Below, in pieces: positions 1-64,000 of a DNA stretch of 64,000 bases (positions are counted from its first letter, which is position 1; each line of letters opens with the position of its first letter). The notes below the pieces were generated by a model. It had not been told where the DNA came from. It ran no database searches and worked only from the letters and a program-made list of their open reading frames with translations. The stretch lies in assembly GCF_900176565.1 (NCBI RefSeq), contig NZ_FXEH01000004.1, positions 248,001-312,000 on the forward strand, given 5' to 3'. Made by a program: the position numbers and the translations under genes. This DNA comes from Thalassobacillus devorans. Its GTDB lineage: Bacteria > Bacillota > Bacilli > Bacillales > Halobacillaceae.

Positions 1-1
1 T

Positions 2-220
2 CATTCCATGGTAGCAGCATCTGTCAATCAGACCGCTACCCATCACAAGGGCGGCGCCTCCAGTATTTATCTCGTAAGCTATTATATCGGGGTGGCAACA
101 GGCGGAACATTGACTGGATTTCTCTGGGGAGCAATAGGCTGGCTCGGAGTTATAGCGCTGGCCGTGCTGCTGATCCCAGGAATGTTGTGGGGGCGGCAGA
201 CCTACTTACGTACCGTTTGA
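2..220 (+). CDS. MFS transporter, C-terminal fragment (cut by window edge)
   Basis: The reading frame is open from base 2 and ends at a TGA at 218-220, so this is the last 72 or so residues of a gene that begins before the window. It holds two hydrophobic segments, roughly SIYLVSYYIGVATGGTLTGF and a following AIGWLGVIALAVLLIPGML stretch, separated by a short loop, and ends in a short basic tail. This matches the last two membrane helices of a 12-helix major facilitator (drug-type) carrier. The substrate cannot be judged from the fragment. A strong terminator follows directly, so it does not extend into the next unit. Confidence 0.7.
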   Translation, partial: HSMVAASVNQTATHHKGGASSIYLVSYYIGVATGGTLTGFLWGAIGWLGVIALAVLLIPGMLWGRQTYLRTV

Positions 221-245
221 ACTTTTAAGATAACATCTAGTTTAA

Positions 246-274
246 ATGCTCAGGTAGTAAGCCTGAGCATTTTT
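246..274 (+). terminator. intrinsic terminator after the MFS gene
   Basis: Perfect 9-bp stem (atgctcagg at 246-254, cctgagcat at 262-270), 7-base loop and a short T tail. Confidence 0.85.
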
Positions 275-277
275 GTA

Positions 278-306
278 TTGACCAGATAGCTCCTACTATA
301 TATAAT
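278..306 (+). promoter_or_regulatory. sigma-A promoter of the padR-chrA unit
   Basis: TTGACC at 278-283, 17-bp spacer, perfect TATAAT at 301-306. Transcription would start about 313, inside the palindrome at 309-338, so a regulator bound there would block the promoter. Confidence 0.8.
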
Positions 307-308
307 TG

Positions 309-338
309 ATATCGAATTTCGTTATTGAAATCCGATAT
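309..338 (+). promoter_or_regulatory. palindromic operator, probably for the PadR regulator
   Basis: Arms atatcgaatttc (309-320) and gaaatccgatat (327-338) are 12 bp long with one mismatch and a 6-bp centre. The site covers the expected start of transcription and lies just ahead of the padR start codon. Autorepression by the PadR protein is inferred from position. Confidence 0.6.
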
Positions 339-354
339 TGGGAGTGATAACCAA

Positions 355-660
355 ATGGACAATAAAGTTTTGAGGAAGTTATTTTTAGGATTCATTCATA
401 TTCATATCCTCCATCATGCCAAAGAAGAAGCCATTTACGGATCATGGATGCTGGAAGAACTTCGGGAGCATGGCTATGATATCAGTCCAGGAACGTTGTA
501 TCCGATTCTTCATCACATGGAAGTCGATGGTCTGTTAGATAAAGAAGAAAAAAATGTGAATGGCAAAATCAGAAAATATTACCGGATTACTAAACATGGA
601 GAAACTATTCTCAAAGAGGCCCGTGCGAAGGCGTATGAATTGTTTAAAGAAATCAAGTGA
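355..660 (+). CDS. PadR family transcriptional regulator
   Basis: A 101-residue winged-helix protein, the size of short PadR regulators. The start at 355 (MDNKVLRKL) is preferred over an in-frame ATG at 325, because GGAGTG at 340-345 sits at proper distance and 325 lies inside the operator palindrome. The core shows the typical PadR sequence LEELREHGYDISPGTLYPI followed by LHHMEVDGLLDKEE and a wing with YYRITKHGE. It is followed after 20 bases by a chromate-transporter gene and shares its promoter. Small PadR proteins commonly repress their own operon and release DNA on binding a ligand; control of the neighbouring transporter is inferred. Confidence 0.85.
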   Translation: MDNKVLRKLFLGFIHIHILHHAKEEAIYGSWMLEELREHGYDISPGTLYPILHHMEVDGLLDKEEKNVNGKIRKYYRITKHGETILKEARAKAYELFKEIK

Positions 661-680
661 TAGGAGGGAGACAAAGGACG

Positions 681-1853
681 ATGAAAAGACTTCTGGAAAT
701 TTTAGCAGTTTCAACAAAACTTGGCCTCACTTCCTTCGGGGGGCCCGTAGCTCATCTGGCTTACTTCAAGGATGAATATATCGACCGCAGGAAATGGCTC
801 GACGATAAAACATATGCCGACATCATTGCCTTGTGTCAGTTTCTTCCGGGGCCGGCAAGCTCGCAAGTAGGTATCGCCATCGGTATGTTGCGGGGAGGCA
901 TTTTAGGGGGCGTCGTTTCCTGGTTTGGTTTCACGGTGCCTTCGATTATAGTATTAATTATTTTTGCCATGATGTATCAGACACTCGCACTCGGAGATGC
1001 CGGGTTCATTCACAGTCTGAAAGTGGTGGCAGCAGCAGTAGTGCTTCATGCGTTGATCGGATTAGGGAAAAAGCTGACTCCAGATAAAACCCGAATAGCA
1101 ATCGCCCTTGTGGCAGCGGCGGTCATGTTATTATATCCATCTGCGTGGATGCAGATATTGATCATCGTAGCAGCTGGATTACTCGGGGTTAGGCTGTTCA
1201 AAGACAAAGCAGAACCTAAAGTGCAGACGTTCCATGTGAATATTTCTAAAAAACTTGGCATTACGTCACTTGGCATTCTTGTGTTTACGCTTGTTGTGAT
1301 GCCGGTGTTAACAAATTTAACAGATAATCCACTCTTAAGTATCTTTGATACCTTTTTCCGTGTCGGTTCCTTAGTATTTGGAGGCGGCCATGTCGTACTC
1401 CCAATGATTGAGCGGGAAGTTGTACCTCAGGGATGGCTGACAGCGAATGAATTTCTGGCAGGCTATGGTATGGCTCAGGCTGTACCAGGACCTTTATTCA
1501 CCTTTTCCAGCTATCTTGGAACGATGATGGAAGGAATAGCCGGTGCCCTCGTAGCAACCATCGGAATTTTCTTGCCATCTTTTCTATTAATTATTGCAGC
1601 GTTGCCATTCTTGAATGAATTGCGCAGCAGAAAATCATTCCAGGGCGTGCTTATGGGTGTTAATGCCAGTGTCGTGGGAATATTGTTAGCTGCTTTTTAT
1701 GATCCTGTCCTTAAAAGCTCTATATTTACTGGAGCTGACTTTGCCTTAGGAGCGATTCTTTTTGCACTGTTGAATATATGGAAAGTACCAGCCTGGCTTA
1801 TTGTGATTTTAGGTGTGATTGGTGGGTATATCTTTAGTTTTATTAGTTTCTGA
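681..1853 (+). CDS. chrA: chromate transporter, CHR family (ChrA-like)
   Basis: About 390 residues, the normal size of the two-domain (long) CHR family. Both halves carry the family signature near their start: FGGPVAHLAYFKDEYIDRRKW with QFLPGPASSQ in the N-terminal half, and FGGGHVVLPMIEREVV with AQAVPGPLFTFSSYLG in the C-terminal half, each followed by hydrophobic helices, about ten in all. The start at 681 has AGGAGGGAG at 662-670; an ATG at 657 lacks a binding site. In studied members the protein expels chromate at the membrane. It is the second gene of a PadR-led operon, so it is probably induced by a ligand of that regulator. Whether chromate is the true substrate is not shown by sequence. 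Confidence 0.85.
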   Translation: MKRLLEILAVSTKLGLTSFGGPVAHLAYFKDEYIDRRKWLDDKTYADIIALCQFLPGPASSQVGIAIGMLRGGILGGVVSWFGFTVPSIIVLIIFAMMYQTLALGDAGFIHSLKVVAAAVVLHALIGLGKKLTPDKTRIAIALVAAAVMLLYPSAWMQILIIVAAGLLGVRLFKDKAEPKVQTFHVNISKKLGITSLGILVFTLVVMPVLTNLTDNPLLSIFDTFFRVGSLVFGGGHVVLPMIEREVVPQGWLTANEFLAGYGMAQAVPGPLFTFSSYLGTMMEGIAGALVATIGIFLPSFLLIIAALPFLNELRSRKSFQGVLMGVNASVVGILLAAFYDPVLKSSIFTGADFALGAILFALLNIWKVPAWLIVILGVIGGYIFSFISF

Positions 1854-1882
1854 AAAGCTGCAGATCATCTGCAGCTTTTTTC
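1853..1882 (+). terminator. intrinsic terminator after chrA
   Basis: Perfect 12-bp stem (aaaagctgcaga 1853-1864, tctgcagctttt 1868-1879) with a 3-base loop and a T run. It starts on the last base of the stop codon. Confidence 0.85.
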
Positions 1883-1929
1883 ATTTTTTAATTGCTCAAT
1901 ATTTCACAATTTGTCCATGGTTTTATTAC

Positions 1930-1945
1930 TGGAAATGATTATAAT
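1930..1945 (+). promoter_or_regulatory. possible PerR/Fur-type box overlapping a -10 element
   Basis: tggaaatgattataa at 1930-1944 agrees with the Bacillus PerR consensus TTATAATNATTATAA at 11 of 14 positions, with a perfect right half. It overlaps TATAAT at 1940-1945 upstream of the OsmC gene. The left half is poor, so this is tentative. Confidence 0.3.
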
Positions 1946-1980
1946 AAAAGTATAACAAGATACCGGAAGGGGTAATCAAC

Positions 1981-2445
1981 ATGCCAAACACAACGTTTTA
2001 TGCAACTGCACAACTGCAAGAAGGAATGAAGGTAACCGCAAAGTCAAGAAATTTTGAGGTGACAATCGATGAACCTGTTCAAATGGGTGGCACCGATACA
2101 GGGATGAGCCCGGTTGAAATATTACTAAATGCCCTAGGAGCCTGCCAGGCTATTGTCGCACGCGCGTATGCTCGTCATTTTGGAATAGAGTTTGATGATT
2201 TTCGTGTTGAGGTAGCGGGCGATCTTGATACCGATGGTTTCATGCATAAGTCTGATGTACGTTGCGGATTCAGTGATATCCGCTATACCATTCATATAGA
2301 TACAGAGGCGCCAAGAGAAAAGGTAGCGGAATTCATCGCTTTTATCGAGAAAACTTGTCCGGTAGGCGATACGCTTGCCAATAAGGTAAAACTGAAGCTG
2401 GAGGATTTCGTCATTACTAGTAAAAAACAAGCAACCCCTGTATAA
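1981..2445 (+). CDS. OsmC family protein (thiol peroxidase fold)
   Basis: 154 residues, the usual OsmC/Ohr size. The two conserved cysteines are present: C55 in NALGACQAIVARAYA and C126 in EKTCPVGDTLAN, with the typical GMSPVEILLNALGAC approach to the first. In OsmC and Ohr these residues reduce organic hydroperoxides in the cytoplasm. The sequence is closer to the general OsmC/YhfA-like branch than to Ohr, so the exact peroxide or other electrophile is unknown. AGGGG at 1968-1972 sits ahead of the ATG. It stands alone between two terminators and has a possible metal-peroxide sensor box in its promoter. Confidence 0.85.
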   Translation: MPNTTFYATAQLQEGMKVTAKSRNFEVTIDEPVQMGGTDTGMSPVEILLNALGACQAIVARAYARHFGIEFDDFRVEVAGDLDTDGFMHKSDVRCGFSDIRYTIHIDTEAPREKVAEFIAFIEKTCPVGDTLANKVKLKLEDFVITSKKQATPV

Positions 2446-2455
2446 CAATACGTAT

Positions 2456-2494
2456 AGAACCAGTGATCTTCATCTGATTGCTGGTTCTTTTTTT
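2456..2494 (+). terminator. intrinsic terminator after the OsmC gene
   Basis: 8-bp stem agaaccag (2456-2463) with ctggttct (2481-2488), followed by a run of eight T. Confidence 0.75.
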
Positions 2495-2548
2495 GAATTC
2501 ATCCTTCATAGAATGATAGGAGTAAATATCATAATGGAGGGTGTATTC

Positions 2549-2974
2549 ATGCAATTTTACTATGGTCATCAGATGCCTTTGCGTGTCCTTGACGAGGCAG
2601 AATTTTGGAAACATCAAGAAGAAGAGCATACTGTAGTGATCCGTGAACTAGTTCCGGATTTAGAAACTCAATATGTACAGGCGTTAGCCCAATGGGAAAA
2701 GGATTTTGCTGCTGCGCATCAGCAAGTAGTCCGTTACATCGAAACGGTCAATCGTTCGAAAGGACAAGTTTCCCCAAGATTGTATCAGGACATTATGCAG
2801 CTTGTCTCGTTCTGTCTGACCCAAAGCCAGCAATTCATCAACTTTTGCCGCAGCCTGATGGAAGATAGCGCACCAATCAGCAGTAATCCTACGGCTAAAG
2901 TTGTCCTGAACCATATTATCGTCGAATCCGAATATTTCATTGGGGTAGCCCAGACCATTTTGTATCAATGTTAA
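2549..2974 (+). CDS. DUF2935-like helical protein
   Basis: 141 residues, almost entirely helical by composition. The start at 2549 (MQFYYGHQMPLRV) is chosen because GGAGGG at 2535-2540 lies 8 bases upstream; longer in-frame starts at 2513 and 2534 overlap that site. Near the N-terminus EFWKHQEEEH and near the C-terminus NHIIVESEYFIG carry Glu and His residues one heptad apart, as in the four-helix DUF2935 family found in Bacilli, which I believe can bind metal. Function is unknown. The family assignment is from memory of its FW...E..H pattern and should be checked by profile search. Confidence 0.6.
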   Translation: MQFYYGHQMPLRVLDEAEFWKHQEEEHTVVIRELVPDLETQYVQALAQWEKDFAAAHQQVVRYIETVNRSKGQVSPRLYQDIMQLVSFCLTQSQQFINFCRSLMEDSAPISSNPTAKVVLNHIIVESEYFIGVAQTILYQC

Positions 2975-2985
2975 AAGCCCTCAAG

Positions 2986-3020
2986 AGTACATTCTTTTTT
3001 TCTAAGGATGTACTTTTTTT
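2986..3020 (+). terminator. intrinsic terminator
   Basis: agtacattc (2986-2994) pairs with ggatgtact (3006-3014), one G-T pair, then a T run. Confidence 0.7.
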
Positions 3021-3080
3021 GTTGAAAACGAGAAGTGGCTTAGTCACAATAATTAAGATAAACAAGGTAAACACTATTGT

Positions 3081-3109
3081 TTGACAGGAAATATTCTACG
3101 TATTATATT
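3081..3109 (+). promoter_or_regulatory. sigma-A promoter of the dioxygenase gene
   Basis: TTGACA at 3081-3086, 17-bp spacer, TATATT at 3104-3109. Confidence 0.75.
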
Positions 3110-3127
3110 TATCTTGAAATCGAAATA
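3110..3127 (+). promoter_or_regulatory. MhqR-like operator
   Basis: tatcttgaaatcgaaata matches the inverted repeat described for B. subtilis MhqR (tATCTcgaAtTCgAGATa) at 15 of 18 positions by my recollection of that consensus. It abuts the -10 element, where a repressor would block transcription. The downstream gene belongs to the family MhqR controls in B. subtilis, which supports the reading. No mhqR gene lies in the window. Confidence 0.55.
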
Positions 3128-3169
3128 ATTATAGAACGTAAATAGATAAGTTTTCAAGGAGGTAACAAG

Positions 3170-4153
3170 ATGAATCACTTGAAAGGTATCCATCACGTAA
3201 CTGCAATTACCAGCAGTGCTGAAAAGAATTATGATTTTTTCACTTATGTCCTGGGCATGCGGCTGGTGAAAAAGACAGTTAACCAGGATGATATCCGTAC
3301 CTATCATTTGTTTTTTGCGGATGATAAAGGAAGTCCTGGAACCGATATGACGTTTTTCGATTTTCCTGGCATCCCGAAAGGCACCCATGGCACGAATGAG
3401 ATTTCCAAAACATCTTTCCGCGTACCTGATGACACAGCATTAGATTACTGGGTTAAGCGGTTTGATCGTCTGGAAGTGAAGCATGAAGGTATCAAGGAAC
3501 AGTTCGGCAAAAAGGTGCTTCCATTTGTAGACTTTGATGATCAGCAATACCAATTGGTTTCGGATGAAAATAATCGTGGCGTTCTTCCCGGTACACCATG
3601 GCAGGAAGGACCAATTCCATTAGAATACGCCATTACGGGTCTTGGACCGCTGTTTGCCCGTGTTGACAATATCGATTACTTCAAAAAAGTGATGGAACAA
3701 GTGCTCTTATTTAAAGAGATTGATCAGGAAGGCGCTTTTCATTTATTCGAAGTAGGAGAAGGAGGCAATGGCGGACAAGTGGTTGTCGAATATAACCCTG
3801 TACTGCCACCGGCTCGTCAAGGATACGGAACCGTCCACCACGCTGCCTTCCGTGTCGAAGATCGCTCGGTATTGGATGAATGGCAGCAGCGGATGGAAAG
3901 TTTCAATTTCAGGACTTCCGGATATGTGAACCGTCACTTTTTCGGATCGTTGTATAGCAATGTCGCTCCCCAAATTCTGTTTGAATTTGCGACGGACGGA
4001 CCTGGATTCATGGGGGACGAACCTTATGAAACACTAGGTGAGAAATTATCCCTGCCGCCATTTCTCGAACCGAAACGGGAAGCAATTGAGGCTAGAGTAC
4101 GACCAATCGATACAGTGAGAAGCACCAAAGCTATTGAAAAAGAATATGAGTGA
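3170..4153 (+). CDS. VOC-family ring-cleaving dioxygenase (MhqO/MhqA type)
   Basis: 327 residues with two vicinal-oxygen-chelate domains, about 1-135 and 153-280. The start follows AAGGAGG. Likely metal ligands are H8/H9 in LKGIHHVTAIT, H223/H224 in GTVHHAAFRV and E272 in ILFEFATD, the two-His one-Glu iron site of the family. The ending, with ETLGEKLSLPPFLEPKREAIEA, is typical of B. subtilis MhqA (YkcA) and MhqO (YdfO), which protect against hydroquinones and catechols. The MhqR-like box in the promoter agrees with a quinone-stress role. It is a single-gene unit. Exact substrate is not known. Confidence 0.85.
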   Translation: MNHLKGIHHVTAITSSAEKNYDFFTYVLGMRLVKKTVNQDDIRTYHLFFADDKGSPGTDMTFFDFPGIPKGTHGTNEISKTSFRVPDDTALDYWVKRFDRLEVKHEGIKEQFGKKVLPFVDFDDQQYQLVSDENNRGVLPGTPWQEGPIPLEYAITGLGPLFARVDNIDYFKKVMEQVLLFKEIDQEGAFHLFEVGEGGNGGQVVVEYNPVLPPARQGYGTVHHAAFRVEDRSVLDEWQQRMESFNFRTSGYVNRHFFGSLYSNVAPQILFEFATDGPGFMGDEPYETLGEKLSLPPFLEPKREAIEARVRPIDTVRSTKAIEKEYE

Positions 4154-4159
4154 CCGAAG

Positions 4160-4190
4160 GCGCCTTCTAGAAATAAGAAGGCGTCTTTTT
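4160..4190 (+). terminator. intrinsic terminator
   Basis: gcgccttct (4160-4168) pairs with agaaggcgt (4176-4184), then a C and five T. Confidence 0.75.
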
Positions 4191-4259
4191 GCAGGAATTA
4201 AGCGGAAAAAAGCGAATTTAATAGTAAGCTATTAAAAAAATAATAGGGAGATGGTGTAG

Positions 4260-4439
4260 TTGAGCAAGAGCAAGTGCCCGAAATGCAGCGGAACTAAACT
4301 TGTGGAAGGTACAGATTACACACATGTAAGGCCTTTAGGGAAACCAATGAGTATGGGATCCAATAAGATTTACACATTCTGTGAGAATTGCGGAGAGATT
4401 GTGTCCATCCGCATCGAGTACCCACATAAAATTGGCTGA
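4260..4439 (+). CDS. small zinc-ribbon protein, 59 residues
   Basis: Starts at TTG with AGGGAG at 4245-4250 and ends at TGA 4437-4439. It has two CxxC pairs, CPKC at residues 6-9 and CENC at 41-44, which together would hold one zinc ion. Between them is a basic loop THVRPLGKPMS. Such tiny ribbons occur as unnamed conserved proteins in Bacilli; role unknown (nucleic-acid or protein binding is possible). The paired motifs, the in-frame length and the binding site make it more likely real than chance. Confidence 0.65.
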   Translation: MSKSKCPKCSGTKLVEGTDYTHVRPLGKPMSMGSNKIYTFCENCGEIVSIRIEYPHKIG

Positions 4440-4580
4440 TAGCACGTCATCTTGTTCAACTTAATAGAAATGGGGGTGAAGCTTTTTTTATACCCTGCCG
4501 AAGCAGGAGCCACCAGCACGCTTTAGTTGCATGAAAAAAAGGAAAACAACTAACATAGAGGTAAACAACGGGGGATTTGT

Positions 4581-4748
4581 ATGGGGATTTTGCTGTACAT
4601 AGTTTCTATATTTATTTTTTATTTGGTCATTAAAGCTGCTGTACGTGATGGAATTAATAGTTCCCGAATTGGTGAGCGGCTGGAGAAAGAAGAGGAAACA
4701 AGGAGGACCAGCAAAAAGGGGTTTCTCCAGGACGATTTAGATAATTAA
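4581..4748 (+). CDS. small single-pass membrane protein, 55 residues
   Basis: ATG at 4581 with a GGGGG run at 4570-4574 upstream. The first 20 residues, ILLYIVSIFIFYLVIKAAV, form one membrane helix; the rest is charged (RDGINSSRIGERLEKEEE, then RRTSKK) and would face the cytoplasm. Similar short proteins with a helix and an acidic-basic tail are common and uncharacterised in Bacilli. It lies between the zinc-ribbon gene and a GNAT gene, on the same strand, with no terminator between. Confidence 0.55.
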   Translation: MGILLYIVSIFIFYLVIKAAVRDGINSSRIGERLEKEEETRRTSKKGFLQDDLDN

Positions 4749-4793
4749 TTTAAACAACCACAACTAGAAATTAGAGAGCAGAGGTGTGTTTTA

Positions 4794-5300
4794 ATGCAAA
4801 TTTATACAGAAAGAAGATTGGATGTCCGTTCTTATCAACAGGATGATATGGATTTTTTGGCAGATATGCTGGCTGACCCTCAGATGGTCCGATATATTGG
4901 TGAGGGCACACCAAAGAATAAAGATGAGGCGAAAGAGTTTTTACAATGGATCTACCGTACATATGAACACGGGGAGGATATGGGGTTCAAGATGCTCGTC
5001 CGAACGGAAGATAATGTACCTGTCGGACATGCCGGATTAGTTCCACGCGAACTCGATGGTCAGCAGGAAATTGAAATCGGTTACTGGATTGCCCGGGAAT
5101 ATTGGGGCAAAGGTTATGCTACGGAAGCAGCCAAGGCTTTCCTTGATTACGGCCACTATCAGTTGGGAATCAAGCGGTTCATTGCCATCATTCAGCCTGG
5201 TAATATGGCTTCTCGGCAGGTTGCCCAGAAAATCGGCATGCAGCTTGAAAAGCGGATGGTTTTGGCCGGCCAGGAAGTATATGTTTACGCGAAAAATTAG
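4794..5300 (+). CDS. GNAT family N-acetyltransferase (RimJ/RimL-like)
   Basis: 168 residues. It opens with the strand TERRLDVRSYQQDDMDFLADML that begins RimJ/RimL-type acetyltransferases, and has the acetyl-CoA loop region EIGYWIAREYWGKGYATEAAKAFLDYG (motif A, with Q/R-x-x-G-x-G/A replaced by WGKGYA) and the motif B stretch NMASRQVAQKIGMQ. These families acetylate amino groups of small molecules or proteins. AGAGGTG precedes the ATG. The acceptor substrate is unknown. Confidence 0.8.
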   Translation: MQIYTERRLDVRSYQQDDMDFLADMLADPQMVRYIGEGTPKNKDEAKEFLQWIYRTYEHGEDMGFKMLVRTEDNVPVGHAGLVPRELDGQQEIEIGYWIAREYWGKGYATEAAKAFLDYGHYQLGIKRFIAIIQPGNMASRQVAQKIGMQLEKRMVLAGQEVYVYAKN

Positions 5301-5329
5301 AAAAGTAAGTGTGAAGCAGGTGAAGGGCA

Positions 5330-5926
5330 GTGCATTCAGAAGTCAATGAGCTGAAAGATTTTTTAATCGATAAGGTGAAAGGGCGGCGTTTTATAATAGG
5401 AATTGACGGGTTAAGCCGTTCTGGAAAAACTACCTTTACGGAGGAATTAGAGAAAAGGCTTGAAACAGAGAATATCCCTTTTCGTACCTTCCATATCGAT
5501 GACCATATCGTAACACGAGAGAACCGGTATGATACGGGGCAGGAAGAATGGTATGAATATTATCATCTTCAGTGGGATGTAGAGGGTTTGCGCGGGAAAT
5601 TATTTGATAAACTCAAGTATGCTTCTGAGGTGACCCTGCCTTTTTATGATAAGGGAACAGATACACACCAATTCCGCACCTTCAGTCTCCCGGAAAATTG
5701 TCTCTTGATAATAGAAGGGATATTCCTTCAACGCAAAGAGTGGAAACATTTTTTTGATTATATCGTGTATCTGGATTGTCCGCGCGAGAAACGCTTCCTC
5801 CGGGAGAAAGAGGAGATAAGAGCAAATATCTCGAAGTTTATCAATCGCTATTGGAAGGCTGAAGAATATTACCTGGACAGCGAACAGCCGATAAAGAGTG
5901 CCGATATGGTGGTAGAAAGCAATTAG
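5330..5926 (+). CDS. P-loop kinase, uridine kinase-like
   Basis: 198 residues starting at GTG with AGGTG seven bases upstream. Walker A is IGIDGLSRSGKTTF at about residues 22-35, followed by a helix and a FHIDDHIV stretch like the substrate loop of uridine/pantothenate kinase-type enzymes. IIEGIFLQRKEW and YLDCPREKRFLREK follow, matching the Walker B and lid segments. It probably phosphorylates a small metabolite; which one is unknown. The gene ends 50 bases before a terminator it shares with the convergent MFS gene. Confidence 0.7.
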   Translation: MHSEVNELKDFLIDKVKGRRFIIGIDGLSRSGKTTFTEELEKRLETENIPFRTFHIDDHIVTRENRYDTGQEEWYEYYHLQWDVEGLRGKLFDKLKYASEVTLPFYDKGTDTHQFRTFSLPENCLLIIEGIFLQRKEWKHFFDYIVYLDCPREKRFLREKEEIRANISKFINRYWKAEEYYLDSEQPIKSADMVVESN

Positions 5927-5978
5927 GATAATAGTTTTGATCAGTATTTTTTACAAAAAGATTATAACTTTCCAAATA

Positions 5979-6010
5979 AAAGAGCGTTTGGATCAACCCA
6001 AACGCTCTTT
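5979..6010. terminator. bidirectional terminator between convergent genes
   Basis: Perfect 13-bp stem aaagagcgtttgg (5979-5991) with ccaaacgctcttt (5998-6010), A-rich on the left and T-rich on the right, so it can serve both strands. Confidence 0.85.
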
Positions 6011-6016
6011 TTATCT

Positions 6017-7234
6017 TTATGACAGTTTTTTTACCCGGGCGTTTTGTAAACTATCCTTTCGTGGTAAGACGGGGATCATAACCCCAAGCAAGGCGATTGC
6101 TGCACAAGCCAGGAACATTGGGGTAAAGCCTGATAATGCCATCCCGCTTACCGATAAGAAAATAATAATGTCGAACCCCGAATCCAAAATGGATAACAGT
6201 GATATCGTCGTCGCTCTTACCTTCGATGGGATGATGTCATTGGAAAGCTGGGAATAGACAGGATATCTGATGGCATTAACAATTTTAAGGACGAGTAACA
6301 CTCCGAGGACTACCCATAAAAAAGTGTGGAACAAAGCTGCTGCCGTCAGTCCTGCTACTGCGAGCATTCCTGTTAAGAACAAAAGGCTTACCCGATTGAT
6401 TCTTGCCGTCATCCAGCCGATCATATTAGAAGCGACAAAACCACCTAAAGAACTGACCGCATAGACAATCCCGAGTAAATATACCGGCAGACCAGCATCC
6501 ACTAACAGCTTCTGATCGAATTGTTCAAAGATGGCTGCTGCCGGGATGAATACAAGGGAAACATTCATGAACATCCAAAGCACTTCCGGGTTTTTCTTTA
6601 TGGCCTGGAAACCTTCCGATAACTGGGAGTATACATGGTCGTTATAGTTTCCTTGCTGAGGCGGGTTTTTAATGAATAAAAGTAAAGCAAATTCCGCCGA
6701 CATGAACCCGACCCCGAGTAGTATTAAGCGTTGGAATTGTTCATTCGTCAAATCTTTTGCTAAAAAGGCCCCAATGATAACGACAAGGATGGAGACAAGG
6801 AAAGTGGCAGATCCGATCCGCCCCATCGCTTTATCCATCAGGTGCTGTTCATTGGATAATACGAGGGATTCATAAATCAATGCCTCATCAGCACCGCTGA
6901 AGAATGTGGCGGCAAGTCCGGTCAAGGCGCTGCTGATAAAAAATATCCACGGATCGTAAGCAAAAAGCAATAACGCATGACTGGCGATTCCCAGTAAAGA
7001 TCCGGCTAAAAAAGAAGTTTTTGCTCCAAAGCGATCAGCGAAGATGCCTGTAGGAATCTCCCCAATTAGAACTCCGATACTGAAAAAAGTCATCACAAGA
7101 AGGATTTGAGCTTCATCTAACCCACGCGCAAAATAGAACAAGGTCAATACGGGGGCGATAAAGCGAATGCTCCCGAAAATTTTAGCTAAAAATAGAAATT
7201 TAATGTTATGAGCTGCTAATGTATTTTTCTTCAT
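6017..7234 (-). CDS. MFS transporter
   Basis: 405 residues with about 12 hydrophobic segments. The loop after helix 2 reads GEIPTGIFADRFGAKTS, the classic G-x-x-x-D-R-x-G-x-x MFS motif A, and a similar ARINRVSLL segment occurs after helix 8. The start codon is preceded on the minus strand by AGGAGGAG. It resembles uncharacterised multidrug-type carriers of Bacilli; substrate unknown. It is transcribed away from the FlaR-type gene at 7500 and ends at a bidirectional terminator. Confidence 0.85.
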   Translation of the reverse strand: MKKNTLAAHNIKFLFLAKIFGSIRFIAPVLTLFYFARGLDEAQILLVMTFFSIGVLIGEIPTGIFADRFGAKTSFLAGSLLGIASHALLLFAYDPWIFFISSALTGLAATFFSGADEALIYESLVLSNEQHLMDKAMGRIGSATFLVSILVVIIGAFLAKDLTNEQFQRLILLGVGFMSAEFALLLFIKNPPQQGNYNDHVYSQLSEGFQAIKKNPEVLWMFMNVSLVFIPAAAIFEQFDQKLLVDAGLPVYLLGIVYAVSSLGGFVASNMIGWMTARINRVSLLFLTGMLAVAGLTAAALFHTFLWVVLGVLLVLKIVNAIRYPVYSQLSNDIIPSKVRATTISLLSILDSGFDIIIFLSVSGMALSGFTPMFLACAAIALLGVMIPVLPRKDSLQNARVKKLS

Positions 7235-7499
7235 AGGCTCCTCCTGAAACTATTTGATATAGGCTTGCAGGAGGTAAAGCAGCTATTCCTTACTAGTTTG
7301 CTTTCCCTCCTGTTAAATGATGAGATGTTTCATTAAGTGTTTTTTGCATAGTAAATGACCTCCTATTATTTGTAACTTTAATTGTACGATAAGTTCAATG
7401 AGAATAGTATGCTTTTCATTGATAAAAATTTTGTTTAAAGAAGGAGGTGGCACGGCTGGAAGAGAAGTAAGCTTATGGATACATAAAGGAGAGATGACT

Positions 7500-8045
7500 A
7501 TGAGGAGAATTATGGTGATTGGTGTTTCGGCAGGTGTGGGAAAGTCCACCTTTGCAAGTGAGCTTGGGGAAATTTTGCGGATAGATGTTTATCATTTAGA
7601 TGCTTTGTACTGGAGGCCTAATTGGATTGAAGCACCATTCAAAGAATTCGAGGAAGCTCAGAGGGAAATTGCTGAACGGCAGACATGGATAATAGAAGGG
7701 AACTATAGTAAGACTTTTGGTGTGCGGGAAGATCGTGTGGATACTATCATTTATCTAGAGCTTCCGCGTTATGTCTGTCTTTATCGGGCACTGAAGAGAT
7801 GGGTGACGAACATTGGAAAGACAAGGCCAGATATTGGTGCAGGCTGTAAAGAAAAAATGGAGTGGAAGTTTCTGAAATATATAGTTACTACCTATAAAGA
7901 ACGCAAAAGAAAGATGTATAAACGGTTTAAGCTCTGGCACTCGTCAGGTAAGGAGGTCATTGTATTGAAAAATAAACAAGAGATACATTCTTACCTGCAA
8001 GATTTAAAAACCAAACAAAACCAACCCCATAAACAGTTATCTTGA
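7500..8045 (+). CDS. FlaR-like P-loop kinase ("DNA topology modulation" family)
   Basis: 181 residues from ATG 7500, which has AAGGAG eight bases upstream; the ATG at 7494 is too near that site. MVIGVSAGVGKSTFASELGE is the Walker A region, and VYHLDALYWRPNW plus IIEGNYSKTFGVREDRVDTIIYLELPR are the hallmarks of the adenylate-kinase-like family often labelled FlaR or topology modulation protein. The label comes from an old genetic study; the biochemical role is probably phosphorylation of a small molecule or nucleotide and is not established. It is monocistronic. Confidence 0.75.
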   Translation: MRRIMVIGVSAGVGKSTFASELGEILRIDVYHLDALYWRPNWIEAPFKEFEEAQREIAERQTWIIEGNYSKTFGVREDRVDTIIYLELPRYVCLYRALKRWVTNIGKTRPDIGAGCKEKMEWKFLKYIVTTYKERKRKMYKRFKLWHSSGKEVIVLKNKQEIHSYLQDLKTKQNQPHKQLS

Positions 8046-8069
8046 CGATGTTATCGCAACATCGTTTTT
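8045..8069 (+). terminator. intrinsic terminator after the FlaR-like gene
   Basis: acgatgtt (8045-8052) pairs with aacatcgt (8058-8065), followed by T5. Confidence 0.75.
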
Positions 8070-8083
8070 ATTTTTGTAAATAA

Positions 8084-8257
8084 TCAATGTTCGAAATAAT
8101 TTTTTACTTTCCAATGTAAATTGTATTTAATATAGGTGTTCAACTTTGCCGCTAAGAGCTTGGCATCCTGGTAATCTTCAAAAACCTTATCTGTATGATC
8201 AAGTGGATTTTTTAATGTCTCGTTTTGTTGTGCAGTATTTCTAACAAGTTTATACAT
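8084..8257 (-). CDS. small conserved-looking protein, 57 residues
   Basis: Minus-strand ATG at 8257 with AAAGGGAGTG on the minus strand nine bases upstream, ending TGA at 8084-8086. The product begins MYKLVRNTAQQNETLKN and is hydrophilic, with an EDYQDAKLLAAKLNTYIKY segment that should be an amphipathic helix. No cysteine pairs or membrane helix. I do not recognise it. The strong binding site and a codon pattern like its neighbours suggest a real gene. It sits convergent to the FlaR-like gene. Confidence 0.5.
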   Translation of the reverse strand: MYKLVRNTAQQNETLKNPLDHTDKVFEDYQDAKLLAAKLNTYIKYNLHWKVKNYFEH

Positions 8258-8337
8258 CTATTCACTCCCTTTTTCTAACTTATGTTCAATGTTTGTATAA
8301 TATAAGTATAATTCATTTAAATGAAAAAGCAAATGGA

Positions 8338-8363
8338 AGACCTTTAAACTCGGTCTCTTTTTT
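8338..8363 (+). terminator. possible attenuator hairpin in the leader of the 8450 gene
   Basis: agacc at 8338-8342 pairs with ggtct at 8352-8356, followed by CTTTTTT. TATAAT at 8296-8301 could be a -10 element for a leader that runs through it. The stem is short, so this is weak. Confidence 0.3.
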
Positions 8364-8449
8364 CCAGAACAATATTTCATATTGAAACTGAAGAAAATTA
8401 AAGGTACAATGACGTAATCTTTTATTTCAGAAAAAGGGGGGGAAAGCAT

Positions 8450-9217
8450 GTGAGGCAGGAAAGAGCAGTGCAAAAGATTGTTGACAGCTTAAAGAGGGAT
8501 TCTGCTGTTCAGAGTGTTTTTCTGAAAGGTTCGATGGGCCGGCAAGAGCATGATGAACATTCTGATATCGATTTATACTGTATGGTTAAGAAGGAAGAGG
8601 AAAAGTCGTTTCTTTCCCGGCGTTTGGACCACCTTACTTCCTATAGGGAAATCATTTTTTATGATGATATTTTTATTATTGCGCCACAGATAATAGCTGT
8701 TTACGACGACTGGCTGCATATCGATTTGTTTACGGTAACAGAAGAAAGCTTTCAGAATAAAGATTATTTCACCGTATTATATGATCCTGAGAATACTATG
8801 AAGAAATTTGAAGCAGATCAGCACCTGACTTTACCAAAAGAAGAATTCCATGACCATGTCCTTGATGTGGCCTGGTTTCTCTTTCAATATAAAAAAGCCT
8901 CCGAGCGGAGGAATGATACGTGGGCCGTTGAAATGTTGAGGCAGGTGATGAGACACCTTTCCTATGTCGTCTTACATAGATATGTACCGGACAGGGCAAT
9001 GTTAGGGCTGAAAGCTTTACCAAAGTCTTTACCTGCTAAAACATACCAGGAGATTAAAGATATCTATGAATATATGACTCCTTATTCGCATCGTACTGCC
9101 GTGAAGAAAATTGCTTGTTTTTTGAATAAAGAACAAAGCGAGATTGAAACAATCATAAAGGAAGAAAAACAAACAGTTGACTTTCTGAATCGAATGGTTG
9201 ATGCTTTTGACGAGTGA
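8450..9217 (+). CDS. nucleotidyltransferase-fold protein (aminoglycoside-type)
   Basis: 255 residues from GTG 8450, with GGGGGGG ahead of it. The active-site signature of the polymerase-beta fold is KGSMGRQEHDEHSDIDLY at residues 25-42: a GS pair followed by DxD. A third acid is likely D88 or so in DDWLHIDLF. The helical C-terminal half resembles streptomycin or other aminoglycoside adenylyltransferases. It may adenylylate a small molecule, though many such Bacillus proteins have no tested activity. The next gene is in the same frame after one stop codon, with 57 bases between. Confidence 0.75.
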   Translation: MRQERAVQKIVDSLKRDSAVQSVFLKGSMGRQEHDEHSDIDLYCMVKKEEEKSFLSRRLDHLTSYREIIFYDDIFIIAPQIIAVYDDWLHIDLFTVTEESFQNKDYFTVLYDPENTMKKFEADQHLTLPKEEFHDHVLDVAWFLFQYKKASERRNDTWAVEMLRQVMRHLSYVVLHRYVPDRAMLGLKALPKSLPAKTYQEIKDIYEYMTPYSHRTAVKKIACFLNKEQSEIETIIKEEKQTVDFLNRMVDAFDE

Positions 9218-9274
9218 AAGAATGCCTTAGACGTTTCTACTCTCAGGCCCAAAGATAGAAAAGGAGTTGTTCCT

Positions 9275-9730
9275 ATCTCGGACTATACGAAGGACATTAG
9301 AAAATTAATTGGGACCCGCCCATTGATACTACCGGGGTCTACCATTCTCGTTTTCAATGATGCAGAAGAACTGCTTCTTCAGCATCGTTCCGATACGAAA
9401 GAATGGGGGCTCCCGGGAGGCAACATGGAACCCGGTGAGAGTTTACAAGAAACCGCAGAACGGGAGCTGTTTGAAGAGACCGGCTTACAAGCCGAGTCGT
9501 TACGATTCCTGTCTGTATTATCCGGTGAAGAATACTATTTCAAGTATCCTAATGGCGATGAAGTCTATAATGTGATCGGTGTCTACCAGGCTATCCACCC
9601 ATATGGAGAATTGACGATGGATGATGGAGAGAGCTTGGAACTAAAGTATTTTTCTACAACAGCCTTGCCCAAAAATATGGATGATCGGGCAAGAAAAATC
9701 ATAGAACAGACTATATTGCGAGACAGCTGA
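9275..9730 (+). CDS. Nudix hydrolase, apparently starting at ATC
   Basis: The Nudix box is GGNMEPGESLQETAERELFEET-type at about residues 47-69 (GX5EX7REXXEE with GL after). Family members of this branch begin with a sequence like SDYIKDLRKLVGTRPLI; here the matching stretch SDYTKDIRKLIGTRPLI is coded from 9278, and the only codon that fits its start is ATC at 9275, with AAGGAG at 9261-9266 eight bases upstream. No ATG, GTG or TTG occurs in this frame between the preceding stop (9215) and TTG 9323. That TTG lacks a binding site and would remove the conserved N-terminus. The enzyme would hydrolyse a nucleoside diphosphate linked to another moiety. Confidence 0.75.
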   Translation: MSDYTKDIRKLIGTRPLILPGSTILVFNDAEELLLQHRSDTKEWGLPGGNMEPGESLQETAERELFEETGLQAESLRFLSVLSGEEYYFKYPNGDEVYNVIGVYQAIHPYGELTMDDGESLELKYFSTTALPKNMDDRARKIIEQTILRDS

Positions 9731-9742
9731 AAGGAGAAGTAG

Positions 9743-10447
9743 ATGAAGCCTATTGATGCAGCTTACAAATTTATTGAGGCTCATTTCCCTGATTGTCAGG
9801 CTGCTTTATTAGCCGGGAGTATTATCCGTGGTGAAGCTACCGAAACATCTGATTTAGATATTGTTATTTTTGATCAGGAAATATCCGCTTCTTATCGACA
9901 GTCTTTCCTTGAATCTGGCTGGCCGATTGAAGTTTTTGTACATAACATGATATCCTATAAAGATTTTTTTAAGAGTGATTGCGAGCGGGCAAGGCCTTCC
10001 ATGCCACGAATGGTTTCAGAAGGTATCATTCTTAAGGATAATGATGTCATCCAGGGGATCAAACAAGAAGCTGATGCTTTGTTAGATAAAGGACCAGAAA
10101 CTTGGAGTGAGGACACTATCACAACGAAGCGCTACTTTCTTACGGATACACTCGAGGATTTCATCGGTGCTTCTGACCGGGGAGAAGCATTGTTCATTGC
10201 CAATGAGCTGGCTTCATTGGCGAGTGAATTCGTTTTACGAACGAACAAGCAGTGGATCGGTAATTCCAAATGGACAGTAAGGAGCCTGAAAAATTACGAT
10301 GAAACTTTCGCCGGAGAGTTCATCCAGGCTTTCGACAAGTTTTATACAACTGGTGTAAAAACAGATATTCTATGTTTAGTTGACAGCATTTTAGAGCCAT
10401 TCGGAGGACGATTTTTCGAAGGATTCACTATAGGGAAGCATAAATGA
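9743..10447 (+). CDS. nucleotidyltransferase domain protein
   Basis: 234 residues. LAGSIIRGEATETSDLDIVIF at residues 24-44 is the GS...DxD active site of the polymerase-beta nucleotidyltransferase fold, and PIEVFVHN supplies the third strand. The remainder is helical, with no known partner domain. The gene follows the Nudix gene by 12 bases with AAAGGAG, so the two form one unit with the 8450 gene. Substrate unknown; possibly antibiotic-like small molecules. Confidence 0.75.
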   Translation: MKPIDAAYKFIEAHFPDCQAALLAGSIIRGEATETSDLDIVIFDQEISASYRQSFLESGWPIEVFVHNMISYKDFFKSDCERARPSMPRMVSEGIILKDNDVIQGIKQEADALLDKGPETWSEDTITTKRYFLTDTLEDFIGASDRGEALFIANELASLASEFVLRTNKQWIGNSKWTVRSLKNYDETFAGEFIQAFDKFYTTGVKTDILCLVDSILEPFGGRFFEGFTIGKHK

Positions 10448-10461
10448 TCATTTTTAATTAC

Positions 10462-10489
10462 ACGCCTAACTGATGGTAGGCGTTTTTTT
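10462..10489 (+). terminator. intrinsic terminator
   Basis: acgccta (10462-10468) pairs with taggcgt (10477-10483), followed by a run of T. Confidence 0.75.
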
Positions 10490-10587
10490 ATTGCCAAAAA
10501 TATTGTGTTAATCTTCTGAATTTGAAATAATTGGATAGAACTTTTCTTTCATGGAAATTTATACTGCTTTTAGAAAGAAGGAGAAAG

Positions 10588-11064
10588 ATGGACGTTCGTG
10601 TAGAAACAGCCACCTTGGATGATGCCTCGGCTATTTATGAAATTCAGGTTGAGGCATTTACCCCGTTATTAGAAAAATATAAGGATTATGATACCAATCC
10701 TGCAAATGAACCCCTCGAACGAGTGGTATCCAGAATAAACAACCCAGATGGCGATTTCCATAAAGTTTTATATGAAAACGTACTGATAGGTGCTATTTAT
10801 GTGTTCTGGAAAGAAGAAGAGTATTGGATCAGCCCGATGTTCATTTTGCCAGCTTATCAAGGAAAAGGTATAGCTCAACAGGCTCTTTATGCAGTCGAGC
10901 GTTTATATCCGGATGCGGCTAGCTGGGAGTTGGCGACCATATTGGAAGAAGAACGGAATTGTTACTTTTATGAAAAAGCAGGATACAAAAAGACAGGAAT
11001 CATCGAACGGTTGAATCAGTATACAACCATAGTCTTTTATAAAAAACGGTGGATAACCAAATGA
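10588..11064 (+). CDS. GNAT family N-acetyltransferase
   Basis: 158 residues from ATG 10588, chosen because AAGGAG lies just upstream; the longer frame from 10531 has no site. The acetyl-CoA region is PMFILPAYQGKGIAQQALYAVERLYP, with Q-G-K-G-I-A in the expected loop, and NCYFYEKAGYKKTGIIERLNQ is the C-terminal motif. Substrate unknown. It is 17 bases ahead of a second GNAT gene. Confidence 0.8.
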   Translation: MDVRVETATLDDASAIYEIQVEAFTPLLEKYKDYDTNPANEPLERVVSRINNPDGDFHKVLYENVLIGAIYVFWKEEEYWISPMFILPAYQGKGIAQQALYAVERLYPDAASWELATILEEERNCYFYEKAGYKKTGIIERLNQYTTIVFYKKRWITK

Positions 11065-11081
11065 GGAGCAAATAACTTATC

Positions 11082-11642
11082 ATGATAGAACTAGTTGGAG
11101 ACAAGATTACATTGACAGAAGCAACAACCAGACACATAGACGAGTTGTATTATTGGAAATTCGAGGAGAAAGAACAAGCAGCTAAAAAGTGGAACGGCCC
11201 CTATATCCCAGAACCGGAAATGACTATGGATGAGTATCGAGAAAGCTGGGAAATGAACTACTTTATCACAGGTCGAGTACCAAACACGCTGGTCATTTTG
11301 GCAGGAGACAAATTGATTGGAACGGTCGGCTCCTATTGGGTTGATAAAAATACCGATTGGCTGGAGACCGGTATCGTCATTTATGACAAGCGTTACTGGA
11401 ATGGCGGTTGTGGAACCGAAGCATACAAACGCTGGATCAGTTATTTGTTTCAGGCTACGGACATTCACCGGCTTGGTATGTCTACATGGTCCGGGAATGG
11501 GAGGATGATAAAAGTTGCAGAGAAGATTGGCATGAAAGAAGAAGCGAGAATCAGGCAGGCCCGTATGGTTGGTGGAGCTTATTATGATGCGATTAAGATG
11601 GGGGTTCTTAGAAAAGAATGGGAGTCTCTTTTTAGAAGCTAG
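11082..11642 (+). CDS. GNAT family N-acetyltransferase (RimJ/RimL-like)
   Basis: 186 residues. It starts with ELVGDKITLTEATTRHIDELYYWKFE and contains TGIVIYDKRYWNGGCGTEAYKRWISYLF, the acetyl-CoA binding stretch of RimL-type enzymes, then GNGRMIKVAEKIGMKEEARIRQARMV. The gene follows another GNAT gene closely; GAGGAG at 11063-11068 is somewhat far from the ATG. Acceptor unknown. Confidence 0.8.
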   Translation: MIELVGDKITLTEATTRHIDELYYWKFEEKEQAAKKWNGPYIPEPEMTMDEYRESWEMNYFITGRVPNTLVILAGDKLIGTVGSYWVDKNTDWLETGIVIYDKRYWNGGCGTEAYKRWISYLFQATDIHRLGMSTWSGNGRMIKVAEKIGMKEEARIRQARMVGGAYYDAIKMGVLRKEWESLFRS

Positions 11643-11751
11643 AAAGGTTCTATCAGGTTGATGGCTGGCACCTTTGTTTATAATCCTGTGTATGACGAGC
11701 ATAAAAGAGATCAATCCAGGGTCAGTTGAATCTATTATAGGGGGAGTTAGG

Positions 11752-12771
11752 ATGGGAAGAAGTGATTGGGACAGTCTGATTAAAAAAGAAGGTAGTAAAA
11801 ATGACTTTTCAGGTGTTATCTACATGAAGAAAGAGAGTGAAATAGTAGGAGAAGCGGCTTATGGGTATGCGAACCGGTCCGAAAAGTTTGCTAATACTAT
11901 TCACACACGGTTTGGCATAGCTTCTGGCTGCAAACTGTTTACCGCAATTGGTATTTGCCAATTAGTCGAGAAAGGACTCCTGTCTTTTCAATCCAAATTG
12001 CATGACTGCCTGGATATAGATTTTCCGCATTTTGATAGAAACATAACCATTCATCATCTATTGACACATACATCAGGAATTCCAGATTATTTCGATGAAG
12101 AGCTCATGGATGACTTTGAAGCGTTATGGCAAGAACGACCCGTGTACACCATGAAATCCTCGCGTGATTTTCTACCTTTATTTCAGAATAATCCGATGAA
12201 ATTCAACCCAGGAGAAAAATTTCACTATAACAATGCCGGCTTTATTTTATTAGGGTTAGTCATTGAGGAACAGACAGGTAAAAAATTTACTGACTTCATA
12301 GAAACGGAAGTCTTTCAGCAATGTGGTTTGAAAGATTCCGGCTATTTTCCCATGGATCACCTTCCTTCTAATACTGCATTAGGATACATAGATGATGAAA
12401 AAGGAGAAACATGGCGGACAAACATTTACTCTATACCTGCTATCGGTGGGGCTGATGGAGGTGCCTTCAGCACAGCTCCCGATATGATTAAACTCTGGGA
12501 AGCACTTTTCAGCTATCAATTGGTGAATAGAGAAATCACTCAAATACTGCTGACTCCCCAAGTATGTGTAAAGGACGATGTTCATTATGGATATGGATTA
12601 TGGATTAATAAGAAGAAGGAGGATATATTTAAATATCATGTGATGGGGTACGACCCTGGAGTAAGCTTTCATTCTGCTTTTTATCCAGCCTTGGATATAA
12701 AAATGGCTATTACTTCCAACAAGGAATCAGGGCCTTTTGAGGTTATGAAAACTATGGAAGAACATTTCTGA
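11752..12771 (+). CDS. serine hydrolase of the beta-lactamase (class C/PBP4*) fold
   Basis: 339 residues from ATG 11752, with GGGGGAG nine bases upstream; the longer frame from 11674 lacks a site. The catalytic S-x-x-K is SGCK in RFGIASGCKLFTAIGICQL, the Y-x-N equivalent is in KFHYNNAGFILLGLVIE, and an HxG motif is replaced by VMGYDPGVSFHS near the end. No signal peptide is evident, so it is probably cytoplasmic or membrane-attached through partners. Such proteins include esterases, D-aminopeptidases and peptidases; a true beta-lactamase activity is not implied. Confidence 0.8.
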   Translation: MGRSDWDSLIKKEGSKNDFSGVIYMKKESEIVGEAAYGYANRSEKFANTIHTRFGIASGCKLFTAIGICQLVEKGLLSFQSKLHDCLDIDFPHFDRNITIHHLLTHTSGIPDYFDEELMDDFEALWQERPVYTMKSSRDFLPLFQNNPMKFNPGEKFHYNNAGFILLGLVIEEQTGKKFTDFIETEVFQQCGLKDSGYFPMDHLPSNTALGYIDDEKGETWRTNIYSIPAIGGADGGAFSTAPDMIKLWEALFSYQLVNREITQILLTPQVCVKDDVHYGYGLWINKKKEDIFKYHVMGYDPGVSFHSAFYPALDIKMAITSNKESGPFEVMKTMEEHF

Positions 12772-12790
12772 TAGACAAAGGAGGAATTCT

Positions 12791-13411
12791 TTGCGTAAAG
12801 TTTATACACTTATTTTTATTATGGTTATTGCCGTCATTAGTTCCAGCTGTGAACAGGCTACGAGCAAACAGGCAACGATCGCTAAGGCAGAGGATTCAAA
12901 ATATGCGGCGACATTTGAAGAGTTGAGTATGGGTATGTTATGGAGTTTTGAATTCTATTTACCCGATGCAGATAAACGATGGGTGAATGTGTGGGTGGAA
13001 AGGTATCGGGATGGAGAAAAGGACCCTGACCCAGTCACGCAATTGTCCTACGGAATGAGCCCGAATGAAGTGGATGAGGGTAATCTTGGACTTGCGATAA
13101 TAAGCCCTGAGCTAAAGCAGCCCTCAATTTTCTTATATGCCCCTGGGGTAACGCAATCAGCCAAAAGAATGGAAGAAGGTTTCAATGAAAACTTAGCAAG
13201 TGCGTGGGGGTATGGGCTAGGGGATGAAAAATTGGAGCTGGGACTAGGTGAAACGGTGACGCTTGGAGGATACAGGCAAGCTTCCACAAAAGATTCTATT
13301 AAAGTCCAGGACTTTTCCAGTGAAGCATCGATCGAAGAAATGATTGATAAGGATCATCTCGTTCTTTTGCTTAAAATGAAAATAGAAGAAAAAACAGATT
13401 TAGAAGAATGA
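12791..13411 (+). CDS. predicted lipoprotein
   Basis: 206 residues from TTG 12791 with AAGGAGG upstream. The N-terminus MRKVYTLIFIMVIAVISSSC is a lipoprotein signal, C20 being the expected lipid attachment site. The mature part is acidic and has a region YGMSPNEVDEGNLGLAIISPELKQP but no domain I recognise. It lies 19 bases after the serine hydrolase and ends on a terminator, so the two may be co-transcribed. Function unknown. Confidence 0.65.
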   Translation: MRKVYTLIFIMVIAVISSSCEQATSKQATIAKAEDSKYAATFEELSMGMLWSFEFYLPDADKRWVNVWVERYRDGEKDPDPVTQLSYGMSPNEVDEGNLGLAIISPELKQPSIFLYAPGVTQSAKRMEEGFNENLASAWGYGLGDEKLELGLGETVTLGGYRQASTKDSIKVQDFSSEASIEEMIDKDHLVLLLKMKIEEKTDLEE

Positions 13412-13434
13412 GGCAGCGAGGCGCTGCCTCTTTT
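13410..13434 (+). terminator. intrinsic terminator overlapping the lipoprotein stop codon
   Basis: gaggcagc (13410-13417) pairs with gctgcctc (13423-13430), then T4. Confidence 0.8.
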
Positions 13435-13549
13435 ATTTACTTTAAGAAAATTTAACTTTATTAAAGGGTTAAAGTATAAGAAAAGACTAAGGCTTTCGCC
13501 ATAAGTACTTGGCGACAAGCAAAGTTTTCTAATTGGAAAGAGAATGAGT

Positions 13550-13592
13550 GAAAAATAAAATTTTGGCGGGGCCACCCAACACAACTTCGCCA
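13550..13592 (-). terminator. possible minus-strand terminator of the XRE gene
   Basis: On the minus strand TTGGCG pairs with CGCCAA across a long loop and is followed by AATTTTATTTTT. Short stem, so tentative. Confidence 0.35.
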
Positions 13593-13596
13593 AGCA

Positions 13597-14142
13597 TTAT
13601 AGCATGTCTTCGAGCTCCGTGTCCGTATACTGTGCGATCAGTACGACCGCCGTTTCATCCTCGTTATTCTTCACATAGTGAGGGACGGAAGCATTCCAAC
13701 TGAAAGAGTCTCCTTCTCCCAGGGTGTAACAATCCTCTCCCTGTTGTGCATAAATCTTCCCACTTAATACGAGGTGGACCTCTTCCCCATTATGGGAATG
13801 GCCTTCTGCTGTAGAGGCTCCAGGAGGAATTTCCACCCGTTTCATTTTAAGTCCGCCTTTAGAGGTTAAATGCTCGACCTTCAATTGATCTTTATTATGA
13901 GTCGTCACTCGGCGCTCATCTTTTCTAACTACGTTCATACGCTGATTTTTTTCTAATAACAGGTAGGGAAGCGGTATTTCTAAGAAATTAGCCACTGTCT
14001 GCAATGTAGAAATCGAAGGGGATGTATTGTTATTTTCCATATTGCTGATAAATCCTTTCGACAGTCCAGTTCCCTCACTCATTTTGGCGATCGTAATCTT
14101 TTTTCTTTGCCTGATTGTTCGAATAGTGGATCCTATATCCAT
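13597..14142 (-). CDS. XRE-cupin transcriptional regulator
   Basis: 181 residues from the second ATG (14142), which has GGAGTG at proper distance; the first ATG (14148) is too near it. Residues 1-65 form an XRE helix-turn-helix (IRTIRQRKKITIAKMSEGTGLSKGFISNMENNNTSP region), and about 100-175 form a cupin barrel with GHSHNGEEVHLVLSGK. Proteins of this layout (SinR-type head plus sensor cupin) usually control a neighbouring gene and respond to a small ligand. It is divergent from the DODA-type dioxygenase gene, and inverted repeats fill the shared region. Confidence 0.85.
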   Translation of the reverse strand: MDIGSTIRTIRQRKKITIAKMSEGTGLSKGFISNMENNNTSPSISTLQTVANFLEIPLPYLLLEKNQRMNVVRKDERRVTTHNKDQLKVEHLTSKGGLKMKRVEIPPGASTAEGHSHNGEEVHLVLSGKIYAQQGEDCYTLGEGDSFSWNASVPHYVKNNEDETAVVLIAQYTDTELEDML

Positions 14143-14174
14143 GGTCATTCACTCCGGTTGTTTTCTTTTATGAA

Positions 14175-14256
14175 ACATATATCTATATTAACAAAAAAAC
14201 AGTTGACATTCCAGAGGGCTCGTTGTTAATATATATGTAACTAATATTCATATTAG
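14175..14256. promoter_or_regulatory. divergent control region with paired inverted repeats
   Basis: acatatat...tattaacaa at 14175-14193 is an inverted copy, with a 3-4 base insertion, of ttgttaatatatatgt at 14223-14238. A further perfect palindrome, ctaatat-tc-atattag, is at 14241-14256. These flank the dioxygenase promoter and are the likely binding sites of the XRE-cupin protein. Confidence 0.5.
14203..14231 (+). promoter_or_regulatory. probable sigma-A promoter of the DODA-doxX unit
   Basis: TTGACA at 14203-14208 followed at 16-18 bp by an AT-rich -10 region (gttaat or taatat at 14225-14232). Confidence 0.55.
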
Positions 14257-14291
14257 GAAACAAAACAGTGAAGGGGAGGTGAAGTAACGAT

Positions 14292-15077
14292 ATGATGCCG
14301 TCTTATTTTGTAGCGCATGGGGCACCGTTACTTGCCCTTGAAGATAATCAGTACACAAGTTATTTGAAAGAATTAGGGGAAGCATTGCCGAAGCCGAAAG
14401 CGATTGTACTTTTCTCAGCTCATTGGGAATCAGGTGTTCAGCAGGTAGGCGATGTAGAAGAATACCGTACTATTTATGATTTTGGAGGGTTTTCGGAAGC
14501 TCTATATCAAATTGAATACCCTGCCAAAGGATCTCCAGATGTAGTAAAAAAAATAAAGGAAGCTTTTGCACAGCAGGAGATACCTTATGAGGTTGATAAA
14601 ACAAGAGGATTGGATCATGGGGCCTGGGTGGTTCTGCGTATGATTTATCCAGCAGCAGATGTGCCGGTGGTTTCTATGTCGGTCAATCCCCATTTGACCC
14701 CACAGCAGCAATATGAAATCGGGAAGGCTCTGGCTCCCTTAAGAAAAGAGGATGTATTGATTATAGGAAGTGGAGGCACTGTCCATAACCTTGGAGTTGT
14801 TAAGCTGCATCAGGACAACGGACAGACAGATGCCTGGGCAGTGGAGTTTGATGACTGGCTGGAAGAGCAAATGACCAAGTGGAATATTGAATCCTTATAT
14901 AATTATAAAAAAGAGGCTCCTGCCGTTGATTTAGCAGTCCCTCCTTATGGAAATGAGCATTTTATCCCGATTTTTTATGCGATGGGAGCGGCCGATGAGG
15001 AAAGAAGCGCTAAATTAACTCATAGAAGCTACCGATATGGAAACCTAAGTCACAGTGTCTGGCAATTTGGGAAATAA
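14292..15077 (+). CDS. class III extradiol dioxygenase, DODA/YgiD type
   Basis: 261 residues from one of two adjacent ATGs, with GGGGAGG upstream. Conserved residues of the LigB-like DODA family are present: H9 in YFVAHGAPLLAL, H in FSAHWES, H in RGLDHGAWVVLRMIYP, H in GTVHNLG, and NEHFIPIFYAMGAA near the end; these bind the metal. The family opens catechol-type rings (plant relatives act on DOPA); the bacterial physiological substrate is usually unknown and detoxification of catechols or quinones is plausible. It is followed by DoxX after 25 bases and controlled from the divergent XRE-cupin region. Confidence 0.85.
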   Translation: MMPSYFVAHGAPLLALEDNQYTSYLKELGEALPKPKAIVLFSAHWESGVQQVGDVEEYRTIYDFGGFSEALYQIEYPAKGSPDVVKKIKEAFAQQEIPYEVDKTRGLDHGAWVVLRMIYPAADVPVVSMSVNPHLTPQQQYEIGKALAPLRKEDVLIIGSGGTVHNLGVVKLHQDNGQTDAWAVEFDDWLEEQMTKWNIESLYNYKKEAPAVDLAVPPYGNEHFIPIFYAMGAADEERSAKLTHRSYRYGNLSHSVWQFGK

Positions 15078-15102
15078 TAAAAATTACAATGGGGGAATAA
15101 TT

Positions 15103-15534
15103 ATGAATAGTAAATATGCATGGAGTCAAGTAATCTTACGTGTTGTATTGGGGCTTACGTTCTTTATCCATGGGCTTGTTAAGTTTCAGGACGGAATAGG
15201 CAATACGGCTGGCTGGTTTGATAGTATTGGATTACCTGGATTTCTCGCGTATGTGGTAGCCTTTCTTGAATTAGCTGGTGGTCTGGCAGTATTGTTTGGA
15301 TTAGGTACTAGAGTCATTTCAGGTCTATTTGTAGTATTAATGGCAGGAGCAATTTTGAAAGTGAAGCTTGCAGCAGGCTTCCTGGGAAATGGCCAAGGAG
15401 CAGGGTATGAGCTTGATTTGGTGTTGCTCGCCATGTCACTTTACTTCCTGATTAACGGAAGCAAAAACTTTGCACTGGATCAGGTATTATTCAACTCCAA
15501 TGAGGGAGATAGTGAAACATACCGTTCTGCATAA
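15103..15534 (+). CDS. DoxX family membrane protein
   Basis: 143 residues from ATG 15103 (GGGGGAA upstream), an ORF start at 15055 lying inside the previous gene. Four hydrophobic helices are visible: VILRVVLGLTFFIHGLVKF, FLAYVVAFLELAGGLAVLF, VISGLFVVLMAGAILKVKL and LDLVLLAMSLYFLINGS. The HGLVKFQ and ELAGG motifs define DoxX. In B. subtilis the MhqP/CatD members act with dioxygenases in catechol and quinone resistance, which fits the partner gene here. Confidence 0.85.
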   Translation: MNSKYAWSQVILRVVLGLTFFIHGLVKFQDGIGNTAGWFDSIGLPGFLAYVVAFLELAGGLAVLFGLGTRVISGLFVVLMAGAILKVKLAAGFLGNGQGAGYELDLVLLAMSLYFLINGSKNFALDQVLFNSNEGDSETYRSA

Positions 15535-15540
15535 AAAAAA

Positions 15541-15581
15541 AACAAAGCCTGGTACTCATTTAATTGATGCCAGGCTTTGTT
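15541..15581. terminator. bidirectional terminator between doxX and fdhD
   Basis: Perfect 12-bp stem aacaaagcctgg (15541-15552) and ccaggctttgtt (15570-15581) with A-rich and T-rich flanks. Confidence 0.85.
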
Positions 15582-15586
15582 AAATT

Positions 15587-16372
15587 TTACATGGTAATAC
15601 GTTCAGGGTGTGAATATACGTTGAAGGAGCCGCCACGAATGAATCCGACAGCCGTGATGTTCAAGTCATGTGCTAAATCAATCGCTAAATCAGTTGGCGC
15701 TGATTTAGACAAAACGATTCCTACTCCAATCTTCGCCGCCTTTGTCAGGACCTCCGATGAAATCCTTCCGCTGAAAACAAGCACCTTATCACGTACAGAA
15801 ATTTGATTCAACAGGCAATGACCATATAATTTATCCAGTGCATTGTGTCTGCCAATGTCCGCACGTCCGACAATCATTTCATCGCCCGTACAGATTGCCG
15901 CATTATGAACACCTCCGGTACCTTTGAAGACATGACTGGTTGCCTGCATCATCTTCATTAGTTTAATGCATTGGTCGGCAGTTATCGTTGTTTTTGAGGT
16001 GGAGGTTTTGGTGGTTTGGACATCATTTTGAAAATAAAATTGTCTGCTTTTTCCACAGCAGGAACCGATAAACCGCTTGGAAAAATCACGCTGGGTATTG
16101 ATTTTGCCTTCAATTTCAATGTAGGCAAAGCCTTGCTCTTCATCAATTTGAAAATTTTTGATTTCACGTCGGAAACGGATGACACCTTCAGAGGCCAGAA
16201 ATCCGATCACCATTTCTTCCAGGTGTGCCGGAGTACAGACCATTGTTGCGAATTCTTCTTCATTTATATAAATCGTCAATGGAAACTCAGTGACAATATC
16301 ATCTTCCACTTGTGAAAATTCTCCCTGATCATATCTTGTAATTGTTCTCTTGATACTTTTTTGGTCTCTCAC
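15587..16372 (-). CDS. fdhD: formate dehydrogenase accessory sulfurtransferase FdhD
   Basis: 261 residues from GTG 16372, with AGGTGAGG upstream. FdhD passes sulfur to the molybdenum cofactor of formate dehydrogenases. The catalytic cysteine pair is at C105-C106 in FIGSCCGKSRQF, a CC where E. coli has CxxC, as is common in Bacilli. GTGGVHNAAIC and VGRADIGRHNALDKLYG are the other family signatures. It lies divergent from the OFA carrier and 2 kb from a molybdopterin oxidoreductase, which it probably matures. Confidence 0.92.
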   Translation of the reverse strand: MRDQKSIKRTITRYDQGEFSQVEDDIVTEFPLTIYINEEEFATMVCTPAHLEEMVIGFLASEGVIRFRREIKNFQIDEEQGFAYIEIEGKINTQRDFSKRFIGSCCGKSRQFYFQNDVQTTKTSTSKTTITADQCIKLMKMMQATSHVFKGTGGVHNAAICTGDEMIVGRADIGRHNALDKLYGHCLLNQISVRDKVLVFSGRISSEVLTKAAKIGVGIVLSKSAPTDLAIDLAHDLNITAVGFIRGGSFNVYSHPERITM

Positions 16373-16486
16373 TTACCTCACCTCATTTGGAAACGCTTGA
16401 AAAATTCTCGTTATTAAAATATACCGAGTCTCACAAAGAAAATACAAGCAATAAGAATCGGTAAATGTAAAATTCAGAAAAAACAA

Positions 16487-16515
16487 TTGAAATTTCAGCA
16501 AAAAACCGCTATCAT
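16487..16515 (+). promoter_or_regulatory. sigma-A promoter of the OFA-carrier leader
   Basis: TTGAAA at 16487-16492, 17-bp spacer, TATCAT at 16510-16515. Transcription would begin about 16522, leaving a leader of about 205 bases. Confidence 0.6.
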
Positions 16516-16521
16516 AATTTA

Positions 16522-16701
16522 TGTTCATAAAATTGTAACATTTAAGATGCGAGATAGCGATCCTGTCATCGATTTTAAATGCCGTCAACTATTGTAAACG
16601 ATTACTTTGGTGTGCAAGTAGTGAACCTGCTTGGAACTAACACGTCGTCATTTACTTTTGCATGGGAAAATTCTGCAAAAGTAAAGTGAGGGCGTTTTTT
16701 T
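16522..16701 (+). promoter_or_regulatory. long structured leader with intrinsic terminator; riboswitch candidate of unassigned class
   Basis: The terminator stem is tttacttttgca (16651-16662) with tgcaaaagtaaa (16674-16685), followed by GTGAGGGCG and seven T, only 26 bases before the TTG start. Upstream a hairpin caagtag (16615-16621) with ctgcttg (16627-16633) sits inside an outer gtg/cac pair. Segment 16602-16616 (ttacttt...tgca) resembles the left arm of the terminator and could pair with its right arm instead. I could not match it to a known class (including Moco, SAM, FMN, THF) from memory. Confidence 0.5.
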
Positions 16702-16726
16702 ATTTTTATAAAGGGAGTGAAATAGT

Positions 16727-17980
16727 TTGGAAAAAACAAAAAATCGTTGGCTGATTGCGTTAGCTGCTGTAGGGATTCATATTTCTATCGGCTCCGTTTA
16801 TGCCTGGAGTGTGTTTACGAATCCATTGATCGAGGAGTATGGCTGGAGTCTTAGCAGTGTATCGCTGACTTTTAGTATCGCCATTTTATTTCTAGGGTTA
16901 TCGGCAGCATTTATGGGACATTTCGTGGAAAAATACGGGCCCCGCAAATCAGGAATGGTGGCAGCCAGTTTCTTTGGTGTTGGAATGGTTGGTTCCGGTT
17001 TGGCTGCTACGTTGGAATCACTTTGGTTTTTATATTTTACATACGGTGTTTTGGCTGGAATCGGGCTTGGAATTGGGTATATTACCCCTGTCTCCACATT
17101 GGTAAAATGGTTTCCTGATCGCAGGGGATTAGCCACAGGTCTTGCGATTATGGGATTCGGCTTCGCAGCGATGATCGCAAGCCCTGTGATGGCGAATTTG
17201 ATTGATTCTGTTAGTATTCCAGCTACCTTTTTTATCTTAGGTGCTACCTATTTTGTCATCATGATGGCATCAGCTGTTTACTTGGAAAAACCACCAGAAG
17301 GATATATGAAAGAGTTCAGTCAGGACAAAAAGAAAACTCCGGACCTTTCTCAATTGACTGCCAATGAAGCAGTCAAAACACGCCGGTTCTGGTATTTATG
17401 GGTTATGCTGTTTATCAATGTCACATGCGGAATCGCGATACTGTCTGTGGCTTCCCCGATGGCGCAGGAAATTGCCGGACTTAGTGCTGCAGCAGCAGCG
17501 ACAATGGTAGGTCTGATGGGATTTTTCAATGGTGCAGGCCGGATAGCCTGGGCATCAATTTCTGACTATATTGGGCGTCCGAATGTATACACAACGTTCT
17601 TTATCATTCAAGTTGTTGCATTCTTTGCGCTTCCCGGCATTACTCATGCCATCCTGTTTCAGGTAGTCGTTTTCTTAATAATCACATGTTACGGCGGAGG
17701 TTTCTCATCTATCCCAGCCTATATCGGAGATTTGTTTGGAACCAAGCAGTTAGGTGCTATCCATGGTTATATTCTGACCGCATGGGCTGCAGCTGGTCTG
17801 GCCGGACCAATTTTGGCTTCCTGGATCAGGGAAGTGACGACCAGCTATGCTTTGACCTTATCAATTTTTGGTACTATGTTTGTGGTAGCACTGATTGTTT
17901 CACTGATCATCCGCATCGATATTAAACAGTTGAAGCAAGCACAAGGTTCCACGGCTTCTGCACAGAAACTTTCTAGTTGA
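16727..17980 (+). CDS. OFA-family MFS transporter (oxalate/formate antiporter type)
   Basis: 417 residues from TTG 16727, with AAAGGGAGTG upstream. Twelve membrane helices. The start WLIALAAVGIHISIGSVYAWSVFTNPL and the VSTLVKWFPDRRGLATGLAIMGFGFAA loop between helices 4 and 5 are hallmarks of the OxlT/YhjX branch. Known OFA members exchange oxalate and formate or move pyruvate and lactate. Its setting between fdhD and an Fdh-type molybdoenzyme suggests formate or a related organic acid; this is inference. Expression is likely controlled by the terminator in its leader. Confidence 0.85.
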   Translation: MEKTKNRWLIALAAVGIHISIGSVYAWSVFTNPLIEEYGWSLSSVSLTFSIAILFLGLSAAFMGHFVEKYGPRKSGMVAASFFGVGMVGSGLAATLESLWFLYFTYGVLAGIGLGIGYITPVSTLVKWFPDRRGLATGLAIMGFGFAAMIASPVMANLIDSVSIPATFFILGATYFVIMMASAVYLEKPPEGYMKEFSQDKKKTPDLSQLTANEAVKTRRFWYLWVMLFINVTCGIAILSVASPMAQEIAGLSAAAAATMVGLMGFFNGAGRIAWASISDYIGRPNVYTTFFIIQVVAFFALPGITHAILFQVVVFLIITCYGGGFSSIPAYIGDLFGTKQLGAIHGYILTAWAAAGLAGPILASWIREVTTSYALTLSIFGTMFVVALIVSLIIRIDIKQLKQAQGSTASAQKLSS

Positions 17981-18038
17981 TTTTTGGCGTCCGTCCTACT
18001 ACTATTTAAGAAGTATTATAGAAAAGGTTGAAGCAACG

Positions 18039-18395
18039 ATGAGTAAATATGAAGCTGAGTTCAGTAATCTAGTAAAAGCCTTTCGGAAACGGCATATGGG
18101 AAAAGGACCGAGTAAAATCAGTACCACCTTTTGCAAGAACTGGGCCATATGCGAGATGGAAGGCAACTTGTCACCTGTAGAAAAGTTTATCGCCAATGAG
18201 GACGAGGGCAAGCAAATGGTTCGTGCAGCCCGTACGGAAATGGTCAAAAATATGTACCGGCAAAATCACCCGGTGGAAATGGAAGAATTCCTGCAGTGTG
18301 ATTTCGTCGATTTGTTTGTGGATATCGATATAGAAAAAGACTTCGGGATGTCGATTTTCGTTTTCAGTGAAGATCTAGAAAAGAAATTTTCATAA
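18039..18395 (+). CDS. DUF2294 (MpsC-like) protein
   Basis: 118 residues. The sequence YEAEFSNLVKAFRKRHMGKGPSKISTTFCKNWAICEMEGNLSPVEKFIA and the following ARTEMVKNMYR with a DFVDLFVDIDIEKDFGMSIFVF end match the DUF2294 family, which often sits beside formate dehydrogenase genes in Bacilli and is related to the membrane-potential protein MpsC. It is a soluble protein. The biochemical role is unknown. It lies between the OFA carrier and the molybdoenzyme and is followed by a terminator. Confidence 0.75.
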   Translation: MSKYEAEFSNLVKAFRKRHMGKGPSKISTTFCKNWAICEMEGNLSPVEKFIANEDEGKQMVRAARTEMVKNMYRQNHPVEMEEFLQCDFVDLFVDIDIEKDFGMSIFVFSEDLEKKFS

Positions 18396-18436
18396 TAGAA
18401 TGGTTTGGTACTTCACAGCGCCCCTGTAAAAGGCTT

Positions 18437-18490
18437 AACCACCATACCTCCAAGATGTTGCAAAGCTCAATGGAGATATGGTGGTTTTTT
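18437..18490 (+). terminator. intrinsic terminator ahead of the molybdoenzyme gene
   Basis: A 16-bp stem with one mismatch: arms 18437-18452 and 18471-18486, followed by T4. It ends 35 bases before the next start codon. Confidence 0.75.
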
Positions 18491-18524
18491 GTTTATATGA
18501 ATCTAAATAGTAAGGAGAATACAT

Positions 18525-20885
18525 ATGGGACAAACGAAACATAATGGACCGATGAAAAAATCTAAAATACCTGCACCGGAGCACTGGGTGAGCCCAATCC
18601 CGTTCGGACTGGGAAAGATAAAGCCTAAGCATATCCGTGATACGATGAAAGTCGCCTGGGATAACAAGGATAACTTAAACTATGCTAAGAACATCATTAC
18701 CAAAGGAGTGTGTGATGGCTGCGCATTAGGCGTTTCCGGTCTTTACGATCAGACATTGACCGGGCCGCATATTTGTACGACACGATTGAATGTGCTTCGT
18801 TTAAATACAATGCCAGCTATTAAAGAAGAGATCCTCCATGCCGATATAGAGGAACTTCGGCAGTATTCCAGTACAGAGTTAAGGGAGCTTGGCAGGATTC
18901 CGTACCCGATGATCCGCAGAAAAGGGGAGCGAAAGTTTTCCCGTCTGACATGGGATGATGCCATGGACATGATTGCAGATAAGATGAAAGCTCTGGACCC
19001 GAAGCAGTATGCTTTTTACCTCACCTCCCGTGGGATCACCAATGAATCTTATTATGTAGCGGGAAAAGTAGCCCGTTTTCTTGATACCAATCATATCGAT
19101 AACGCTTCCCGTATTTGTCACTCGCCGAGTAAGACCGCATTAAAGCGTTCGGTGGGGGTAGGTGCTTCAACGGCGAATTACCAGGACTGGATTGGCACAG
19201 ATGTCCTGTTGTTCTGGGGTAGTGTTGCCTCCAATAGTTCGCCAGTTTCGACTAAGTATATGCTCGAAGCAAAGAAAAAGGGGACAAAAATCATAGTTAT
19301 CAATCCATACCGTGAGCCGTCGATGGATAGATACTGGATTCCATCCAATCCAGAGTCGGCTTTGTTTGGAACTAAAGTAGCTGATGATTTTTATCAAATC
19401 AATATTGGCGGGGACATTGCTTTCATGCATGGGATTATGAAGCACTGGTTCGAAATGGAAGAAAAGCAGCACGGTGCTGCTATCAACCATAAATTTGTTG
19501 ATGAGCATGTTAATGGATTTGACGAATTAAAACAGCAGGTTATCTCCCTATCCTGGGATGCCATCACCGAATCTTCCGGGGTTTCAAAAGCACGTATTAT
19601 CGAACTTTCCGAACTGCTTGCGAATAGCAAAAATGCTGTTTTTGCCTGGGCGCTTGGTTTGACAATGCATTCCTTTGCAACGGATAACATTTCCCAGGTA
19701 GCGAACCTGGCGTTGCTTCGAGGTTTTCTTGGACGAGAACATAATGGCTTAATGCCTTTCCGTGGTCACTCCAGTGTCCAGGGAAGTGGTGAAATGGGTG
19801 CTGATCCTTTTGTACTTCCTGGCGGGGATTTCAAAGGTGATCATATTGACAGAATCGAAAAGCTATGGGAATTTGAACTTCCTGAATGGCAGGGAGATGT
19901 CGTCGGTGTGACACTTGAAAACATCCTGCTCCCAGATGATCATGAACGGAAAATCAAGCTGTACTATCTATCTGGTGGGAATTTCCTAGAAACCATGCCG
20001 GATCCTGGTTTTGTAGAGCAAGCATTAGCGGAGCTTGATATCCGTGTCCATCAGGATATCATCCTGAATACTTCCACACTTGTCGATGCGAAAGAAGCGG
20101 TGATTGTATTGCCGGCTAAGACACGATATGAACAGGAAGGCGGCGGTACATCTACTTCTACAGAACGGATGGTTTATTTTTCACCGGAAATTGAAGGGAA
20201 TAAAAATAAAATCGAAGAAGCTCGCACCGAATGGAAAATTTACATCGATCTCGCTAAACGCGTCAAACCCGAATCTGCTCATTTGGTCGACTTTAAGGAT
20301 GGTCAGGCCGTCCGTGAAGAAATCGCTAAAGCCAACCCGAATTATGATGGCATTCAGCATTTAAAAAAACAGGGGGACGTCTTCCAATGGGGCGGAGCCT
20401 GGTTATGTGAAGGTGGCGTTTGCCCGACGCCGGACGGGAAAGGGAGCCTGATTCCAGTAGAAATACCTGATTTGAACAAGAAGCCGGGTGATTTTTATCT
20501 GACAACACGCCGAGGCAAACAGTTCAATTCAATGGTCTACAAGGAGACCGACCCGATTAATGGAGCTGAGCGTTATGATGTCCTGATCAATCGTGAGGAT
20601 GCGGATGATAATCGGATACATGATGGAGAAGCAGTGGTTTTATATAACCAGTACGGAATTTTTCAAGGAAGAGCCAAGTTTGCCAGTATCGCGAAAGGAA
20701 ACCTTGGCGTCCATTTCCCAGAAGGGAACTTCTTGTTACCAAAAGGCCGCTATGAACAGTTTGCTAAAATCCCAGACTATAATATTGGTGTAAAAGTGGA
20801 GAAGGCAGAGAAATTCAATGCCAGAAAAGACACCCAGTATTTGGAGAGAAAAATTGATGATTTAGAAGATACACCTGGGGCCTGA
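18525..20885 (+). CDS. FdhF/YdeP-type molybdopterin oxidoreductase
   Basis: 786 residues. It fits the Fdh-alpha-like branch that includes E. coli YdeP. C63 and C66 (GVCDGCALG) and C84 (GPHICTTRL) lie near the N-terminus where related enzymes hold an iron-sulfur cluster, though the spacing differs from the standard CxxCxxxC. C198 in NASRICHSPSK is a candidate molybdenum ligand. FWGSVASNSSPVSTKYML and MPFRGHSSVQGSGEMGADP are cofactor-binding stretches, and KPGDFYLTTRRGKQFNSM opens the C-terminal dinucleotide domain. FdhD nearby would sulfurate it. Formate as substrate is not proven. Ends at a terminator. Confidence 0.85.
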   Translation: MGQTKHNGPMKKSKIPAPEHWVSPIPFGLGKIKPKHIRDTMKVAWDNKDNLNYAKNIITKGVCDGCALGVSGLYDQTLTGPHICTTRLNVLRLNTMPAIKEEILHADIEELRQYSSTELRELGRIPYPMIRRKGERKFSRLTWDDAMDMIADKMKALDPKQYAFYLTSRGITNESYYVAGKVARFLDTNHIDNASRICHSPSKTALKRSVGVGASTANYQDWIGTDVLLFWGSVASNSSPVSTKYMLEAKKKGTKIIVINPYREPSMDRYWIPSNPESALFGTKVADDFYQINIGGDIAFMHGIMKHWFEMEEKQHGAAINHKFVDEHVNGFDELKQQVISLSWDAITESSGVSKARIIELSELLANSKNAVFAWALGLTMHSFATDNISQVANLALLRGFLGREHNGLMPFRGHSSVQGSGEMGADPFVLPGGDFKGDHIDRIEKLWEFELPEWQGDVVGVTLENILLPDDHERKIKLYYLSGGNFLETMPDPGFVEQALAELDIRVHQDIILNTSTLVDAKEAVIVLPAKTRYEQEGGGTSTSTERMVYFSPEIEGNKNKIEEARTEWKIYIDLAKRVKPESAHLVDFKDGQAVREEIAKANPNYDGIQHLKKQGDVFQWGGAWLCEGGVCPTPDGKGSLIPVEIPDLNKKPGDFYLTTRRGKQFNSMVYKETDPINGAERYDVLINREDADDNRIHDGEAVVLYNQYGIFQGRAKFASIAKGNLGVHFPEGNFLLPKGRYEQFAKIPDYNIGVKVEKAEKFNARKDTQYLERKIDDLEDTPGA

Positions 20886-20892
20886 TGAAATG

Positions 20893-20930
20893 ACCTCGGC
20901 AGGATAACAAATCCTCGCCGGGGTTTTTTA
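20893..20930 (+). terminator. intrinsic terminator
   Basis: acctcggc-aggat (20893-20905) pairs with atcct-c-gccggggt (20911-20924), then T6. Confidence 0.75.
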
Positions 20931-21023
20931 TTATTTTGTGAAAAAGAGTGAAAAAACGGAGTTATGAGCGGATTTTTCTCTTTGTGATCAAAAAGATGTA
21001 TTTACGATCAATAAGCAGACAGG

Positions 21024-21073
21024 TGCAAAAAAAGGGCTATCCCAGAAGTCTCTGAAAGACTTTGGGAACAGCC
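21024..21073 (-). terminator. minus-strand terminator of the DUF3243 gene
   Basis: Long stem between 21035-21051 and 21058-21073 with one or two bulges; on the minus strand it ends in a run of T (A-run at 21027-21033 on plus). Confidence 0.75.
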
Positions 21074-21084
21074 GTCTGCTAAAA

Positions 21085-21405
21085 TTAGTTGGTTGAATCG
21101 GCAAGCTTTACAAGAACATGCGCCATATGCTTCCGTTCTTCTTCGTCGGCAAACTTCCAAAGTTCATTCAGCAATTTTTCTTCGCGTTTTCTTGGATCTT
21201 CGTTTTTAGCAAGGTAATCACCCACACGCTTGGCGCCTTTCGTAAGTCCCTCTTCGCCAAGTCCAAGCTTTTCACCTTTATTAACCTGGTCACCTAAATA
21301 ATCCTTGAAGTTCTGGAAATTCTGCATGATGTCGTCTTTTTTATCTTCACTCATATTAGCTGCTGCGTCACGAGGATCTTTCACTATATCAAGCTCCTTT
21401 TCCAT
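21085..21405 (-). CDS. DUF3243 family protein
   Basis: 106 residues from ATG 21405. A longer frame begins at TTG 21435, but neither start has a clear binding site, so the N-terminus is uncertain. The core NFQNFKDYLGDQVNKGEKLGLGEEGLTKGAKRVGDYLAKNEDP followed by REEKLLNELWKFADEEERKHMAHVLVKL is typical of DUF3243, a small all-helical family of Bacilli. B. subtilis YmfJ is a member. Function unknown. The extra acidic N-terminal part is longer than usual for the family. Confidence 0.75.
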   Translation of the reverse strand: MEKELDIVKDPRDAAANMSEDKKDDIMQNFQNFKDYLGDQVNKGEKLGLGEEGLTKGAKRVGDYLAKNEDPRKREEKLLNELWKFADEEERKHMAHVLVKLADSTN

Positions 21406-21537
21406 GTAATGGTAGACAATACCACTTTCCAGCAAAGTTGAAACATTTGCATTATTCGAAAAGAGCAGCAGATTTACATAAGAAAATAATTATCTTAAAG
21501 TAATACTATAACTATCGAAAAGAATAAAGGTGAAACC

Positions 21538-22431
21538 ATGGATATCCGACATTTGAAGTATTTTATAGAAGTATCACGGTTCAGCAGTTTTACACGAGCT
21601 GCTGATCATTTATTCGTCACACAGCCGACAATCAGTAAAATGATAAAAAACCTGGAAGAGGAACTTGGCGTTGAACTGTTCGATCGCTCCAGAAAACAGC
21701 TGGTGCTAACCGATGCAGGACGAGTAATACTGGATCAGGCTCAAACCATTGATAAAGCGTTTGACAACCTGCAGACAGAACTGGATGATTTGATCGGTTT
21801 ACAGAAGGGACACATTAGAATTGGACTGCCGCCAATCATGGATGCCGACCAATTTATCCGTATTCTGGGAGAGTTTCACCAGCTTTATCCTAATATAACG
21901 TTTCAGTTAATAGAGAACGGAACAAGAAAAATTGAGGAAGATATCATTAACGATAATCTTGATGTCGGAATTGCAGTGCTGCCGACAGAGGAAGAAGAGT
22001 TTCACCATTTTTCTTTTATGAAGGAAGAGTTGCGGGTGGTTGTGCCGACATCTCATAAACTCGCTTCCAGGAAGCAAATTAAACTGGAAGAATTGAGTGA
22101 GGAATTATTTATTCTCTTCAATAAGGATTTTGCGCTGAATGAACGTATCAGATCAGCTTGTAAGGAAGCAGGATTTCTCCCTCAGGTGGTCTCAGAAAGT
22201 TCGCAATGGGATTTCATCGGAAAAATGATTACAGCTGATTTGGGAATCTCGATTTTGCCATATAGTGTGTCAAAGTTGTTGAAAGAAGACGTCCGTATTA
22301 TTAAAGTTGTAAAACCAGTGATTGAGTGGGACCTGGCTATTATATGGAGGAAAAATCATTATTTATCTTTTGCCACAAAAGAATGGCTCAAGTTCACTCA
22401 AGAGCGCCTGATGGAGGACACCTCTGAATAA
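21538..22431 (+). CDS. LysR family transcriptional regulator
   Basis: 297 residues, standard LysR size. The DNA-binding domain is residues 1-60 (HLKYFIEVSRFSSFTRAADHL, then TQPTISKMIKNLEEELGVELFDR), followed by a two-lobed effector domain starting at GHIRIGLPP. It resembles the CidR/YwbI branch that senses acetate or other weak acids, but this is not firm. AAAGGTG precedes the ATG. It is divergent from the DUF3243 gene and not clearly tied to a target in the window. Confidence 0.88.
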   Translation: MDIRHLKYFIEVSRFSSFTRAADHLFVTQPTISKMIKNLEEELGVELFDRSRKQLVLTDAGRVILDQAQTIDKAFDNLQTELDDLIGLQKGHIRIGLPPIMDADQFIRILGEFHQLYPNITFQLIENGTRKIEEDIINDNLDVGIAVLPTEEEEFHHFSFMKEELRVVVPTSHKLASRKQIKLEELSEELFILFNKDFALNERIRSACKEAGFLPQVVSESSQWDFIGKMITADLGISILPYSVSKLLKEDVRIIKVVKPVIEWDLAIIWRKNHYLSFATKEWLKFTQERLMEDTSE

Positions 22432-22444
22432 GAGGTGTTTTTTA
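22418..22444 (+). terminator. intrinsic terminator overlapping the LysR stop
   Basis: acacctct (22418-22425) pairs with agaggtgt (22431-22438), then T6. Confidence 0.8.
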
Positions 22445-22614
22445 ATGGACGTATGTGGCATTAACTATGGCTTTAGCGCATGGATGAAAGCATTTGCATA
22501 GATTTTGTCTATCCAATCCATGATAAATATCCATTTCACTTATAGGAGCGCCAGGCTTAGACTTGGATTATCAAACGTTTGAGAATTACCACATCACAGA
22601 AGGGGTTATGAAGT

Positions 22615-23148
22615 ATGACTGAAACAAAGAGTCCAAAAGAGAGCCTGATTGTAAATACCGATCAAGTGATGATCAACGATTTAAATAATTATAATACACT
22701 GTTCGGCGGTGTATTAATGAAAAAATTAGATAATAACGCTACTTTATCTGCGCGAAGGCATGCACGGGCAAAAGAATGTGTGACCGCTTCAACGGATTCT
22801 ATTGACTTCCTTCATCCGATTCACCAGACAGATTCGGTGTGTGTGGAATCCTATGTTTCCTACACTGGCAACAAGTCGATGGAAATATTCTGCAAAGTCA
22901 TTGCTGAAGATATGATTACCGGGGAACGAAAGATGGCAGCGACTGCTTTTCTCACCTTTGTAGCATTAGATGAGAACAAACAACCGATCAAAGTGCCAGA
23001 GATTGTTCCCGAATCGGAAGAGGAAAAGTTTTTATATGAATCCGGAAAAGAACGTGCGGAACGACGGAGAAAACGTAAAGAACACAGTAAAGAACTGACA
23101 CGGATGATCGGCTTAGAGAAACCATGGGAAAAAGGAGTGGAACTATAA
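22615..23148 (+). CDS. acyl-CoA thioesterase, hotdog fold (YkhA-like)
   Basis: 177 residues from ATG 22615 with GGGG upstream. The hotdog signature is NDLNNYNTLFGGVLMKKLDNNATLSARRHA, where NxxNTLFGG forms the acyl-CoA loop, followed by VTASTDSIDFLHPI. The C-terminal tail is charged (ERAERRRKRKEHS). Such enzymes hydrolyse acyl-CoA to acid and CoA in the cytoplasm; chain preference is unknown. The stop codon overlaps the ATG of the next gene by one base, suggesting translational coupling. Confidence 0.88.
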   Translation: MTETKSPKESLIVNTDQVMINDLNNYNTLFGGVLMKKLDNNATLSARRHARAKECVTASTDSIDFLHPIHQTDSVCVESYVSYTGNKSMEIFCKVIAEDMITGERKMAATAFLTFVALDENKQPIKVPEIVPESEEEKFLYESGKERAERRRKRKEHSKELTRMIGLEKPWEKGVEL

Positions 23149-23522
23149 TGGCATACATGCTGGCTGGGTTGAATGATTTGTATGAGGCGAAGGAAGATTT
23201 AGAGGTATTGAAACAGGAGTACCCGGAGTTAAGCGAACAGCTGGTTCATGTGGTCAGCCTTACGAGACAGATGCAATTAAAATATGGATATATGGGATCT
23301 TTGTTAAGAGATGAAGATCTCCCGGAATATGAGCCGAAGTATTTGAGAGGGTCAATTCTTCATCTTTACCAGCAAGAGGTGAACAAACTGAAAGAAAATC
23401 CTTCAATCGAAAAATTAATAGATATCATGAGGAAGTATAAAAGTATCAATGATTCCAAGTTGTTTTTACTGACACTTGGTGCCAAGCCCGAGCTGCTTCA
23501 AGGCTCTACTATAATAAAATAA
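23148..23522 (+). CDS. hypothetical helical protein, 124 residues
   Basis: ATG 23148 overlaps the thioesterase stop (TAATG), with AAAGGAGTGG upstream. The product is predicted all-helical and charged, with EAKEDLEVLKQEYPELSEQLVHVVSLTRQMQLKYGYM in its first half. No domain recognised. Coupling to the thioesterase suggests a related role, but nothing in the sequence shows what. Ends at a terminator. Confidence 0.7.
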   Translation: MAYMLAGLNDLYEAKEDLEVLKQEYPELSEQLVHVVSLTRQMQLKYGYMGSLLRDEDLPEYEPKYLRGSILHLYQQEVNKLKENPSIEKLIDIMRKYKSINDSKLFLLTLGAKPELLQGSTIIK

Positions 23523-23529
23523 AGAGTGA

Positions 23530-23563
23530 AAAATCCAGCAGAATGCGATCTGCTGGATTTTTT
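23530..23563 (+). terminator. intrinsic terminator
   Basis: Perfect 11-bp stem aaatccagcag (23531-23541) and ctgctggattt (23550-23560) with a T run. Confidence 0.85.
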
Positions 23564-23638
23564 ATTCTTTTTGTAGAAATTGGAAGGGAACTGGCGGGAA
23601 ATGTCTAATGTTATTAAAGAACAGAGGAGGATGCAAAT

Positions 23639-24115
23639 ATGGAATATAATATTGTAACACTTCCCGAATATCGTGGAGTAGGCTTGAAATGGGAAGGGGC
23701 ATATGCTGAAGTCAGTACATTGAAAGAAACCATTTACCATATGAAAGACAGGGCTAAAGAGCTCGAGGAAGCTGTTGATCGCAACCTTCAACTGGGATTG
23801 TCCTATCATCTCAGACCTGATGGATTCACCCATTATTCTGTCTATGAAGTCAATAAAAGTCAGCAGATTCCTGCAGGTATGATTGAAATAATTATTCCTG
23901 AACTGACTTATTTACATGTCTATCATGAACGGGGGAGGGACATTGGTGAAACGTACACACAAATTTATAGTTGGTTCAAAGAAATTAACTATAAACCTTA
24001 TAAGGATGAACGTAAATATTACGATGAGCTTCCGATTAAGCATGAACGCTATCCAGCTGATCGTGATTTAAGCGATCCTCATTTTGATATCTTAATACCT
24101 GTGGTAAAACGGTGA
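23639..24115 (+). CDS. GyrI-like small-molecule-binding domain protein
   Basis: 158 residues consisting of a single AraC effector-binding/GyrI-like domain without a DNA-binding head: EYRGVGLKWEGAYAEVSTLKETI at the start, YSVYEVNKSQQIPAGMIEIIIPELTYLHVYHERG in the middle, and HFDILIPVVK at the end, as in Rob and GyrI folds. Stand-alone members bind small molecules or inhibit gyrase; the ligand here is unknown. AGAGGAGG precedes the ATG. Its end lies 4 bases from the end of the convergent ykuD gene. Confidence 0.75.
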   Translation: MEYNIVTLPEYRGVGLKWEGAYAEVSTLKETIYHMKDRAKELEEAVDRNLQLGLSYHLRPDGFTHYSVYEVNKSQQIPAGMIEIIIPELTYLHVYHERGRDIGETYTQIYSWFKEINYKPYKDERKYYDELPIKHERYPADRDLSDPHFDILIPVVKR

Positions 24116-24119
24116 CAGG

Positions 24120-24614
24120 TTAGGGATGGATGTATACGCCTGTTCCGATAGGGATCGTGCGAGCCAGTTCTTCGACATCCTTGTTATACATTCGGATACA
24201 GCCACGAGAGACTGCTTTTCCAATGGAGCTTGGATCGTTGGTGCCATGGATGCCATAATGTTGTTTTGACAGGCTCATCCACATGGTACCGAATGGTCCT
24301 CCCGGATTTGGGGCTTTATTGATGACTACATAATTTCCGATAGGAGTACCATGAAGTATCCTGCCTACCGCGATCGGATATTGTTTTTGCAAAACACCAT
24401 TCCTTAGTAAGCGAAGTGTTCGGTTATTGAGTGAAATATCAATGCTATAAGGAATGGATGCCGGGTTAGGTAAGCCTGGGATATTAATCGCTTGACCGGG
24501 GTAGATGAGGTCAGGATTGATTGTTGGGTTAACCTGAATGATTTGAGCCAATGGCTTCCGGTAATCACGGGAAATCTGTGTCAGCGTTTCACCTGGTTTG
24601 ACAGTATGGATCAT
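24120..24614 (-). CDS. ykuD: LysM and L,D-transpeptidase YkuD
   Basis: 164 residues, the same length as B. subtilis YkuD. Residues 2-46 form one LysM repeat ([25 protein letters not shown]) that holds the cell wall; residues about 55-163 are the catalytic domain with H123 in HYGIHGTND and C139 in SRGCIRMYN. There is no signal peptide, as in the B. subtilis protein. It forms alternative peptidoglycan cross-links and is associated with spores in B. subtilis. The start has GGAGGTGG on the minus strand. Confidence 0.92.
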
Positions 24615-24697
24615 AGGTTGCCACCTCCGTGATAGTTTCTTCTATATTATGTGTTTCACTGTGGTTGGTGAGTATGTAACTTGAAATGCAGGTTTAT

Positions 24698-24849
24698 GAG
24701 ACAATTTATTAATATACGAGACAATCTATATCCTTTGAGAGGAAAAAGAGGAAGTAAGAGAGACAATATTAAAATTATATGAGACACTTTCGAGAATAAG
24801 AGAGACAAATTTTAAAAAAAGAGAGAATTAGCAGCTGGATAGGAGACAA
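24698..24849 (+). repeat. GAGACAA heptamer array, about 21-bp period
   Basis: Heptamers start at 24698, 24718, 24737 (GAGAGGA), 24760, 24781 (GAGACAC), 24802, 24821 (GAGAGAA) and 24843: eight positions with steps of 20, 19, 23, 21, 21, 19 and 22 bases. The spacers are AT-rich and differ from each other. A related array on the opposite strand lies at 62435-62586. Read in one frame the unit gives a degenerate heptad of the type NKRDKF interrupted by stops, so it is not a gene now. Confidence 0.8.
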
Positions 24850-24893
24850 ATCAACGACGAACCTTACCAGCGGGTTCAAAGGGGGAGAAGTTT

Positions 24894-25082
24894 ATGAACA
24901 ATGTATGGAATACCATTTATATGATTATATTAGGCGTGGTGGCTGTTTTCACAGGAGAAATCGTAACTTTTATTATGCTCGGGTTTGTACTGGTCACGTT
25001 GAATAACATACATACTACGCTGAAAAACATTTATAAAGTGACAGCGGATCCAGAAGCTCGTAAATATTGGGAGGTGGATTGA
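24894..25082 (+). CDS. small membrane protein, 62 residues
   Basis: ATG 24894 with AGGGGGAG upstream. Two hydrophobic stretches, TIYMIILGVVAVFTGEIV and IVTFIMLGFVLVTLNNI, are likely to cross the membrane, followed by a short charged tail. It stands just downstream of the heptamer array and 57 bases before the sigma-54 activator gene. I do not recognise the family. Size, binding site and hydrophobic pattern make it a probable gene. Confidence 0.65.
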   Translation: MNNVWNTIYMIILGVVAVFTGEIVTFIMLGFVLVTLNNIHTTLKNIYKVTADPEARKYWEVD

Positions 25083-25139
25083 AATCGCTCTCATGGTAAA
25101 ATAGACAGCAAAGAGATTTTACATCAGGAGCGTGGATGA

Positions 25140-26504
25140 ATGCTTGATATATTAGAAGATTACCGGGATGGAATATTAGAGACGATTTTCGGTAATGTCA
25201 ATCATAGTATTGTCGTCGTGGATCGCAATGGTTTTGTTTCTTATATGAATGATAGTTATTGTGATTTTCTCGAAGTAGATAAAGAGGGTGTCCGCGGGAA
25301 GCATGTAACCGATGTGATAGAGAATACCAGGATGCATATCGTTGCGGAAACAGGAAAAGAAGAACTTGCGGACCTGCAGTATATCCGCGGTAATTATATG
25401 ATCGCCCATCGGATTCCGCTCCGTGCAGATGGAGAAGTGGTCGGTGCGCTCGGTATGGTGCTGTTCCGGGATACGGAGGAATGGCTGAAGCTGAACAGTC
25501 ATATCAAAGATTTGTTCCTGGAGCTGGAAACGTACCGGAATCAGATGAAAAAATTGAACGGAGTTTCCTATTCGCTGCATGATATCATCAGCAATTCTTC
25601 CGAGATGCACATATTAAAAGATAAAATTAAAAAAGTGGCTCCAGGAGATGTGTCTGTGCTGCTGCGTGGGGAGAGCGGGACAGGAAAAGAGTTGTTTGCG
25701 CACAGTATCCATCACTTGAGTGAACGCAACACCAAACCATTCGTCAAGGTGAACTGTGCGGCCATTCCAGCTGACCTTCTCGAATCAGAGCTGTTCGGCT
25801 ACCAGGAAGGTGCTTTTACTGGTGCCAAGAAAGGCGGCAAGCCAGGAAAGTTCCAGATGGCAGACGGCGGAACACTTTTCCTCGATGAAATTGGGGATAT
25901 GCCTCTTCAGGCCCAGGTGAAAATTCTTCGCGTCCTGCAGGAAGGAGAAGTCGAAGCAATCGGATCGGTTCATCCACAGAAAGTTGATGTACGGATTATT
26001 GCTGCGACCAACCAGCCCCTCGAGGAGTTAATAGCACAACAGAAGTTCCGGGAAGATTTATTTTACCGGATAAATGTTGTCCAGATTGATATTCCCCCAC
26101 TTCGGAAACGACCGGAGGACCTCCGGGTGCTGGCAAAATATTTGCTGGAAAAGGTGACCGAGCGGATAGGCAAACGGGTCGTCGATTTTGAACCGGAGGT
26201 GTATGAATGCTTCCTTGAGTATCACTGGCCAGGTAATGTCCGCGAGCTGGAAAACGTGATCGAAGCAGCTGTTCACCTGACGAGCAATGAAATGATTGAA
26301 CTGGATGATCTGCCGGATCACATTAAGCCGGACGCACTGTTAGTGGATGAGGATCGAAGCTTGAAGGCGATCATGGAAACGGCAGAGCGCCAGGCGATTG
26401 AACGGACATTGAAAAAAGTCCACGGAGACAAAGGGAAAGCGGCTACAATGCTTGGAATAGGAAAATCAAGCCTGTATGATAAAGCAAAAAAATATAATCT
26501 ATAA
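25140..26504 (+). CDS. sigma-54-dependent activator with PAS sensor
   Basis: 454 residues. A PAS domain at about 10-115 (GNVNHSIVVVDRNGFVSYMNDSY) senses a signal. The AAA+ domain at about 150-385 has Walker A GESGTGKE at 177-184, the sigma-54-contact loop GAFTGA at 224-229 and Walker B GGTLFLDE at 243-250. A Fis-type helix-turn-helix occupies about 415-454 (DKGKAATMLGIGKSSLYDKAKK). It needs no phosphorylation domain. A -24/-12 promoter lies 185 bases downstream, so it almost surely activates the 3-hydroxybutyrate operon that follows. AGGAG precedes the start. Confidence 0.92.
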   Translation: MLDILEDYRDGILETIFGNVNHSIVVVDRNGFVSYMNDSYCDFLEVDKEGVRGKHVTDVIENTRMHIVAETGKEELADLQYIRGNYMIAHRIPLRADGEVVGALGMVLFRDTEEWLKLNSHIKDLFLELETYRNQMKKLNGVSYSLHDIISNSSEMHILKDKIKKVAPGDVSVLLRGESGTGKELFAHSIHHLSERNTKPFVKVNCAAIPADLLESELFGYQEGAFTGAKKGGKPGKFQMADGGTLFLDEIGDMPLQAQVKILRVLQEGEVEAIGSVHPQKVDVRIIAATNQPLEELIAQQKFREDLFYRINVVQIDIPPLRKRPEDLRVLAKYLLEKVTERIGKRVVDFEPEVYECFLEYHWPGNVRELENVIEAAVHLTSNEMIELDDLPDHIKPDALLVDEDRSLKAIMETAERQAIERTLKKVHGDKGKAATMLGIGKSSLYDKAKKYNL

Positions 26505-26526
26505 ACCATTCCGAAAATTCGGAAAT

Positions 26527-26557
26527 ACCATTCCGAGATTCTGGAATGGTTTCTTTT
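26527..26557 (+). terminator. intrinsic terminator after the activator gene
   Basis: accattcc (26527-26534) pairs with ggaatggt (26543-26550), followed by TTCTTTTTT. A second palindrome, ttccgaaaattcggaa, lies at 26509-26524. Confidence 0.75.
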
Positions 26558-26642
26558 TTGTTCTGCTAGAAAGGGTTTTCATTATTATGATGATAGGATT
26601 ACAGTTAACTTTCCAAAAATCCGCAATTTAATTGTCAGCGCT

Positions 26643-26676
26643 TTCAATTGAATGCCCTTTCATAATTGAATTTCCA
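26643..26676 (+). promoter_or_regulatory. possible upstream activator site
   Basis: Direct repeats aattgaat at 26646-26653 and 26664-26671 lie 18 bp apart, just above the -24 element. Placement suits an enhancer site for the activator, but it is closer to the promoter than is typical and unproven. Confidence 0.3.
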
Positions 26677-26689
26677 TTCATATTAAAAG

Positions 26690-26707
26690 TTGGCACGCTT
26701 CTTGCAT
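26690..26707 (+). promoter_or_regulatory. sigma-54 promoter of the ketone-body operon
   Basis: TTGGCAC (26690-26696), five bases, TTGCAT (26702-26707). The GG at 26692-26693 and GC at 26704-26705 are 12 bp apart, matching the TTGGCAC-N5-TTGCA consensus. Confidence 0.92.
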
Positions 26708-26732
26708 TATTAAACGGTGAAGGGAGTGTAGT

Positions 26733-27431
26733 ATGATGAAAACTATTTATACATCATTTGAAGAAGCAGTAAAAGATATCAAAGATTACTCAACAATCAT
26801 GGTTGGAGGGTTTGGACTTGTAGGGATCCCGGAGAACCTGATTTTGGCATTAGTAGAATCAAAGGTGAAGCATTTGACGGTGATTTCCAATAACTGTGGT
26901 GTGGATGACTGGGGACTTGGATTGCTCCTTGAAAATAAGCAGATCGATAAAATGATCGGCTCTTATGTCGGTGAAAATAAAGAATTCGAACGCCAGGTGC
27001 TCGCGGGAGAACTGGAAGTGGAACTGACTCCACAAGGGACGTTGGCGGAACGTATCCGTGCCGGCGGTGCCGGAATACCGGCTTTTTATACACCAGCAGG
27101 CGTAGGTACACCGATTGCGGAAGGGAAAGAAGTGCGAAATTTTGATGGAAAAGACTATCTGATGGTGACAGGTTTGAAAGCGGATTTCAGCCTTGTCCGT
27201 GCTGCCAAAGGCGATCGACTTGGAAACCTTGTCTATAATAAAACGGCTCGCAACTTCAATCCTGAAATCGCAGCAGCCGGTACGACGACGATTGCAGAAG
27301 TGGAAGAGCTGGTAGACGTCGGCTCATTGGATTCAGATAACATCCATACACCTGGTATTTACGTACAGGGATTAATCGAAGGCAAACAGGAGAAGCGCAT
27401 CGAACGTCTGACATTGAGAAAAGAAGCATAA
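26733..27431 (+). CDS. scoA: 3-oxoacid CoA-transferase subunit A
   Basis: 232 residues, with AGGGAGTG upstream of the first ATG. The CoA-transferase family I subunit A pattern is seen: [20 protein letters not shown] near the start, [15 protein letters not shown], and [32 protein letters not shown]. Together with ScoB it moves CoA from succinyl-CoA to acetoacetate. First gene of the operon driven by the sigma-54 promoter 26 bases or so downstream of the -12 element. Confidence 0.92.
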
Positions 27432-27446
27432 TAGGAGGGAAACATC

Positions 27447-28121
27447 ATGGCAGTGAACATGGATAAAGCACTAGTAAGAGAAAAAATTGCAAAACGAGCA
27501 GAGCGCGAAATTGAAAACGGTTTCTACGTCAACCTTGGTATCGGGATGCCGACAATGGTAGCCAACTACATCCAGGAAGATAAAGAGATTGTGCTGCAGT
27601 CTGAAAATGGATTGGTCGGTATCGGTCGCTCCCCATACGAAGAAGAAGTTGATCCAGACTTAATTAACGCAGGTAAAGAGACGGTAACTGCGGCTCCTGG
27701 AGCATCTTACTGCAGCAGTGCAGAATCTTTCGCGATGATTCGCGGGGAGCATCTGGACCTTGCCATCCTTGGCGGAATGGAAGTCTCAGAAACTGGTAAC
27801 CTGGCAAACTGGATGATTCCCGGAAAAATGATTAAAGGCATGGGCGGTGCCATGGATATTGTACATGGTGCGAAGAAAATCGTTATCATCATGGATCATG
27901 TTAATAAACACGGCGAGCCGAAGATTCTTAAGGAATGTACATTGCCACTTACAGGTGAAGGCGTTGTAGACCGTATCATCACCGACCGTGCCGTGATCGA
28001 TGTGACGGATGAAGGGCTTCTTTTAGTGGAAGTCGCAGAAGGATGGACAGTAGATGAAGTAATTGATTCAACTGGTGCAGAGTTGAAGGTCAGCGAAAAT
28101 CTATTATCGGCAACATTTTAA
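27447..28121 (+). CDS. scoB: 3-oxoacid CoA-transferase subunit B
   Basis: 224 residues, 15 bases after scoA, with AGGAGGG upstream. [18 protein letters not shown] opens the family pattern and the catalytic glutamate is in [44 protein letters not shown] follows. It forms the heteromeric acetoacetate:succinyl-CoA transferase with ScoA, yielding acetoacetyl-CoA. Confidence 0.92.
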
Positions 28122-28145
28122 TTTTTTAGCAGGGGGATGAAGTTA

Positions 28146-28922
28146 ATGGTAGATAACAAAGTAGTTTTCATTACAGGAGCGGCCAGTGGTATTGGCCACG
28201 AAATCGGAGTAGAGTTTGCCAAAAACGGCGCTAAAGTAGCTTTTAGTGATATCAACGAAGAAAAATTGCAGGAAGCTGTGAAGAAGCTTAGTGATGAAGG
28301 ATATGAGTGCATCGGCGTTAAATGTGATGTAACGAAAGAGGAAGAGTTGCAGCAGGCAATCGACCAGACGGTAGAAAAATATGGACGTCTTGATGTGTTG
28401 ATTAATAATGCTGGTCTTCAGCACGTAGCATCCATTGAGGATTTTCCAACGGAAAAATTTGAGTTCATTACAAAAGTTATGCTGGTGGCACCGTTTATGG
28501 CTACCAAGCATGTCTTCCCAATCATGAAAAAACAAGGCTTTGGCCGTATTATTAATATGGCTTCCATCAACGGATTGGTCGGTTTTGCAGGTAAATCTGC
28601 TTATAACAGCTCCAAGCATGGCGTCATCGGTCTGACAAAAGTTACCGCATTGGAAGGCGCGGAACACGGTATCACCGTGAACGCCGTTTGCCCAGGCTAT
28701 GTTGATACGCCGCTTGTCCGCAACCAGCTGGAGGACCTGGCTGACAACCGGAACGTCTCGTTAGAAAAAGTATTGGAGGAAGTCATCTATCCATTAGTGC
28801 CACAAAAACGTCTGCTCCAGGTTCAGGAAGTAGCTGATTATACATTATTCCTCGCCAGTGATCAGGCAAAAGGTGTTAATGGGCAGGCAGTGGTTATCGA
28901 TGGCGGCTATACCGCTCAATAA
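28146..28922 (+). CDS. 3-hydroxybutyrate dehydrogenase (SDR family)
   Basis: 258 residues from ATG 28146, which is nine bases after AGGGGG; the ATG at 28137 abuts that site. NAD-binding glycine motif TGAASGIG at residues 10-17, the NNAG strand (LINNAGLQH), the catalytic serine in INMASING, and YNSSKHG. The LINNAGLQHVASIEDFPTEKF segment and the C-terminal VNGQAVVIDGGYTAQ are typical of bacterial D-3-hydroxybutyrate dehydrogenases, which oxidise 3-hydroxybutyrate to acetoacetate. Its operon (CoA-transferase, thiolase, GntP permease) agrees. Confidence 0.88.
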   Translation: MVDNKVVFITGAASGIGHEIGVEFAKNGAKVAFSDINEEKLQEAVKKLSDEGYECIGVKCDVTKEEELQQAIDQTVEKYGRLDVLINNAGLQHVASIEDFPTEKFEFITKVMLVAPFMATKHVFPIMKKQGFGRIINMASINGLVGFAGKSAYNSSKHGVIGLTKVTALEGAEHGITVNAVCPGYVDTPLVRNQLEDLADNRNVSLEKVLEEVIYPLVPQKRLLQVQEVADYTLFLASDQAKGVNGQAVVIDGGYTAQ

Positions 28923-28938
28923 AAGGAGGAAAGCCAAT

Positions 28939-30116
28939 ATGGAAAACGTTTATATTTTAGAAGGTGCACGAACAGCATTTGGAAGCTTCGGAGGTTCACT
29001 GAAAGATGTTGACCCGACGGATCTTGGGGTGACGGTCAGCAAAGAAGCGATTAAGCGAAGCGGCATAACACCTGAGAATATTGATTTGACGGTGATGGGG
29101 AATGTCATCCATTCCGCGAATAACGCCCCATATATGGTAAGGCATATTGCATTAAAATCCGGTGTGCCGATGGAAAGCCCGGCGCTTACGGTCAATAGAC
29201 TGTGTGGTTCCGGATTGCAATCTGTCGTATCAGCAGCCCAGTCCATCAAGCTCGGGGAGGGCAAAGTCGCCTTGACTGGCGGGGTGGAGAATATGAGCCA
29301 ATCGCCATATGCCATGCGTGGCAGCCGTTTCGGTACTAAGCTTGGCACACCGAAAGTCGATGACATGCTGTGGGCTGCCTTGACAGACGAATATATTGGC
29401 AAAGGCATGGGTGTAACAGCTGAGAATCTTTCAGAGAAATACGAGATTTCAAGGGAAGATCAGGACGCCTATGCATCAGAAAGCCACAAACGCGCAGCTG
29501 AAGCTCGCAATAGCGGTAAATTTGAGGAAGAGATTGTACCAGTTGAAGTAAAATCCCGTAAAGGAACTAAAGTTGTCGACACGGATGAACATATTCGTGA
29601 GGACACGACGCCTGAAGGGCTGGCAAAGCTAAAGCCTGCCTTCAAAAAAGAAGGCACCGTCACTGGCGGAAATGCAAGCGGTATCAATGATGGGGCTGGA
29701 GCTGTTGTACTCGCCGGTGAAAGTTTTGTAAAAGAAAAGAACCTGAGCCTCTCGCGAAAATTGTGTCATGGGGCGTAGCGGGGGTCGATCCAGCATACAT
29801 GGGCATCGGGCCAGTGCCAGCCATCAAAAAAGCATTGGAGCAAACGGACCTGTCACTGGATGACATCGGTTTGATCGAGGTCAATGAAGCGTTCGCCGCT
29901 CAGTACCTGGCTGTAGAAAAAGAACTTGGGCTGAATCGTAACAAAGTAAACGTCAATGGTGGTGCCATCTCACTTGGTCATCCAATTGGTGCAAGCGGCA
30001 CTCGTGTCTTGTATACCGTCATTAAAGAACTGAAACGCAGAAACGAAAAATACGGCATTGCGTCCTTGTGTATCGGGGGAGGCCAGGGCATCGCCATGCT
30101 TGTAGAAATCGTATAA
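28939..30116 (+). pseudogene. acetyl-CoA acetyltransferase (thiolase), broken by a one-base frameshift
   Basis: The reading frame starts at ATG 28939 with AAAGGAGG upstream and encodes a normal thiolase up to [12 protein letters not shown], with nucleophile C89 in NRLCGSGLQS. At 29748-29749 the code reads GAGCCTCTCGCG; adding one C (AGC CCT CTC GCG AAA) restores [21 protein letters not shown] and the second part, which holds the GHPIGASG histidine and the CIGGGQG cysteine, and ends at 30116. Without repair translation ends at 29778. Either a sequencing or assembly error in a C run or a real recent mutation. The intact enzyme would split acetoacetyl-CoA to two acetyl-CoA, the last step of this operon. 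Confidence 0.85.
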
Positions 30117-30170
30117 CGACAGAAATAAAAGAGGTTTGGGAGAAACTATTCAACTAGTGGAGGAATCAAC

Positions 30171-31457
30171 ATGTTTGGAATATTATTAGGTCTCATCGTG
30201 TTGATGGCACTGGCCTATCTTGGCTGGTCCATCATCTGGGTGGCCCCGATTGCTGCAGGAGTCGTAGCGGTCACGGGCGGTCTCGATCTGTTAGACGCCT
30301 ATAAAGATACGTATATGGGCGGATTCGTTGATTTTGCTAAAGCATGGTTTCCTGTCTTCATGCTTGGGGCTATTTTTGGAAAACTGATGGAAGACACCGG
30401 CATGGCCCGGTCCGTCGCTGTCGCATTGACAAAACTGATTGGAACAAAGCGCGCTATTCTTGGAGTGCTGGCATCTGCAGCGGTTTTGACTTACGGGGGC
30501 GTCAGCTTGTTTGTCGTCGTTTTCGCCGTCTATCCACTGGCACTATCCTTGTTCCGTGAGGCGAACATCTCTAGAAAACTTATCCCGGCAACCGTCGCGT
30601 TAGGGGCGTTTACCTTTACGATGACAGCCATTCCGGGAACACCGCAGATTCAGAACCTGATCCCGATGCAGTATTTCCAGACAGACGCTATGGCAGCGCC
30701 TGCGATGGGGATTATTGCTGCTATCATCATGGCGGTCGGAGGATATTTTTATTTAAGGTGGCAGGAAAAGAAACTGACCAACAGAGGGGAAGTTTTCACC
30801 GAGCCAAATGATAAAAATATGATGGAAGTGGAAGAAGAGGACGATCCGAACTTCCTTCTTTCTGTACTTCCACTATTAACTGTACTTATTACATTGAATG
30901 TATTTGGCTGGGATGTTGTCGCAGCGTTGATCGCTGGTATCTTGTTGATCATGGTATTGAATCCAGGTAAATTCAAACGCTTCATTTCATCGATGAACAA
31001 AGGGGCAAACGGATCTGTCATCGCTATCATCAATACGAGTGCTGCGGTCGGTTTCGGTACGGTTGTTCGTGAAGTGCCAGGATTCGAACGGCTGACAGAA
31101 TTACTGATGGGAGTCAAAGGCCATCCACTCATTTCAGAAGCGATCGCTGTAAATATTTTAGCCGGTGCTACCGGTTCCGCATCTGGGGGGATGGGGATCG
31201 CGTTGGAAGCACTTGGTTCTAAGTATTATGAAATAGCACAAAACACGGGCATCAGTCCGGAAGCCTTTCACCGGATTGCATCCCTGTCATCAGGAGGTCT
31301 TGATGCGCTGCCGCATAATGGCGCAGTACTGACGTTGTTCGCAATAACCGGGATGACCCATAAAGACAGTTATAAAGACATTTTCGTTGTAGCCGTCCTT
31401 ATTCCAATCATCTCTGTTGCGTTTGTTATCTTGCTGGCATCAATTGGGATTTTATAA
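30171..31457 (+). CDS. GntP family permease, probably for 3-hydroxybutyrate
   Basis: 428 residues with about 12 hydrophobic segments. GFVDFAKAWFPVFMLGAIFGKLMEDTGMARSVA and the later AIIASGGLDALPHNGAV-like stretch (SLSSGGLDALPHNGAVLTLF) are characteristic of the GntP branch that sits with ketone-body genes. TGGAGGA precedes the ATG. It is the last gene of the operon before a terminator. GntP members carry gluconate and related acids; 3-hydroxybutyrate is inferred from the company it keeps. Confidence 0.85.
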   Translation: MFGILLGLIVLMALAYLGWSIIWVAPIAAGVVAVTGGLDLLDAYKDTYMGGFVDFAKAWFPVFMLGAIFGKLMEDTGMARSVAVALTKLIGTKRAILGVLASAAVLTYGGVSLFVVVFAVYPLALSLFREANISRKLIPATVALGAFTFTMTAIPGTPQIQNLIPMQYFQTDAMAAPAMGIIAAIIMAVGGYFYLRWQEKKLTNRGEVFTEPNDKNMMEVEEEDDPNFLLSVLPLLTVLITLNVFGWDVVAALIAGILLIMVLNPGKFKRFISSMNKGANGSVIAIINTSAAVGFGTVVREVPGFERLTELLMGVKGHPLISEAIAVNILAGATGSASGGMGIALEALGSKYYEIAQNTGISPEAFHRIASLSSGGLDALPHNGAVLTLFAITGMTHKDSYKDIFVVAVLIPIISVAFVILLASIGIL

Positions 31458-31463
31458 AAGACG

Positions 31464-31506
31464 AGAACCAGACCTTACGCTTTTGCGCCCGGCCTGGTTC
31501 TTTTTT
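31464..31506 (+). terminator. intrinsic terminator of the ketone-body operon
   Basis: gaaccag (31465-31471) pairs with ctggttc (31494-31500), extended by ac/gg pairs, then T6. Confidence 0.7.
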
Positions 31507-31545
31507 CATGGTAATGGTGTTTGGCAATGGCAAAATTTCTGAATA

Positions 31546-31576
31546 CAAAAAAGCAGAAGGGATCTCTCCCTCCTGC
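31546..31576 (-). terminator. minus-strand terminator of the lipoprotein gene
   Basis: gcagaaggga (31553-31562) pairs with tccctcctgc (31567-31576), one mismatch; minus-strand T run opposite AAAAAA at 31547-31552. Confidence 0.75.
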
Positions 31577-31585
31577 ATAACTTAT

Positions 31586-32155
31586 TTAGCTTAATTCCGA
31601 ACTCATATTTACTGGCAGCAAGCCTGCCTCTTCATAAACACTGTCCAGTTTTTCCTGGAATTGGTCAAAGTTTTCTTGTGCTCCTGATAAGTCCGCTTCT
31701 GCAGGTGCTTCTTCTAATGACCTTTGTGCTTCCTCATAATAAGCTTTCAGTGAATCAAGCGCACTCTTGTAATCCTCTTTCATGTTATCAGGTAATTCCT
31801 CACTGACTTCAAAGCTTTCTACCGCGCTCACAGCTTCTCCTGCTGCAGCTTGCGCTTCCTCACCAGCTGCCTGCAATTCTTCATCCTCTGGCTGATTTTC
31901 TTCATCCGCTTTCATAGCTTCGTAGCCAGCAATCTTTGAATGGTACGGGCGAAGCTCCTCAGCAAGGTTCATTTGAGTCTTAAGTAAAGCGGATTTAACT
32001 GCTTTTTCATCTGCTTCACCATTATTTTCAGCGCTTTCATTTTCTTGTGCTTCCTGACCGTTAGATTCATTTTCCTCGTCTGCGCCTGATTGAGAACAAC
32101 CAGCTGCTACAAGGGCGATGAGTAGTCCTGTTATTAGAAATAATTTTTTCAACAT
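31586..32155 (-). CDS. acidic lipoprotein
   Basis: 189 residues from ATG 32155, with AAGGGGAG upstream; the longer frame from 32188 would place charged residues before the signal. LKKLFLITGLLIALVAAGC is a lipoprotein signal with lipobox VAAGC. The mature protein is very rich in Glu, Ala and Gln, with regular hydrophobic spacing in ALLKTQMNLAEELRPYHSKIAGYEAM and YKSALDSLKAYYEEAQRSLEEA, so it is probably a helical bundle at the outer face of the membrane. No named family recognised. Confidence 0.75.
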   Translation of the reverse strand: MLKKLFLITGLLIALVAAGCSQSGADEENESNGQEAQENESAENNGEADEKAVKSALLKTQMNLAEELRPYHSKIAGYEAMKADEENQPEDEELQAAGEEAQAAAGEAVSAVESFEVSEELPDNMKEDYKSALDSLKAYYEEAQRSLEEAPAEADLSGAQENFDQFQEKLDSVYEEAGLLPVNMSSELS

Positions 32156-32359
32156 CCTTATCTCCCCTTCCATCTCTAGCATTGTCATTTTATAGGAAAA
32201 TAATTGAATGGTAAATACAATTGGTTATAATAGTAAAATTGGAAATAATCAGTATTTTCACTTCGGGTTTTGCTTGCGCCCAATTTACCTGGTTAGCTGG
32301 TACAATTCCGCCCATATAACATAACTTGTTAGTAAGTAAAGAATAAGGGGGGGTGACCG

Positions 32360-32809
32360 ATGGGCTCAAAGAAAAACAACCTACCAAATTTGTTCGATGA
32401 AAGATTTTACGATTTCCTCCGCTCCGTTGATACCTTATTCGATAAAACGATGAAACAGCTGAAGCCTTTCTTCCATTCAGCAACAATCCCTGTAAACATC
32501 CAAGAAACTAAAACAGAAGTTATCGTAAAAGCGGAGCTCCCGGAATTTGATAAAGACCAAGTGAGAGTAGAAATATCAGGAAATCAATTGTGGATACTTG
32601 CAGAGAAAAAGGAAATCATCGAAACAATCGATGAAGCTAACAATCATTACCATAAAGAACAGTCCGTACACACAGCAGAGCAATCTATTACATTGCCTTT
32701 TTTGATTTCACAAGAAGAAACTTCCACTTATTTTGAGAATGGCATATTGACAATCGTGACTCCAAAAAGGAAACGTATGGAGTTGCCGAGTGATTATTTC
32801 TGGATGTAA
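32360..32809 (+). CDS. Hsp20/alpha-crystallin family protein
   Basis: 149 residues with an alpha-crystallin core at about 43-135: IPVNIQETKTEVIVKAELPEFDKDQVRVEISGN, then QSITLPFLISQEETSTYFENGILTIVTPK, where the usual A-x-F/Y-x-NGVL-x-I/V motif is STYFENGILTIV. Small heat-shock proteins hold unfolded proteins; in Bacilli some members (CotM, CotP) are spore coat proteins, so a spore role is possible. GGGGGGTG precedes the ATG. Single-gene unit. Confidence 0.85.
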   Translation: MGSKKNNLPNLFDERFYDFLRSVDTLFDKTMKQLKPFFHSATIPVNIQETKTEVIVKAELPEFDKDQVRVEISGNQLWILAEKKEIIETIDEANNHYHKEQSVHTAEQSITLPFLISQEETSTYFENGILTIVTPKRKRMELPSDYFWM

Positions 32810-32826
32810 GGAAATGGATGAAATTT

Positions 32827-32851
32827 AACTGGCGAAGCCAGTTGTTTTTTT
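32827..32851 (+). terminator. intrinsic terminator
   Basis: aactggc (32827-32833), GAA loop, gccagtt (32837-32843), then G and T7. Confidence 0.85.
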
Positions 32852-32929
32852 ATACAAAGTATAATAGAATAACTTACAACATTAAAACACAGTAATTTTA
32901 TATGAATTAATGGGATTGGAGGGTGGCAA

Positions 32930-33712
32930 TTGAGTGATCATGCGATTCAAATCAGGAATTTGACGAAGAGTTTTCTAAACAAGGGTACTAAAGAAGAGGT
33001 ATTAAAGAGTATTAATGTCGATATTGAAAGAGGAGAAACAATTGCAGTCATCGGACAAAGCGGGTGTGGAAAGAGTACACTGCTAAACGTAATTGGCGGG
33101 TTCGAAACTCCGGATAGTGGAAGTGTTTTATTTGAAGGAGAGAAAGTGACCAGTCCCAGTAGAAGAAGTGTCATGCTTTTTCAGAATTATGGCTTATTAC
33201 CATGGAGGTCGGTGCAAAAGAATGTGGAATTAGGTTTGGAAGACACTAACCTTTCATCAGCAGAGCGAAAAGAAAAAGCTCTTCACTATCTTCAAATGGT
33301 TGGTCTCCAGGATAAATGGGATCGCTTTCCACATCAGTTATCGGGTGGAATGCAGCAACGGGTAGCGATTGCTAGAGCTTTGGCAATCGAGCCGGAATTG
33401 CTTTTAATGGATGAACCATTCGGAGCATTGGACACCTTCAATCGTTATTACCTGCAAGACGAGCTCCTTAAAATACAAAAAGAGGCCAACACAACGATAA
33501 TATTGGTTACCCATGATATTGATGAAGCGATTTACCTGGCTGATCGGGTCTTCATTATGAGCACCAACTCCGGTGATATCCAACGAGAAGTGGTAATCAA
33601 CGCTTATAAACCAAGAGACAGAAGTGGAAGAGACTTTCAATATTTCAGGAAATTGATACTGGAAGAATTCCAATTGAGCAGTGCAACTCCTTCTTTGGAA
33701 TATAATATTTAA
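32930..33712 (+). CDS. ABC transporter ATP-binding protein (nitrate/sulfonate/taurine type)
   Basis: 260 residues from TTG 32930 with GGAGGG upstream. Walker A is GQSGCGKST, the signature is LSGGMQQRVAIARALA, and Walker B LLLMDEPFGALD, followed by the H-loop VTHDIDEA. Q-loop is MLFQNYGLLPW, typical of the SsuB/TauB/NrtD branch. It supplies energy to the importer formed with the next two genes. Confidence 0.92.
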   Translation: MSDHAIQIRNLTKSFLNKGTKEEVLKSINVDIERGETIAVIGQSGCGKSTLLNVIGGFETPDSGSVLFEGEKVTSPSRRSVMLFQNYGLLPWRSVQKNVELGLEDTNLSSAERKEKALHYLQMVGLQDKWDRFPHQLSGGMQQRVAIARALAIEPELLLMDEPFGALDTFNRYYLQDELLKIQKEANTTIILVTHDIDEAIYLADRVFIMSTNSGDIQREVVINAYKPRDRSGRDFQYFRKLILEEFQLSSATPSLEYNI

Positions 33713-33735
33713 AAGTAATCGGAGGACTGATTATT

Positions 33736-34695
33736 ATGTTTGCAAAAAAAATGCTATGGATAGCTTCATTCTCGGTACTGTTTCTCGTCTTGAGTGCATG
33801 TGGTTCGGATTCGGAAACCGACGGAGATGGTAAGCCGACAATCAAGCTGGGATACTTACCGATTACCCATGCCGTCCCTTTATATATGGAAAAGCATTTA
33901 ATAGAAGAACAAGATAAGAATTTCAATATTGAGCTGGTGAAGTTTCCGTCTTGGCCAGATTTGATGGACGCATTAAATACAGGACAAATTGATGGGGCTT
34001 CTGCTTTAGTAACCGTTGCGATGAAAGCGAAAGAACAAGGAATTGATTTGAAAGCAGTAGCATTGGGACACCGGGATGGTAACGTTCTGGTTACCGGTAA
34101 CGAAATAGAAAGTGTTCAAGATTTAAAGGGAGAAACTTTCGCGATCCCACATAAATTTTCCACACATAATATTCTCCTGTACCAAATGCTGAAAAAAGAG
34201 GGATTAGCCTATGAAGATGTGAATGCTGTGGAAATGCCTCCAGCTGAAATGCCTGCCGCCCTTTCCGAAGGCAGAATTGCGGGCTACGTGGTAGCAGAAC
34301 CTTTTGGTGCCCAGTCTGTTGCGTTAGGAAAAGGTAAAGTCCTCTATCAATCTGATGAATTATGGACGGATTCTGTGGATTGTGCATTGATTTTACACAA
34401 TGATTTTATCGAGAAAGATAAAGAACTGGTTCAGGAATTCATGAATAGCTATGTGGAAGCTGGTAAAGAGGCAGAGAAAAAAGATCAGCATGTCCATGAC
34501 GTAGCTTCGGAATACATGAAAGTAAACGAAGAAGTGATGAATTTATCCTTGAAATGGATTTCCTATGATGATTTGAAGATTCCAGAAGATTCTTACCATG
34601 AGTTAAGCAGCTACCTGCAGGAAATGGGGTTATCGGAAAACCCTCCTTCTTATGAAGAATTTGTAGATAATACTTTCATAGATAAGGCGAAGTGA
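33736..34695 (+). CDS. ABC transporter substrate-binding lipoprotein (NMT1/SsuA-like)
   Basis: 319 residues. Signal MLWIASFSVLFLVLSACG with lipobox LSAC. The mature part starts with KPTIKLGYLPITHAVPLYME, as in NrtA/SsuA/ThiY-like binding proteins, and has FAIPHKFSTHNILLYQMLKKEGL and PPAEMPAALSEGRIAGYVVAEPFGAQSV. Known relatives bind nitrate, alkanesulfonates, taurine or thiamine precursors. The ligand here cannot be read from the sequence; the divergent flavoprotein cluster suggests an organic compound that is oxidised. Confidence 0.88.
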   Translation: MFAKKMLWIASFSVLFLVLSACGSDSETDGDGKPTIKLGYLPITHAVPLYMEKHLIEEQDKNFNIELVKFPSWPDLMDALNTGQIDGASALVTVAMKAKEQGIDLKAVALGHRDGNVLVTGNEIESVQDLKGETFAIPHKFSTHNILLYQMLKKEGLAYEDVNAVEMPPAEMPAALSEGRIAGYVVAEPFGAQSVALGKGKVLYQSDELWTDSVDCALILHNDFIEKDKELVQEFMNSYVEAGKEAEKKDQHVHDVASEYMKVNEEVMNLSLKWISYDDLKIPEDSYHELSSYLQEMGLSENPPSYEEFVDNTFIDKAK

Positions 34696-34699
34696 TTGA

Positions 34700-35467
34700 A
34701 TGAAAACGCTACGGAAAACTACTAATATTTTCATAGGCATAAGCATCATTATAGTAATCTGGCAATTGACGACAATGCTGTTTGATTTCGAGGAAGCATT
34801 ATTACCTCCGCCACTTATGGTAGCGGAAGGGATCGTTTCCTTGATTGCAGATGGGACATTTTTTGAACACTTGAAGGTAAGTATGTATCGCTTTTTGGTC
34901 GGCTACCTTTCAGCTGTGGTCGTGGCTGTACTGCTCGGCTTGTTGTTAGGAAGGATGACGAAGCTATGGGATGTTTTTGATCCGATTGTTCAATTATTAA
35001 GACCAGTAGCCCCGATTGCGTGGTCCCCATTCATCGTTTTATGGTTCGGTATCGGGAGTGCTCCGGCGATTGTCATTATTTTCATTGCTGCCTTCTTCCC
35101 CGTTCTTTTATCAACTGTCTCAGGGGTTAAAAAGGTGGATGGAACTTATCTGAAGCTGGCCAGGAATTTAGAGATCAAACAGCCACAGTTAATGACGAAA
35201 ATCATTTTCCCGGCGGCTTTTCCAGCTATCGCTAATGGACTTCATATCGGTCTCGGCACTGCGTGGATTTTCCTCGTTTCTGGTGAAATGGTAGGGGCGC
35301 AATCGGGACTTGGATACCTTATAGTAGATGCCCGGAACCTGCTGCGGCTGGATCTCGTGCTTGCCGGGATTATTTTCATCGGTGTATGTGGGCTGCTGCT
35401 GGATAAAGCAATTCGTTTGTTTGAACGTTGGATTGAAAAGCAATGGGGAATTGTACCGAACGACTGA
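34700..35467 (+). CDS. ABC transporter permease
   Basis: 255 residues, 4 bases after the binding-protein gene, so probably coupled. Six or so membrane helices. The cytoplasmic EAA loop is VDGTYLKLARNLEIKQPQLMTKIIFPAAFPAIANGLHIGLGTAW, where EIK...IIFPAAFPAI contacts the ATPase. It matches the SsuC/NrtB permease family. Ends near a bidirectional terminator shared with the convergent HxlR gene. Confidence 0.9.
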   Translation: MKTLRKTTNIFIGISIIIVIWQLTTMLFDFEEALLPPPLMVAEGIVSLIADGTFFEHLKVSMYRFLVGYLSAVVVAVLLGLLLGRMTKLWDVFDPIVQLLRPVAPIAWSPFIVLWFGIGSAPAIVIIFIAAFFPVLLSTVSGVKKVDGTYLKLARNLEIKQPQLMTKIIFPAAFPAIANGLHIGLGTAWIFLVSGEMVGAQSGLGYLIVDARNLLRLDLVLAGIIFIGVCGLLLDKAIRLFERWIEKQWGIVPND

Positions 35468-35473
35468 TCACAA

Positions 35474-35504
35474 TAAAAAAGACAGGGGCCAGGTCCCTGT
35501 CTTT
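35474..35504. terminator. bidirectional terminator between the ABC operon and hxlR-type gene
   Basis: Perfect 10-bp stem aaagacaggg (35478-35487) and ccctgtcttt (35495-35504). The A6 on its left gives a good T run for the minus-strand gene; on the plus strand the tail is short. Confidence 0.75.
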
Positions 35505-35928
35505 AATCCACTTCCACCACGGAAAGTTCATCAACATTCTCGTTACAATAAGAGCAGTAGTATGTGATGTCAACTTCATGGTTACATTTATCGTGGATAA
35601 TTTTCTTATAACATTTATCGAGATGCTGTCGCCCCCAAAGGATAATAGAATTGAAAACATCCTCTAAATCTTTTCCGCTATCTGTCAAATTATAAGCGTA
35701 ACGAGGGGGATGGTCGCTGTACAAGGAGGAAGCGACGAGTCCGCTTTCTTCTAAATATTTCAGGCGATCTGACAGTAAGTTGGATGAAATCCCATTCAAC
35801 CCTCTTTTGATCTCACTGAAGGTATTGTTACCAATGAATATTTCGTGAACGATTAATAGCGTCCATCGATCGCCGATGATGTTTAAAGTTTGTGCTATAT
35901 TGCAAGGTAAATCATAAGTAGCTTTCAT
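35503..35928 (-). CDS. HxlR family transcriptional regulator
   Basis: 141 residues. The winged helix lies at about 8-95 (CNIAQTLNIIGDRWTLLIVHEIFIGNNTFSEIKR, NGISSNLLSDRLKYLEESGLV, RYAYNLTDSGKDLEDV). C9 near the N-terminus is where redox-sensing relatives (HypR, QorR) keep a cysteine. The C-terminal tail carries CNHEVDITYYCSYC, which could bind zinc and is unusual for the family. It is divergent from the DUF4242-flavoprotein pair and probably controls it through the palindrome at 35983-36009. Confidence 0.88.
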   Translation of the reverse strand: MKATYDLPCNIAQTLNIIGDRWTLLIVHEIFIGNNTFSEIKRGLNGISSNLLSDRLKYLEESGLVASSLYSDHPPRYAYNLTDSGKDLEDVFNSIILWGRQHLDKCYKKIIHDKCNHEVDITYYCSYCNENVDELSVVEVD

Positions 35929-35982
35929 GTTTTTCCCTCCATTGAATTTTCGTAATTTGATGATAACATAATTTTTTTATAA

Positions 35983-36009
35983 TACTAGGTTGATTTTTTG
36001 AACTTAGTA
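35983..36009. promoter_or_regulatory. probable HxlR operator
   Basis: tactaggtt (35983-35991) and aacttagta (36001-36009) form an inverted repeat with one mismatch and a 9-bp centre in the space between the divergent genes. Confidence 0.5.
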
Positions 36010-36081
36010 GCATAAACTAACAATATAGTTAAAGTTGATTAAGTTTATCGGAATAATCATTTTATGAGGAGAGGATAAGAA

Positions 36082-36612
36082 ATGGCGTTATATTTAGTAG
36101 AATCCACGTTAAAAGAAAGAATTTCTGATAAAGAAGAGTTTGAAGGCTCAGTCGAGAAATTAAAAACAAGTTTAGAACAAAATAATGTCAATCTGATCGA
36201 AGTACAGGTTTCCAAAGATTTCGAAAGAGTCTTTTTCATCTTCGAAGCAGAAAGTGCTGAGACCTTAGAAAAGGAATTGAAAGATGAAGGTGTAGCAATC
36301 GACTTGATCAAGGAAGTACGGATTGTTGGAAAAGAACTGGAAGAAGTGAAAAAGCAGGCAGATAAAGTGAACTATTTAGTCGAGTGGAATCTTCCTGAAG
36401 ATCTCACAATGGATCAATACCTGGCACGCAAGAAAAAGAATTCCGTACATTATGCAGAAGTACCAGAGGTTTCTTTCTCGAGGACGTATGTTTGTGAAGA
36501 TATGACGAAATGCCTCTGCTTTTATGATGCACCAGATGAAGATGCGGTGAAACGTGCCCGGGAAGCAGTAAATACTCCACTCGATTCGATTACTGAAATC
36601 AACAATGATTAA
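36082..36612 (+). CDS. DUF4242-type duplicated protein
   Basis: 176 residues made of two alpha-beta halves of the same fold: MALYLVESTLKERISDKEEFEGSVEKLKTSLEQNNVNLIEVQVSKDF and, from about 95, VNYLVEWNLPEDLTMDQYLARKKKN with the VSFSRTYVCEDMTKCLCFYDAPDEDAVKRAREAV ending that is typical of DUF4242 (a family with a reported nickel-binding member). C153, C160 and C162 or so cluster in the second half. GAGGAGAGG precedes the ATG. Function unknown; coupled to the flavoprotein gene 36 bases on. Confidence 0.7.
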   Translation: MALYLVESTLKERISDKEEFEGSVEKLKTSLEQNNVNLIEVQVSKDFERVFFIFEAESAETLEKELKDEGVAIDLIKEVRIVGKELEEVKKQADKVNYLVEWNLPEDLTMDQYLARKKKNSVHYAEVPEVSFSRTYVCEDMTKCLCFYDAPDEDAVKRAREAVNTPLDSITEINND

Positions 36613-36648
36613 CTTGTATTAGTTTATGGAAAGGGGCGCTGACCGGCT

Positions 36649-37704
36649 ATGATAACCGAAGGGAATGCGGATCAACATAATAAAATAGCCCCATTAATCA
36701 AAGAAAAATTGAAACCATACGTTAAGAAAGTGGATCTCGACGCCTTTTATGCAGAGGATTATCTGCTAAGTCTCGGGAAGGCCGGCTTGTTTCAGTCGCC
36801 AGGTCACATAAAAGACGAAGTCGTTTACAATGAGATGCAGCTGGTCGAAGAAACAGCAAAAACATGTATGACAACGGCTTTCAATCTTTGGTGCCATCTC
36901 GCTTCATTGACTTACCTGCGCTGCAGCGATAAGGAAACGCTTAAGAGAGAATTGCTTCCTCAACTGGAAAATGGGGGGACACTTGGTGCCACTGGGTTGT
37001 CCAACCCAATGAAAAACTATGCTGGCCTGGAACCCCTTCATTTGCAGGCAGAAAGAAAAGAGGAAGGCTGGATCTTATCCGGTAACTTGCCTTCTGTCTC
37101 TAACCTGGGAAAAGGTCATTGGTTCGGAGCGGTTGCCAATACCAATGAGGGGAAGCACCTAATGGCCTTTGTTCCGTGCGAGGCTGAAGGTCTAAAGTTC
37201 AAGGAGAAAGCGGATTACCTTGGGGTTAACGGCAGTGCTACTTTTGCCTGCCAGTTCAACGATGTCTTTATCCCTGAGAAATGGATCATCTCCACCAACG
37301 CTCAACAATTTATTAAAAAGATCCGTCCGTATTTCGTACTTTACCAGGTACCTTTAGGATTGGGAATCATTGAAGCTTCAATAGAATCCATTCGAAAAGC
37401 ATCCAGGAAACAAGGCGGCGCGAATTGTCATTTGACTGTTCAAGCTGACGAACTTGCCGAAAAACATGCCTATCTTCGCAATAAATTATACACGTTGGTC
37501 ACTGGACAAGAATGGACAGATATTCTTAAAGTTCGTTTAGCCGTAGCCAAGCTTGCACTGAAAGCCGTCCAGGCGGATATGCTGCATAACGGCGGAGCGG
37601 CTTACCTGCAAAAAAGCAATCCAGCGAGAAGGTTGAAAGAATCATATTTCCTGGCCAACCTGACCCCAACGATCAGACATTTAGAAAAACTATTAACTAA
37701 TTAA
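36649..37704 (+). CDS. acyl-CoA dehydrogenase-like flavoprotein
   Basis: 351 residues with the three-domain acyl-CoA dehydrogenase layout: helical N-terminus to about 110, a beta domain (GATGLSNPMKNYAG, LQAERKEEGWILSGNLPSVSNLGKGHWFGAVAN) and a helical C-terminus from about 230. It lacks the usual catalytic glutamate context and the substrate end is shortened, so it may be a monooxygenase-like member (as DszC or HsaA types) or act on an unusual substrate. GGGGCG precedes the ATG only weakly. Regulated probably by the HxlR protein. Confidence 0.75.
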   Translation: MITEGNADQHNKIAPLIKEKLKPYVKKVDLDAFYAEDYLLSLGKAGLFQSPGHIKDEVVYNEMQLVEETAKTCMTTAFNLWCHLASLTYLRCSDKETLKRELLPQLENGGTLGATGLSNPMKNYAGLEPLHLQAERKEEGWILSGNLPSVSNLGKGHWFGAVANTNEGKHLMAFVPCEAEGLKFKEKADYLGVNGSATFACQFNDVFIPEKWIISTNAQQFIKKIRPYFVLYQVPLGLGIIEASIESIRKASRKQGGANCHLTVQADELAEKHAYLRNKLYTLVTGQEWTDILKVRLAVAKLALKAVQADMLHNGGAAYLQKSNPARRLKESYFLANLTPTIRHLEKLLTN

Positions 37705-37710
37705 TCTATT

Positions 37711-37746
37711 AGCCTATTCTGAGGAATCGTCAGGATAGGCTTTTTT
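37711..37746 (+). terminator. intrinsic terminator
   Basis: agcctattctga (37711-37722) pairs with tcaggataggct (37730-37741) with one G-T pair, then T6. Confidence 0.85.
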
Positions 37747-37809
37747 AATTTTGTACACACTATCAAAGATGGAATACTACATTTAGACATTACGAGCAGG
37801 TGATCTTTA

Positions 37810-38235
37810 ATGAAAAAACTATCAGCAGGCTTGATACTGACAGATGGAGAAAAATTCCTTGGATGTCATTCAACAGGCAATTGGTTCTATGACTTGCCAA
37901 AAGGAGAAGTCGGGGAAGGGGAAGACCCAAGATCAACCTGTGTTCGAGAAGTGAAAGAAGAAACCAACTTGGATGTTCCTAAAGAAGAACTGGTCGATTT
38001 AGGGGTGTTCGACTACAACCCTAAGAAGGACCTTCATCTTTTTTTACTGAAAGTTGACAAGCTTCCTGATACGGCAGAAATGAGTTGTTCCTCCTATTTT
38101 ATTCATCCGTATACAAAAAAGGAGACACCGGAAGTGGATGGCTATAAGTATCTTCGGTTTGGAGAGCAGGAGAATTATATGACGAAGAATATGGTGAAAG
38201 TGATTAACGAAGTACAAACTTTATACCATTACTAG
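37810..38235 (+). CDS. Nudix hydrolase
   Basis: 141 residues. Nudix box: LPKGEVGEGEDPRSTCVREVKEETNLDV, giving G-x5-E-x7-R-E-x2-E-E. The preceding GCHSTGNWFYDLPKGEV is like the bacterial MutT/diadenosine-polyphosphate type. The long insert HLFLLKVDKLPDTAEMSCSSYFIHPYTKKETPEVDGYKYL is common in uncharacterised Bacillus members. Its nucleotide substrate is unknown. Single gene between two terminators. Confidence 0.88.
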   Translation: MKKLSAGLILTDGEKFLGCHSTGNWFYDLPKGEVGEGEDPRSTCVREVKEETNLDVPKEELVDLGVFDYNPKKDLHLFLLKVDKLPDTAEMSCSSYFIHPYTKKETPEVDGYKYLRFGEQENYMTKNMVKVINEVQTLYHY

Positions 38236-38264
38236 CAAATATCTAGGAGCATAATTAATCTTCG

Positions 38265-38296
38265 GGCAGTGAATCGACAAGTTCACTGTCTTTTTT
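38265..38296 (+). terminator. intrinsic terminator
   Basis: ggcagtgaa (38265-38273) pairs with ttcactgtc (38282-38290), one G-T pair, then T6. Confidence 0.8.
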
Positions 38297-38362
38297 CTTG
38301 TTTGAAGTTTCTGAATAAAGAAATTAGTCGGTTTAATCAGAAATATTAAAAAAATATCCCGG

Positions 38363-38381
38363 AATTTCATAATATGAAATT
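38363..38381 (+). promoter_or_regulatory. palindrome upstream of the anthranilate operon, probable IclR site
   Basis: aatttcat-aat-atgaaatt, perfect 8-bp arms. It lies about 30 bp above a TATAGT at 38410-38415 that could be the -10 element. A half-copy, tttcataattttgtat, follows at 38397-38412. The IclR protein encoded two genes downstream is the natural candidate to bind here. Confidence 0.5.
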
Positions 38382-38452
38382 TTGAGCTTTTTACTATTTC
38401 ATAATTTTGTATAGTGTTTACAGAATTTACTTATGGAGGTGGAATAACGAAA

Positions 38453-38935
38453 ATGGATGTGCGCGACTTAAGAAATTGTTTGGGAAGTTTTGCCACTGGT
38501 GTAACGGTTGTTACCTGGAGTGAAGAGGATGAGGTTAAGAAAGGGATTACGGTCAACTCTTTTACATCTGTATCCTTGGATCCTCCTCTTATTTTGGTAT
38601 CTATTGATAAGAATGCTAAGGCTTATGAAAGTCTTAAAAACAAGAGTTTCATTGTAAATATCTTATCCTCAGGCCAAGAAGCCATTGCCTGGCAATTTGC
38701 CGGCCGTGAACAACAAGGCTTAACCATCGAGTGGGAAGAATGTGAATACGGTCCCAAAATAAAGGGAGCATTAGCGACCATCGAGTGTAGTCCATGGAAA
38801 GAATATGATGGTGGAGACCATGTTTTATTTTTAGGTGAAGTTAAGAATTATACGTATCAGGAAGATGATGGATTAGTGTTCTTCAAAGGTAAATTTCGTC
38901 AGACAAAGGCTATTGAAAACTATGTTACAGATTAA
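38453..38935 (+). CDS. flavin reductase of the two-component monooxygenase
   Basis: 160 residues from ATG 38453; GGAGGTGG lies upstream and the longer frame from 38414 would include it. The HpaC/flavin-reductase fold is clear: [49 protein letters not shown], then [29 protein letters not shown], where the GDH motif is family-wide. It reduces free flavin with NAD(P)H and hands it to the oxygenase coded 20 bases downstream. Confidence 0.9.
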
Positions 38936-38955
38936 TTGAAGGAGGCACAACTGTT

Positions 38956-40431
38956 ATGGGGATTCGTACTGGAGCGGAATATATAGAAGGTTTAAAATCG
39001 CGGCAGCCTGAGGTATGGCTCGGTGGTCAAAAGGTTACGGATGTTTACAACGAGCCGGTTTTTCATCAGCCGATTAAGGAAATTGCTAAACTTTATGATA
39101 TGCAAAATGACCCTGCGTACCGAGACGATGTTACTTATATTTGCGAGGAGAATGGGGAACGAGTTTCTCAGGCTTTCAAAGTACCAAAGTCATACGAAGA
39201 TTTGAAAGCGCGTTCAAAACTTTTTGAAATTTGGGCAAGAGCCACATTTGGGCTAATGGGCAGGACACCGGATTTCTTGAATGTGACTGTAACAGCGATG
39301 GCGAGTAACTCGTGGTTCCTTGAACAGTATGATTCTGAATGGGCAAAAAATATGATCGATTATCACAAGTATATTCGTGATAATGATCTCTTCTTAACGC
39401 ATGCCATTATTAATCCACAGAATGATCGGAGTAAGGCTTCTCATGAGCAAAGTGATGAGTTTACTCATTTAGGGGTGGTTGAAGATAGAGAAGATGGCTT
39501 TGTCGTACGAGGAGCAAAAATGCTTGCAACTCTTGCTCCGATTACAGACGAAGTTATTATCTATTCTTTTCCTGGATTTAAACCAGGAGACGAAAAATAT
39601 GCCATCGCATTCGCATTACCGTTAGATACACCAGGGTTACAAATCATTTGCCGGGAGCCAGCGCAGGATGGCAAGCGTTCCCTATTCGATCACCCGCTTT
39701 CCTCACGTTACGAAGAAATGGATGCCCTCCTTGTATTTAATGATGTGTTCGTCCCTAAACATAGAATATTCATCAATCAAAACGTAGAGGCCGCTAACCT
39801 GCTGTATCCTAAAACAGGCATCGGTCAACAGCCTGCACATCAATCGGGGGTAAGAGGGTTAATCAAGCTGCAATTTGCTTCGGAAGTGGCTGCCAGGGTT
39901 GCGGACTCTATCGGTGTCGATGGATATTTAAATGTTCAGACCCAACTGGGAGAGTTGATGCAGTCAGTAGAAGCTATAAGGTCGTTACTCCGTGTTTCTG
40001 AATATGAGTATGAGACATTGCCTCATGGGGAAGTGATGCCAGCAGGTACCCCGCTGGAGACTATCCGTGGTATGCTGCCAAAAATGTACCCGAGAGCAGT
40101 CGAGGTTATTCAGACGATCGGTGCTGGCGGCTTGTTGATGTCCCCATCAGAGGCAGACTTTGTCAATCCGGAACTCAGAAGCGTTACTGAGAAATATTAT
40201 GTAGGACGTGAAGGAGTTTCTTCAGAAGAAAGGGTGCAATTATTCAAGCTTGCCTGGGATCTAAGTGGAGAAGCATTCGGTCAACGTCTGCTTCAATATG
40301 AGCGTTATTATTCTGGTGATCCTGTCAGAAGGCTAGGGCGTTTTTATAACGGATTCAAACGTAAGAATAAATTTGAAATGGTAGATGAGGCGTTGAAAGG
40401 AACGAAAGTCGACCAGGTACAAACGACCTAA
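38956..40431 (+). CDS. HpaB-family FADH2-dependent monooxygenase, probable anthranilate 3-monooxygenase
   Basis: 491 residues, matching 4-hydroxyphenylacetate 3-hydroxylase large subunits: [24 protein letters not shown] at the start, a [18 protein letters not shown] stretch, [17 protein letters not shown], and [17 protein letters not shown] near the end. Reduced flavin comes from the partner reductase. All downstream genes belong to the 3-hydroxyanthranilate meta-cleavage route, so the expected reaction is anthranilate to 3-hydroxyanthranilate rather than phenol hydroxylation. I recall a similar system from Geobacillus thermodenitrificans. The substrate is inferred from operon content. Confidence 0.82.
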
Positions 40432-40459
40432 ATATACAATTTTCGTCAGGGCTGGTTAG

Positions 40460-40516
40460 CGTTTATTTAAGTAATTCCTTTATACTGGTTAATATGGGAA
40501 AAATTACTTATAAACG
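40460..40516 (+). promoter_or_regulatory. long inverted repeat ahead of the iclR gene
   Basis: Arms 40460-40476 (cgtttatttaagtaatt) and 40502-40516 (aattacttataaacg) pair over 15 bp apart from a TT insertion. The start codon is at 40545. It could be an IclR autoregulatory site or an RNA hairpin between monooxygenase and iclR. Confidence 0.45.
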
Positions 40517-40544
40517 TTATAGAAATAAGGGGGAAGGAAGCTAA

Positions 40545-41294
40545 GTGATCTCGTCTGTTCGGAAAGTTTCCAAAATTCTAAATTGTTTTACTAATGATGA
40601 ACCCGCGCTTGGTAATTTAGAAATTGCAGAGAAGTTAGGAATGAATCCAAGTACGGTGAACCACCTTGTACGTACGTTATGTCAGGAAGGGATCCTAATA
40701 CAAGATAGCCGTCGAAGATATCGTTTAGGCTGGAAGCTTCTTGAATGGAGTAATCACGTGATGTACCAGCAGGACATCTACAATGAAGCCACTCCTTTTT
40801 GTGAACGACTGGTTAGAAAATTTCATGGCACCGTGCACATCGGAATGTTTGATGCCGGGGAAGTTCGCTTTGTCCTAAAAGTGCAGTCGAAAGATTCCCT
40901 CCCAGTACCAACTTATATTGGTGCTACCAAACCAGCCTATTGTACGAGTACGGGAAAAGTGTTACTAGCTTATAATCCATCCTTTCTTAAACCTACGATA
41001 TCCAAAGGCCTTTTAAAACTGGCACCCAATACGATTACAGACCTGGATACCTTAAAGGAAGAATTAAGACAAATTAAGAAGCAAGGATATGCGATAAGCA
41101 ACAATGAAAATGAGCTAGGTTTATATGGAATAGCAGCACCTATCCGTTCGTATACCGGCCAAATAATTGCGTCCTTGAATATGGTAGGGCCAATCACTTA
41201 TATGAATGGCAAAAACCGTGAAGATATGATTAAAAATGTTGTGAGCACAGCAGAAAATATTTCTAAAGATTTGGGTTATATTAACGCTTTGTGA
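40545..41294 (+). CDS. IclR family transcriptional regulator
   Basis: 249 residues from GTG 40545 with GGGGGAAGGA upstream. Winged helix at about 1-65 (SVRKVSKILNCF, GNLEIAEKLGMNPSTVNHLVRTL) and an effector domain with TKPAYCTSTGKVLLA and ENELGLYGIAAPIRSYTGQIIASLNMVGP. IclR proteins often control aromatic catabolism and bind the pathway substrate. It is embedded in the operon between the monooxygenase and the ring-cleavage dioxygenase, so it is the likely switch. Confidence 0.9.
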   Translation: MISSVRKVSKILNCFTNDEPALGNLEIAEKLGMNPSTVNHLVRTLCQEGILIQDSRRRYRLGWKLLEWSNHVMYQQDIYNEATPFCERLVRKFHGTVHIGMFDAGEVRFVLKVQSKDSLPVPTYIGATKPAYCTSTGKVLLAYNPSFLKPTISKGLLKLAPNTITDLDTLKEELRQIKKQGYAISNNENELGLYGIAAPIRSYTGQIIASLNMVGPITYMNGKNREDMIKNVVSTAENISKDLGYINAL

Positions 41295-41345
41295 AAGCGG
41301 TTACAAATTAGTTTGATAGATAAATAAACACAAGGAGGATTTATT

Positions 41346-41900
41346 ATGTCCACTAAATCTACATCTTTACTGAAATCCAGGGTGTTGGATCTACAGAAAA
41401 CGATTGAGGAAAACAAACATTTATTGCAACCGCCTGTAAATAATAAAGTGCTATGGGAAGATTCCGAGTACATCGCGATGCTCCTTGGGGGACCTAACAA
41501 GCGTCGTGACTTCCATATCGACCCTGCTGATGAGTTCTTCTATCAGGTGAAAGGAAGCGCCTTTGTAGAATGCATCAATGGAGAGGGAGAACGTGAGATC
41601 GTAGAAGTTGGAGAAGGAGAGATGTTCATGCTTCCAGCGCATGTCCCTCATTCTCCACACCGGGTTGCAGACTCCTATGGCATAGTGATTGAGCGTAAGA
41701 GAGGAGAGGGAGAGCTTGAGAGTTTCTCCTGGTTCTGTGATAACTGTAACCATGAAATGCACCGTGCTACTGTGCAATTGACTGACATAGGAACACAAGT
41801 TAAAGAAGCGATTGAAACATTCAACGGAAGTGAGGAACTTCGAACTTGTGATAAGTGCGGGTATGTAATGTCTCCTGAAGCAAAGGAATGGAAGGCATGA
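41346..41900 (+). CDS. nbaC: 3-hydroxyanthranilate 3,4-dioxygenase
   Basis: 184 residues, cupin fold. The iron ligands are H57 and E63 in FHIDPADEFFYQ and H102 in HVPHSPH. A second, rubredoxin-like metal site is seen in the C-terminal tail: CDNC at 131-134 and CDKC at 168-171, a mark of the bacterial enzymes. It opens the ring of 3-hydroxyanthranilate to 2-amino-3-carboxymuconate semialdehyde (ACMS). AGGAGG precedes the ATG. The last 4 bases overlap the ATGA start of the ACMS decarboxylase gene. Confidence 0.93.
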   Translation: MSTKSTSLLKSRVLDLQKTIEENKHLLQPPVNNKVLWEDSEYIAMLLGGPNKRRDFHIDPADEFFYQVKGSAFVECINGEGEREIVEVGEGEMFMLPAHVPHSPHRVADSYGIVIERKRGEGELESFSWFCDNCNHEMHRATVQLTDIGTQVKEAIETFNGSEELRTCDKCGYVMSPEAKEWKA

Positions 41901-42949
41901 GGGTAGATTTTCACACACATATTATCCCAAAAGATTTACCTGACTTCACAGAAAAGTATGAGGGCAAATGGCCCACTTTGAATCAAACCTGTGCTTGTGG
42001 CGCAAATATTATGATCGAAGACAACGTATTCAGGGAAGTTACCGATCAAGTTTGGGACCCGGAAAAAAGGATTAAGGATATGGATAGGGAGGGTGTAGAT
42101 ATTCAGGTGCTTTCCCCGATTCCGGTCACCTTTTCCTATTGGGCAGACGTAAAAGCTGCTACAGAGATGGCCAAAATACAGAACGATTTCATTTCTGAAA
42201 CTGTCAAGAAAAACCCGGCACGTTTTATTGGTTTGGGTACAGTTCCCATGCAAAACGTAAAAGCTGCCATTAAAGAAATGGAACGATGTATCAACGAGCT
42301 CCACCTTTACGGAATTGAAATTGGTACAAATATCAATGGGGAGAATCTTGACTCCCCTCAATTCCTCGAATTCTTCGAAAAAGCCGAAGAATGGAATGTG
42401 CCTTTATTCATTCATCCCTGGGAGACGATGGCGAAAGATCGCACGCCACGTCACAATTTTATGTACACCATAGGGATGCCCAGTGAAACAGCACTGGCAG
42501 CCGCCAGCTTGATTTGGAGCGGAGTCATCGAAAAGTTCCCGAAGTTGAAGGTTTGCTTGGCCCATGGGGGTGGATCTTTCCCGTATATCCTCCCAAGACT
42601 GGATAAAGGGTGGGAAGTATGGCCGCATTTAAGATTGACCCCTCATCCGCCAAGCCATTATGTGAAGAACTTTTATTTTGATTCATTAAACTATGATTCT
42701 CTTAATATCAACTACTTGATTGATCGTTTTGGCCACGACCGAGTGATGATGGGTTCCGATTATCCATTTTTATTGCGAGAAATTCCGCCTGGGAAAGTAG
42801 TAGATGAAATGGATAATTTGACTGAAGCACAGAAAAGCATGTTATTAGGGGAGAATGCGCTCCGATTCTTAAATGTAAAGGAGAAAAGGTTAAATTATGG
42901 AACAAAAAGTAATCACGCCAGAGGAGAAACTGCAAAACCTCGGTCTTGA
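41897..42949 (+). CDS. nbaD: aminocarboxymuconate-semialdehyde decarboxylase (ACMSD)
   Basis: 350 residues from ATG 41897, overlapping the stop of the previous gene (ATGA). Amidohydrolase-type metal site: H6 and H8 (VDFHTHIIP), a histidine in FIHPWET, another in CLAHGGGSFPY and the aspartate in VMMGSDYPFLL. It removes CO2 from ACMS to give 2-aminomuconate semialdehyde. The C-terminal 17 residues after NVKEKRLNYG overlap the next gene by 53 bases, and that tail is not typical of the family. Confidence 0.9.
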   Translation: MRVDFHTHIIPKDLPDFTEKYEGKWPTLNQTCACGANIMIEDNVFREVTDQVWDPEKRIKDMDREGVDIQVLSPIPVTFSYWADVKAATEMAKIQNDFISETVKKNPARFIGLGTVPMQNVKAAIKEMERCINELHLYGIEIGTNINGENLDSPQFLEFFEKAEEWNVPLFIHPWETMAKDRTPRHNFMYTIGMPSETALAAASLIWSGVIEKFPKLKVCLAHGGGSFPYILPRLDKGWEVWPHLRLTPHPPSHYVKNFYFDSLNYDSLNINYLIDRFGHDRVMMGSDYPFLLREIPPGKVVDEMDNLTEAQKSMLLGENALRFLNVKEKRLNYGTKSNHARGETAKPRS

Positions 42950-43358
42950 ACTTTCTCCTGTTCGCTCGGCGGTGGGGAATTATGTGAGCCACGTAAAAGT
43001 AGGTAATCTAATCTTCACTGCTGGTCAGGGGGTAGATCAATACCATGGGAAGCTTGGATTAGATTTAAGTGTTGAAGAAGGATATCAAGCCGCACGAATA
43101 TCCATGCTGAACCTGTTATGTGTTTTAAAAGCTGAGCTTCAAGAATTAAGTAAAGTGAAGCGTGTTGTCAAATTATTAGGAATGGTGAATTGTACAGAAG
43201 ATTTTATAAATCAGCCCAAAGTGATCGACGGGGCCTCTGATCTTCTGGTCGAAGTGTTTGGGGAAAGAGGGCGTCATGCCCGTTCAGCAGTTGGAATGGC
43301 ACAGCTTCCAGGCGGGACAGCCATCGAGATTGAAATGATTGTAGAAATTGAAGAATGA
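42897..43358 (+). CDS. RidA-family protein, probable 2-aminomuconate deaminase
   Basis: 153 residues with a RidA/YjgF fold: LELSPVRSAVGNYVSHVKVGNLIFTAGQG at the start, ARISMLNLLCVLKAELQELSKVKRVVKLLGMVNCTEDFINQP, and ARSAVGMAQLPGGTAIEIEMIVEIEE at the end. The key arginine is in HARSAVG. In the 2-nitrobenzoate pathway a RidA-type enzyme removes ammonia from 2-aminomuconate to give 4-oxalocrotonate; the same role fits its place. The gene overlaps the end of ACMSD. Confidence 0.82.
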   Translation: MEQKVITPEEKLQNLGLELSPVRSAVGNYVSHVKVGNLIFTAGQGVDQYHGKLGLDLSVEEGYQAARISMLNLLCVLKAELQELSKVKRVVKLLGMVNCTEDFINQPKVIDGASDLLVEVFGERGRHARSAVGMAQLPGGTAIEIEMIVEIEE

Positions 43359-43382
43359 GATGGTGGCGTTAAGTCACCATCT
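43358..43382 (+). other. intercistronic hairpin
   Basis: agatggtg (43358-43365) pairs with caccatct (43375-43382), followed only by TTCCTT. It may trim or stabilise the message, or be a weak terminator. Confidence 0.5.
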
Positions 43383-43423
43383 TTCCTTAAACTCACTCGA
43401 GATTTAGTAAAGGAGGACATTAC

Positions 43424-44899
43424 ATGCCTATAAAGGAAATGTACGGGAAAAAGGTTCAACCTATTGATTGTCGTCACTTTATCAATGGGAATTATATGGA
43501 CTTTGAGAATGGGAGAACCTTTGAAAATATTAATCCAGCTACAGAAGAAGTGATGGGCAAAGTAGCGGAAGGTGGATACGAAGAGGTTGACTTGGCCGTT
43601 AAAGCAGCCAGGACTGCTTTAAAAGGGCAATGGTCTACCATTACTACGGCACAAAGATCCCAAATTTTACGCCGTATTGGAGATTTAATTATTGATAGAA
43701 AAGAAGAGTTAGCAGCACTGGAAGCAATGGATACAGGTAAGCCTTATGAAATGGCGCTGGAAGTTGATATTACTCGGGCAGCCTATAATTTTCATTTCTT
43801 TGCAGATTTCCTGACATCATTAGGAACGGAATCTTACCAGCAAGATGATCTGGCATTACATTATTCCATCCGCCGTCCTGTAGGCGTAGTGGGGATGATC
43901 AACCCATGGAATTTACCATTACTCCTGCTGACTTGGAAAATGGCCCCGTGTCTTGCAGCAGGAAACACAGTAGTAATGAAACCTGCCGAATGGACACCGA
44001 TGACTGCTACAATACTGGCGGAAATTATTCAAGAAGCTGGAGTTCCGGACGGGGTAGTCAATTTAGTACATGGGTTTGGCCCGAATTCTGCGGGGGCAGC
44101 TCTCACAGAACATGAAGATGTAGATGCGATAACATTCACTGGAGAGACCAAGACAGGAACAGCAATCATGAAGGCTGCTGCACCTACTTTGAAAAAACTC
44201 TCCTATGAACTGGGGGGTAAGAACCCAAATATTATTTTCGCTGATTCTGACCTCGATGAAGTGATTGAAACAACGCTTAAGTCCAGTTTTATGAACCAGG
44301 GAGAAGTGTGTCTTTGCGGATCCAGAATTTATGTGGAACGGGAAGTTTATGATGAATTCCTGGATAAATTTGTAATGAAAACGAGAGAACTACAGGTAGG
44401 AGATCCATTCGATTCAGGGACAAAAGTAGGTGCTGTCATTTCGAAAGAGCATTATGATCGTGTGAATCATTATATTCAAATTGCAGAGGAAGAAGGCGGA
44501 GAAATCCTTACGGGAGGCAATCGTCCGAAGGGAATGCGTAAAGGATACTTTATTGAGCCTACTATTGTAGCTGGTCTAAACCGTGATTCCAGGTGTGTAC
44601 GAGAAGAGATTTTTGGACCTGTAGTTACCGTAATGCCTTTTGATAGAGAAGAAGAAGTAATCGAACAAGCAAACGATACCCATTATGGGTTGGGGACGAC
44701 TATTTGGACAAATGACTTACGGCGTGCCCACCGGGTAGCTCACCAAATAGAGGCGGGAATTATCTGGGTTAACACTTGGTACCTAAGAGATTTACGCACA
44801 CCTTTTGGAGGACTGAAACAAAGTGGTATTGGCAGAGAAGGCGGGATACACAGCTTTGAATTTTATAGTGAATTGTCGAATATCACGATCAAACTCTAG
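43424..44899 (+). CDS. 2-aminomuconate semialdehyde dehydrogenase (aldehyde dehydrogenase family)
   Basis: 491 residues, full-length ALDH. NPWNLPLLLLTWKMAPCLAAGNTVVMKPAEWTP is the cofactor region, FTGETKTG the NAD loop, SYELGGKNPNIIFADSDLDE carries the general-base glutamate and NQGEVCLCGSRIYVERE the catalytic cysteine. It resembles hydroxymuconic and aminomuconic semialdehyde dehydrogenases (DmpC, AmnC, NbaE). In this pathway it oxidises 2-aminomuconate semialdehyde to 2-aminomuconate, just before the RidA-type deamination. AAAGGAGG precedes the ATG. Confidence 0.88.
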   Translation: MPIKEMYGKKVQPIDCRHFINGNYMDFENGRTFENINPATEEVMGKVAEGGYEEVDLAVKAARTALKGQWSTITTAQRSQILRRIGDLIIDRKEELAALEAMDTGKPYEMALEVDITRAAYNFHFFADFLTSLGTESYQQDDLALHYSIRRPVGVVGMINPWNLPLLLLTWKMAPCLAAGNTVVMKPAEWTPMTATILAEIIQEAGVPDGVVNLVHGFGPNSAGAALTEHEDVDAITFTGETKTGTAIMKAAAPTLKKLSYELGGKNPNIIFADSDLDEVIETTLKSSFMNQGEVCLCGSRIYVEREVYDEFLDKFVMKTRELQVGDPFDSGTKVGAVISKEHYDRVNHYIQIAEEEGGEILTGGNRPKGMRKGYFIEPTIVAGLNRDSRCVREEIFGPVVTVMPFDREEEVIEQANDTHYGLGTTIWTNDLRRAHRVAHQIEAGIIWVNTWYLRDLRTPFGGLKQSGIGREGGIHSFEFYSELSNITIKL

Positions 44900-44934
44900 T
44901 GGTGACTATCTAAAAAGGAAGGAGGTTTTGCTTC

Positions 44935-45732
44935 TTGACTAGAAAAATACCGAGCAGTGATTTGGATGATTTGTCCGGTCAGTTAGAACAAGCAGAAAAA
45001 CAACAGCAAAGTATGCAGGCATTAACAGATATAAAAAGCGATTTGACTATGGAAGAAGCCTACCGGATCCAACTGGTAAATATCCAGAAAAAAGTAAATG
45101 AGGGCCATCAGGTGGTGGGTAAGAAGATCGGGTTAACTTCTATTGCTATGCAAGAGCTGTTAGGAGTAGATGAACCTGATTACGGACATCTCCTGGATAC
45201 TATGGCAGTTGAAAGTGGAGGGGAAATTCCACCCAATAGAGTCCTGCAGCCAAAAGTGGAAGGGGAGGTAGCCTTTATATTAAAAGAAGAATTGCGAGGG
45301 CCTTCTATCACAGTGGAAGATGTCATGGAAGCTACGGAATCTGTGATGACGGCTATCGAGATAGTAGATAGCAGGATTTCTGATTGGAAAATTACCCTTC
45401 CGGACACCATTGCTGATAACGCATCATCTGGCCTGTATGTACTTGGTGATAACGCTGTCCCTATTCAAGGGGTAAACCTTCCGCGGCTGAACATGGAACT
45501 TTTTAAGAATGGGGAGCGGGTGAATACAGGAAAAGGTTCTGCAGCGCTGGGAAATCCGGCCAAATGTGTCGCATGGCTTGCAAATAAGCTGGCTAAATAT
45601 GATATTTCCTTGAAAAAAGGTGAAGTGATTTTGTCAGGAGCGTTGTCTGCAGCAGTTAATGCAAAACCGGGCGATGAATTTTCTGTAAGGATCGACCAGC
45701 TGGGTGAAGCTTCTGTAAGATTTACAAAATAA
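44935..45732 (+). CDS. 2-oxopent-4-enoate hydratase (DmpE-like)
   Basis: 265 residues from TTG 44935 with AAGGAGG upstream. It matches the meta-pathway hydratase/decarboxylase family: VVGKKIGLTSIAMQELLGVDEPDYGHLLDTM, VEGEVAFILKEELRGPSI, IEIVDSRISDWKITLPDTIADNASSGLYVLG and AALGNPAKCVAWLANKL. The GKKIGLTS form and the DWKI segment agree with DmpE hydratases rather than the decarboxylase. It adds water to 2-oxopent-4-enoate to give 4-hydroxy-2-oxovalerate. It works together with the decarboxylase paralogue that follows. Confidence 0.86.
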   Translation: MTRKIPSSDLDDLSGQLEQAEKQQQSMQALTDIKSDLTMEEAYRIQLVNIQKKVNEGHQVVGKKIGLTSIAMQELLGVDEPDYGHLLDTMAVESGGEIPPNRVLQPKVEGEVAFILKEELRGPSITVEDVMEATESVMTAIEIVDSRISDWKITLPDTIADNASSGLYVLGDNAVPIQGVNLPRLNMELFKNGERVNTGKGSAALGNPAKCVAWLANKLAKYDISLKKGEVILSGALSAAVNAKPGDEFSVRIDQLGEASVRFTK

Positions 45733-45762
45733 AATACATACAGACGAAAGGAGCGTAAGTTT

Positions 45763-46554
45763 TTGAAAACCAAAGCAATAGATTTGAAAAAGTTAGCAGA
45801 GCACGTGGATAGGCATCAAAATGATGCGGTGGAAATGGAAAAGCTAACCCTCCAATATCCTGATTTATCAGTAGAAGATGCTTATAAAATACAAAGTTTG
45901 TGGGGGGAGCTGGCAGGCGCACGTGGAGATCAGATGATTGGATGGAAAATGGGACTGACCAGCCGGGCTAAACAAGAATCTGTGGGGGTTAAAGAACCGA
46001 TATATGGAAGACTTACTCAGTCGATGGAAGTAGCTGATCGGAAATTGAGACTTAATGGGTTAATTCACCCAAGAGTAGAACCGGAAGTCGCTTTTGTAAT
46101 GAAAGAAGAACTAAAAGGAGAAAACCTTACTCCCAGGGATATTTGGGCAGCCACAGACTTCATCATGCCTGCAGTAGAAGTGATTGATAGTCGTTATAAA
46201 AATTTTTCCTTCACGTTAGAAGATGTAGTGGCTGATAACGCATCCTCTTCCAAGTTTTTTCTTGGAGATCAAGCCTACTCGCCGTACCATACTTCTCTTA
46301 GTGATATGCCAGTGTCCCTCTATAAAAATGGTGAGGTTGTTCAATCAGGCTCAGGTGCTGCTGTACTTGGCCATCCCGTTCGTTCCATTATGGAACTTGC
46401 CAATATGATTAATCGGTTTGGTCTGTCCATTGATCCTGGAATGGTTATCCTGACTGGAGGAATTACGGAAGCAGTACATGTCTACGATGAAGATGAAATT
46501 GAAGTCGATTTCGGCACGTTAGGAAAAATGAAATTGGATGTCACTGCTTCATAA
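45763..46554 (+). CDS. 4-oxalocrotonate decarboxylase (DmpH-like)
   Basis: 263 residues, paralogue of the previous gene. It has the decarboxylase-type versions of the motifs: MIGWKMGLTSRAKQESVGVKEPIYGRL, HPRVEPEVAFVMKEELKG, VEVIDSRYKNFSFTLEDVVADNASSSKF and AAVLGHPVRSIMELANM, like DmpH/XylI. It removes CO2 from 4-oxalocrotonate to give 2-oxopent-4-enoate, normally in a complex with the hydratase. TTG start with AAAGGAG upstream. Confidence 0.86.
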   Translation: MKTKAIDLKKLAEHVDRHQNDAVEMEKLTLQYPDLSVEDAYKIQSLWGELAGARGDQMIGWKMGLTSRAKQESVGVKEPIYGRLTQSMEVADRKLRLNGLIHPRVEPEVAFVMKEELKGENLTPRDIWAATDFIMPAVEVIDSRYKNFSFTLEDVVADNASSSKFFLGDQAYSPYHTSLSDMPVSLYKNGEVVQSGSGAAVLGHPVRSIMELANMINRFGLSIDPGMVILTGGITEAVHVYDEDEIEVDFGTLGKMKLDVTAS

Positions 46555-46566
46555 GGAGGTATAATC

Positions 46567-46764
46567 ATGCCCGTTGCTTTCCTCCATATCGTGAAGGGAC
46601 GTAATGAAGATACAAAAAAACAATTAATAAAAGAAGTAAATGAAGCGATCGTCCGAAGCTTAACGATTGATTCTGAAAAAGTACGTATCATCATTCAAGA
46701 AGTTGAAAAGGAAAACTGGGCTGTTGGCGGCGTAACAAAAGCCGACAGTGAGAATGAAAAGTGA
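46567..46764 (+). CDS. 4-oxalocrotonate tautomerase family protein
   Basis: 65 residues. After loss of Met the N-terminal proline (PVAFLHIVKGRNEDTKKQLIKEVNEAIVRSL) is the catalytic base of the 4-OT family, and KVRIIIQEVEKENWAVGGV carries the family's C-terminal strand. It interconverts enol and keto forms of 2-hydroxymuconate. AAGGAGG precedes the ATG. Twelve bases after the decarboxylase. Confidence 0.9.
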   Translation: MPVAFLHIVKGRNEDTKKQLIKEVNEAIVRSLTIDSEKVRIIIQEVEKENWAVGGVTKADSENEK

Positions 46765-46804
46765 TTGGTAATCTTATTAACATCTACTGAAAGAGGTGGT
46801 CCCT

Positions 46805-47350
46805 ATGAGAGCGCATGATAATAGAACACCAGACTTACCGGGAGCGGTGGTCGCCATTGGTGCATTTGATGGTGTACATCGCGGCCACCAAAAAGTCATC
46901 TTACAGGCCGTTCAAAGAAGTAAGGAACTGATGGTTCCAAGCTTAGTTTACACATTCGATCCTCCTCCCCGATCTTACTTTCAAGGCGCCAAGGTTTTGA
47001 CGACGGTGGAAGAAAAAATTAGCAGAATAGTCACGTTAGGGGTTGACCATATTGTAGTAGCCAACTTTGATCAATCCTATATTAATAGATCTGCTGATAG
47101 TTTTATTGAGGAACTTACAAGAGTTTCTCCAAAAGAAATAAATGTAGGGCGGGATTTCCGGTTTGGAAAGAACCGAACTGGTGATGTGACCAAATTATCA
47201 AAGCATTTCCAGGTTAGTTTAACTGAGACCGTTCGTTGTGCTGGAGGTGTCACCATCTCTTCCACGAGAATTCGCAAACTATTGCTGCAAGGAAAGCATC
47301 ACGAAGCAGCTTTGTTATTAGGGTGGGAACAACCAGCCCCTGTCTACTAA
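46805..47350 (+). CDS. stand-alone FAD synthase (FMN adenylyltransferase domain only)
   Basis: 181 residues from ATG 46805 (AAAGAGGTGG at 46790-46799). It covers the nucleotidyltransferase half of RibF: VVAIGAFDGVHRGHQKVILQAV holds the GxFDGxHxGH nucleotide site and GGVTISSTRIRKLLLQGKHHEAALLLG the second signature. The riboflavin kinase domain, about 130 residues in normal RibF, is absent; the frame ends shortly after. So it makes FAD from FMN only. In an operon for an FADH2-dependent monooxygenase it probably boosts FAD supply. I recall a FAD synthetase in the Geobacillus anthranilate cluster too. Confidence 0.85.
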   Translation: MRAHDNRTPDLPGAVVAIGAFDGVHRGHQKVILQAVQRSKELMVPSLVYTFDPPPRSYFQGAKVLTTVEEKISRIVTLGVDHIVVANFDQSYINRSADSFIEELTRVSPKEINVGRDFRFGKNRTGDVTKLSKHFQVSLTETVRCAGGVTISSTRIRKLLLQGKHHEAALLLGWEQPAPVY

Positions 47351-47408
47351 GAGAGATCGTGAAAAAAGTGCTTCCCGGTTGCTTATTAAATTAATAGGAG
47401 GAAATTTT

Positions 47409-48422
47409 ATGAATAAAAGATTATATCTGCTCGTATTTGCGTTCATGTTGTTGGTACTAGGAGCTTGTAATAACTCTTCAGATACCGGTGCAACTCAAGA
47501 TGCCAATGCACAGGACGGAGAGACTTATTCATTTAAATTGGCACATATCACTCCCCCTTCTCACATGTGGCATAAAGGAGCTGAAAAATTCAAGGAAGAA
47601 CTTGATCAAAGGTCTGATGGAAGAATGCAACTGGAAATTTACCCTTCCAGCCAGCTTGGTACGGAAGCAGATATGGTAGAGCAAATTGTAGGAGGCTCCA
47701 TTGATTTTGGATTAATAACTGCAGCTTATATGAGTTCCCGAGAGGAAGCGTTTGCTGCCTGGTTCACTCCTTATGCATTTGAAGATCTGGAAGCCGCAAA
47801 TGATGCGAGAGATTCGGATGTGGCCAAAAAGATACTGGGCACTTTAGATCAACAGGGGTTAGTAGGGTTTGATTACCTTTTTGCAGGACAGCGCGTGATG
47901 CTTTTTAAAGATAAAGAAGTAAAGAGCACAGAAGATATGAATGGCTTGAAGCTGCGTGTAACTCCTAGTCCTCCGATGCAGGATTTCTATACATCGACAG
48001 GGGCTGGCACCGAGGGGCTTCCACTGCCTGAGGTATATTCAGCAGTACAGACTGGGGTCATTGATGGGATGGATATGGACCTCGATGCTGCCATCACAAA
48101 TAAATATTACGAAGTTGTCGACCATGGGGCTGTTACCAACCACATGGTATGGCCTGCAATTGCCATGGTGAATAAATCTACTTTCGAAGGGATGTCTGAA
48201 GCTGATCAGCAAATTGTTAGAGAATCTATTAAAGCAGCAGCTGAATATACGGCTATGACAAGAGCAGAACAAGAAGAGGAATTCAAAGAAGAGTTGCAGG
48301 ATAATGGCATGAATATCTATGAGCTCGATTCCTCTGTATTTAGTAAACAGATTGATATGTTTGATGAAAAATACGGAGCGAAGGATCCGCTTATTCAAGA
48401 GTTCATTGATACATTTCGATAA
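47409..48422 (+). CDS. TRAP transporter substrate-binding lipoprotein (DctP family)
   Basis: 337 residues from ATG 47409 with AATAGGAGG upstream; an earlier in-frame start at 47379 would precede the signal. MNKRLYLLVFAFMLLVLGAC is a lipoprotein signal with lipobox VLGAC. DctP features: ITPPSHMWHKGAEKFKEEL, IYPSSQLGTEADMVEQIVGGSIDFGLI, the carboxylate-binding arginine region LKLRVTPSPPMQDFY, and EVYSAVQTGVIDGMDM. It captures a carboxylate outside the cell and passes it to DctQM. Anthranilate or a related acid is the natural guess from the operon. Confidence 0.88.
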   Translation: MNKRLYLLVFAFMLLVLGACNNSSDTGATQDANAQDGETYSFKLAHITPPSHMWHKGAEKFKEELDQRSDGRMQLEIYPSSQLGTEADMVEQIVGGSIDFGLITAAYMSSREEAFAAWFTPYAFEDLEAANDARDSDVAKKILGTLDQQGLVGFDYLFAGQRVMLFKDKEVKSTEDMNGLKLRVTPSPPMQDFYTSTGAGTEGLPLPEVYSAVQTGVIDGMDMDLDAAITNKYYEVVDHGAVTNHMVWPAIAMVNKSTFEGMSEADQQIVRESIKAAAEYTAMTRAEQEEEFKEELQDNGMNIYELDSSVFSKQIDMFDEKYGAKDPLIQEFIDTFR

Positions 48423-48441
48423 GACTTAGGGGGTTGAACAG

Positions 48442-48921
48442 ATGAAGGCAATTAGTTATGGGATTTCAAAAATAGAAAGAATACTTGCGGTTATCCTGAT
48501 GTTTTGTATGGCTGTCGTGTTGGCTGTTGCAGTAGTATTTCGTTATCTGTTGCAATCTCCCTTATCGTGGGCAGGTGAGGTTTCTATTTTCCTGTTGATT
48601 TGGATCAGTTTTATTGGTGGCAGTCTGGGACTGAAATATAAGTCCCAGGCTAGTGTCACGATAGTAATGGAGTTCATTCCTGACAATATAAGAAAGATCG
48701 TATCCGTTATTGGGCATATTTTTATGCTCCTTTTTCTACTTATATTGATCTTCTATAGTGTGAATTGGATTTTATCCCCAAGCGTTGCCTACCAAAAATC
48801 AACTACGTTGCTATTGCCTATGTGGATTCCCTATATGGCTGTTCCACTAGGGCTTAGCTTTGCAGCCATTCATCTATTTTCCAATCTAATTGACTTCTTC
48901 AGAAAGGATGAGAGTCAATGA
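48442..48921 (+). CDS. TRAP transporter small permease (DctQ)
   Basis: 159 residues with four membrane helices: LAVILMFCMAVVLAVAVVFRYL, SIFLLIWISFIGGSLGL, IGHIFMLLFLLILIFYSVNWIL and MWIPYMAVPLGLSFAAIHLFSNLI. PLSWAGEVSIFLLIW and the ATTLLLPMWIPYM-like ending are the DctQ signature. The last 4 bases overlap the ATGA start of dctM. Confidence 0.88.
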   Translation: MKAISYGISKIERILAVILMFCMAVVLAVAVVFRYLLQSPLSWAGEVSIFLLIWISFIGGSLGLKYKSQASVTIVMEFIPDNIRKIVSVIGHIFMLLFLLILIFYSVNWILSPSVAYQKSTTLLLPMWIPYMAVPLGLSFAAIHLFSNLIDFFRKDESQ

Positions 48922-50198
48922 GTGTTTTTGTTGTGATCATGTTTTTTGTTTTTTTATTTATGGCAATACCAATTTCACTTGTCCTGGGTATGACAACGAT
49001 TTTGTACTTTTTAGTGGAGGGGAATACTACTTTGATGGAGTCCGCCCCCATGAGGATGTACTCTGGACTAGATAACTTTGGTTTGTTGGCTATTCCGTTG
49101 TTCATGCTGGCAGGAGAATTGATGAATGGGGGAGGCATCACAACACGACTTGTGAAGTTTGCTAAAGTTCTATTTGGTCATGTCAGGGGAGGGTTAGCCT
49201 ATGTGACTGTGGTTTCAAATATGTTTCTAGCCTCTATTTTGGGGTCTGCTAATGCACAAGCAGCTATGATGAGTAAAGTAATGGTGCCTGAAATGGAAAG
49301 GGAAGGTTACAATAAGGATTTTTCCTCTGCTCTGACATTGGCATCATCAATCGTAGCACCTATTATTCCCCCAAGTATGATATTCATTATCTATGGGACT
49401 TTGTCTGGGACGTCAATAGGTGGTTTGTTTATGGCTGGTATTATACCAGGAGTCCTATATGGGATAGGTTTTATATTGCTGATCAGTTTAATAGGATACA
49501 AATATAACTTCCAGAAAAGTAAACGAGCATCATGGAAAGAAATCTTTAAAAGTACATTTAGTGTATTACCAGCTTTATTAGTACCTTTCATCATAATAGC
49601 TGGTATAATCAGCGGTGCGTTTACAGCGACTGAATCAGCAGCAATAGCATCTGTCGTAGCCTATATTGTAGGGGCATTTTTTTACAAAGAGCTTAAATGG
49701 AGAAAAATTCCTGATATACTTATCAACACGGTACTCACCTCGGCAACGGTTACATTCTTAATTGCAATGGCTAATATTTTTGGATGGATGATTGCGTTTG
49801 AACAAATTCCTCAAGCTATAGTTACCGGGATGACATCTTTGTCTGATAACCCGATTGTGTTTTTACTGTTAGTGAATATTTTTCTTCTATTGTTAGGAGC
49901 CGTATTGGATGGAATAGCAGCCTTAATCATACTGGTTCCTGTATTTATGCCACTGCTTACAACATTTGAAATTGATCCGATTCATTTCGGGGTGATCATC
50001 TGTATCAATTTAACGATAGGCTTGTTAACTCCACCAGTTGGGACTGGGCTCTTTATCGTTTCATCTATTGCAGAGGTCCGTTTTGAGAAATTGGTCCAGG
50101 CAGTAGCACCATTTCTGATTATGGGGATACTTATTTTATTTGTTATTACCTACTGGGAAAATGCTACCATGTGGATTCCTAATTGGTTAGGATTATAA
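48918..50198 (+). CDS. TRAP transporter large permease (DctM)
   Basis: 426 residues with about 12 membrane helices. PLFMLAGELMNGGGITTRLVKFAKVLFGHVRGGLAYVTVVSNMFLASILGSANAQAAMM is the classic DctM repeat region, PIIPPSMIFIIYGTLSGTSIGGLFMAGIIPG its mid region and LTIGLLTPPVGTGLFIVSSIA its end. It forms the sodium-coupled membrane channel with DctQ. Start overlaps dctQ. The gene ends about 145 bases before the terminator at 50343. Confidence 0.92.
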   Translation: MSVFVVIMFFVFLFMAIPISLVLGMTTILYFLVEGNTTLMESAPMRMYSGLDNFGLLAIPLFMLAGELMNGGGITTRLVKFAKVLFGHVRGGLAYVTVVSNMFLASILGSANAQAAMMSKVMVPEMEREGYNKDFSSALTLASSIVAPIIPPSMIFIIYGTLSGTSIGGLFMAGIIPGVLYGIGFILLISLIGYKYNFQKSKRASWKEIFKSTFSVLPALLVPFIIIAGIISGAFTATESAAIASVVAYIVGAFFYKELKWRKIPDILINTVLTSATVTFLIAMANIFGWMIAFEQIPQAIVTGMTSLSDNPIVFLLLVNIFLLLLGAVLDGIAALIILVPVFMPLLTTFEIDPIHFGVIICINLTIGLLTPPVGTGLFIVSSIAEVRFEKLVQAVAPFLIMGILILFVITYWENATMWIPNWLGL

Positions 50199-50342
50199 TG
50201 GAATACCTAATAATCCACCGGTTTTACATATAAGTAAAATCAAGATAGGGCGGGTAGGTATGAGTAATAAAACTATTAATATATCCCCATGTTTACTTAA
50301 TAAACTATCATTAAAAAATTTTCTATTATTCCACCTGAAAGC

Positions 50343-50373
50343 AAAAAACTGCTGGAATTCCAGCAGTTTTTTA
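50343..50373. terminator. bidirectional terminator after the TRAP genes
   Basis: Perfect stem aaaaaactgctgg (50343-50355), AATT, ccagcagtttttt (50360-50372). A-rich and T-rich arms suit both the plus operon and the minus-strand terC gene. Confidence 0.9.
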
Positions 50374-50378
50374 AATGG

Positions 50379-51165
50379 TTAATTCTGTACAACGGGTTTG
50401 CTCTCTACAGTTTGATGAGTTTTTTCTTTAGATAAAAACCAGCCTCCGATACCAATGGAAAGCAGGACAGACCAGAAGGATATTTTCCAGCCGGCACTTT
50501 TAGCAAAACCTTCTGTAAGGATGGCGAGTTCTGGATGAGCCAGGGTATAGACGGCGAGCTTAACACCAACCCAGGCGACGATCAGGTAGGCAGCAGTTTC
50601 GAGACCTGGTCTACGGTCGAGCAGGCCCACAAAATAGCTGGCTGCAAATCGCATGATGACAAGGCCGATAATTCCTCCAGCAAGGATGACGGCGAAGTGA
50701 CCGCCATCCATGCCACCAATTTCAGGCATGCTGGTCATTGGTAATGTGACTGCTAAGGCAACAGCAGCGAGAATGGAGTCGACGGCAAATGCAATGTCTT
50801 TCCAACTCTACTTTAATAACAGTTGCCCAGAACCCTGAGCCCTTTTTCACTTCTTTTACAGTTTTCAACTTCGGTTTCAGTACATGCTTTTTCAATAGGT
50901 GATAGACCGCGATGCCGAATAAGTAGAGGGCACCGATCGCCTGAACCTGCCAAATGTGCACCAGGTAGGAAATGATGAACAAAGATCCGAAACGGAATAT
51001 GAACGCACCTGCCAGCCCGTAAAATAATGCTTTCTTTCTTTGTTCTATTGGAAGGTGTTTGACCATCGTAGCAATGACGAGGGCGTTATCTGCTGCCAAA
51101 ATACCTTCTAAACCAATGAGAATCAATAATACCCATCCATATTCCATCAATAAAGAAAAGTCCAA
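50379..51165 (-). pseudogene. TerC family membrane protein (YkoY/MeeY-like), broken by a one-base frameshift
   Basis: The first part, from 51165, is the TerC family start MDFSLLMEYGWVLLILIGLEGILAADNALVIATMVKHLP and runs to FWATVIKVELE, after which the frame is wrong. At plus positions 50799-50801 the sequence has TTT where TT restores KVELEDIAFAVDSILAAVALAVTLPMTSMPEIGGMDGGHF, joining to the second part that ends at 50379 (about 260 residues in all). B. subtilis YkoY/MeeY exports manganese to load exported enzymes. Its operon is headed by a Mn riboswitch. A single-base homopolymer change could be real or a sequencing error. Confidence 0.85.
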
Positions 51166-51195
51166 TTCATGTGCTCCTTCATAATAGTTATATTT

Positions 51196-51582
51196 TTAAT
51201 CCCTAACGATGATTTCATCATGGTCAAAACTTTTGACATCTTCCTTAAAAACAATCTTTGTTCGTAAGCGGTAGGTAATGGCGTTTGTTGTAGGTGAAAG
51301 TTCTTTCGGTAACTGATAGTGGAAAGGGATTTCCGTTTTATCGTTCGCTTCGATTGTCTTTGACATTAATACGGTGGTTACAGGCTCGATAAATTCTGGT
51401 TTTCTGCCAGCTTGTTCTTTCACTAAGTCGCACTCCAGGCGATTCACCCTCTGGCTTACCCAGCCACCATATAAATGAAAAGAACCGGAGACGGTGCTGC
51501 CAGGGGGGAGTTCATTTCTATTTAAAATCAAATCCACTTTAGGTGATCCGATTTTCAGCTTGCTTAACACTTTCATAATCAT
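51196..51582 (-). CDS. Spo0M-like arrestin-fold protein, short
   Basis: 128 residues from ATG 51582 with AAGGAGG upstream. LSKLKIGSPKVDLILNRNELPPGSTVSGSFHLYGGWVSQRVNRLECDLV is typical of the N-terminal half of Spo0M (sporulation-control protein, arrestin-like beta fold), and IPFHYQLPKELSPTTNAITYRLRTKIVF follows. Spo0M is about 258 residues, so this is only the N-terminal domain. Role of the short form is unknown. It lies between a Mn riboswitch and the terC gene, so both are probably controlled by manganese. Confidence 0.8.
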   Translation of the reverse strand: MIMKVLSKLKIGSPKVDLILNRNELPPGSTVSGSFHLYGGWVSQRVNRLECDLVKEQAGRKPEFIEPVTTVLMSKTIEANDKTEIPFHYQLPKELSPTTNAITYRLRTKIVFKEDVKSFDHDEIIVRD

Positions 51583-51695
51583 TGTTGTTACCTCCTTGAG
51601 CTAAAGTTTACATAAATGATGTTTTTACATCGTTACCCACATTTCTGAAGTGATAGACACGTGTGACTAAATGCTGCAGTCCCCCTCATAGGCAA

Positions 51696-51728
51696 TAAAA
51701 AAACCTTTACCAATGACATGGTAAAGGT
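51696..51728 (-). terminator. terminator of the Mn riboswitch expression platform
   Basis: On the minus strand acctttacc (51728-51720) pairs with ggtaaaggt (51711-51703) and is followed by T7. The same right-hand segment type (ggtaaaggt at 51757-51749) upstream can compete for the left arm. Confidence 0.85.
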
Positions 51729-51763
51729 CTTATGAAGTCCATATTGATACCTTTACCGTATTA

Positions 51764-51856
51764 GGCAAAGGTCTCGCAAACAACGTAATGTTGCCAGTTA
51801 AGCCGGTGATCAAGGACCACGTATTGTCGACATAACTGTCAGCTACTCCCCTTTGG
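51764..51856 (-). ncRNA. yybP-ykoY (manganese) riboswitch aptamer
   Basis: Read on the minus strand it opens with CAAAGGGGAGTAGC (51856 side) and closes with GAGACCTTTGCC, the conserved ends of the P1 helix; between are an internal hairpin with CACCGGC and GCAACA blocks as in the family. The P1 strand ccaaaggg pairs with acctttgcc. In B. subtilis this class turns expression on when Mn2+ is high. It is placed 5' of the Spo0M-like and terC genes, a known partner gene for this class. Confidence 0.88.
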
Positions 51857-52020
51857 AGTTTTATTCAGTTTGATAAAGCTGAAACCTGTATATATATAAT
51901 AATACAATTTTTGGAATCTGTCTATCTATTATTTCCTTTTAATAAGACTCTGTTAAACTTTATTGTTGATTTTTCAAAATAGGCTTATTCCACAATACGG
52001 ACGAAAAGTCGAAGACTTGA

Positions 52021-52155
52021 TTTCGAGATGATTGTAGAAGTTAAGGGGCGTTGGGGAAGGATTCGCTTTCCTGCGGGGGACCTGGCAAGCTTCCTCGGGC
52101 TTTGCCCTGCGGGATCTTGCCTTGCTCCTTCTCCCGCGGGAGATTCCTGTGGGAT
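52021..52155. repeat. dispersed Bacillaceae-type palindromic repeat, left copy
   Basis: Starts with tttcgaga and contains cgctttcc-tgcggggg, agcttcctcgggctttg and gcgggatcttgcc blocks, the reverse complement of the blocks in the copy at 54027-54197 (gcggtgagatcccgc, gaggaagctcacc, cacggaaagcga). It is more diverged and its terminal inverted arms are not evident. GC content is well above the surroundings. Confidence 0.65.
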
Positions 52156-52246
52156 TCAGTAGAGGGGTCTTGAATGAAAAAAAGCCCTCCGTTATGATGC
52201 ATTTGTACAACCAAATACAAACAAACATCAAAAGGAGGACTTCCCC

Positions 52247-53524
52247 TTGAATTCTAATAGGAATGCTAAAATAAATCAAATCTCTGGAGAATCCTTAGTG
52301 ATCGGTATCGATATCGCTAAAAAAACCCATTATGCATGCGCGGTCGATGATCGCGGACGGGAACTCCAACGTCCCGTTGGATTTACTCAGAGTAGGGCTG
52401 GCTTCGAAGGGTTTCACAAACAGATAAAGGAATGGCTGCACCAACATGGAAAAAGTGAGGTTATCATCGGGTTTGAACCCACAGGTCATTACTGGATGAA
52501 CCTGGCTGCTTTCCTCCTTGAAGAGGACATCTCTTTTGTGGTCGTCAATCCTGCGCATGTGAAACAATCGAAAGAGTTTGATGATAATCTTCAAACAAAA
52601 AACGATAAAAAGGACGCAAGATTGATTGCGAAACTCATGATTGGTGGTAATTTCAGCTATCCCAGAATTCCAGAAGGTATAGAAGCTGAACTGAAAAACG
52701 GCTCCATAACGCGGTGGAAACTGAAAGACAAACAAGCGATGTTGAAAAACCAAATGACGGGGTTGATCGACCAGTACTTTCCTGAATTTAAAACCGTCAT
52801 CAAAGGGTTTGGTCAATTGGCTTGCGCCATTTTGAAATACACGCCTTTTCCTGAGGATCTACTAAACCAGGAGGTAGAGGAACTGGCACTGATGTATAAA
52901 GAAAAAGCGGGTATATCCTCTCCTTCGAAAAGTAAGATTCGAGAGATGAAACGGGCAGCTGAAAACTCCATTGGTATTTCGACAGGCAAAGAGGTGGCAC
53001 GCTTTGAAATCGCCGCACTTGTCGATCAGTTTCTTCTAATCGAACGTCAACTGACAGAACTCAATCATCACTTAGAAGATTTAGTCACCCAGCTGGATGA
53101 ATACGAATACCTGATATCGATTCCCGGCATTGGAAAGCATACGATCATTGATTTGATTGCGGAAACGGGTTCACTTAAGCAGTACACACATTCACGCCAA
53201 CTCATTAAATTAGCGGGATTAACACTGCGCGAGAACTCTTCCGGTTACCATAAAGGTCAAAAGAAAATTTCCAAACGGGGACGAAAACGGCTCAGAAACC
53301 TTCTTTTTCGCGCCATATTGCCTTTGATTCAAAATAATCGTGCGTTTAAAGAATTGTACCAGTACTACATTACTCGTCCCGTTAATCCTTTGAAAAAGAA
53401 GGAAGCAATGGTCGTGTTGTGCGGAAAACTGTTAAAGATCTTTTTTGGTTTATCGAACCGCCAGGTTCACTTCAATGAGGACCGAATGAAACAGGACCTC
53501 CACTGTCTTCAACAGGCAGCGTAA
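52247..53524 (+). CDS. IS110-family transposase (DEDD type)
   Basis: 425 residues from TTG 52247 with AAAGGAGG upstream. The RuvC-like catalytic set is D22 (VIGIDIAKK), E77 (GFEPTGHYW), D120 and D123 (KNDKKDARLIA). The C-terminal Transposase_20 domain follows from about 290 (YLISIPGIGKHTIIDLIAETG), with the conserved serine in RENSSGYHKGQKKISKRGRKRLR. IS110 enzymes act with a bridge (seek) RNA that chooses the target. The gene is intact and probably able to move. Confidence 0.93.
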   Translation: MNSNRNAKINQISGESLVIGIDIAKKTHYACAVDDRGRELQRPVGFTQSRAGFEGFHKQIKEWLHQHGKSEVIIGFEPTGHYWMNLAAFLLEEDISFVVVNPAHVKQSKEFDDNLQTKNDKKDARLIAKLMIGGNFSYPRIPEGIEAELKNGSITRWKLKDKQAMLKNQMTGLIDQYFPEFKTVIKGFGQLACAILKYTPFPEDLLNQEVEELALMYKEKAGISSPSKSKIREMKRAAENSIGISTGKEVARFEIAALVDQFLLIERQLTELNHHLEDLVTQLDEYEYLISIPGIGKHTIIDLIAETGSLKQYTHSRQLIKLAGLTLRENSSGYHKGQKKISKRGRKRLRNLLFRAILPLIQNNRAFKELYQYYITRPVNPLKKKEAMVVLCGKLLKIFFGLSNRQVHFNEDRMKQDLHCLQQAA

Positions 53525-53740
53525 CCTATATTTCTGACCCATAAGATGACACGGAGAAGCTGGCGCAAAGCGAGACAACAGACTACGAGTCTATGCGGGA
53601 GAATAAAGCCGGCCTCTGCCTTATGATGAGACCAAACGAAGGAATGTAGGCGCACGACGCCAAGAGACATGGGAGGGTAAGTCCTCATAAGAAAGCAGGG
53701 ATCCAAGGTGCATCGATTCATACAAAAAAGATCGCCTAAT
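53525..53740 (+). ncRNA. candidate bridge/seek RNA region of the IS110 element
   Basis: The 3' non-coding DNA holds several small hairpins: agact-acg-agtct (53580-53592) and ggcg-cacga-cgcc (53649-53661), and the words cataag (53540, 53695) and cttatg (53620) that can pair with each other. IS1111-group members keep their guide RNA after the transposase gene. No transcript start or loop match to a flank was found, so the call rests on position. Confidence 0.4.
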
Positions 53741-54026
53741 ACAGTTAGGAAACGCAACGCGTCCCTTCGATTTCCTTAATATTGAAGAAAAGGAATAACT
53801 TGTTTAACAAATGAAGTATAAAAAAAATTTAAAAGTGTTAAAACGATCTTTAACCCTTGGTGTATCAACATTTCCGGAGGGAGTCTCACCCTTCCCCCAC
53901 GCCCCTTGCCATATAAGATACACGAAATCGTGTTTGGAAATCCCAGCCCTATTTTGTGGTGAGAATCCTATTACAATGGTAAATCGACCGTATTTTCTGC
54001 TCCAAAATCACTCTATTTCTGATGGA
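53741..54026. other. intergenic, no gene seen
   Basis: AT-rich DNA with one GC-rich block near 53875-53910. The frames here are short, without binding sites or domains. Probably host DNA or IS flank. Confidence 0.5.
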
Positions 54027-54197
54027 AGTTTCGAGAAACTAATGAAAGTATGGTGGCTGGGAAAACGGTGAGACTCCAGTGGGATGAACATGAGCGGTGA
54101 GATCCCGCAAGGCGAAGCCTGAGGAAGCTCACCACATGCCCACGGAAAGCGATCCGTTTTCCCAGCCACCATAATTGCAATCAAAAGTCTCGAAACT
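54027..54197. repeat. MITE-like palindromic repeat, right copy
   Basis: Outer arms agtttcgaga (54027-54036) and tctcgaaact (54188-54197) match perfectly. Inner arms of 20 bp, 54049-54068 and 54154-54173, are perfect reverse complements. The centre holds gcggtgagatcccgc and gaggaagctcacc, blocks I know from dispersed repeats of many Bacillaceae. No coding capacity. Diverged copy in opposite orientation at 52021-52155. Confidence 0.75.
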
Positions 54198-54276
54198 GAG
54201 TTTTTAGGTAAAGGGAGCTTTTATTGCAAAATCAACACGGAGATTTAACAGAGCCTTTAATAAATAAGTTTTTACG

Positions 54277-55185
54277 TTATTTCCAGGAAAACGGCGTCTC
54301 CTGATATACATAGTAATTCAGCCAATTATAGAACATTAAATACGCATGAGAACGCCAGCGGTTTAATGGCTTCTTCTCTGGGTCATTGTCGGGGAAATAA
54401 TCAACAGGTACATGAGGCTCCAGCCCTCTATTTGTATCCCTGTGGTATTCGTCTCCTAGTGTTTCGGCGTCATACTCAATGTGGCCGGTGATCATTACGT
54501 GTTTTTGATCCTTCGAAAGGATCGTGCATGGGCCAGCTTCCTCAGAAGAAGATAAGAGAATCAGGTCATCGTGTGCCAGTATTTCTTCCTCAGAAACACT
54601 GGTATAACGAGAGTGAGGCACCACAAATTCATCATCACTGCCTCGGGCAAGCTTAATATTGTCCTGTAGTAAGCGATGTTTAAACACTCCGGTCAACTTT
54701 TGAGGCAATTCATATTTACCAATACCGTAATGGTGGTAAAGTGCGGCTTGGGCACCCCAGCATATATGCATGACGGAAGTGACATGGTCTTTTGTCCATT
54801 CCATGATTTCCGTAAGTTCTTCCCAGTACACGACATCTTCGAACGGTAACTGTTCAATCGGCGCACCGGTCACAATCATGCCGTCAAAACGCTGGTGTTT
54901 GATATCTTTGAAGCTTTTATAGAATTGCTGCAAGTGTGACTTGCTCACATTTTTCGACTCATAAGTAGCGGTATGTAAAAACTCGACATTTACTTGAAGT
55001 GGAGAGTTACTGAGCAGCCGCAGCAATTGAGTCTCGGTCCGTTCTTTTTCTGGCATCAGGTTCAGGATCAGTATATTCAAAGGACGGATATCCTGGGTTT
55101 TCGCCCGTTCTTCGTCCATCGTAAAAATGTTCTCTTCTGAAAGAATTTCTCCTGCTGGTAAATCTTTGGGAATATTTATAGGCAA
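54277..55185 (-). CDS. metA: homoserine O-acetyltransferase MetA
   Basis: 302 residues from TTG 55185 with AAGGAGGAA upstream. Catalytic C142 ([16 protein letters not shown]), H235 and E237 ([12 protein letters not shown]). E111 ([16 protein letters not shown]) is the residue reported to give acetyl-CoA rather than succinyl-CoA preference in the B. cereus enzyme. It activates homoserine for methionine synthesis in the cytoplasm. No S-box leader is seen upstream (55186-55376), though one controls a transporter 5.7 kb away. Confidence 0.93.
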
Positions 55186-55320
55186 ACCAAGTTCCTCCTT
55201 CGAAAAAAGAATAATATACTCATTATAGCGGCGTAATTTAACGAGAGCAATGGAGATGCAAGATAAATATCATTCTATTCAGAAGTTTTTGTAAGTGAAG
55301 GATTTTAGCTTAAGAGCTAT

Positions 55321-55350
55321 TTAAAAAGAAGCCCTGCAATAAGAGCTTCT
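55321..55350 (-). terminator. minus-strand terminator of the RsbR-like gene
   Basis: agaagc (55327-55332) pairs with gcttct (55345-55350), and the minus strand ends in TTTTTAA. Confidence 0.6.
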
Positions 55351-55376
55351 ACGGTTCAACTGTCTTTGATATTCTG

Positions 55377-56234
55377 TTACTTTATGTGAGCATCTACCTC
55401 TACTCTTTTTATTCCGCAGTCTTCGAGCGCTTGGTGAAGGCTTGCGAATGTCTTGATCCCTTTAAAGTTGATACCTAATGAAGTGATGGTTTGAGCTATT
55501 TTAGGACGGATTCCGCTGATTCGTGTGTTGATGCCAAGGAGGTTCAATGAATTGATGATTGTGAACAACTCATTGCTAACCATGGTATCTAAAACCGGAA
55601 CACCAGAAATATCAAATATCACTTCTTCGAGGCCAAGACTATTGGCTTCTGTCAGGGCGACTTCATTGATTAAAGCGGCCCGGTGGGTATCAATAGCTCC
55701 AACAAGCGGGATGACGGCAAGGCCTTCTGCTATCGGTACCATTGGAACCGACAGCTCTTCCAGGGCACTGTGTGCAGTATCAGCAATCATCTGCTGGTGT
55801 TCTTCATGTACTCTGCCATATACGCGTGTTACGATATCGACAAGCCGGTCAATTTTCCTGGAGATTTCAATGACTGCTCTTGGGCTGATATGTTCCTGAT
55901 TTAATTCCTCCTGAAAAAATTCCCAGATGGTGGGTTGAAAAAAGGAGATGACCCGAAGAGCCTCCGTCAGTGATACATCGTATTCGATTGTTCGCTTAGC
56001 AGCTACTTCTGCCCACTCATATACCTGATGTTGCACTTCTTTTTCATCTTTATATAAAACTTCCCCGAAGGATTTGAATAAATCCGCTCGAATTTTATAA
56101 TATTCTGCTTCGGGCATACCAGTTTCAGCGAAATTTTCCGGGTATACTTTCATTACTTCTTTATTAAAGGTTTCTGTCAATTCATATCGATGATCTACTA
56201 TTTTTTCTCCGATATATCTGAATTCCTTCTCCAT
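55377..56234 (-). CDS. RsbR-like stressosome protein with STAS domain
   Basis: 285 residues from ATG 56234, eight bases after AAAGGAG. The N-terminal half is an all-helical globin-like RsbR sensor domain to about residue 150. The STAS domain is about 165-275: SVPMVPIAEGLAVIPLVGAIDTHRA, EEVIFDISGVPVLDTMVSNELF, LLGINTRISGIRPKIAQTITSLGINF. The threonines T185 or so and T219 or so correspond to RsbR phosphorylation sites. It is likely a stressosome subunit that feeds the general stress response. No rsbS or rsbT is adjacent. Confidence 0.85.
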   Translation of the reverse strand: MEKEFRYIGEKIVDHRYELTETFNKEVMKVYPENFAETGMPEAEYYKIRADLFKSFGEVLYKDEKEVQHQVYEWAEVAAKRTIEYDVSLTEALRVISFFQPTIWEFFQEELNQEHISPRAVIEISRKIDRLVDIVTRVYGRVHEEHQQMIADTAHSALEELSVPMVPIAEGLAVIPLVGAIDTHRAALINEVALTEANSLGLEEVIFDISGVPVLDTMVSNELFTIINSLNLLGINTRISGIRPKIAQTITSLGINFKGIKTFASLHQALEDCGIKRVEVDAHIK

Positions 56235-56350
56235 CAAATTACTCCTTTAAGCCTGACATATAGTTGAAGAAGATGATAACGTTAATCCTTTATATAATAC
56301 CAAATAATTGAAGATATACAAGTGAAGAATAAACAGCACCTCAAATGGAT

Positions 56351-56368
56351 GTAATCGATTTCAATTAC
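56351..56368 (+). promoter_or_regulatory. degenerate upstream LacI-type half-operator
   Basis: gtaatcgatttcaattac shares its taatcga centre with the main operator at 56457-56474 and lies 105 bp above it. TTGACA at 56372-56377 and tacgat at 56395-56400 lie just after it and could be a second promoter. Confidence 0.3.
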
Positions 56369-56456
56369 TGCTTGACAATAGATAGTAGCAATTATACGAT
56401 AAATGAAGAGAAATTAGTAGAGGTCGTTGTTTGACCTTGTTATTTTTTTGTCTATT

Positions 56457-56487
56457 TGTGCAATCGATTGCACATCAACGATATAAT
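56457..56487 (+). promoter_or_regulatory. LacI-family operator and -10 of the glucosidase gene
   Basis: tgtgcaatcgattgcaca (56457-56474) is a perfect 18-bp palindrome with the central CG typical of LacI-family sites. TATAAT follows at 56482-56487, so the operator covers the -35 region. No lacI-type gene lies in the window. Confidence 0.75.
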
Positions 56488-56517
56488 TTAATGACAACAG
56501 GTTAGGAGCAGTCTATT

Positions 56518-58185
56518 ATGAGCAGAAAATGGTGGAAAGAAGCAGTAGCATATCAAGTATATCCGCGAAGTTTTATGGATTCAAATGGAGATGGAATCGG
56601 CGACATACAGGGTGTCATATCTAAGCTGGATTACCTGAAGGATCTCGGAATAGATGTGATTTGGATTTGTCCGGTCTACAGCTCACCGAATGATGATAAT
56701 GGGTATGATATCAGTGATTATAAAGGTATCATGGAGGAGTTTGGAACAATGGCTGATTTCGATCAGCTGTTGAAAGAGGTTCATAAGCGTGGTATGCGAC
56801 TGATCATGGATCTTGTCATCAACCATACTTCTGATGAACATCCGTGGTTTATCGAATCCCGCTCTTCTAAAGACAATCCATATCGGGATTATTATATTTG
56901 GCATCCGGGAAAAGACGGCAAGAAGCCAAACAACTGGGAATCAATTTTTGGCGGGTCAGCATGGGAGTTTGATCCGAAGACAAAAGAGTATTACATGCAT
57001 GTATTTTCCCGGAAGCAGCCAGATTTGAATTGGGAGAATCCGGAAGTACGTGTAAACCTTTATGAAATGGTCAATTGGTGGCTCGATAAAGGGATTGATG
57101 GATTCCGAATCGATGCGATTTCCCATATTAAAAAGATCCCGGGCTTCCCCGATCTCCCTAACCCGGAAAACAAAAAGTATGTCCCATCCTTCGAAGGGCA
57201 TATGAACCGTGAAGGCATACAGATTTTTCTGGAGGAATTGAAAGAAAAGACATTCGATAATTACGACATTATGACTGTTGGTGAAGCTAATGGGGTTAAA
57301 GTCGAGCAAGCCGATGAATGGGTCGGAGAGGAAAATGGCAAGTTCAATATGATCTTCCAATTCGAGCATCTTGACCTCTGGGGTAAAAGTACCGATGGCG
57401 GCCTTGATATCCACTCCTTGAAAGAAATTTTAACCAAATGGCAGAAGGGGCTGGAAGGCAGAGGGTGGAATGCGTTGTTCCTGGAAAACCATGACCAGCC
57501 GAGATCTGTTTCGACCTGGGGAAATGATAGGGGATTTCTGGATAAGTCGGCGAAATGTCTGGCGACCATGTACTTTTTGATGCAGGGAACGCCGTTCATT
57601 TATCAGGGGCAGGAGATCGGAATGACCAATACAAAGTTTGATTCTATTGAGGACTACAATGATGTAGCCATTAAGAATATGTACTATAACGAATTAGAAG
57701 AAGGCAAGTCCCACGAAGAAATCATGGAGGTCATTTGGAAAAATGGCCGCGACAATTCAAGGACGCCGATGCAATGGAATGATACAGAAAATGCTGGTTT
57801 TACAACTGGAACGCCATGGCTGAAGTTAAATCCGAACTACACGGAAATCAATGTACAAAAAGGAATAGAGGATCCAAACTCTATTTATCATTACTACAAG
57901 CAGCTGATTGATTTGAGAAAAAGCAGTGATGTTCTCATATATGGCAACTATGACCTTATATTAGAAGACCACGATAGTATTTACGCATACACCCGCACTT
58001 TGGAGGATGAAAAGGTACTTGTTATCACGAATCTTTTTGAAGAAGATGCTGATTTGGAACTGCCGGCAGATCTTCAGGACAAAGAGGCAGAGCTTTTGCT
58101 CAGCAACTATGCGATTGATTCTGAGGAAAACTTAAAATTTGTTAGGTTCAAGCCTTATGAGGCTCGTGTTTATAAACTTAAATAA
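56518..58185 (+). CDS. GH13 alpha-glucosidase (oligo-1,6-glucosidase type)
   Basis: 555 residues, full length. WWKEAVAYQVYPRSFMDSNGDGIGD opens the family; the catalytic set is D199 (DGFRIDAI), E256 (TVGEANGV) and D326 (LENHDQPR), with DLVINHTSDEHPWF as the second conserved block. V255 as the residue before E256 is typical of alpha-1,6/alpha-1,4 glucosidases rather than amylases. It hydrolyses isomaltose- or maltose-type oligosaccharides in the cytoplasm. Repression by a LacI-type protein is suggested by the operator in its promoter; its transporter is not next to it. Confidence 0.9.
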   Translation: MSRKWWKEAVAYQVYPRSFMDSNGDGIGDIQGVISKLDYLKDLGIDVIWICPVYSSPNDDNGYDISDYKGIMEEFGTMADFDQLLKEVHKRGMRLIMDLVINHTSDEHPWFIESRSSKDNPYRDYYIWHPGKDGKKPNNWESIFGGSAWEFDPKTKEYYMHVFSRKQPDLNWENPEVRVNLYEMVNWWLDKGIDGFRIDAISHIKKIPGFPDLPNPENKKYVPSFEGHMNREGIQIFLEELKEKTFDNYDIMTVGEANGVKVEQADEWVGEENGKFNMIFQFEHLDLWGKSTDGGLDIHSLKEILTKWQKGLEGRGWNALFLENHDQPRSVSTWGNDRGFLDKSAKCLATMYFLMQGTPFIYQGQEIGMTNTKFDSIEDYNDVAIKNMYYNELEEGKSHEEIMEVIWKNGRDNSRTPMQWNDTENAGFTTGTPWLKLNPNYTEINVQKGIEDPNSIYHYYKQLIDLRKSSDVLIYGNYDLILEDHDSIYAYTRTLEDEKVLVITNLFEEDADLELPADLQDKEAELLLSNYAIDSEENLKFVRFKPYEARVYKLK

Positions 58186-58190
58186 TAACA

Positions 58191-58223
58191 AGAAATGCAC
58201 CTGTCAACGATAGGTGCATTTCT
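58191..58223. terminator. bidirectional terminator
   Basis: Perfect 12-bp stem agaaatgcacct (58191-58202) and aggtgcatttct (58212-58223). It reaches the stop codon of the minus-strand gene. Confidence 0.8.
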
Positions 58224-58576
58224 TATTTGGCTAGCGCGATGAAGATCATAGCAAATATGCAGGCGAAGAAAATAGTATATAGAAGAAGCCATAGTTTCAA
58301 TAAAAGGGAGCCATGTTTGATCTTATCGATTATCTTGTCTTTTTTGGGTGACCAGGTCTCTTGCTCTTCTTCATTCTTCATATTATTGATTTTTTCACGC
58401 CAAAAGCCCTTTCCTTCTACGGTGAACTGAAGCCAATAAATCGACAACACTCCTCCTAACAGGATGGAACCTTGGCTTAGCCACTTTAATATAGTTATGA
58501 TATTACCCATCCTTTTACCCCAATATGTGATTTTCACTTTCATATTAATATGAAAAATCTCTTTATTAACGGACAA
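58223..58576 (-). CDS. hypothetical membrane protein, 117 residues
   Basis: TTG start at 58576, with GGAGG on the minus strand six bases upstream. Two hydrophobic stretches, about 30-48 (ILKWLSQGSILLGGVLSIYWL) and about 93-115 (KLWLLLYTIFFACIFAMIFIAL), enclose a charged cytoplasmic or external loop. An internal ATG at residue 23 is possible but has no spaced binding site. No family recognised. Confidence 0.6.
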   Translation of the reverse strand: MSVNKEIFHINMKVKITYWGKRMGNIITILKWLSQGSILLGGVLSIYWLQFTVEGKGFWREKINNMKNEEEQETWSPKKDKIIDKIKHGSLLLKLWLLLYTIFFACIFAMIFIALAK

Positions 58577-58719
58577 ACAAAACCTCCATATTAAATTACA
58601 GGCCCACTATAACAAACTTCCGTTTTATATAGTTGAGGAAATATCATCCATCTCATGTTCAATTGACTCGAAGGCATGAAAATTAGAGCTTAGCTAAAGC
58701 TAAAGTTGAGGTGATAAAA

Positions 58720-58917
58720 GTGAAAAAGAATTTTCATATTCCTACGGAAGCAAAAGGTACAGGAGAAATAGGCATGCAAAATACGGTAAAGTCCAATCAG
58801 CCATTTGACGCCGAGGACAGCCTTTCTGGAGACTCAGTGGATGAACATAAGAAAAAAGAATCTTTCAATGAAGATCAGGCTGCTAAAGAAATTGGCCAGG
58901 TTTATAATAATTCCTAA
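58720..58917 (+). CDS. small hydrophilic protein, 65 residues
   Basis: GTG 58720 is nine bases after GAGGTG; the GTG at 58711 overlaps that site. The product is charged and without cysteine or membrane helix (KKNFHIPTEAKGTGEIGMQN, EHKKKESFNEDQAAKEIGQVYNN). Not recognised; it could be a small spore or general stress protein. A terminator follows directly, and the 3' end matches a gene unit, so it is likely real. Confidence 0.55.
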   Translation: MKKNFHIPTEAKGTGEIGMQNTVKSNQPFDAEDSLSGDSVDEHKKKESFNEDQAAKEIGQVYNNS

Positions 58918-58926
58918 GTACCAGAC

Positions 58927-58955
58927 AATAACTCACTCATAAACATGTGGTTGAG
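58927..58955 (+). terminator. intrinsic terminator
   Basis: aataactca (58927-58935) pairs with tgagttatt (58942-58950), then T5. Confidence 0.75.
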
Positions 58956-59075
58956 TTATTTTTTTCGTATAAGAAAGCATACTGGTGCTTAACTCACATA
59001 AAAAATTAAAAAGAATGGGAACGGGATTTCCAATCATACATATAAGTACAAGACTTTCTGGTAAGGGGTGTGTAC

Positions 59076-60557
59076 TTGAAAAAGTCATTGATTGATTGGC
59101 CGTTCTTTCTCGTAGCGTTTTTGTCCTTGTTCGTACTCTGCAGCATTGTTTTTTTCTACCCGAAGGTCACGCATACCTGGTTGGAACAGATGCATATGCA
59201 ATTAACGGATATGACAGGGGTCCTATATTTATGGATCGGTTTTTCTTCGTTGATTTTTTTAATATGGGCAGCTTTTAGCAAACATGGACAAATCAGGCTC
59301 GGAAAAAAAGACGAGACTCCGGAGTTTTCTACATTCAGTTGGATTTCCATGATTTTTTGCGCAGGTATTGGTTCTGGAATCATGTACTGGGGAGCGATTG
59401 AATGGGGATATTATTATCTCGAGCCTCCGTTGGGACTCATTCCTGGTACGCCGTTTGCAGTGGAATGGAGTGCAGCTTATGGCTTGTTTCACTATGGGCC
59501 GACAGCGTGGGCAATCTATTGTCTGCCTGCACTGCCAATTGCTTATCTCTATCATGTAAAAAAAGTACCAATCCTTAAAATCAGCGAAGCTTGCCGGCCT
59601 GTGCTGAATCATCATACCGATGGTTTTGTGGGGAAATTGATTGATATGTTTTTTATGATCGGATTGCTGGGAGCCTCCGGGACAACCCTCGGCATCAGTA
59701 TACCGATGATGGCTGAAGGGGTAAAGCGACTTACAGGAATACAGCATACATACTTCCTGGATATTTTCCTGCTCCTCATCTGTACAATAGTGTTTGCGGT
59801 CAGTGTTTTTGCTGGAATGGAAAAAGGGGTAAAACGGCTAAGCAATTTAAATGTCTATTTAGTTTTCTTTTTGCTCTTCTTTGTCACTATACTTGGCCCG
59901 ACTTTTTTCATTTTAGAGATTTCAACTAATAGTGTCGGGCTGGTGCTGAATAATTTCTTCCGCTTGAATACGTGGATGGATCCCATTGCGCAGTCAGGTT
60001 TTCCGGAAAAGTGGACAATCTTCTACTGGGCCTGGTGGATTGTCTATGCTCCTTTTATCGGTTTGTTTATTGCTAAAATATCCAGAGGAAGAACGATCAA
60101 GGAAATGATACTGGGGACGATAATTTTTGGACCTGTCGGATGTTGGCTGTTTTTCTTTGTACTCGGAAACTATGGTCTTTATCTTCAAAACACGACTCAA
60201 TTAGACGTTGCGTCTATGATCAAGCAAGGTCATTCAAACGAAGCGGTCATTTCTATTATTCACTCGTTGCCTTTCGGCGATTTCACCCTGGTTTTATTTT
60301 TGATTCTTGCTGTAATCTTTGTAGCGACCACTTATGATACCTCATCTTATATGCTGGCTGCTGTAACCCAGCGAAGGATCGAGGGTGAACCGATCCGGTT
60401 GAACCGTTTGTTTTGGGCTTTCTCCCTGGCACTACCGCCTATGGCCCTATTAATAATCGGAGGATTGACTTCCTTGCAAGCTGTTACCCTGCTGGTGGCC
60501 ATTCCTTCTTGTATCATTATGATCTTGTTGTCCCTGTCATTTTTAAAGTTGGTATAG
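59076..60557 (+). CDS. BCCT-family osmolyte/quaternary ammonium transporter
   Basis: 493 residues from TTG 59076, seven bases after AAGGGG; GTG 59070 is too close. Twelve membrane helices. The family hallmark tryptophan region is FYWAWWIVYAPFIGLFIAKISRGRTIKEMI at about residues 317-346; SGIMYWGAIEWGYYYLEPP and MLAAVTQRRIEGEP are other conserved parts. BCCT carriers import glycine betaine, choline, carnitine or ectoine with sodium or protons. Which one is unclear; closer inspection of the aromatic box is needed. Suits a salt-adapted host. Confidence 0.88.
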   Translation: MKKSLIDWPFFLVAFLSLFVLCSIVFFYPKVTHTWLEQMHMQLTDMTGVLYLWIGFSSLIFLIWAAFSKHGQIRLGKKDETPEFSTFSWISMIFCAGIGSGIMYWGAIEWGYYYLEPPLGLIPGTPFAVEWSAAYGLFHYGPTAWAIYCLPALPIAYLYHVKKVPILKISEACRPVLNHHTDGFVGKLIDMFFMIGLLGASGTTLGISIPMMAEGVKRLTGIQHTYFLDIFLLLICTIVFAVSVFAGMEKGVKRLSNLNVYLVFFLLFFVTILGPTFFILEISTNSVGLVLNNFFRLNTWMDPIAQSGFPEKWTIFYWAWWIVYAPFIGLFIAKISRGRTIKEMILGTIIFGPVGCWLFFFVLGNYGLYLQNTTQLDVASMIKQGHSNEAVISIIHSLPFGDFTLVLFLILAVIFVATTYDTSSYMLAAVTQRRIEGEPIRLNRLFWAFSLALPPMALLIIGGLTSLQAVTLLVAIPSCIIMILLSLSFLKLV

Positions 60558-60713
60558 TTCTATTAACTGTTTTCATAATTAGCTGAAAATTGTAGTTTAT
60601 GTAATGGTTTATGGAAGTGCAGGTAAGATGGAAAAATCAAGCTCTTGCACGAAGCTGCTTTCTATTGTAAAGTGTGAAAATAGTGATTGAGAAATCCTTA
60701 AAAATATATAACG

Positions 60714-60813
60714 TTCTTATCAAGAGAAGCAGAGGAACTGGTCCAATGAAGCTTCAGCAACCTCCCGGAGGGGAAGGTGCTAATTCCAGCAAGTCATTGA
60801 CTTGGCAGATAAG
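60714..60813 (+). ncRNA. SAM-I riboswitch (S-box) aptamer
   Basis: Begins ttcttatcaagagaagcagaggaactgg and closes with gataag, the P1 pair cttatc/gataag. The conserved core words are GCAGAGG, ACTGG-CC variant, ATGAAGC, and CAGCAACC, then the GGTGCTAATTCC block and the GGCAGATAAG end. It lies 77 bases before an NhaC-family transporter gene. In this class SAM binding stops transcription. Confidence 0.93.
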
Positions 60814-60829
60814 CAGGAACATAAACGGT

Positions 60830-60858
60830 ACCTTCTTGCGTCTGCAAGAGGGTTTTTA
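60830..60858 (+). terminator. riboswitch terminator
   Basis: accttcttgc (60830-60839), GTCT loop, gcaagagggt (60844-60853) with one G-T pair, then T5. Confidence 0.85.
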
Positions 60859-60889
60859 ATTTGGGCATAATGACATTGGAGGGATTTAC

Positions 60890-62221
60890 ATGCAAAAGGA
60901 AAAGATCACAGGGAATCCGCTCGCGCTGATTCCGTTTGGTATATTCATTTTATTATTTATCGGTTCTGGTATCGTTACAGGTGATTTCTATCAGATGCCC
61001 GTGCTTGTCGCTGTTTTCGTCGCTGTTTTTGCTGCATTGTTTATGAATCGGAAAGAGACATTTCAAACGAAAGTAATGCAGATTGCGGAAGGAGGCGGCC
61101 ATCCGAACATCATCTTGATGGTGATCATCTTCTTATTAGCGGGTGCGTTCGCTTCTGTAGCGGAAGGAATGGGAGCGGTCGAATCGACTGTTAACCTGGG
61201 ACTCACGCTCCTGCCGCAAAGTTTACTTGTGGTTGGTTTATTCGTTATCGGATGCTTTATTTCGATTTCCATGGGGACGTCCGTAGGAACAATCGTCGCC
61301 CTGGCTCCAATTGGGTTTGGAGTTGCAGAGCAGACAGGAATTCCGACAGCTCTTATAATGGGAGCAATTATCAGCGGTGCGATGTTCGGGGACAACCTGT
61401 CTATCATTTCTGATACCACCATCGCTGCAGTCCGGACGCAAGGGACAAAAATGAAGGACAAGTTTAAGGCAAACTTTTTCATCGTCCTTCCGGCAGCAGT
61501 GATAACGGCTGTGATTTTCGGTGTGTTGAGTGCCGATGCCTCCGGTTCTATCAATGAAAACCATCCATTCAACCTTGTCAAAGTGCTGCCTTATCTTGGG
61601 GTGCTTGGGTTTGCTATCGCTGGTGTTAATGTCATCTTTGTGTTGATTGGCGGTATCATATTTGCCGGGATTGTCGGTCTGGCACTTGGAGAGTTTGCCG
61701 TAATGGATTTTGTGACGTTGATCAGTGAAGGGTTTACTGGGATGCAGGAGCTGACGATGCTCGTCATCTTACTTGGCGGGTTGGTTGAACTGATTCGGCG
61801 AAATGGCGGCATTGAATTTTTGTTGGAAAGTATTACAAAGCGAATCAATAGCAATAAAGGCGGGGAATCAGGGATTGCTGGTCTGGTCTCAGCAGTGAAC
61901 CTCGCGACAGCGAATAATACGATTTCCATAATTACAGCCGGGCCGCTTGCAAAACAAATTTCTGAACGGTTTGCTATTGATAACCGGAGGTCGGCAAGCC
62001 TGCTTGATATCTTTTCAAGCGCGGTACAGGGATTAATTCCTTATGGAGCTCAGATCCTTGCAGCTGCCGGGGTAGCAAAGATATCACCGGTGGAAATCGT
62101 TCCTTACAGTTTTTATCCGATACTGCTTGCTTTGTCTGGCCTACTGGCCATTGTTTTCCGATTTCCGAAGTTTACCAGGACATCGACTGAAAAAAGGGAA
62201 GAAGTAGAGATCAGAACATAA
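60890..62221 (+). CDS. NhaC-family transporter, predicted methionine transporter (MetT-like)
   Basis: 443 residues with about 11 membrane helices. NhaC features: ISISMGTSVGTIVALAPIGFGVAEQTGI, SGAMFGDNLSIISDTTIAAVRTQGTKMKDKFKANF and the NLATANNTISIITAGPLAKQISERF block. The family is named after a Na+/H+ antiporter, but members under S-box control have been predicted to import methionine (MetT). The SAM-I riboswitch directly upstream supports that role over antiport. AGGGATT near the ATG with GGAGGG 8 bases up. Confidence 0.85.
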   Translation: MQKEKITGNPLALIPFGIFILLFIGSGIVTGDFYQMPVLVAVFVAVFAALFMNRKETFQTKVMQIAEGGGHPNIILMVIIFLLAGAFASVAEGMGAVESTVNLGLTLLPQSLLVVGLFVIGCFISISMGTSVGTIVALAPIGFGVAEQTGIPTALIMGAIISGAMFGDNLSIISDTTIAAVRTQGTKMKDKFKANFFIVLPAAVITAVIFGVLSADASGSINENHPFNLVKVLPYLGVLGFAIAGVNVIFVLIGGIIFAGIVGLALGEFAVMDFVTLISEGFTGMQELTMLVILLGGLVELIRRNGGIEFLLESITKRINSNKGGESGIAGLVSAVNLATANNTISIITAGPLAKQISERFAIDNRRSASLLDIFSSAVQGLIPYGAQILAAAGVAKISPVEIVPYSFYPILLALSGLLAIVFRFPKFTRTSTEKREEVEIRT

Positions 62222-62249
62222 GGTTCCGCGGAGAGCGGAACCTTTTTTT
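62220..62249 (+). terminator. intrinsic terminator
   Basis: aggttccgc (62221-62229) pairs with gcggaacct (62235-62243), then T6. Confidence 0.85.
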
Positions 62250-62434
62250 AATATAACACTACCTACGTGTAAGCCAGGTTTTCTAAGAAAATTGGATAAT
62301 ATTGAAAACTTTTGCCTATCTCATTCGTACATATAGAAAGGTGGAAAACCAAAAAGGATATATACAGTAACGTGAGAATAATGAGGATACGGATATGGAC
62401 AGAGGAGTGATGGTTGTTCTAATTAGCTTACCTA

Positions 62435-62586
62435 TTGTCTCATAACAAGACTTCCATTCTCTCTTTTTTTTAAAACTGTCTCTCTTTCGGAAAAATTTGT
62501 CTCTCTTATTTTCAAACATGTCTAATATAATTGGTGCGGTTTCACTCATATAACATGACATGTCTCCATTACCATGGTTTTGTCTC
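62435..62586 (-). repeat. GAGACAA heptamer array on the minus strand, about 21-bp period
   Basis: On the plus strand TTGTCTC or near variants begin at 62435, 62457 (TTCTCTC), 62476 (CTGTCTC), 62497, 62518 (ATGTCTA), about 62540 (TTCACTC), 62560 (ATGTCTC) and 62580, with steps of about 19-22 bases. It is the same pattern as at 24698-24849 in the other direction; a 15-base core (ataagagagacaaat on the minus strand) is shared with 24796-24810. Confidence 0.8.
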
Positions 62587-62640
62587 TTATATTTACGAAT
62601 CTTGCAATGGCCAAAAGAGGAAGCGCATTTTCCAGATGAC

Positions 62641-62748
62641 CTAAAGGAGTAGCAGTTTTACCAAACCACCGAGCAGCAAAAGTATGGAGCCTGCTAACAG
62701 GGCTATTTTGGTAGGACGGTTTGCTTTATGAAAGATACGTGGGAGCAT
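62641..62748 (-). CDS. small membrane peptide, 35 residues
   Basis: ATG at 62748 (minus) with GAGGTG eight bases upstream, stop TAG at 62641-62643. MLPRIFHKANRPTKIALLAG is a basic head and SILLLLGGLVKLLLL a membrane helix. Tiny single-pass proteins of this type exist in Bacilli without known role. The binding site and clean hydrophobic pattern favour a gene. Confidence 0.5.
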   Translation of the reverse strand: MLPRIFHKANRPTKIALLAGSILLLLGGLVKLLLL

Positions 62749-62894
62749 ATTCAACACCTCACTTATTCGATTATTTCTTACAGTATGTATACGAATTAGC
62801 TATCCCAAAAGCTTCATAATTTCATTGGAAAAACTTGTTTTCCGCCAAGTACATATGGGGAAAGCCTTAGATTTTCTTATACTTTTTCTTAAAG

Positions 62895-62923
62895 TATAAA
62901 AAATACACCCGAAAATCGGGTGC
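62895..62923 (-). terminator. minus-strand terminator of the SET-domain gene
   Basis: acacccga (62905-62912) pairs with tcgggtgc (62916-62923), one mismatch; minus-strand tail ATTTTTTATA. Confidence 0.75.
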
Positions 62924-62927
62924 ATGT

Positions 62928-63314
62928 TCAATCATCATTATCTTCATTAAACCAAAGCGGGGAATCGTTTTCCGTTTCGCCATTATAGTTGATGAAGATT
63001 TCTTCTCCAGCTTTTATATCCTTGAAAGCGTAGAATTCAAATGAGTGATTATCAAAATTAATTTCGTAATATGCGTTTGGCTGGTAGGAATGGTTGAAAA
63101 ACATCCCATAACCTAACAAAAATGCCGTGTGGTTTTTGCCATACTCGAATACATAGTCGCCTAGGTGAGTTTTCTCAATATGCTCATGTTCTTCATTCGG
63201 ATAAGGGAGTACTGGTGCCTGGTGAATCAGTTCACCTTCTGCTATATCTTTTGTAGCAAATACGCCTTTATCAAGTTCGTCATCAGAAATAGTAGATGTT
63301 TTTACTTCTATCAA
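62928..63314 (-). CDS. SET-domain protein
   Basis: 128 residues. It consists of a minimal SET fold: DELDKGVFATKDIAEGELIHQAPVLPYP, GYGMFFNHSYQPNAYYEINFDNHSFEFYAFKDIKAGEEIFINYNGE, where NHSxxPN and GEEIFINY are the cofactor and active-site motifs of protein lysine methyltransferases. No pre-SET or post-SET zinc parts, as in short bacterial versions. Bacterial SET proteins methylate chromosomal or ribosomal proteins in a few cases; the target here is unknown. Confidence 0.85.
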   Translation of the reverse strand: MIEVKTSTISDDELDKGVFATKDIAEGELIHQAPVLPYPNEEHEHIEKTHLGDYVFEYGKNHTAFLLGYGMFFNHSYQPNAYYEINFDNHSFEFYAFKDIKAGEEIFINYNGETENDSPLWFNEDNDD

Positions 63315-63416
63315 AATTTCACCGTCGCCTTCTTATTTTCTTTGGTTATAACTTCCCCAGTCTGACAGGTCATATTCAATAATGCAATGTTTGAACACGA
63401 AAGGGAGATGCTTCTA

Positions 63417-63872
63417 TTGAAAAAATTAATGACAATCACCGCCATATTGTATTTCATACTTGCTGGATGCAGCCCTCAAAAAATGCATACCTACGATACT
63501 TCCAGGGTGGAAGAAGCAGTGGGTTCGTTAAGCTTTGATCCCCAGGTGCCAACAGAAATACCGTTCGAACCTAGTGATATACAAGTCGATACTCCGGAGA
63601 TGGGAGAAGGGAAAATGCTTGCTATTCAATATTTTAGTGAAGGTAATGAATCTTTTTTATTCCGGGCCATTAATGAAAATGAAAATGCCCTGGATTTTAC
63701 AACGGAGGATATAGAAATCAGTGAATCTCAGCAGGGACGATATGGTGAGAACGGTGATTTGAAAACGTTAAGATGGGAAAATGATGAGGTGATTTATGAA
63801 GTATTTGCAAACGATGATATTAGTAAAAGTCAGCTGTTAAAGGTAGCGAGGAAGGCAGAAGCTATAAAATAA
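63417..63872 (+). CDS. predicted lipoprotein, 151 residues
   Basis: TTG 63417 lies nine bases after GGGAG; the ATG at 63408 abuts it. KKLMTITAILYFILAGC is a lipoprotein signal with lipobox ILAGC. The mature part, acidic, has a SLSFDPQVPTEIPFEPSDIQV segment and ends in a region that resembles nothing I can name. Some Bacillus YmcC/YpmR-like lipoproteins have a similar layout, so a DUF family is likely. Function unknown. Confidence 0.7.
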   Translation: MKKLMTITAILYFILAGCSPQKMHTYDTSRVEEAVGSLSFDPQVPTEIPFEPSDIQVDTPEMGEGKMLAIQYFSEGNESFLFRAINENENALDFTTEDIEISESQQGRYGENGDLKTLRWENDEVIYEVFANDDISKSQLLKVARKAEAIK

Positions 63873-63983
63873 CTCTTATTCCCTAATTACTTGTATATAA
63901 GTGTAAACTGGTGAATACATTTAATATGCTATTCTTCAAAGCAATCGAGCAACGATTTAATTCACACAAAAGGGGATAAGAGT

Positions 63984-64000
63984 ATGCGGGAGAAAGCACC
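63984..64000 (+). CDS. start of a further gene, cut by the window end
   Basis: ATG at 63984 with AAGGGG nine bases upstream begins MREKAP. Only 5 complete codons lie in the window, so the product is unknown. Confidence 0.3.

Follow-up and report, generated by a model that had tools for sequence, protein, structure and literature searches.

Two articles describe REP elements and BIMEs as many-copy intergenic sequences that are frequent between convergent genes and are targeted by specific insertion sequences, and they discuss gyrase binding and the relief of supercoiling at REPs (PMC3733652, PMC1525189). The element reported here, termed the octad, is likewise many-copy and intergenic, prefers the gaps between convergent genes (19/34 arrays in its own genome with both neighbours called, against 10/78 gaps that lack an array and measure 180 bp or more; p = 8e-6) and contains insertion sequences. 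However, REPs are palindromes of 20–40 bp, whereas octads are arrays of direct heptamers of about 152 bp without conserved pairing. The hairpins that define REPs are missing from octads, as RNAalifold returned 0 conserved pairs for units 4–8 of 24 aligned copies, and inverted repeats numbered 0 in both octads of the window, i.e., the whole stretch of 64,000 nucleotides of Thalassobacillus devorans DNA that was analysed.

Plasmid iterons and ParR-type centromeres consist of direct repeats spaced at about two helix turns, to which proteins bind head-to-tail along a single DNA face. Octads likewise have direct repeats at about this distance; however, they are chromosomal and dispersed in dozens of copies, and no rep or par family was found by Pfam among the neighbours tested (4 genes around octad 1 and 20 of the 38 ORFs of the densest cluster). 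Furthermore, two octads are without similar plasmid DNA and one without similar phage DNA by blastn, which gave zero matches for octad 1 against plasmids and for one T-class octad (see below) against plasmids and phages. Lrp/AsnC-type wrapping sites, such as those of LrpC, are curved and dyad-symmetric, with phased contacts over about 150 bp; octads resemble them in length, phasing and predicted curvature, but all octad units are direct repeats. The DNA uptake sequences of Neisseriaceae are single short sites whose motif occurs in species dialects, a property that octad heptamers share, although in phased arrays. In CRISPR arrays, unique spacers separate identical repeats of about 23–40 bp, and cas genes accompany them, whereas octads have imperfect 7-bp repeats, spacers of 12–15 bp and ordinary neighbour genes, so that the original prediction, made from the letters of this locus, was right to set CRISPR aside. 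It was equally right about simple tandem repeats, since unit and spacer are not alike from one step to the next and TRF at score 30 reported nothing at 24698-24849. MITEs differ by their terminal inverted repeats, which octads do not have (best match of the end 12-mers in 32 G-class octads, mean 7.28 and maximum 9, against 7.30 after shuffling). A description of an octad-type element was not found in searches of the open-access literature; the element is apparently undescribed.

The window holds two octads, and the first lies among the following features.

24698..24849, plus strand: octad 1, the finding, with eight units at 24698, 24718, 24739, 24760, 24781, 24802, 24821 and 24843
24120..24614, minus strand: LysM and YkuD L,D-transpeptidase gene, left neighbour of octad 1
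24894..25082, plus strand: 62-aa ORF, right neighbour of octad 1
25140..26504, plus strand: regulator gene with PAS, sigma-54 activator and Fis-type HTH, second gene to the right of octad 1
62435..62586, minus strand: octad 2, with the step series 20-21-21-21-21-19-22, as in octad 1

In the best chain, octad 1 follows the same series, with 145 bp between the first and the last unit start. The start codon of the LysM/YkuD gene is 83 bp away, and the 62-aa ORF, for which Pfam gave zero matches, begins 44 bp past the array. Eight heptamers had been predicted, and this number stands, with five exact copies of GAGACAA (24698, 24718, 24760, 24802 and 24843); the third, placed at 24737, fits the register better at 24739, where the unit reads GAGGAAA. 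Rfam gave no match to octad 1. Octad 2, which was matched by a sequence model at G000:C2:310435-310528 (G000 being the own genome), is extended by a weak ninth unit to about 62415. The heptamer occurs 16 times in the window against a mean of 8.4 in shuffles, 2/100 of which reach 16; thus, by itself the heptamer carries little signal, and it is the spacing that carries a strong one. Octad 1 represents a DNA element, probably non-coding, that is dispersed over the chromosome; the array is one of dozens of intergenic copies, usually with eight motifs two helix turns apart, in salt-loving bacilli. The original observation is real, and it was understated, as the dispersed family and its further copy within this very window had been overlooked.

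Exact GAGACAA pairs separated by gaps of 1–31 bp number 13 in the 4.07-Mb own genome, 11 at a step of 21 and 2 at a step of 20, while a reversed-pattern control gave 1. The probability that all 13 pairs would take 2 of the 31 possible steps is about 3e-16 for independent pairs, which overlapping pairs within one array are not. A scan for chains scoring at least 45 found 36 chains, corresponding to 35 arrays, across own-genome stretches that total about 561 kb and of which many had been picked for containing matches; two of the chains are the halves of a single array interrupted by an insertion sequence. One dinucleotide shuffle of each stretch yielded 0 such chains, and chance was rejected as an explanation on these shuffles and the 13/13 pairs. 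The 40 evenly spaced 8-kb stretches included in the scan contain 3 chains. Together with the second octad in the window, these dozens of copies place the array at many other loci of the genome, and the predicted phasing of all units on one face of the DNA is supported genome-wide, by steps of 20–21 bp.

The own-genome chains comprise two heptamer classes, G (25) and T (11). Exactly eight units are present in 23 chains, nine in 6 and fewer in 7; all 23 eight-unit chains span 143–145 bp, and their commonest step series is 20-21-21-21-21-21-20 (9/23), which is repeated by own-genome loci fetched later through model and pattern matches. Since the step cost of the scan favours 21, and unit counts vary with the score threshold, the unbiased evidence for the spacing is the exact-pair count. 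A mixed set of 36 chains was drawn from the own genome, the related genome G004 and one locus of the congener G001; it includes orthologues from up to three genomes and is thus not independent. In the 32 of these chains with at least eight units, trimmed to eight, step 1 is 20 in 32/32, step 3 is 21 in 30/32, step 4 is 21 in 32/32 and step 5 is 21 in 31/32. Steps 6 and 7 offset one another (r = -0.6), the total length is 144–146 in 27/32, and this length is less variable than independent steps permit (permutation p = 0.004). Unit 7 often departs from the consensus, reading GAGAGAA in 9/32 G-class octads (24821 in the window is an example) and TACTAGAAGA in many arrays of G428, a genome of a second family; the units are thus not equivalent, and the array has polarity.

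A sequence-only model of units 4–8, which often splits a single array over two matches, gave 51 matches in the own genome, 56 in G004, 10 in G001, 8 in the congener G002 and 0 in G003; among the 44 genomes of the family that include these five, two others have one weak match each, and the remainder none. Exact GAGACAA pairs at steps of 20–21, counted in 101 genomes, number 13 in the own genome, 39 in G004, 1 in G001 and 0–2 elsewhere (control 0–3). A looser pattern of three AGACA at steps of 19–21 matched 45/397 genomes of the order, and most of the matches listed resemble coding or perfect tandem repeats by eye. Through this pattern, arrays of octad kind were recognised in the second family (f2), where 6/22 genomes matched: G300, G156, G427 and G428 hold arrays of octad kind, G397 has a short, simpler array, and the match in G044 looks like chance. 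Among the matches listed from a contig scan, the inspected loci judged by eye to be of octad kind belong only to T. devorans and Virgibacillus halodenitrificans. Several GAGACAAC repeats, some of them 21 bp apart, were seen in viral contigs (L252:2034-2340, L266, L272 and L273), adjoined by a large primase/helicase-like gene that was named by eye in L252 and L266; these are probably replication iterons, separate from octads. Other matches of the viral scan are coding or tandem repeats and were set apart from octads.

The T-class heptamer is TACTAGACAA, and many arrays of this class occur in G001 and G002 and also in f2. Exact CTAGACA pairs number 12 in G000, 28 in G001, 19 in G002, 0 in G003, 3 in G004, 9 in G156, 8 in G300 and 0 in three further f2 genomes (control 0–1). 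T-class arrays keep the geometry, with the series 20-21-21-21-21-21-20 in G300 and in four G428 loci, and exactly eight units are present in 12/25 arrays of a first set and 6/19 of an f2 set, three loci being common to both. One orthologous locus carries a G-class octad in G000 and G004 and a T-class octad of eight units in G002, and no recognisable array in the stretches shown of G001 and G003. Beside a class-III aminotransferase gene, the arrays belong to the G class in G000, G004 and G002, and three T-class units are present in G001. The heptamer class thus differs between species while the geometry is constant; both dialects are also present together in one genome, so co-evolution with a single protein is conjectural. 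In V. halodenitrificans JCM 12304, GAGACA pairs number 35 against 3 in the control, and 14 stretches (L432-L445) contain 16 chains of 6–22 units, of which the one with 22 consists of two adjoining arrays. Their steps are mostly 21 or alternate between 20 and 21, and their spacers are GC-mixed. These arrays are longer relatives of the octads. The general features are thus the phasing and the AGACA/AGAGA core, and not the eight units or the A-tract spacers. Two array types stand side by side in L432 of this species.

Homologous loci were also compared in relatives, and octads are kept at orthologous positions with indels suppressed. In eight orthologous G000/G004 pairs (L176, one of nine candidates, was dropped for a flank score just below the limit), heptamers are identical at 413/448 positions, spacers at 664/761 and flanks at 1600/1829, so that heptamers differ from spacers (p = 0.0075) and spacers do not differ from flanks (p = 0.90). 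Gap openings number 2 in the arrays against 38 in the flanks (p of about 1e-6). The length of the array is thus held while the letters of its spacers drift like the adjoining DNA, which fits a constraint on double-stranded geometry, and octads are inherited vertically between close species. Against dinucleotide shuffles, the mean z of predicted curvature is 5.5 in the G class (32 arrays), 5.5 in the T class (18) and 15 in f2 (13) when predicted with a wedge table; a model of AA/TT alone gives 2.9, 5.8 and 8.8, respectively. When only the spacers are shuffled, the excess is clear in the T class (2.8, 3.5) and f2 (5.9, 5.45) and weak in the G class (1.3 and, with AA/TT alone, 0.68).

Gene contexts, which depend on a simple ORF picker, were called for both neighbours of 34 own-genome arrays: 19 are convergent, 8 co-directional in sense, 6 co-directional in antisense and 1, octad 1 itself, divergent; two further arrays are undecided. 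The own genome thus shows no preference for sense over antisense. Of the 36 arrays in the mixed set, 22 have a convergent, 11 a co-directional and 3 a divergent context. T-class arrays (25; +- 13, ++ 8, -- 3, -+ 1) and f2 arrays (19; +- 6, ++ 11, -- 0, -+ 1, undecided 1) lean to sense, and those of V. halodenitrificans (16; -- 8, +- 4, ++ 1, undecided 3) lean to antisense. The neighbour genes tested have no evident common function, 6/24 genes tested by Pfam have no match whatever, and no candidate binding protein was found by Pfam in 20 of the 38 ORFs of the densest cluster. In the own genome, where dnaA is located at C1:1205997 and the skew changes sign somewhere from C4:1.15 to 1.27 Mb, model matches are dense in C2 and C4:0.12-1.0 Mb. 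They are absent from C4:1.0-1.867 Mb and C1:0-0.46 Mb, an asymmetry between the replichores. About 36 kb at G000 C4:701-737 kb (L420, L421) contain six arrays, of which two are interrupted by an insertion sequence. This cluster is near the class-III aminotransferase (hemL-like) gene, and the G001 and G002 contigs of the corresponding gene also have several arrays.

The insertion sequence is of the IS3 family, and six copies were found in the own-genome stretches examined, most of which had been picked for array matches.

L420:10034-11485, L421:12342-13793, L446, L447, L448 and L456, own genome: IS3-family copies

Each of the six sits inside a G-class array, immediately behind a heptamer-like unit, and shares the orientation of the array. 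Neither the window nor any of the 40 evenly spaced stretches matched this element at E 1e-20; one stretch, L324, ends within the first bases of a copy. The probability that chance would place six insertions in about 0.17% of the genome is about 1e-10, even when 40 total copies are assumed, with 45 octads assumed for the 0.17%. At three of the six places, the orthologous octads of G004 (L158, L153 and L174) are uninterrupted, as judged from the printed flanks. The IS3-family element apparently targets octads, like the insertion sequences that target REPs.

We assign a probability of roughly 0.6 to the reading in which octads are a dispersed element on which a putative protein assembles head-to-tail along one face of the helix. 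A cooperative protein-binding array was already among the original proposals and is still the leading idea for this putative assembly, given the spacing, the constraint between orthologues and the predicted curvature; a single partition site, which was proposed beside it, is unlikely for an element with dozens of unevenly spread copies. Judged from sequence, the array is probably the docking site of a candidate DNA-binding protein complex. A sequence-specific protein would bind each heptamer in like orientation on the same DNA face, and the bound proteins would join head-to-tail into a complex of fixed size, with eight sites over about 152 bp, which may bend or wrap the DNA. More speculatively, the complex could separate transcription units from one another as a boundary of architectural or topological kind, a role discussed for gyrase at REPs.

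Other origins and roles can be weighed against this one. It is unlikely that octads are a selfish, non-autonomous dispersed repeat without host function, whose heptamers are bound by an octad-copying enzyme of transposase-like or recombination type. Of the 40 best alignments, 30 join non-orthologous pairs, and in 22 of these, the similarity is confined to within 20 bp of the octad (e.g., -6 to +13 in L169/L171 and -3 to +1 in L170/L178), as mobility of the octad would predict; however, shared motifs alone would confine alignments in the same way, so that this confinement is weak evidence, and 8 pairs extend further, with about 135 bp of left flank in common in L152/L166, as segmental duplication would produce. 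In G004, the closest paralogue pair has a spacer identity of 0.65, against a mean maximum of 0.57 and a largest value of 0.64 in 300 column shuffles, while the values of G000 (0.61 against a largest null of 0.61) and f2 (0.70 against 0.73) are not above the null. Some non-orthologous copies are thus in part akin, and some probably arose by duplication of the octad, at least once with flanking DNA. The patchy distribution and local clusters would also suit a selfish repeat, but terminal inverted repeats are absent, both from the 32 G-class octads and from those of the window, an autonomous partner was not found, and octads are retained at orthologous loci with few indels. Still less probable is an array of operators through which a transcription regulator controls adjoining promoters: octad 1 does lie between divergent genes, but convergent contexts prevail in the own genome and only this one is divergent, and a shared function of the neighbours is not evident.

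A role at the RNA level, in which an RNA-binding oligomer would recognise octads in 3' untranslated regions, is quite improbable, though not to the degree of the operators. TRAP, which binds repeated NAG triplets, provides a formal parallel; heptamers begin with GAG or TAG, and in T-class genomes the array frequently lies behind a gene and in sense to it. However, the 24 aligned copies lack conserved pairs, and terminator-like hairpins on the array's own strand stand before the array in 32/72 cases and after it in 17/72, so that many arrays may be little transcribed. The own genome has no sense bias, V. halodenitrificans leans to antisense, and a spacing precision of about 1 base over 145 bases suits double-stranded DNA better. 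Very improbable is the descent of the arrays, by decay, from a gene for a heptad-repeat protein, an origin that the original prediction had allowed for when it mentioned KRDKF-type heptads. Steps of exactly 21 do encode KRDKF or FTRQ heptads, and the frame is present wherever such steps occur, but steps of 19, 20 and 22, which recur at fixed unit positions, break it. In the mixed set, 29/36 arrays overlap no ORF of at least 90 aa, and the copies lie between unrelated genes. With shuffled spacers as the expectation, a plus frame is open through the whole array in 6/32 G-class (expected 1.9), 3/18 T-class (2.4) and 2/13 f2 arrays (1.1), and a minus frame in 14 (9.9), 1 (1.5) and 2 (0.9), respectively; the G-class excess is the sole result that leans to coding, and the T-class sets are not clearly above expectation.

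The reading of octads as sites of protein assembly can be taken further, to chromosome-wide nucleoprotein sites of fixed size, in which one protein on eight same-face heptamers and curved DNA would build a uniform particle, about 150 bp in length, where transcription units end, its specificity drifting between species and its geometry constant across two families; we propose this extension only tentatively, as somewhat short of an even chance. Against the assembly reading itself stand the curvature of the G class, which is weak with AA/TT alone and shuffled spacers, the 6–22 units and GC-mixed spacers of V. halodenitrificans, and the T-class arrays with a unit number other than eight, so that curvature and the eight-fold number both have exceptions. 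The excess of open plus frames in the G class and the position of octad 1 between divergent rather than convergent genes also count against it. Likewise, the sense leaning of the T class and the antisense leaning of V. halodenitrificans are not predicted by a purely DNA-level role.

Mostly eight-fold, helically phased arrays of direct repeats, dispersed on a bacterial chromosome, match no repeat class tested. On a conservative reading, octads are a new type of interspersed extragenic repeat, which still matters for annotation, as arrays with exact 21-bp steps may be annotated as spurious heptad ORFs. If a protein does assemble on octads, they would provide dozens of natural, uniform sites for studying how bacteria shape intergenic DNA, and would show cleanly how a motif drifts while its geometry stays constant.
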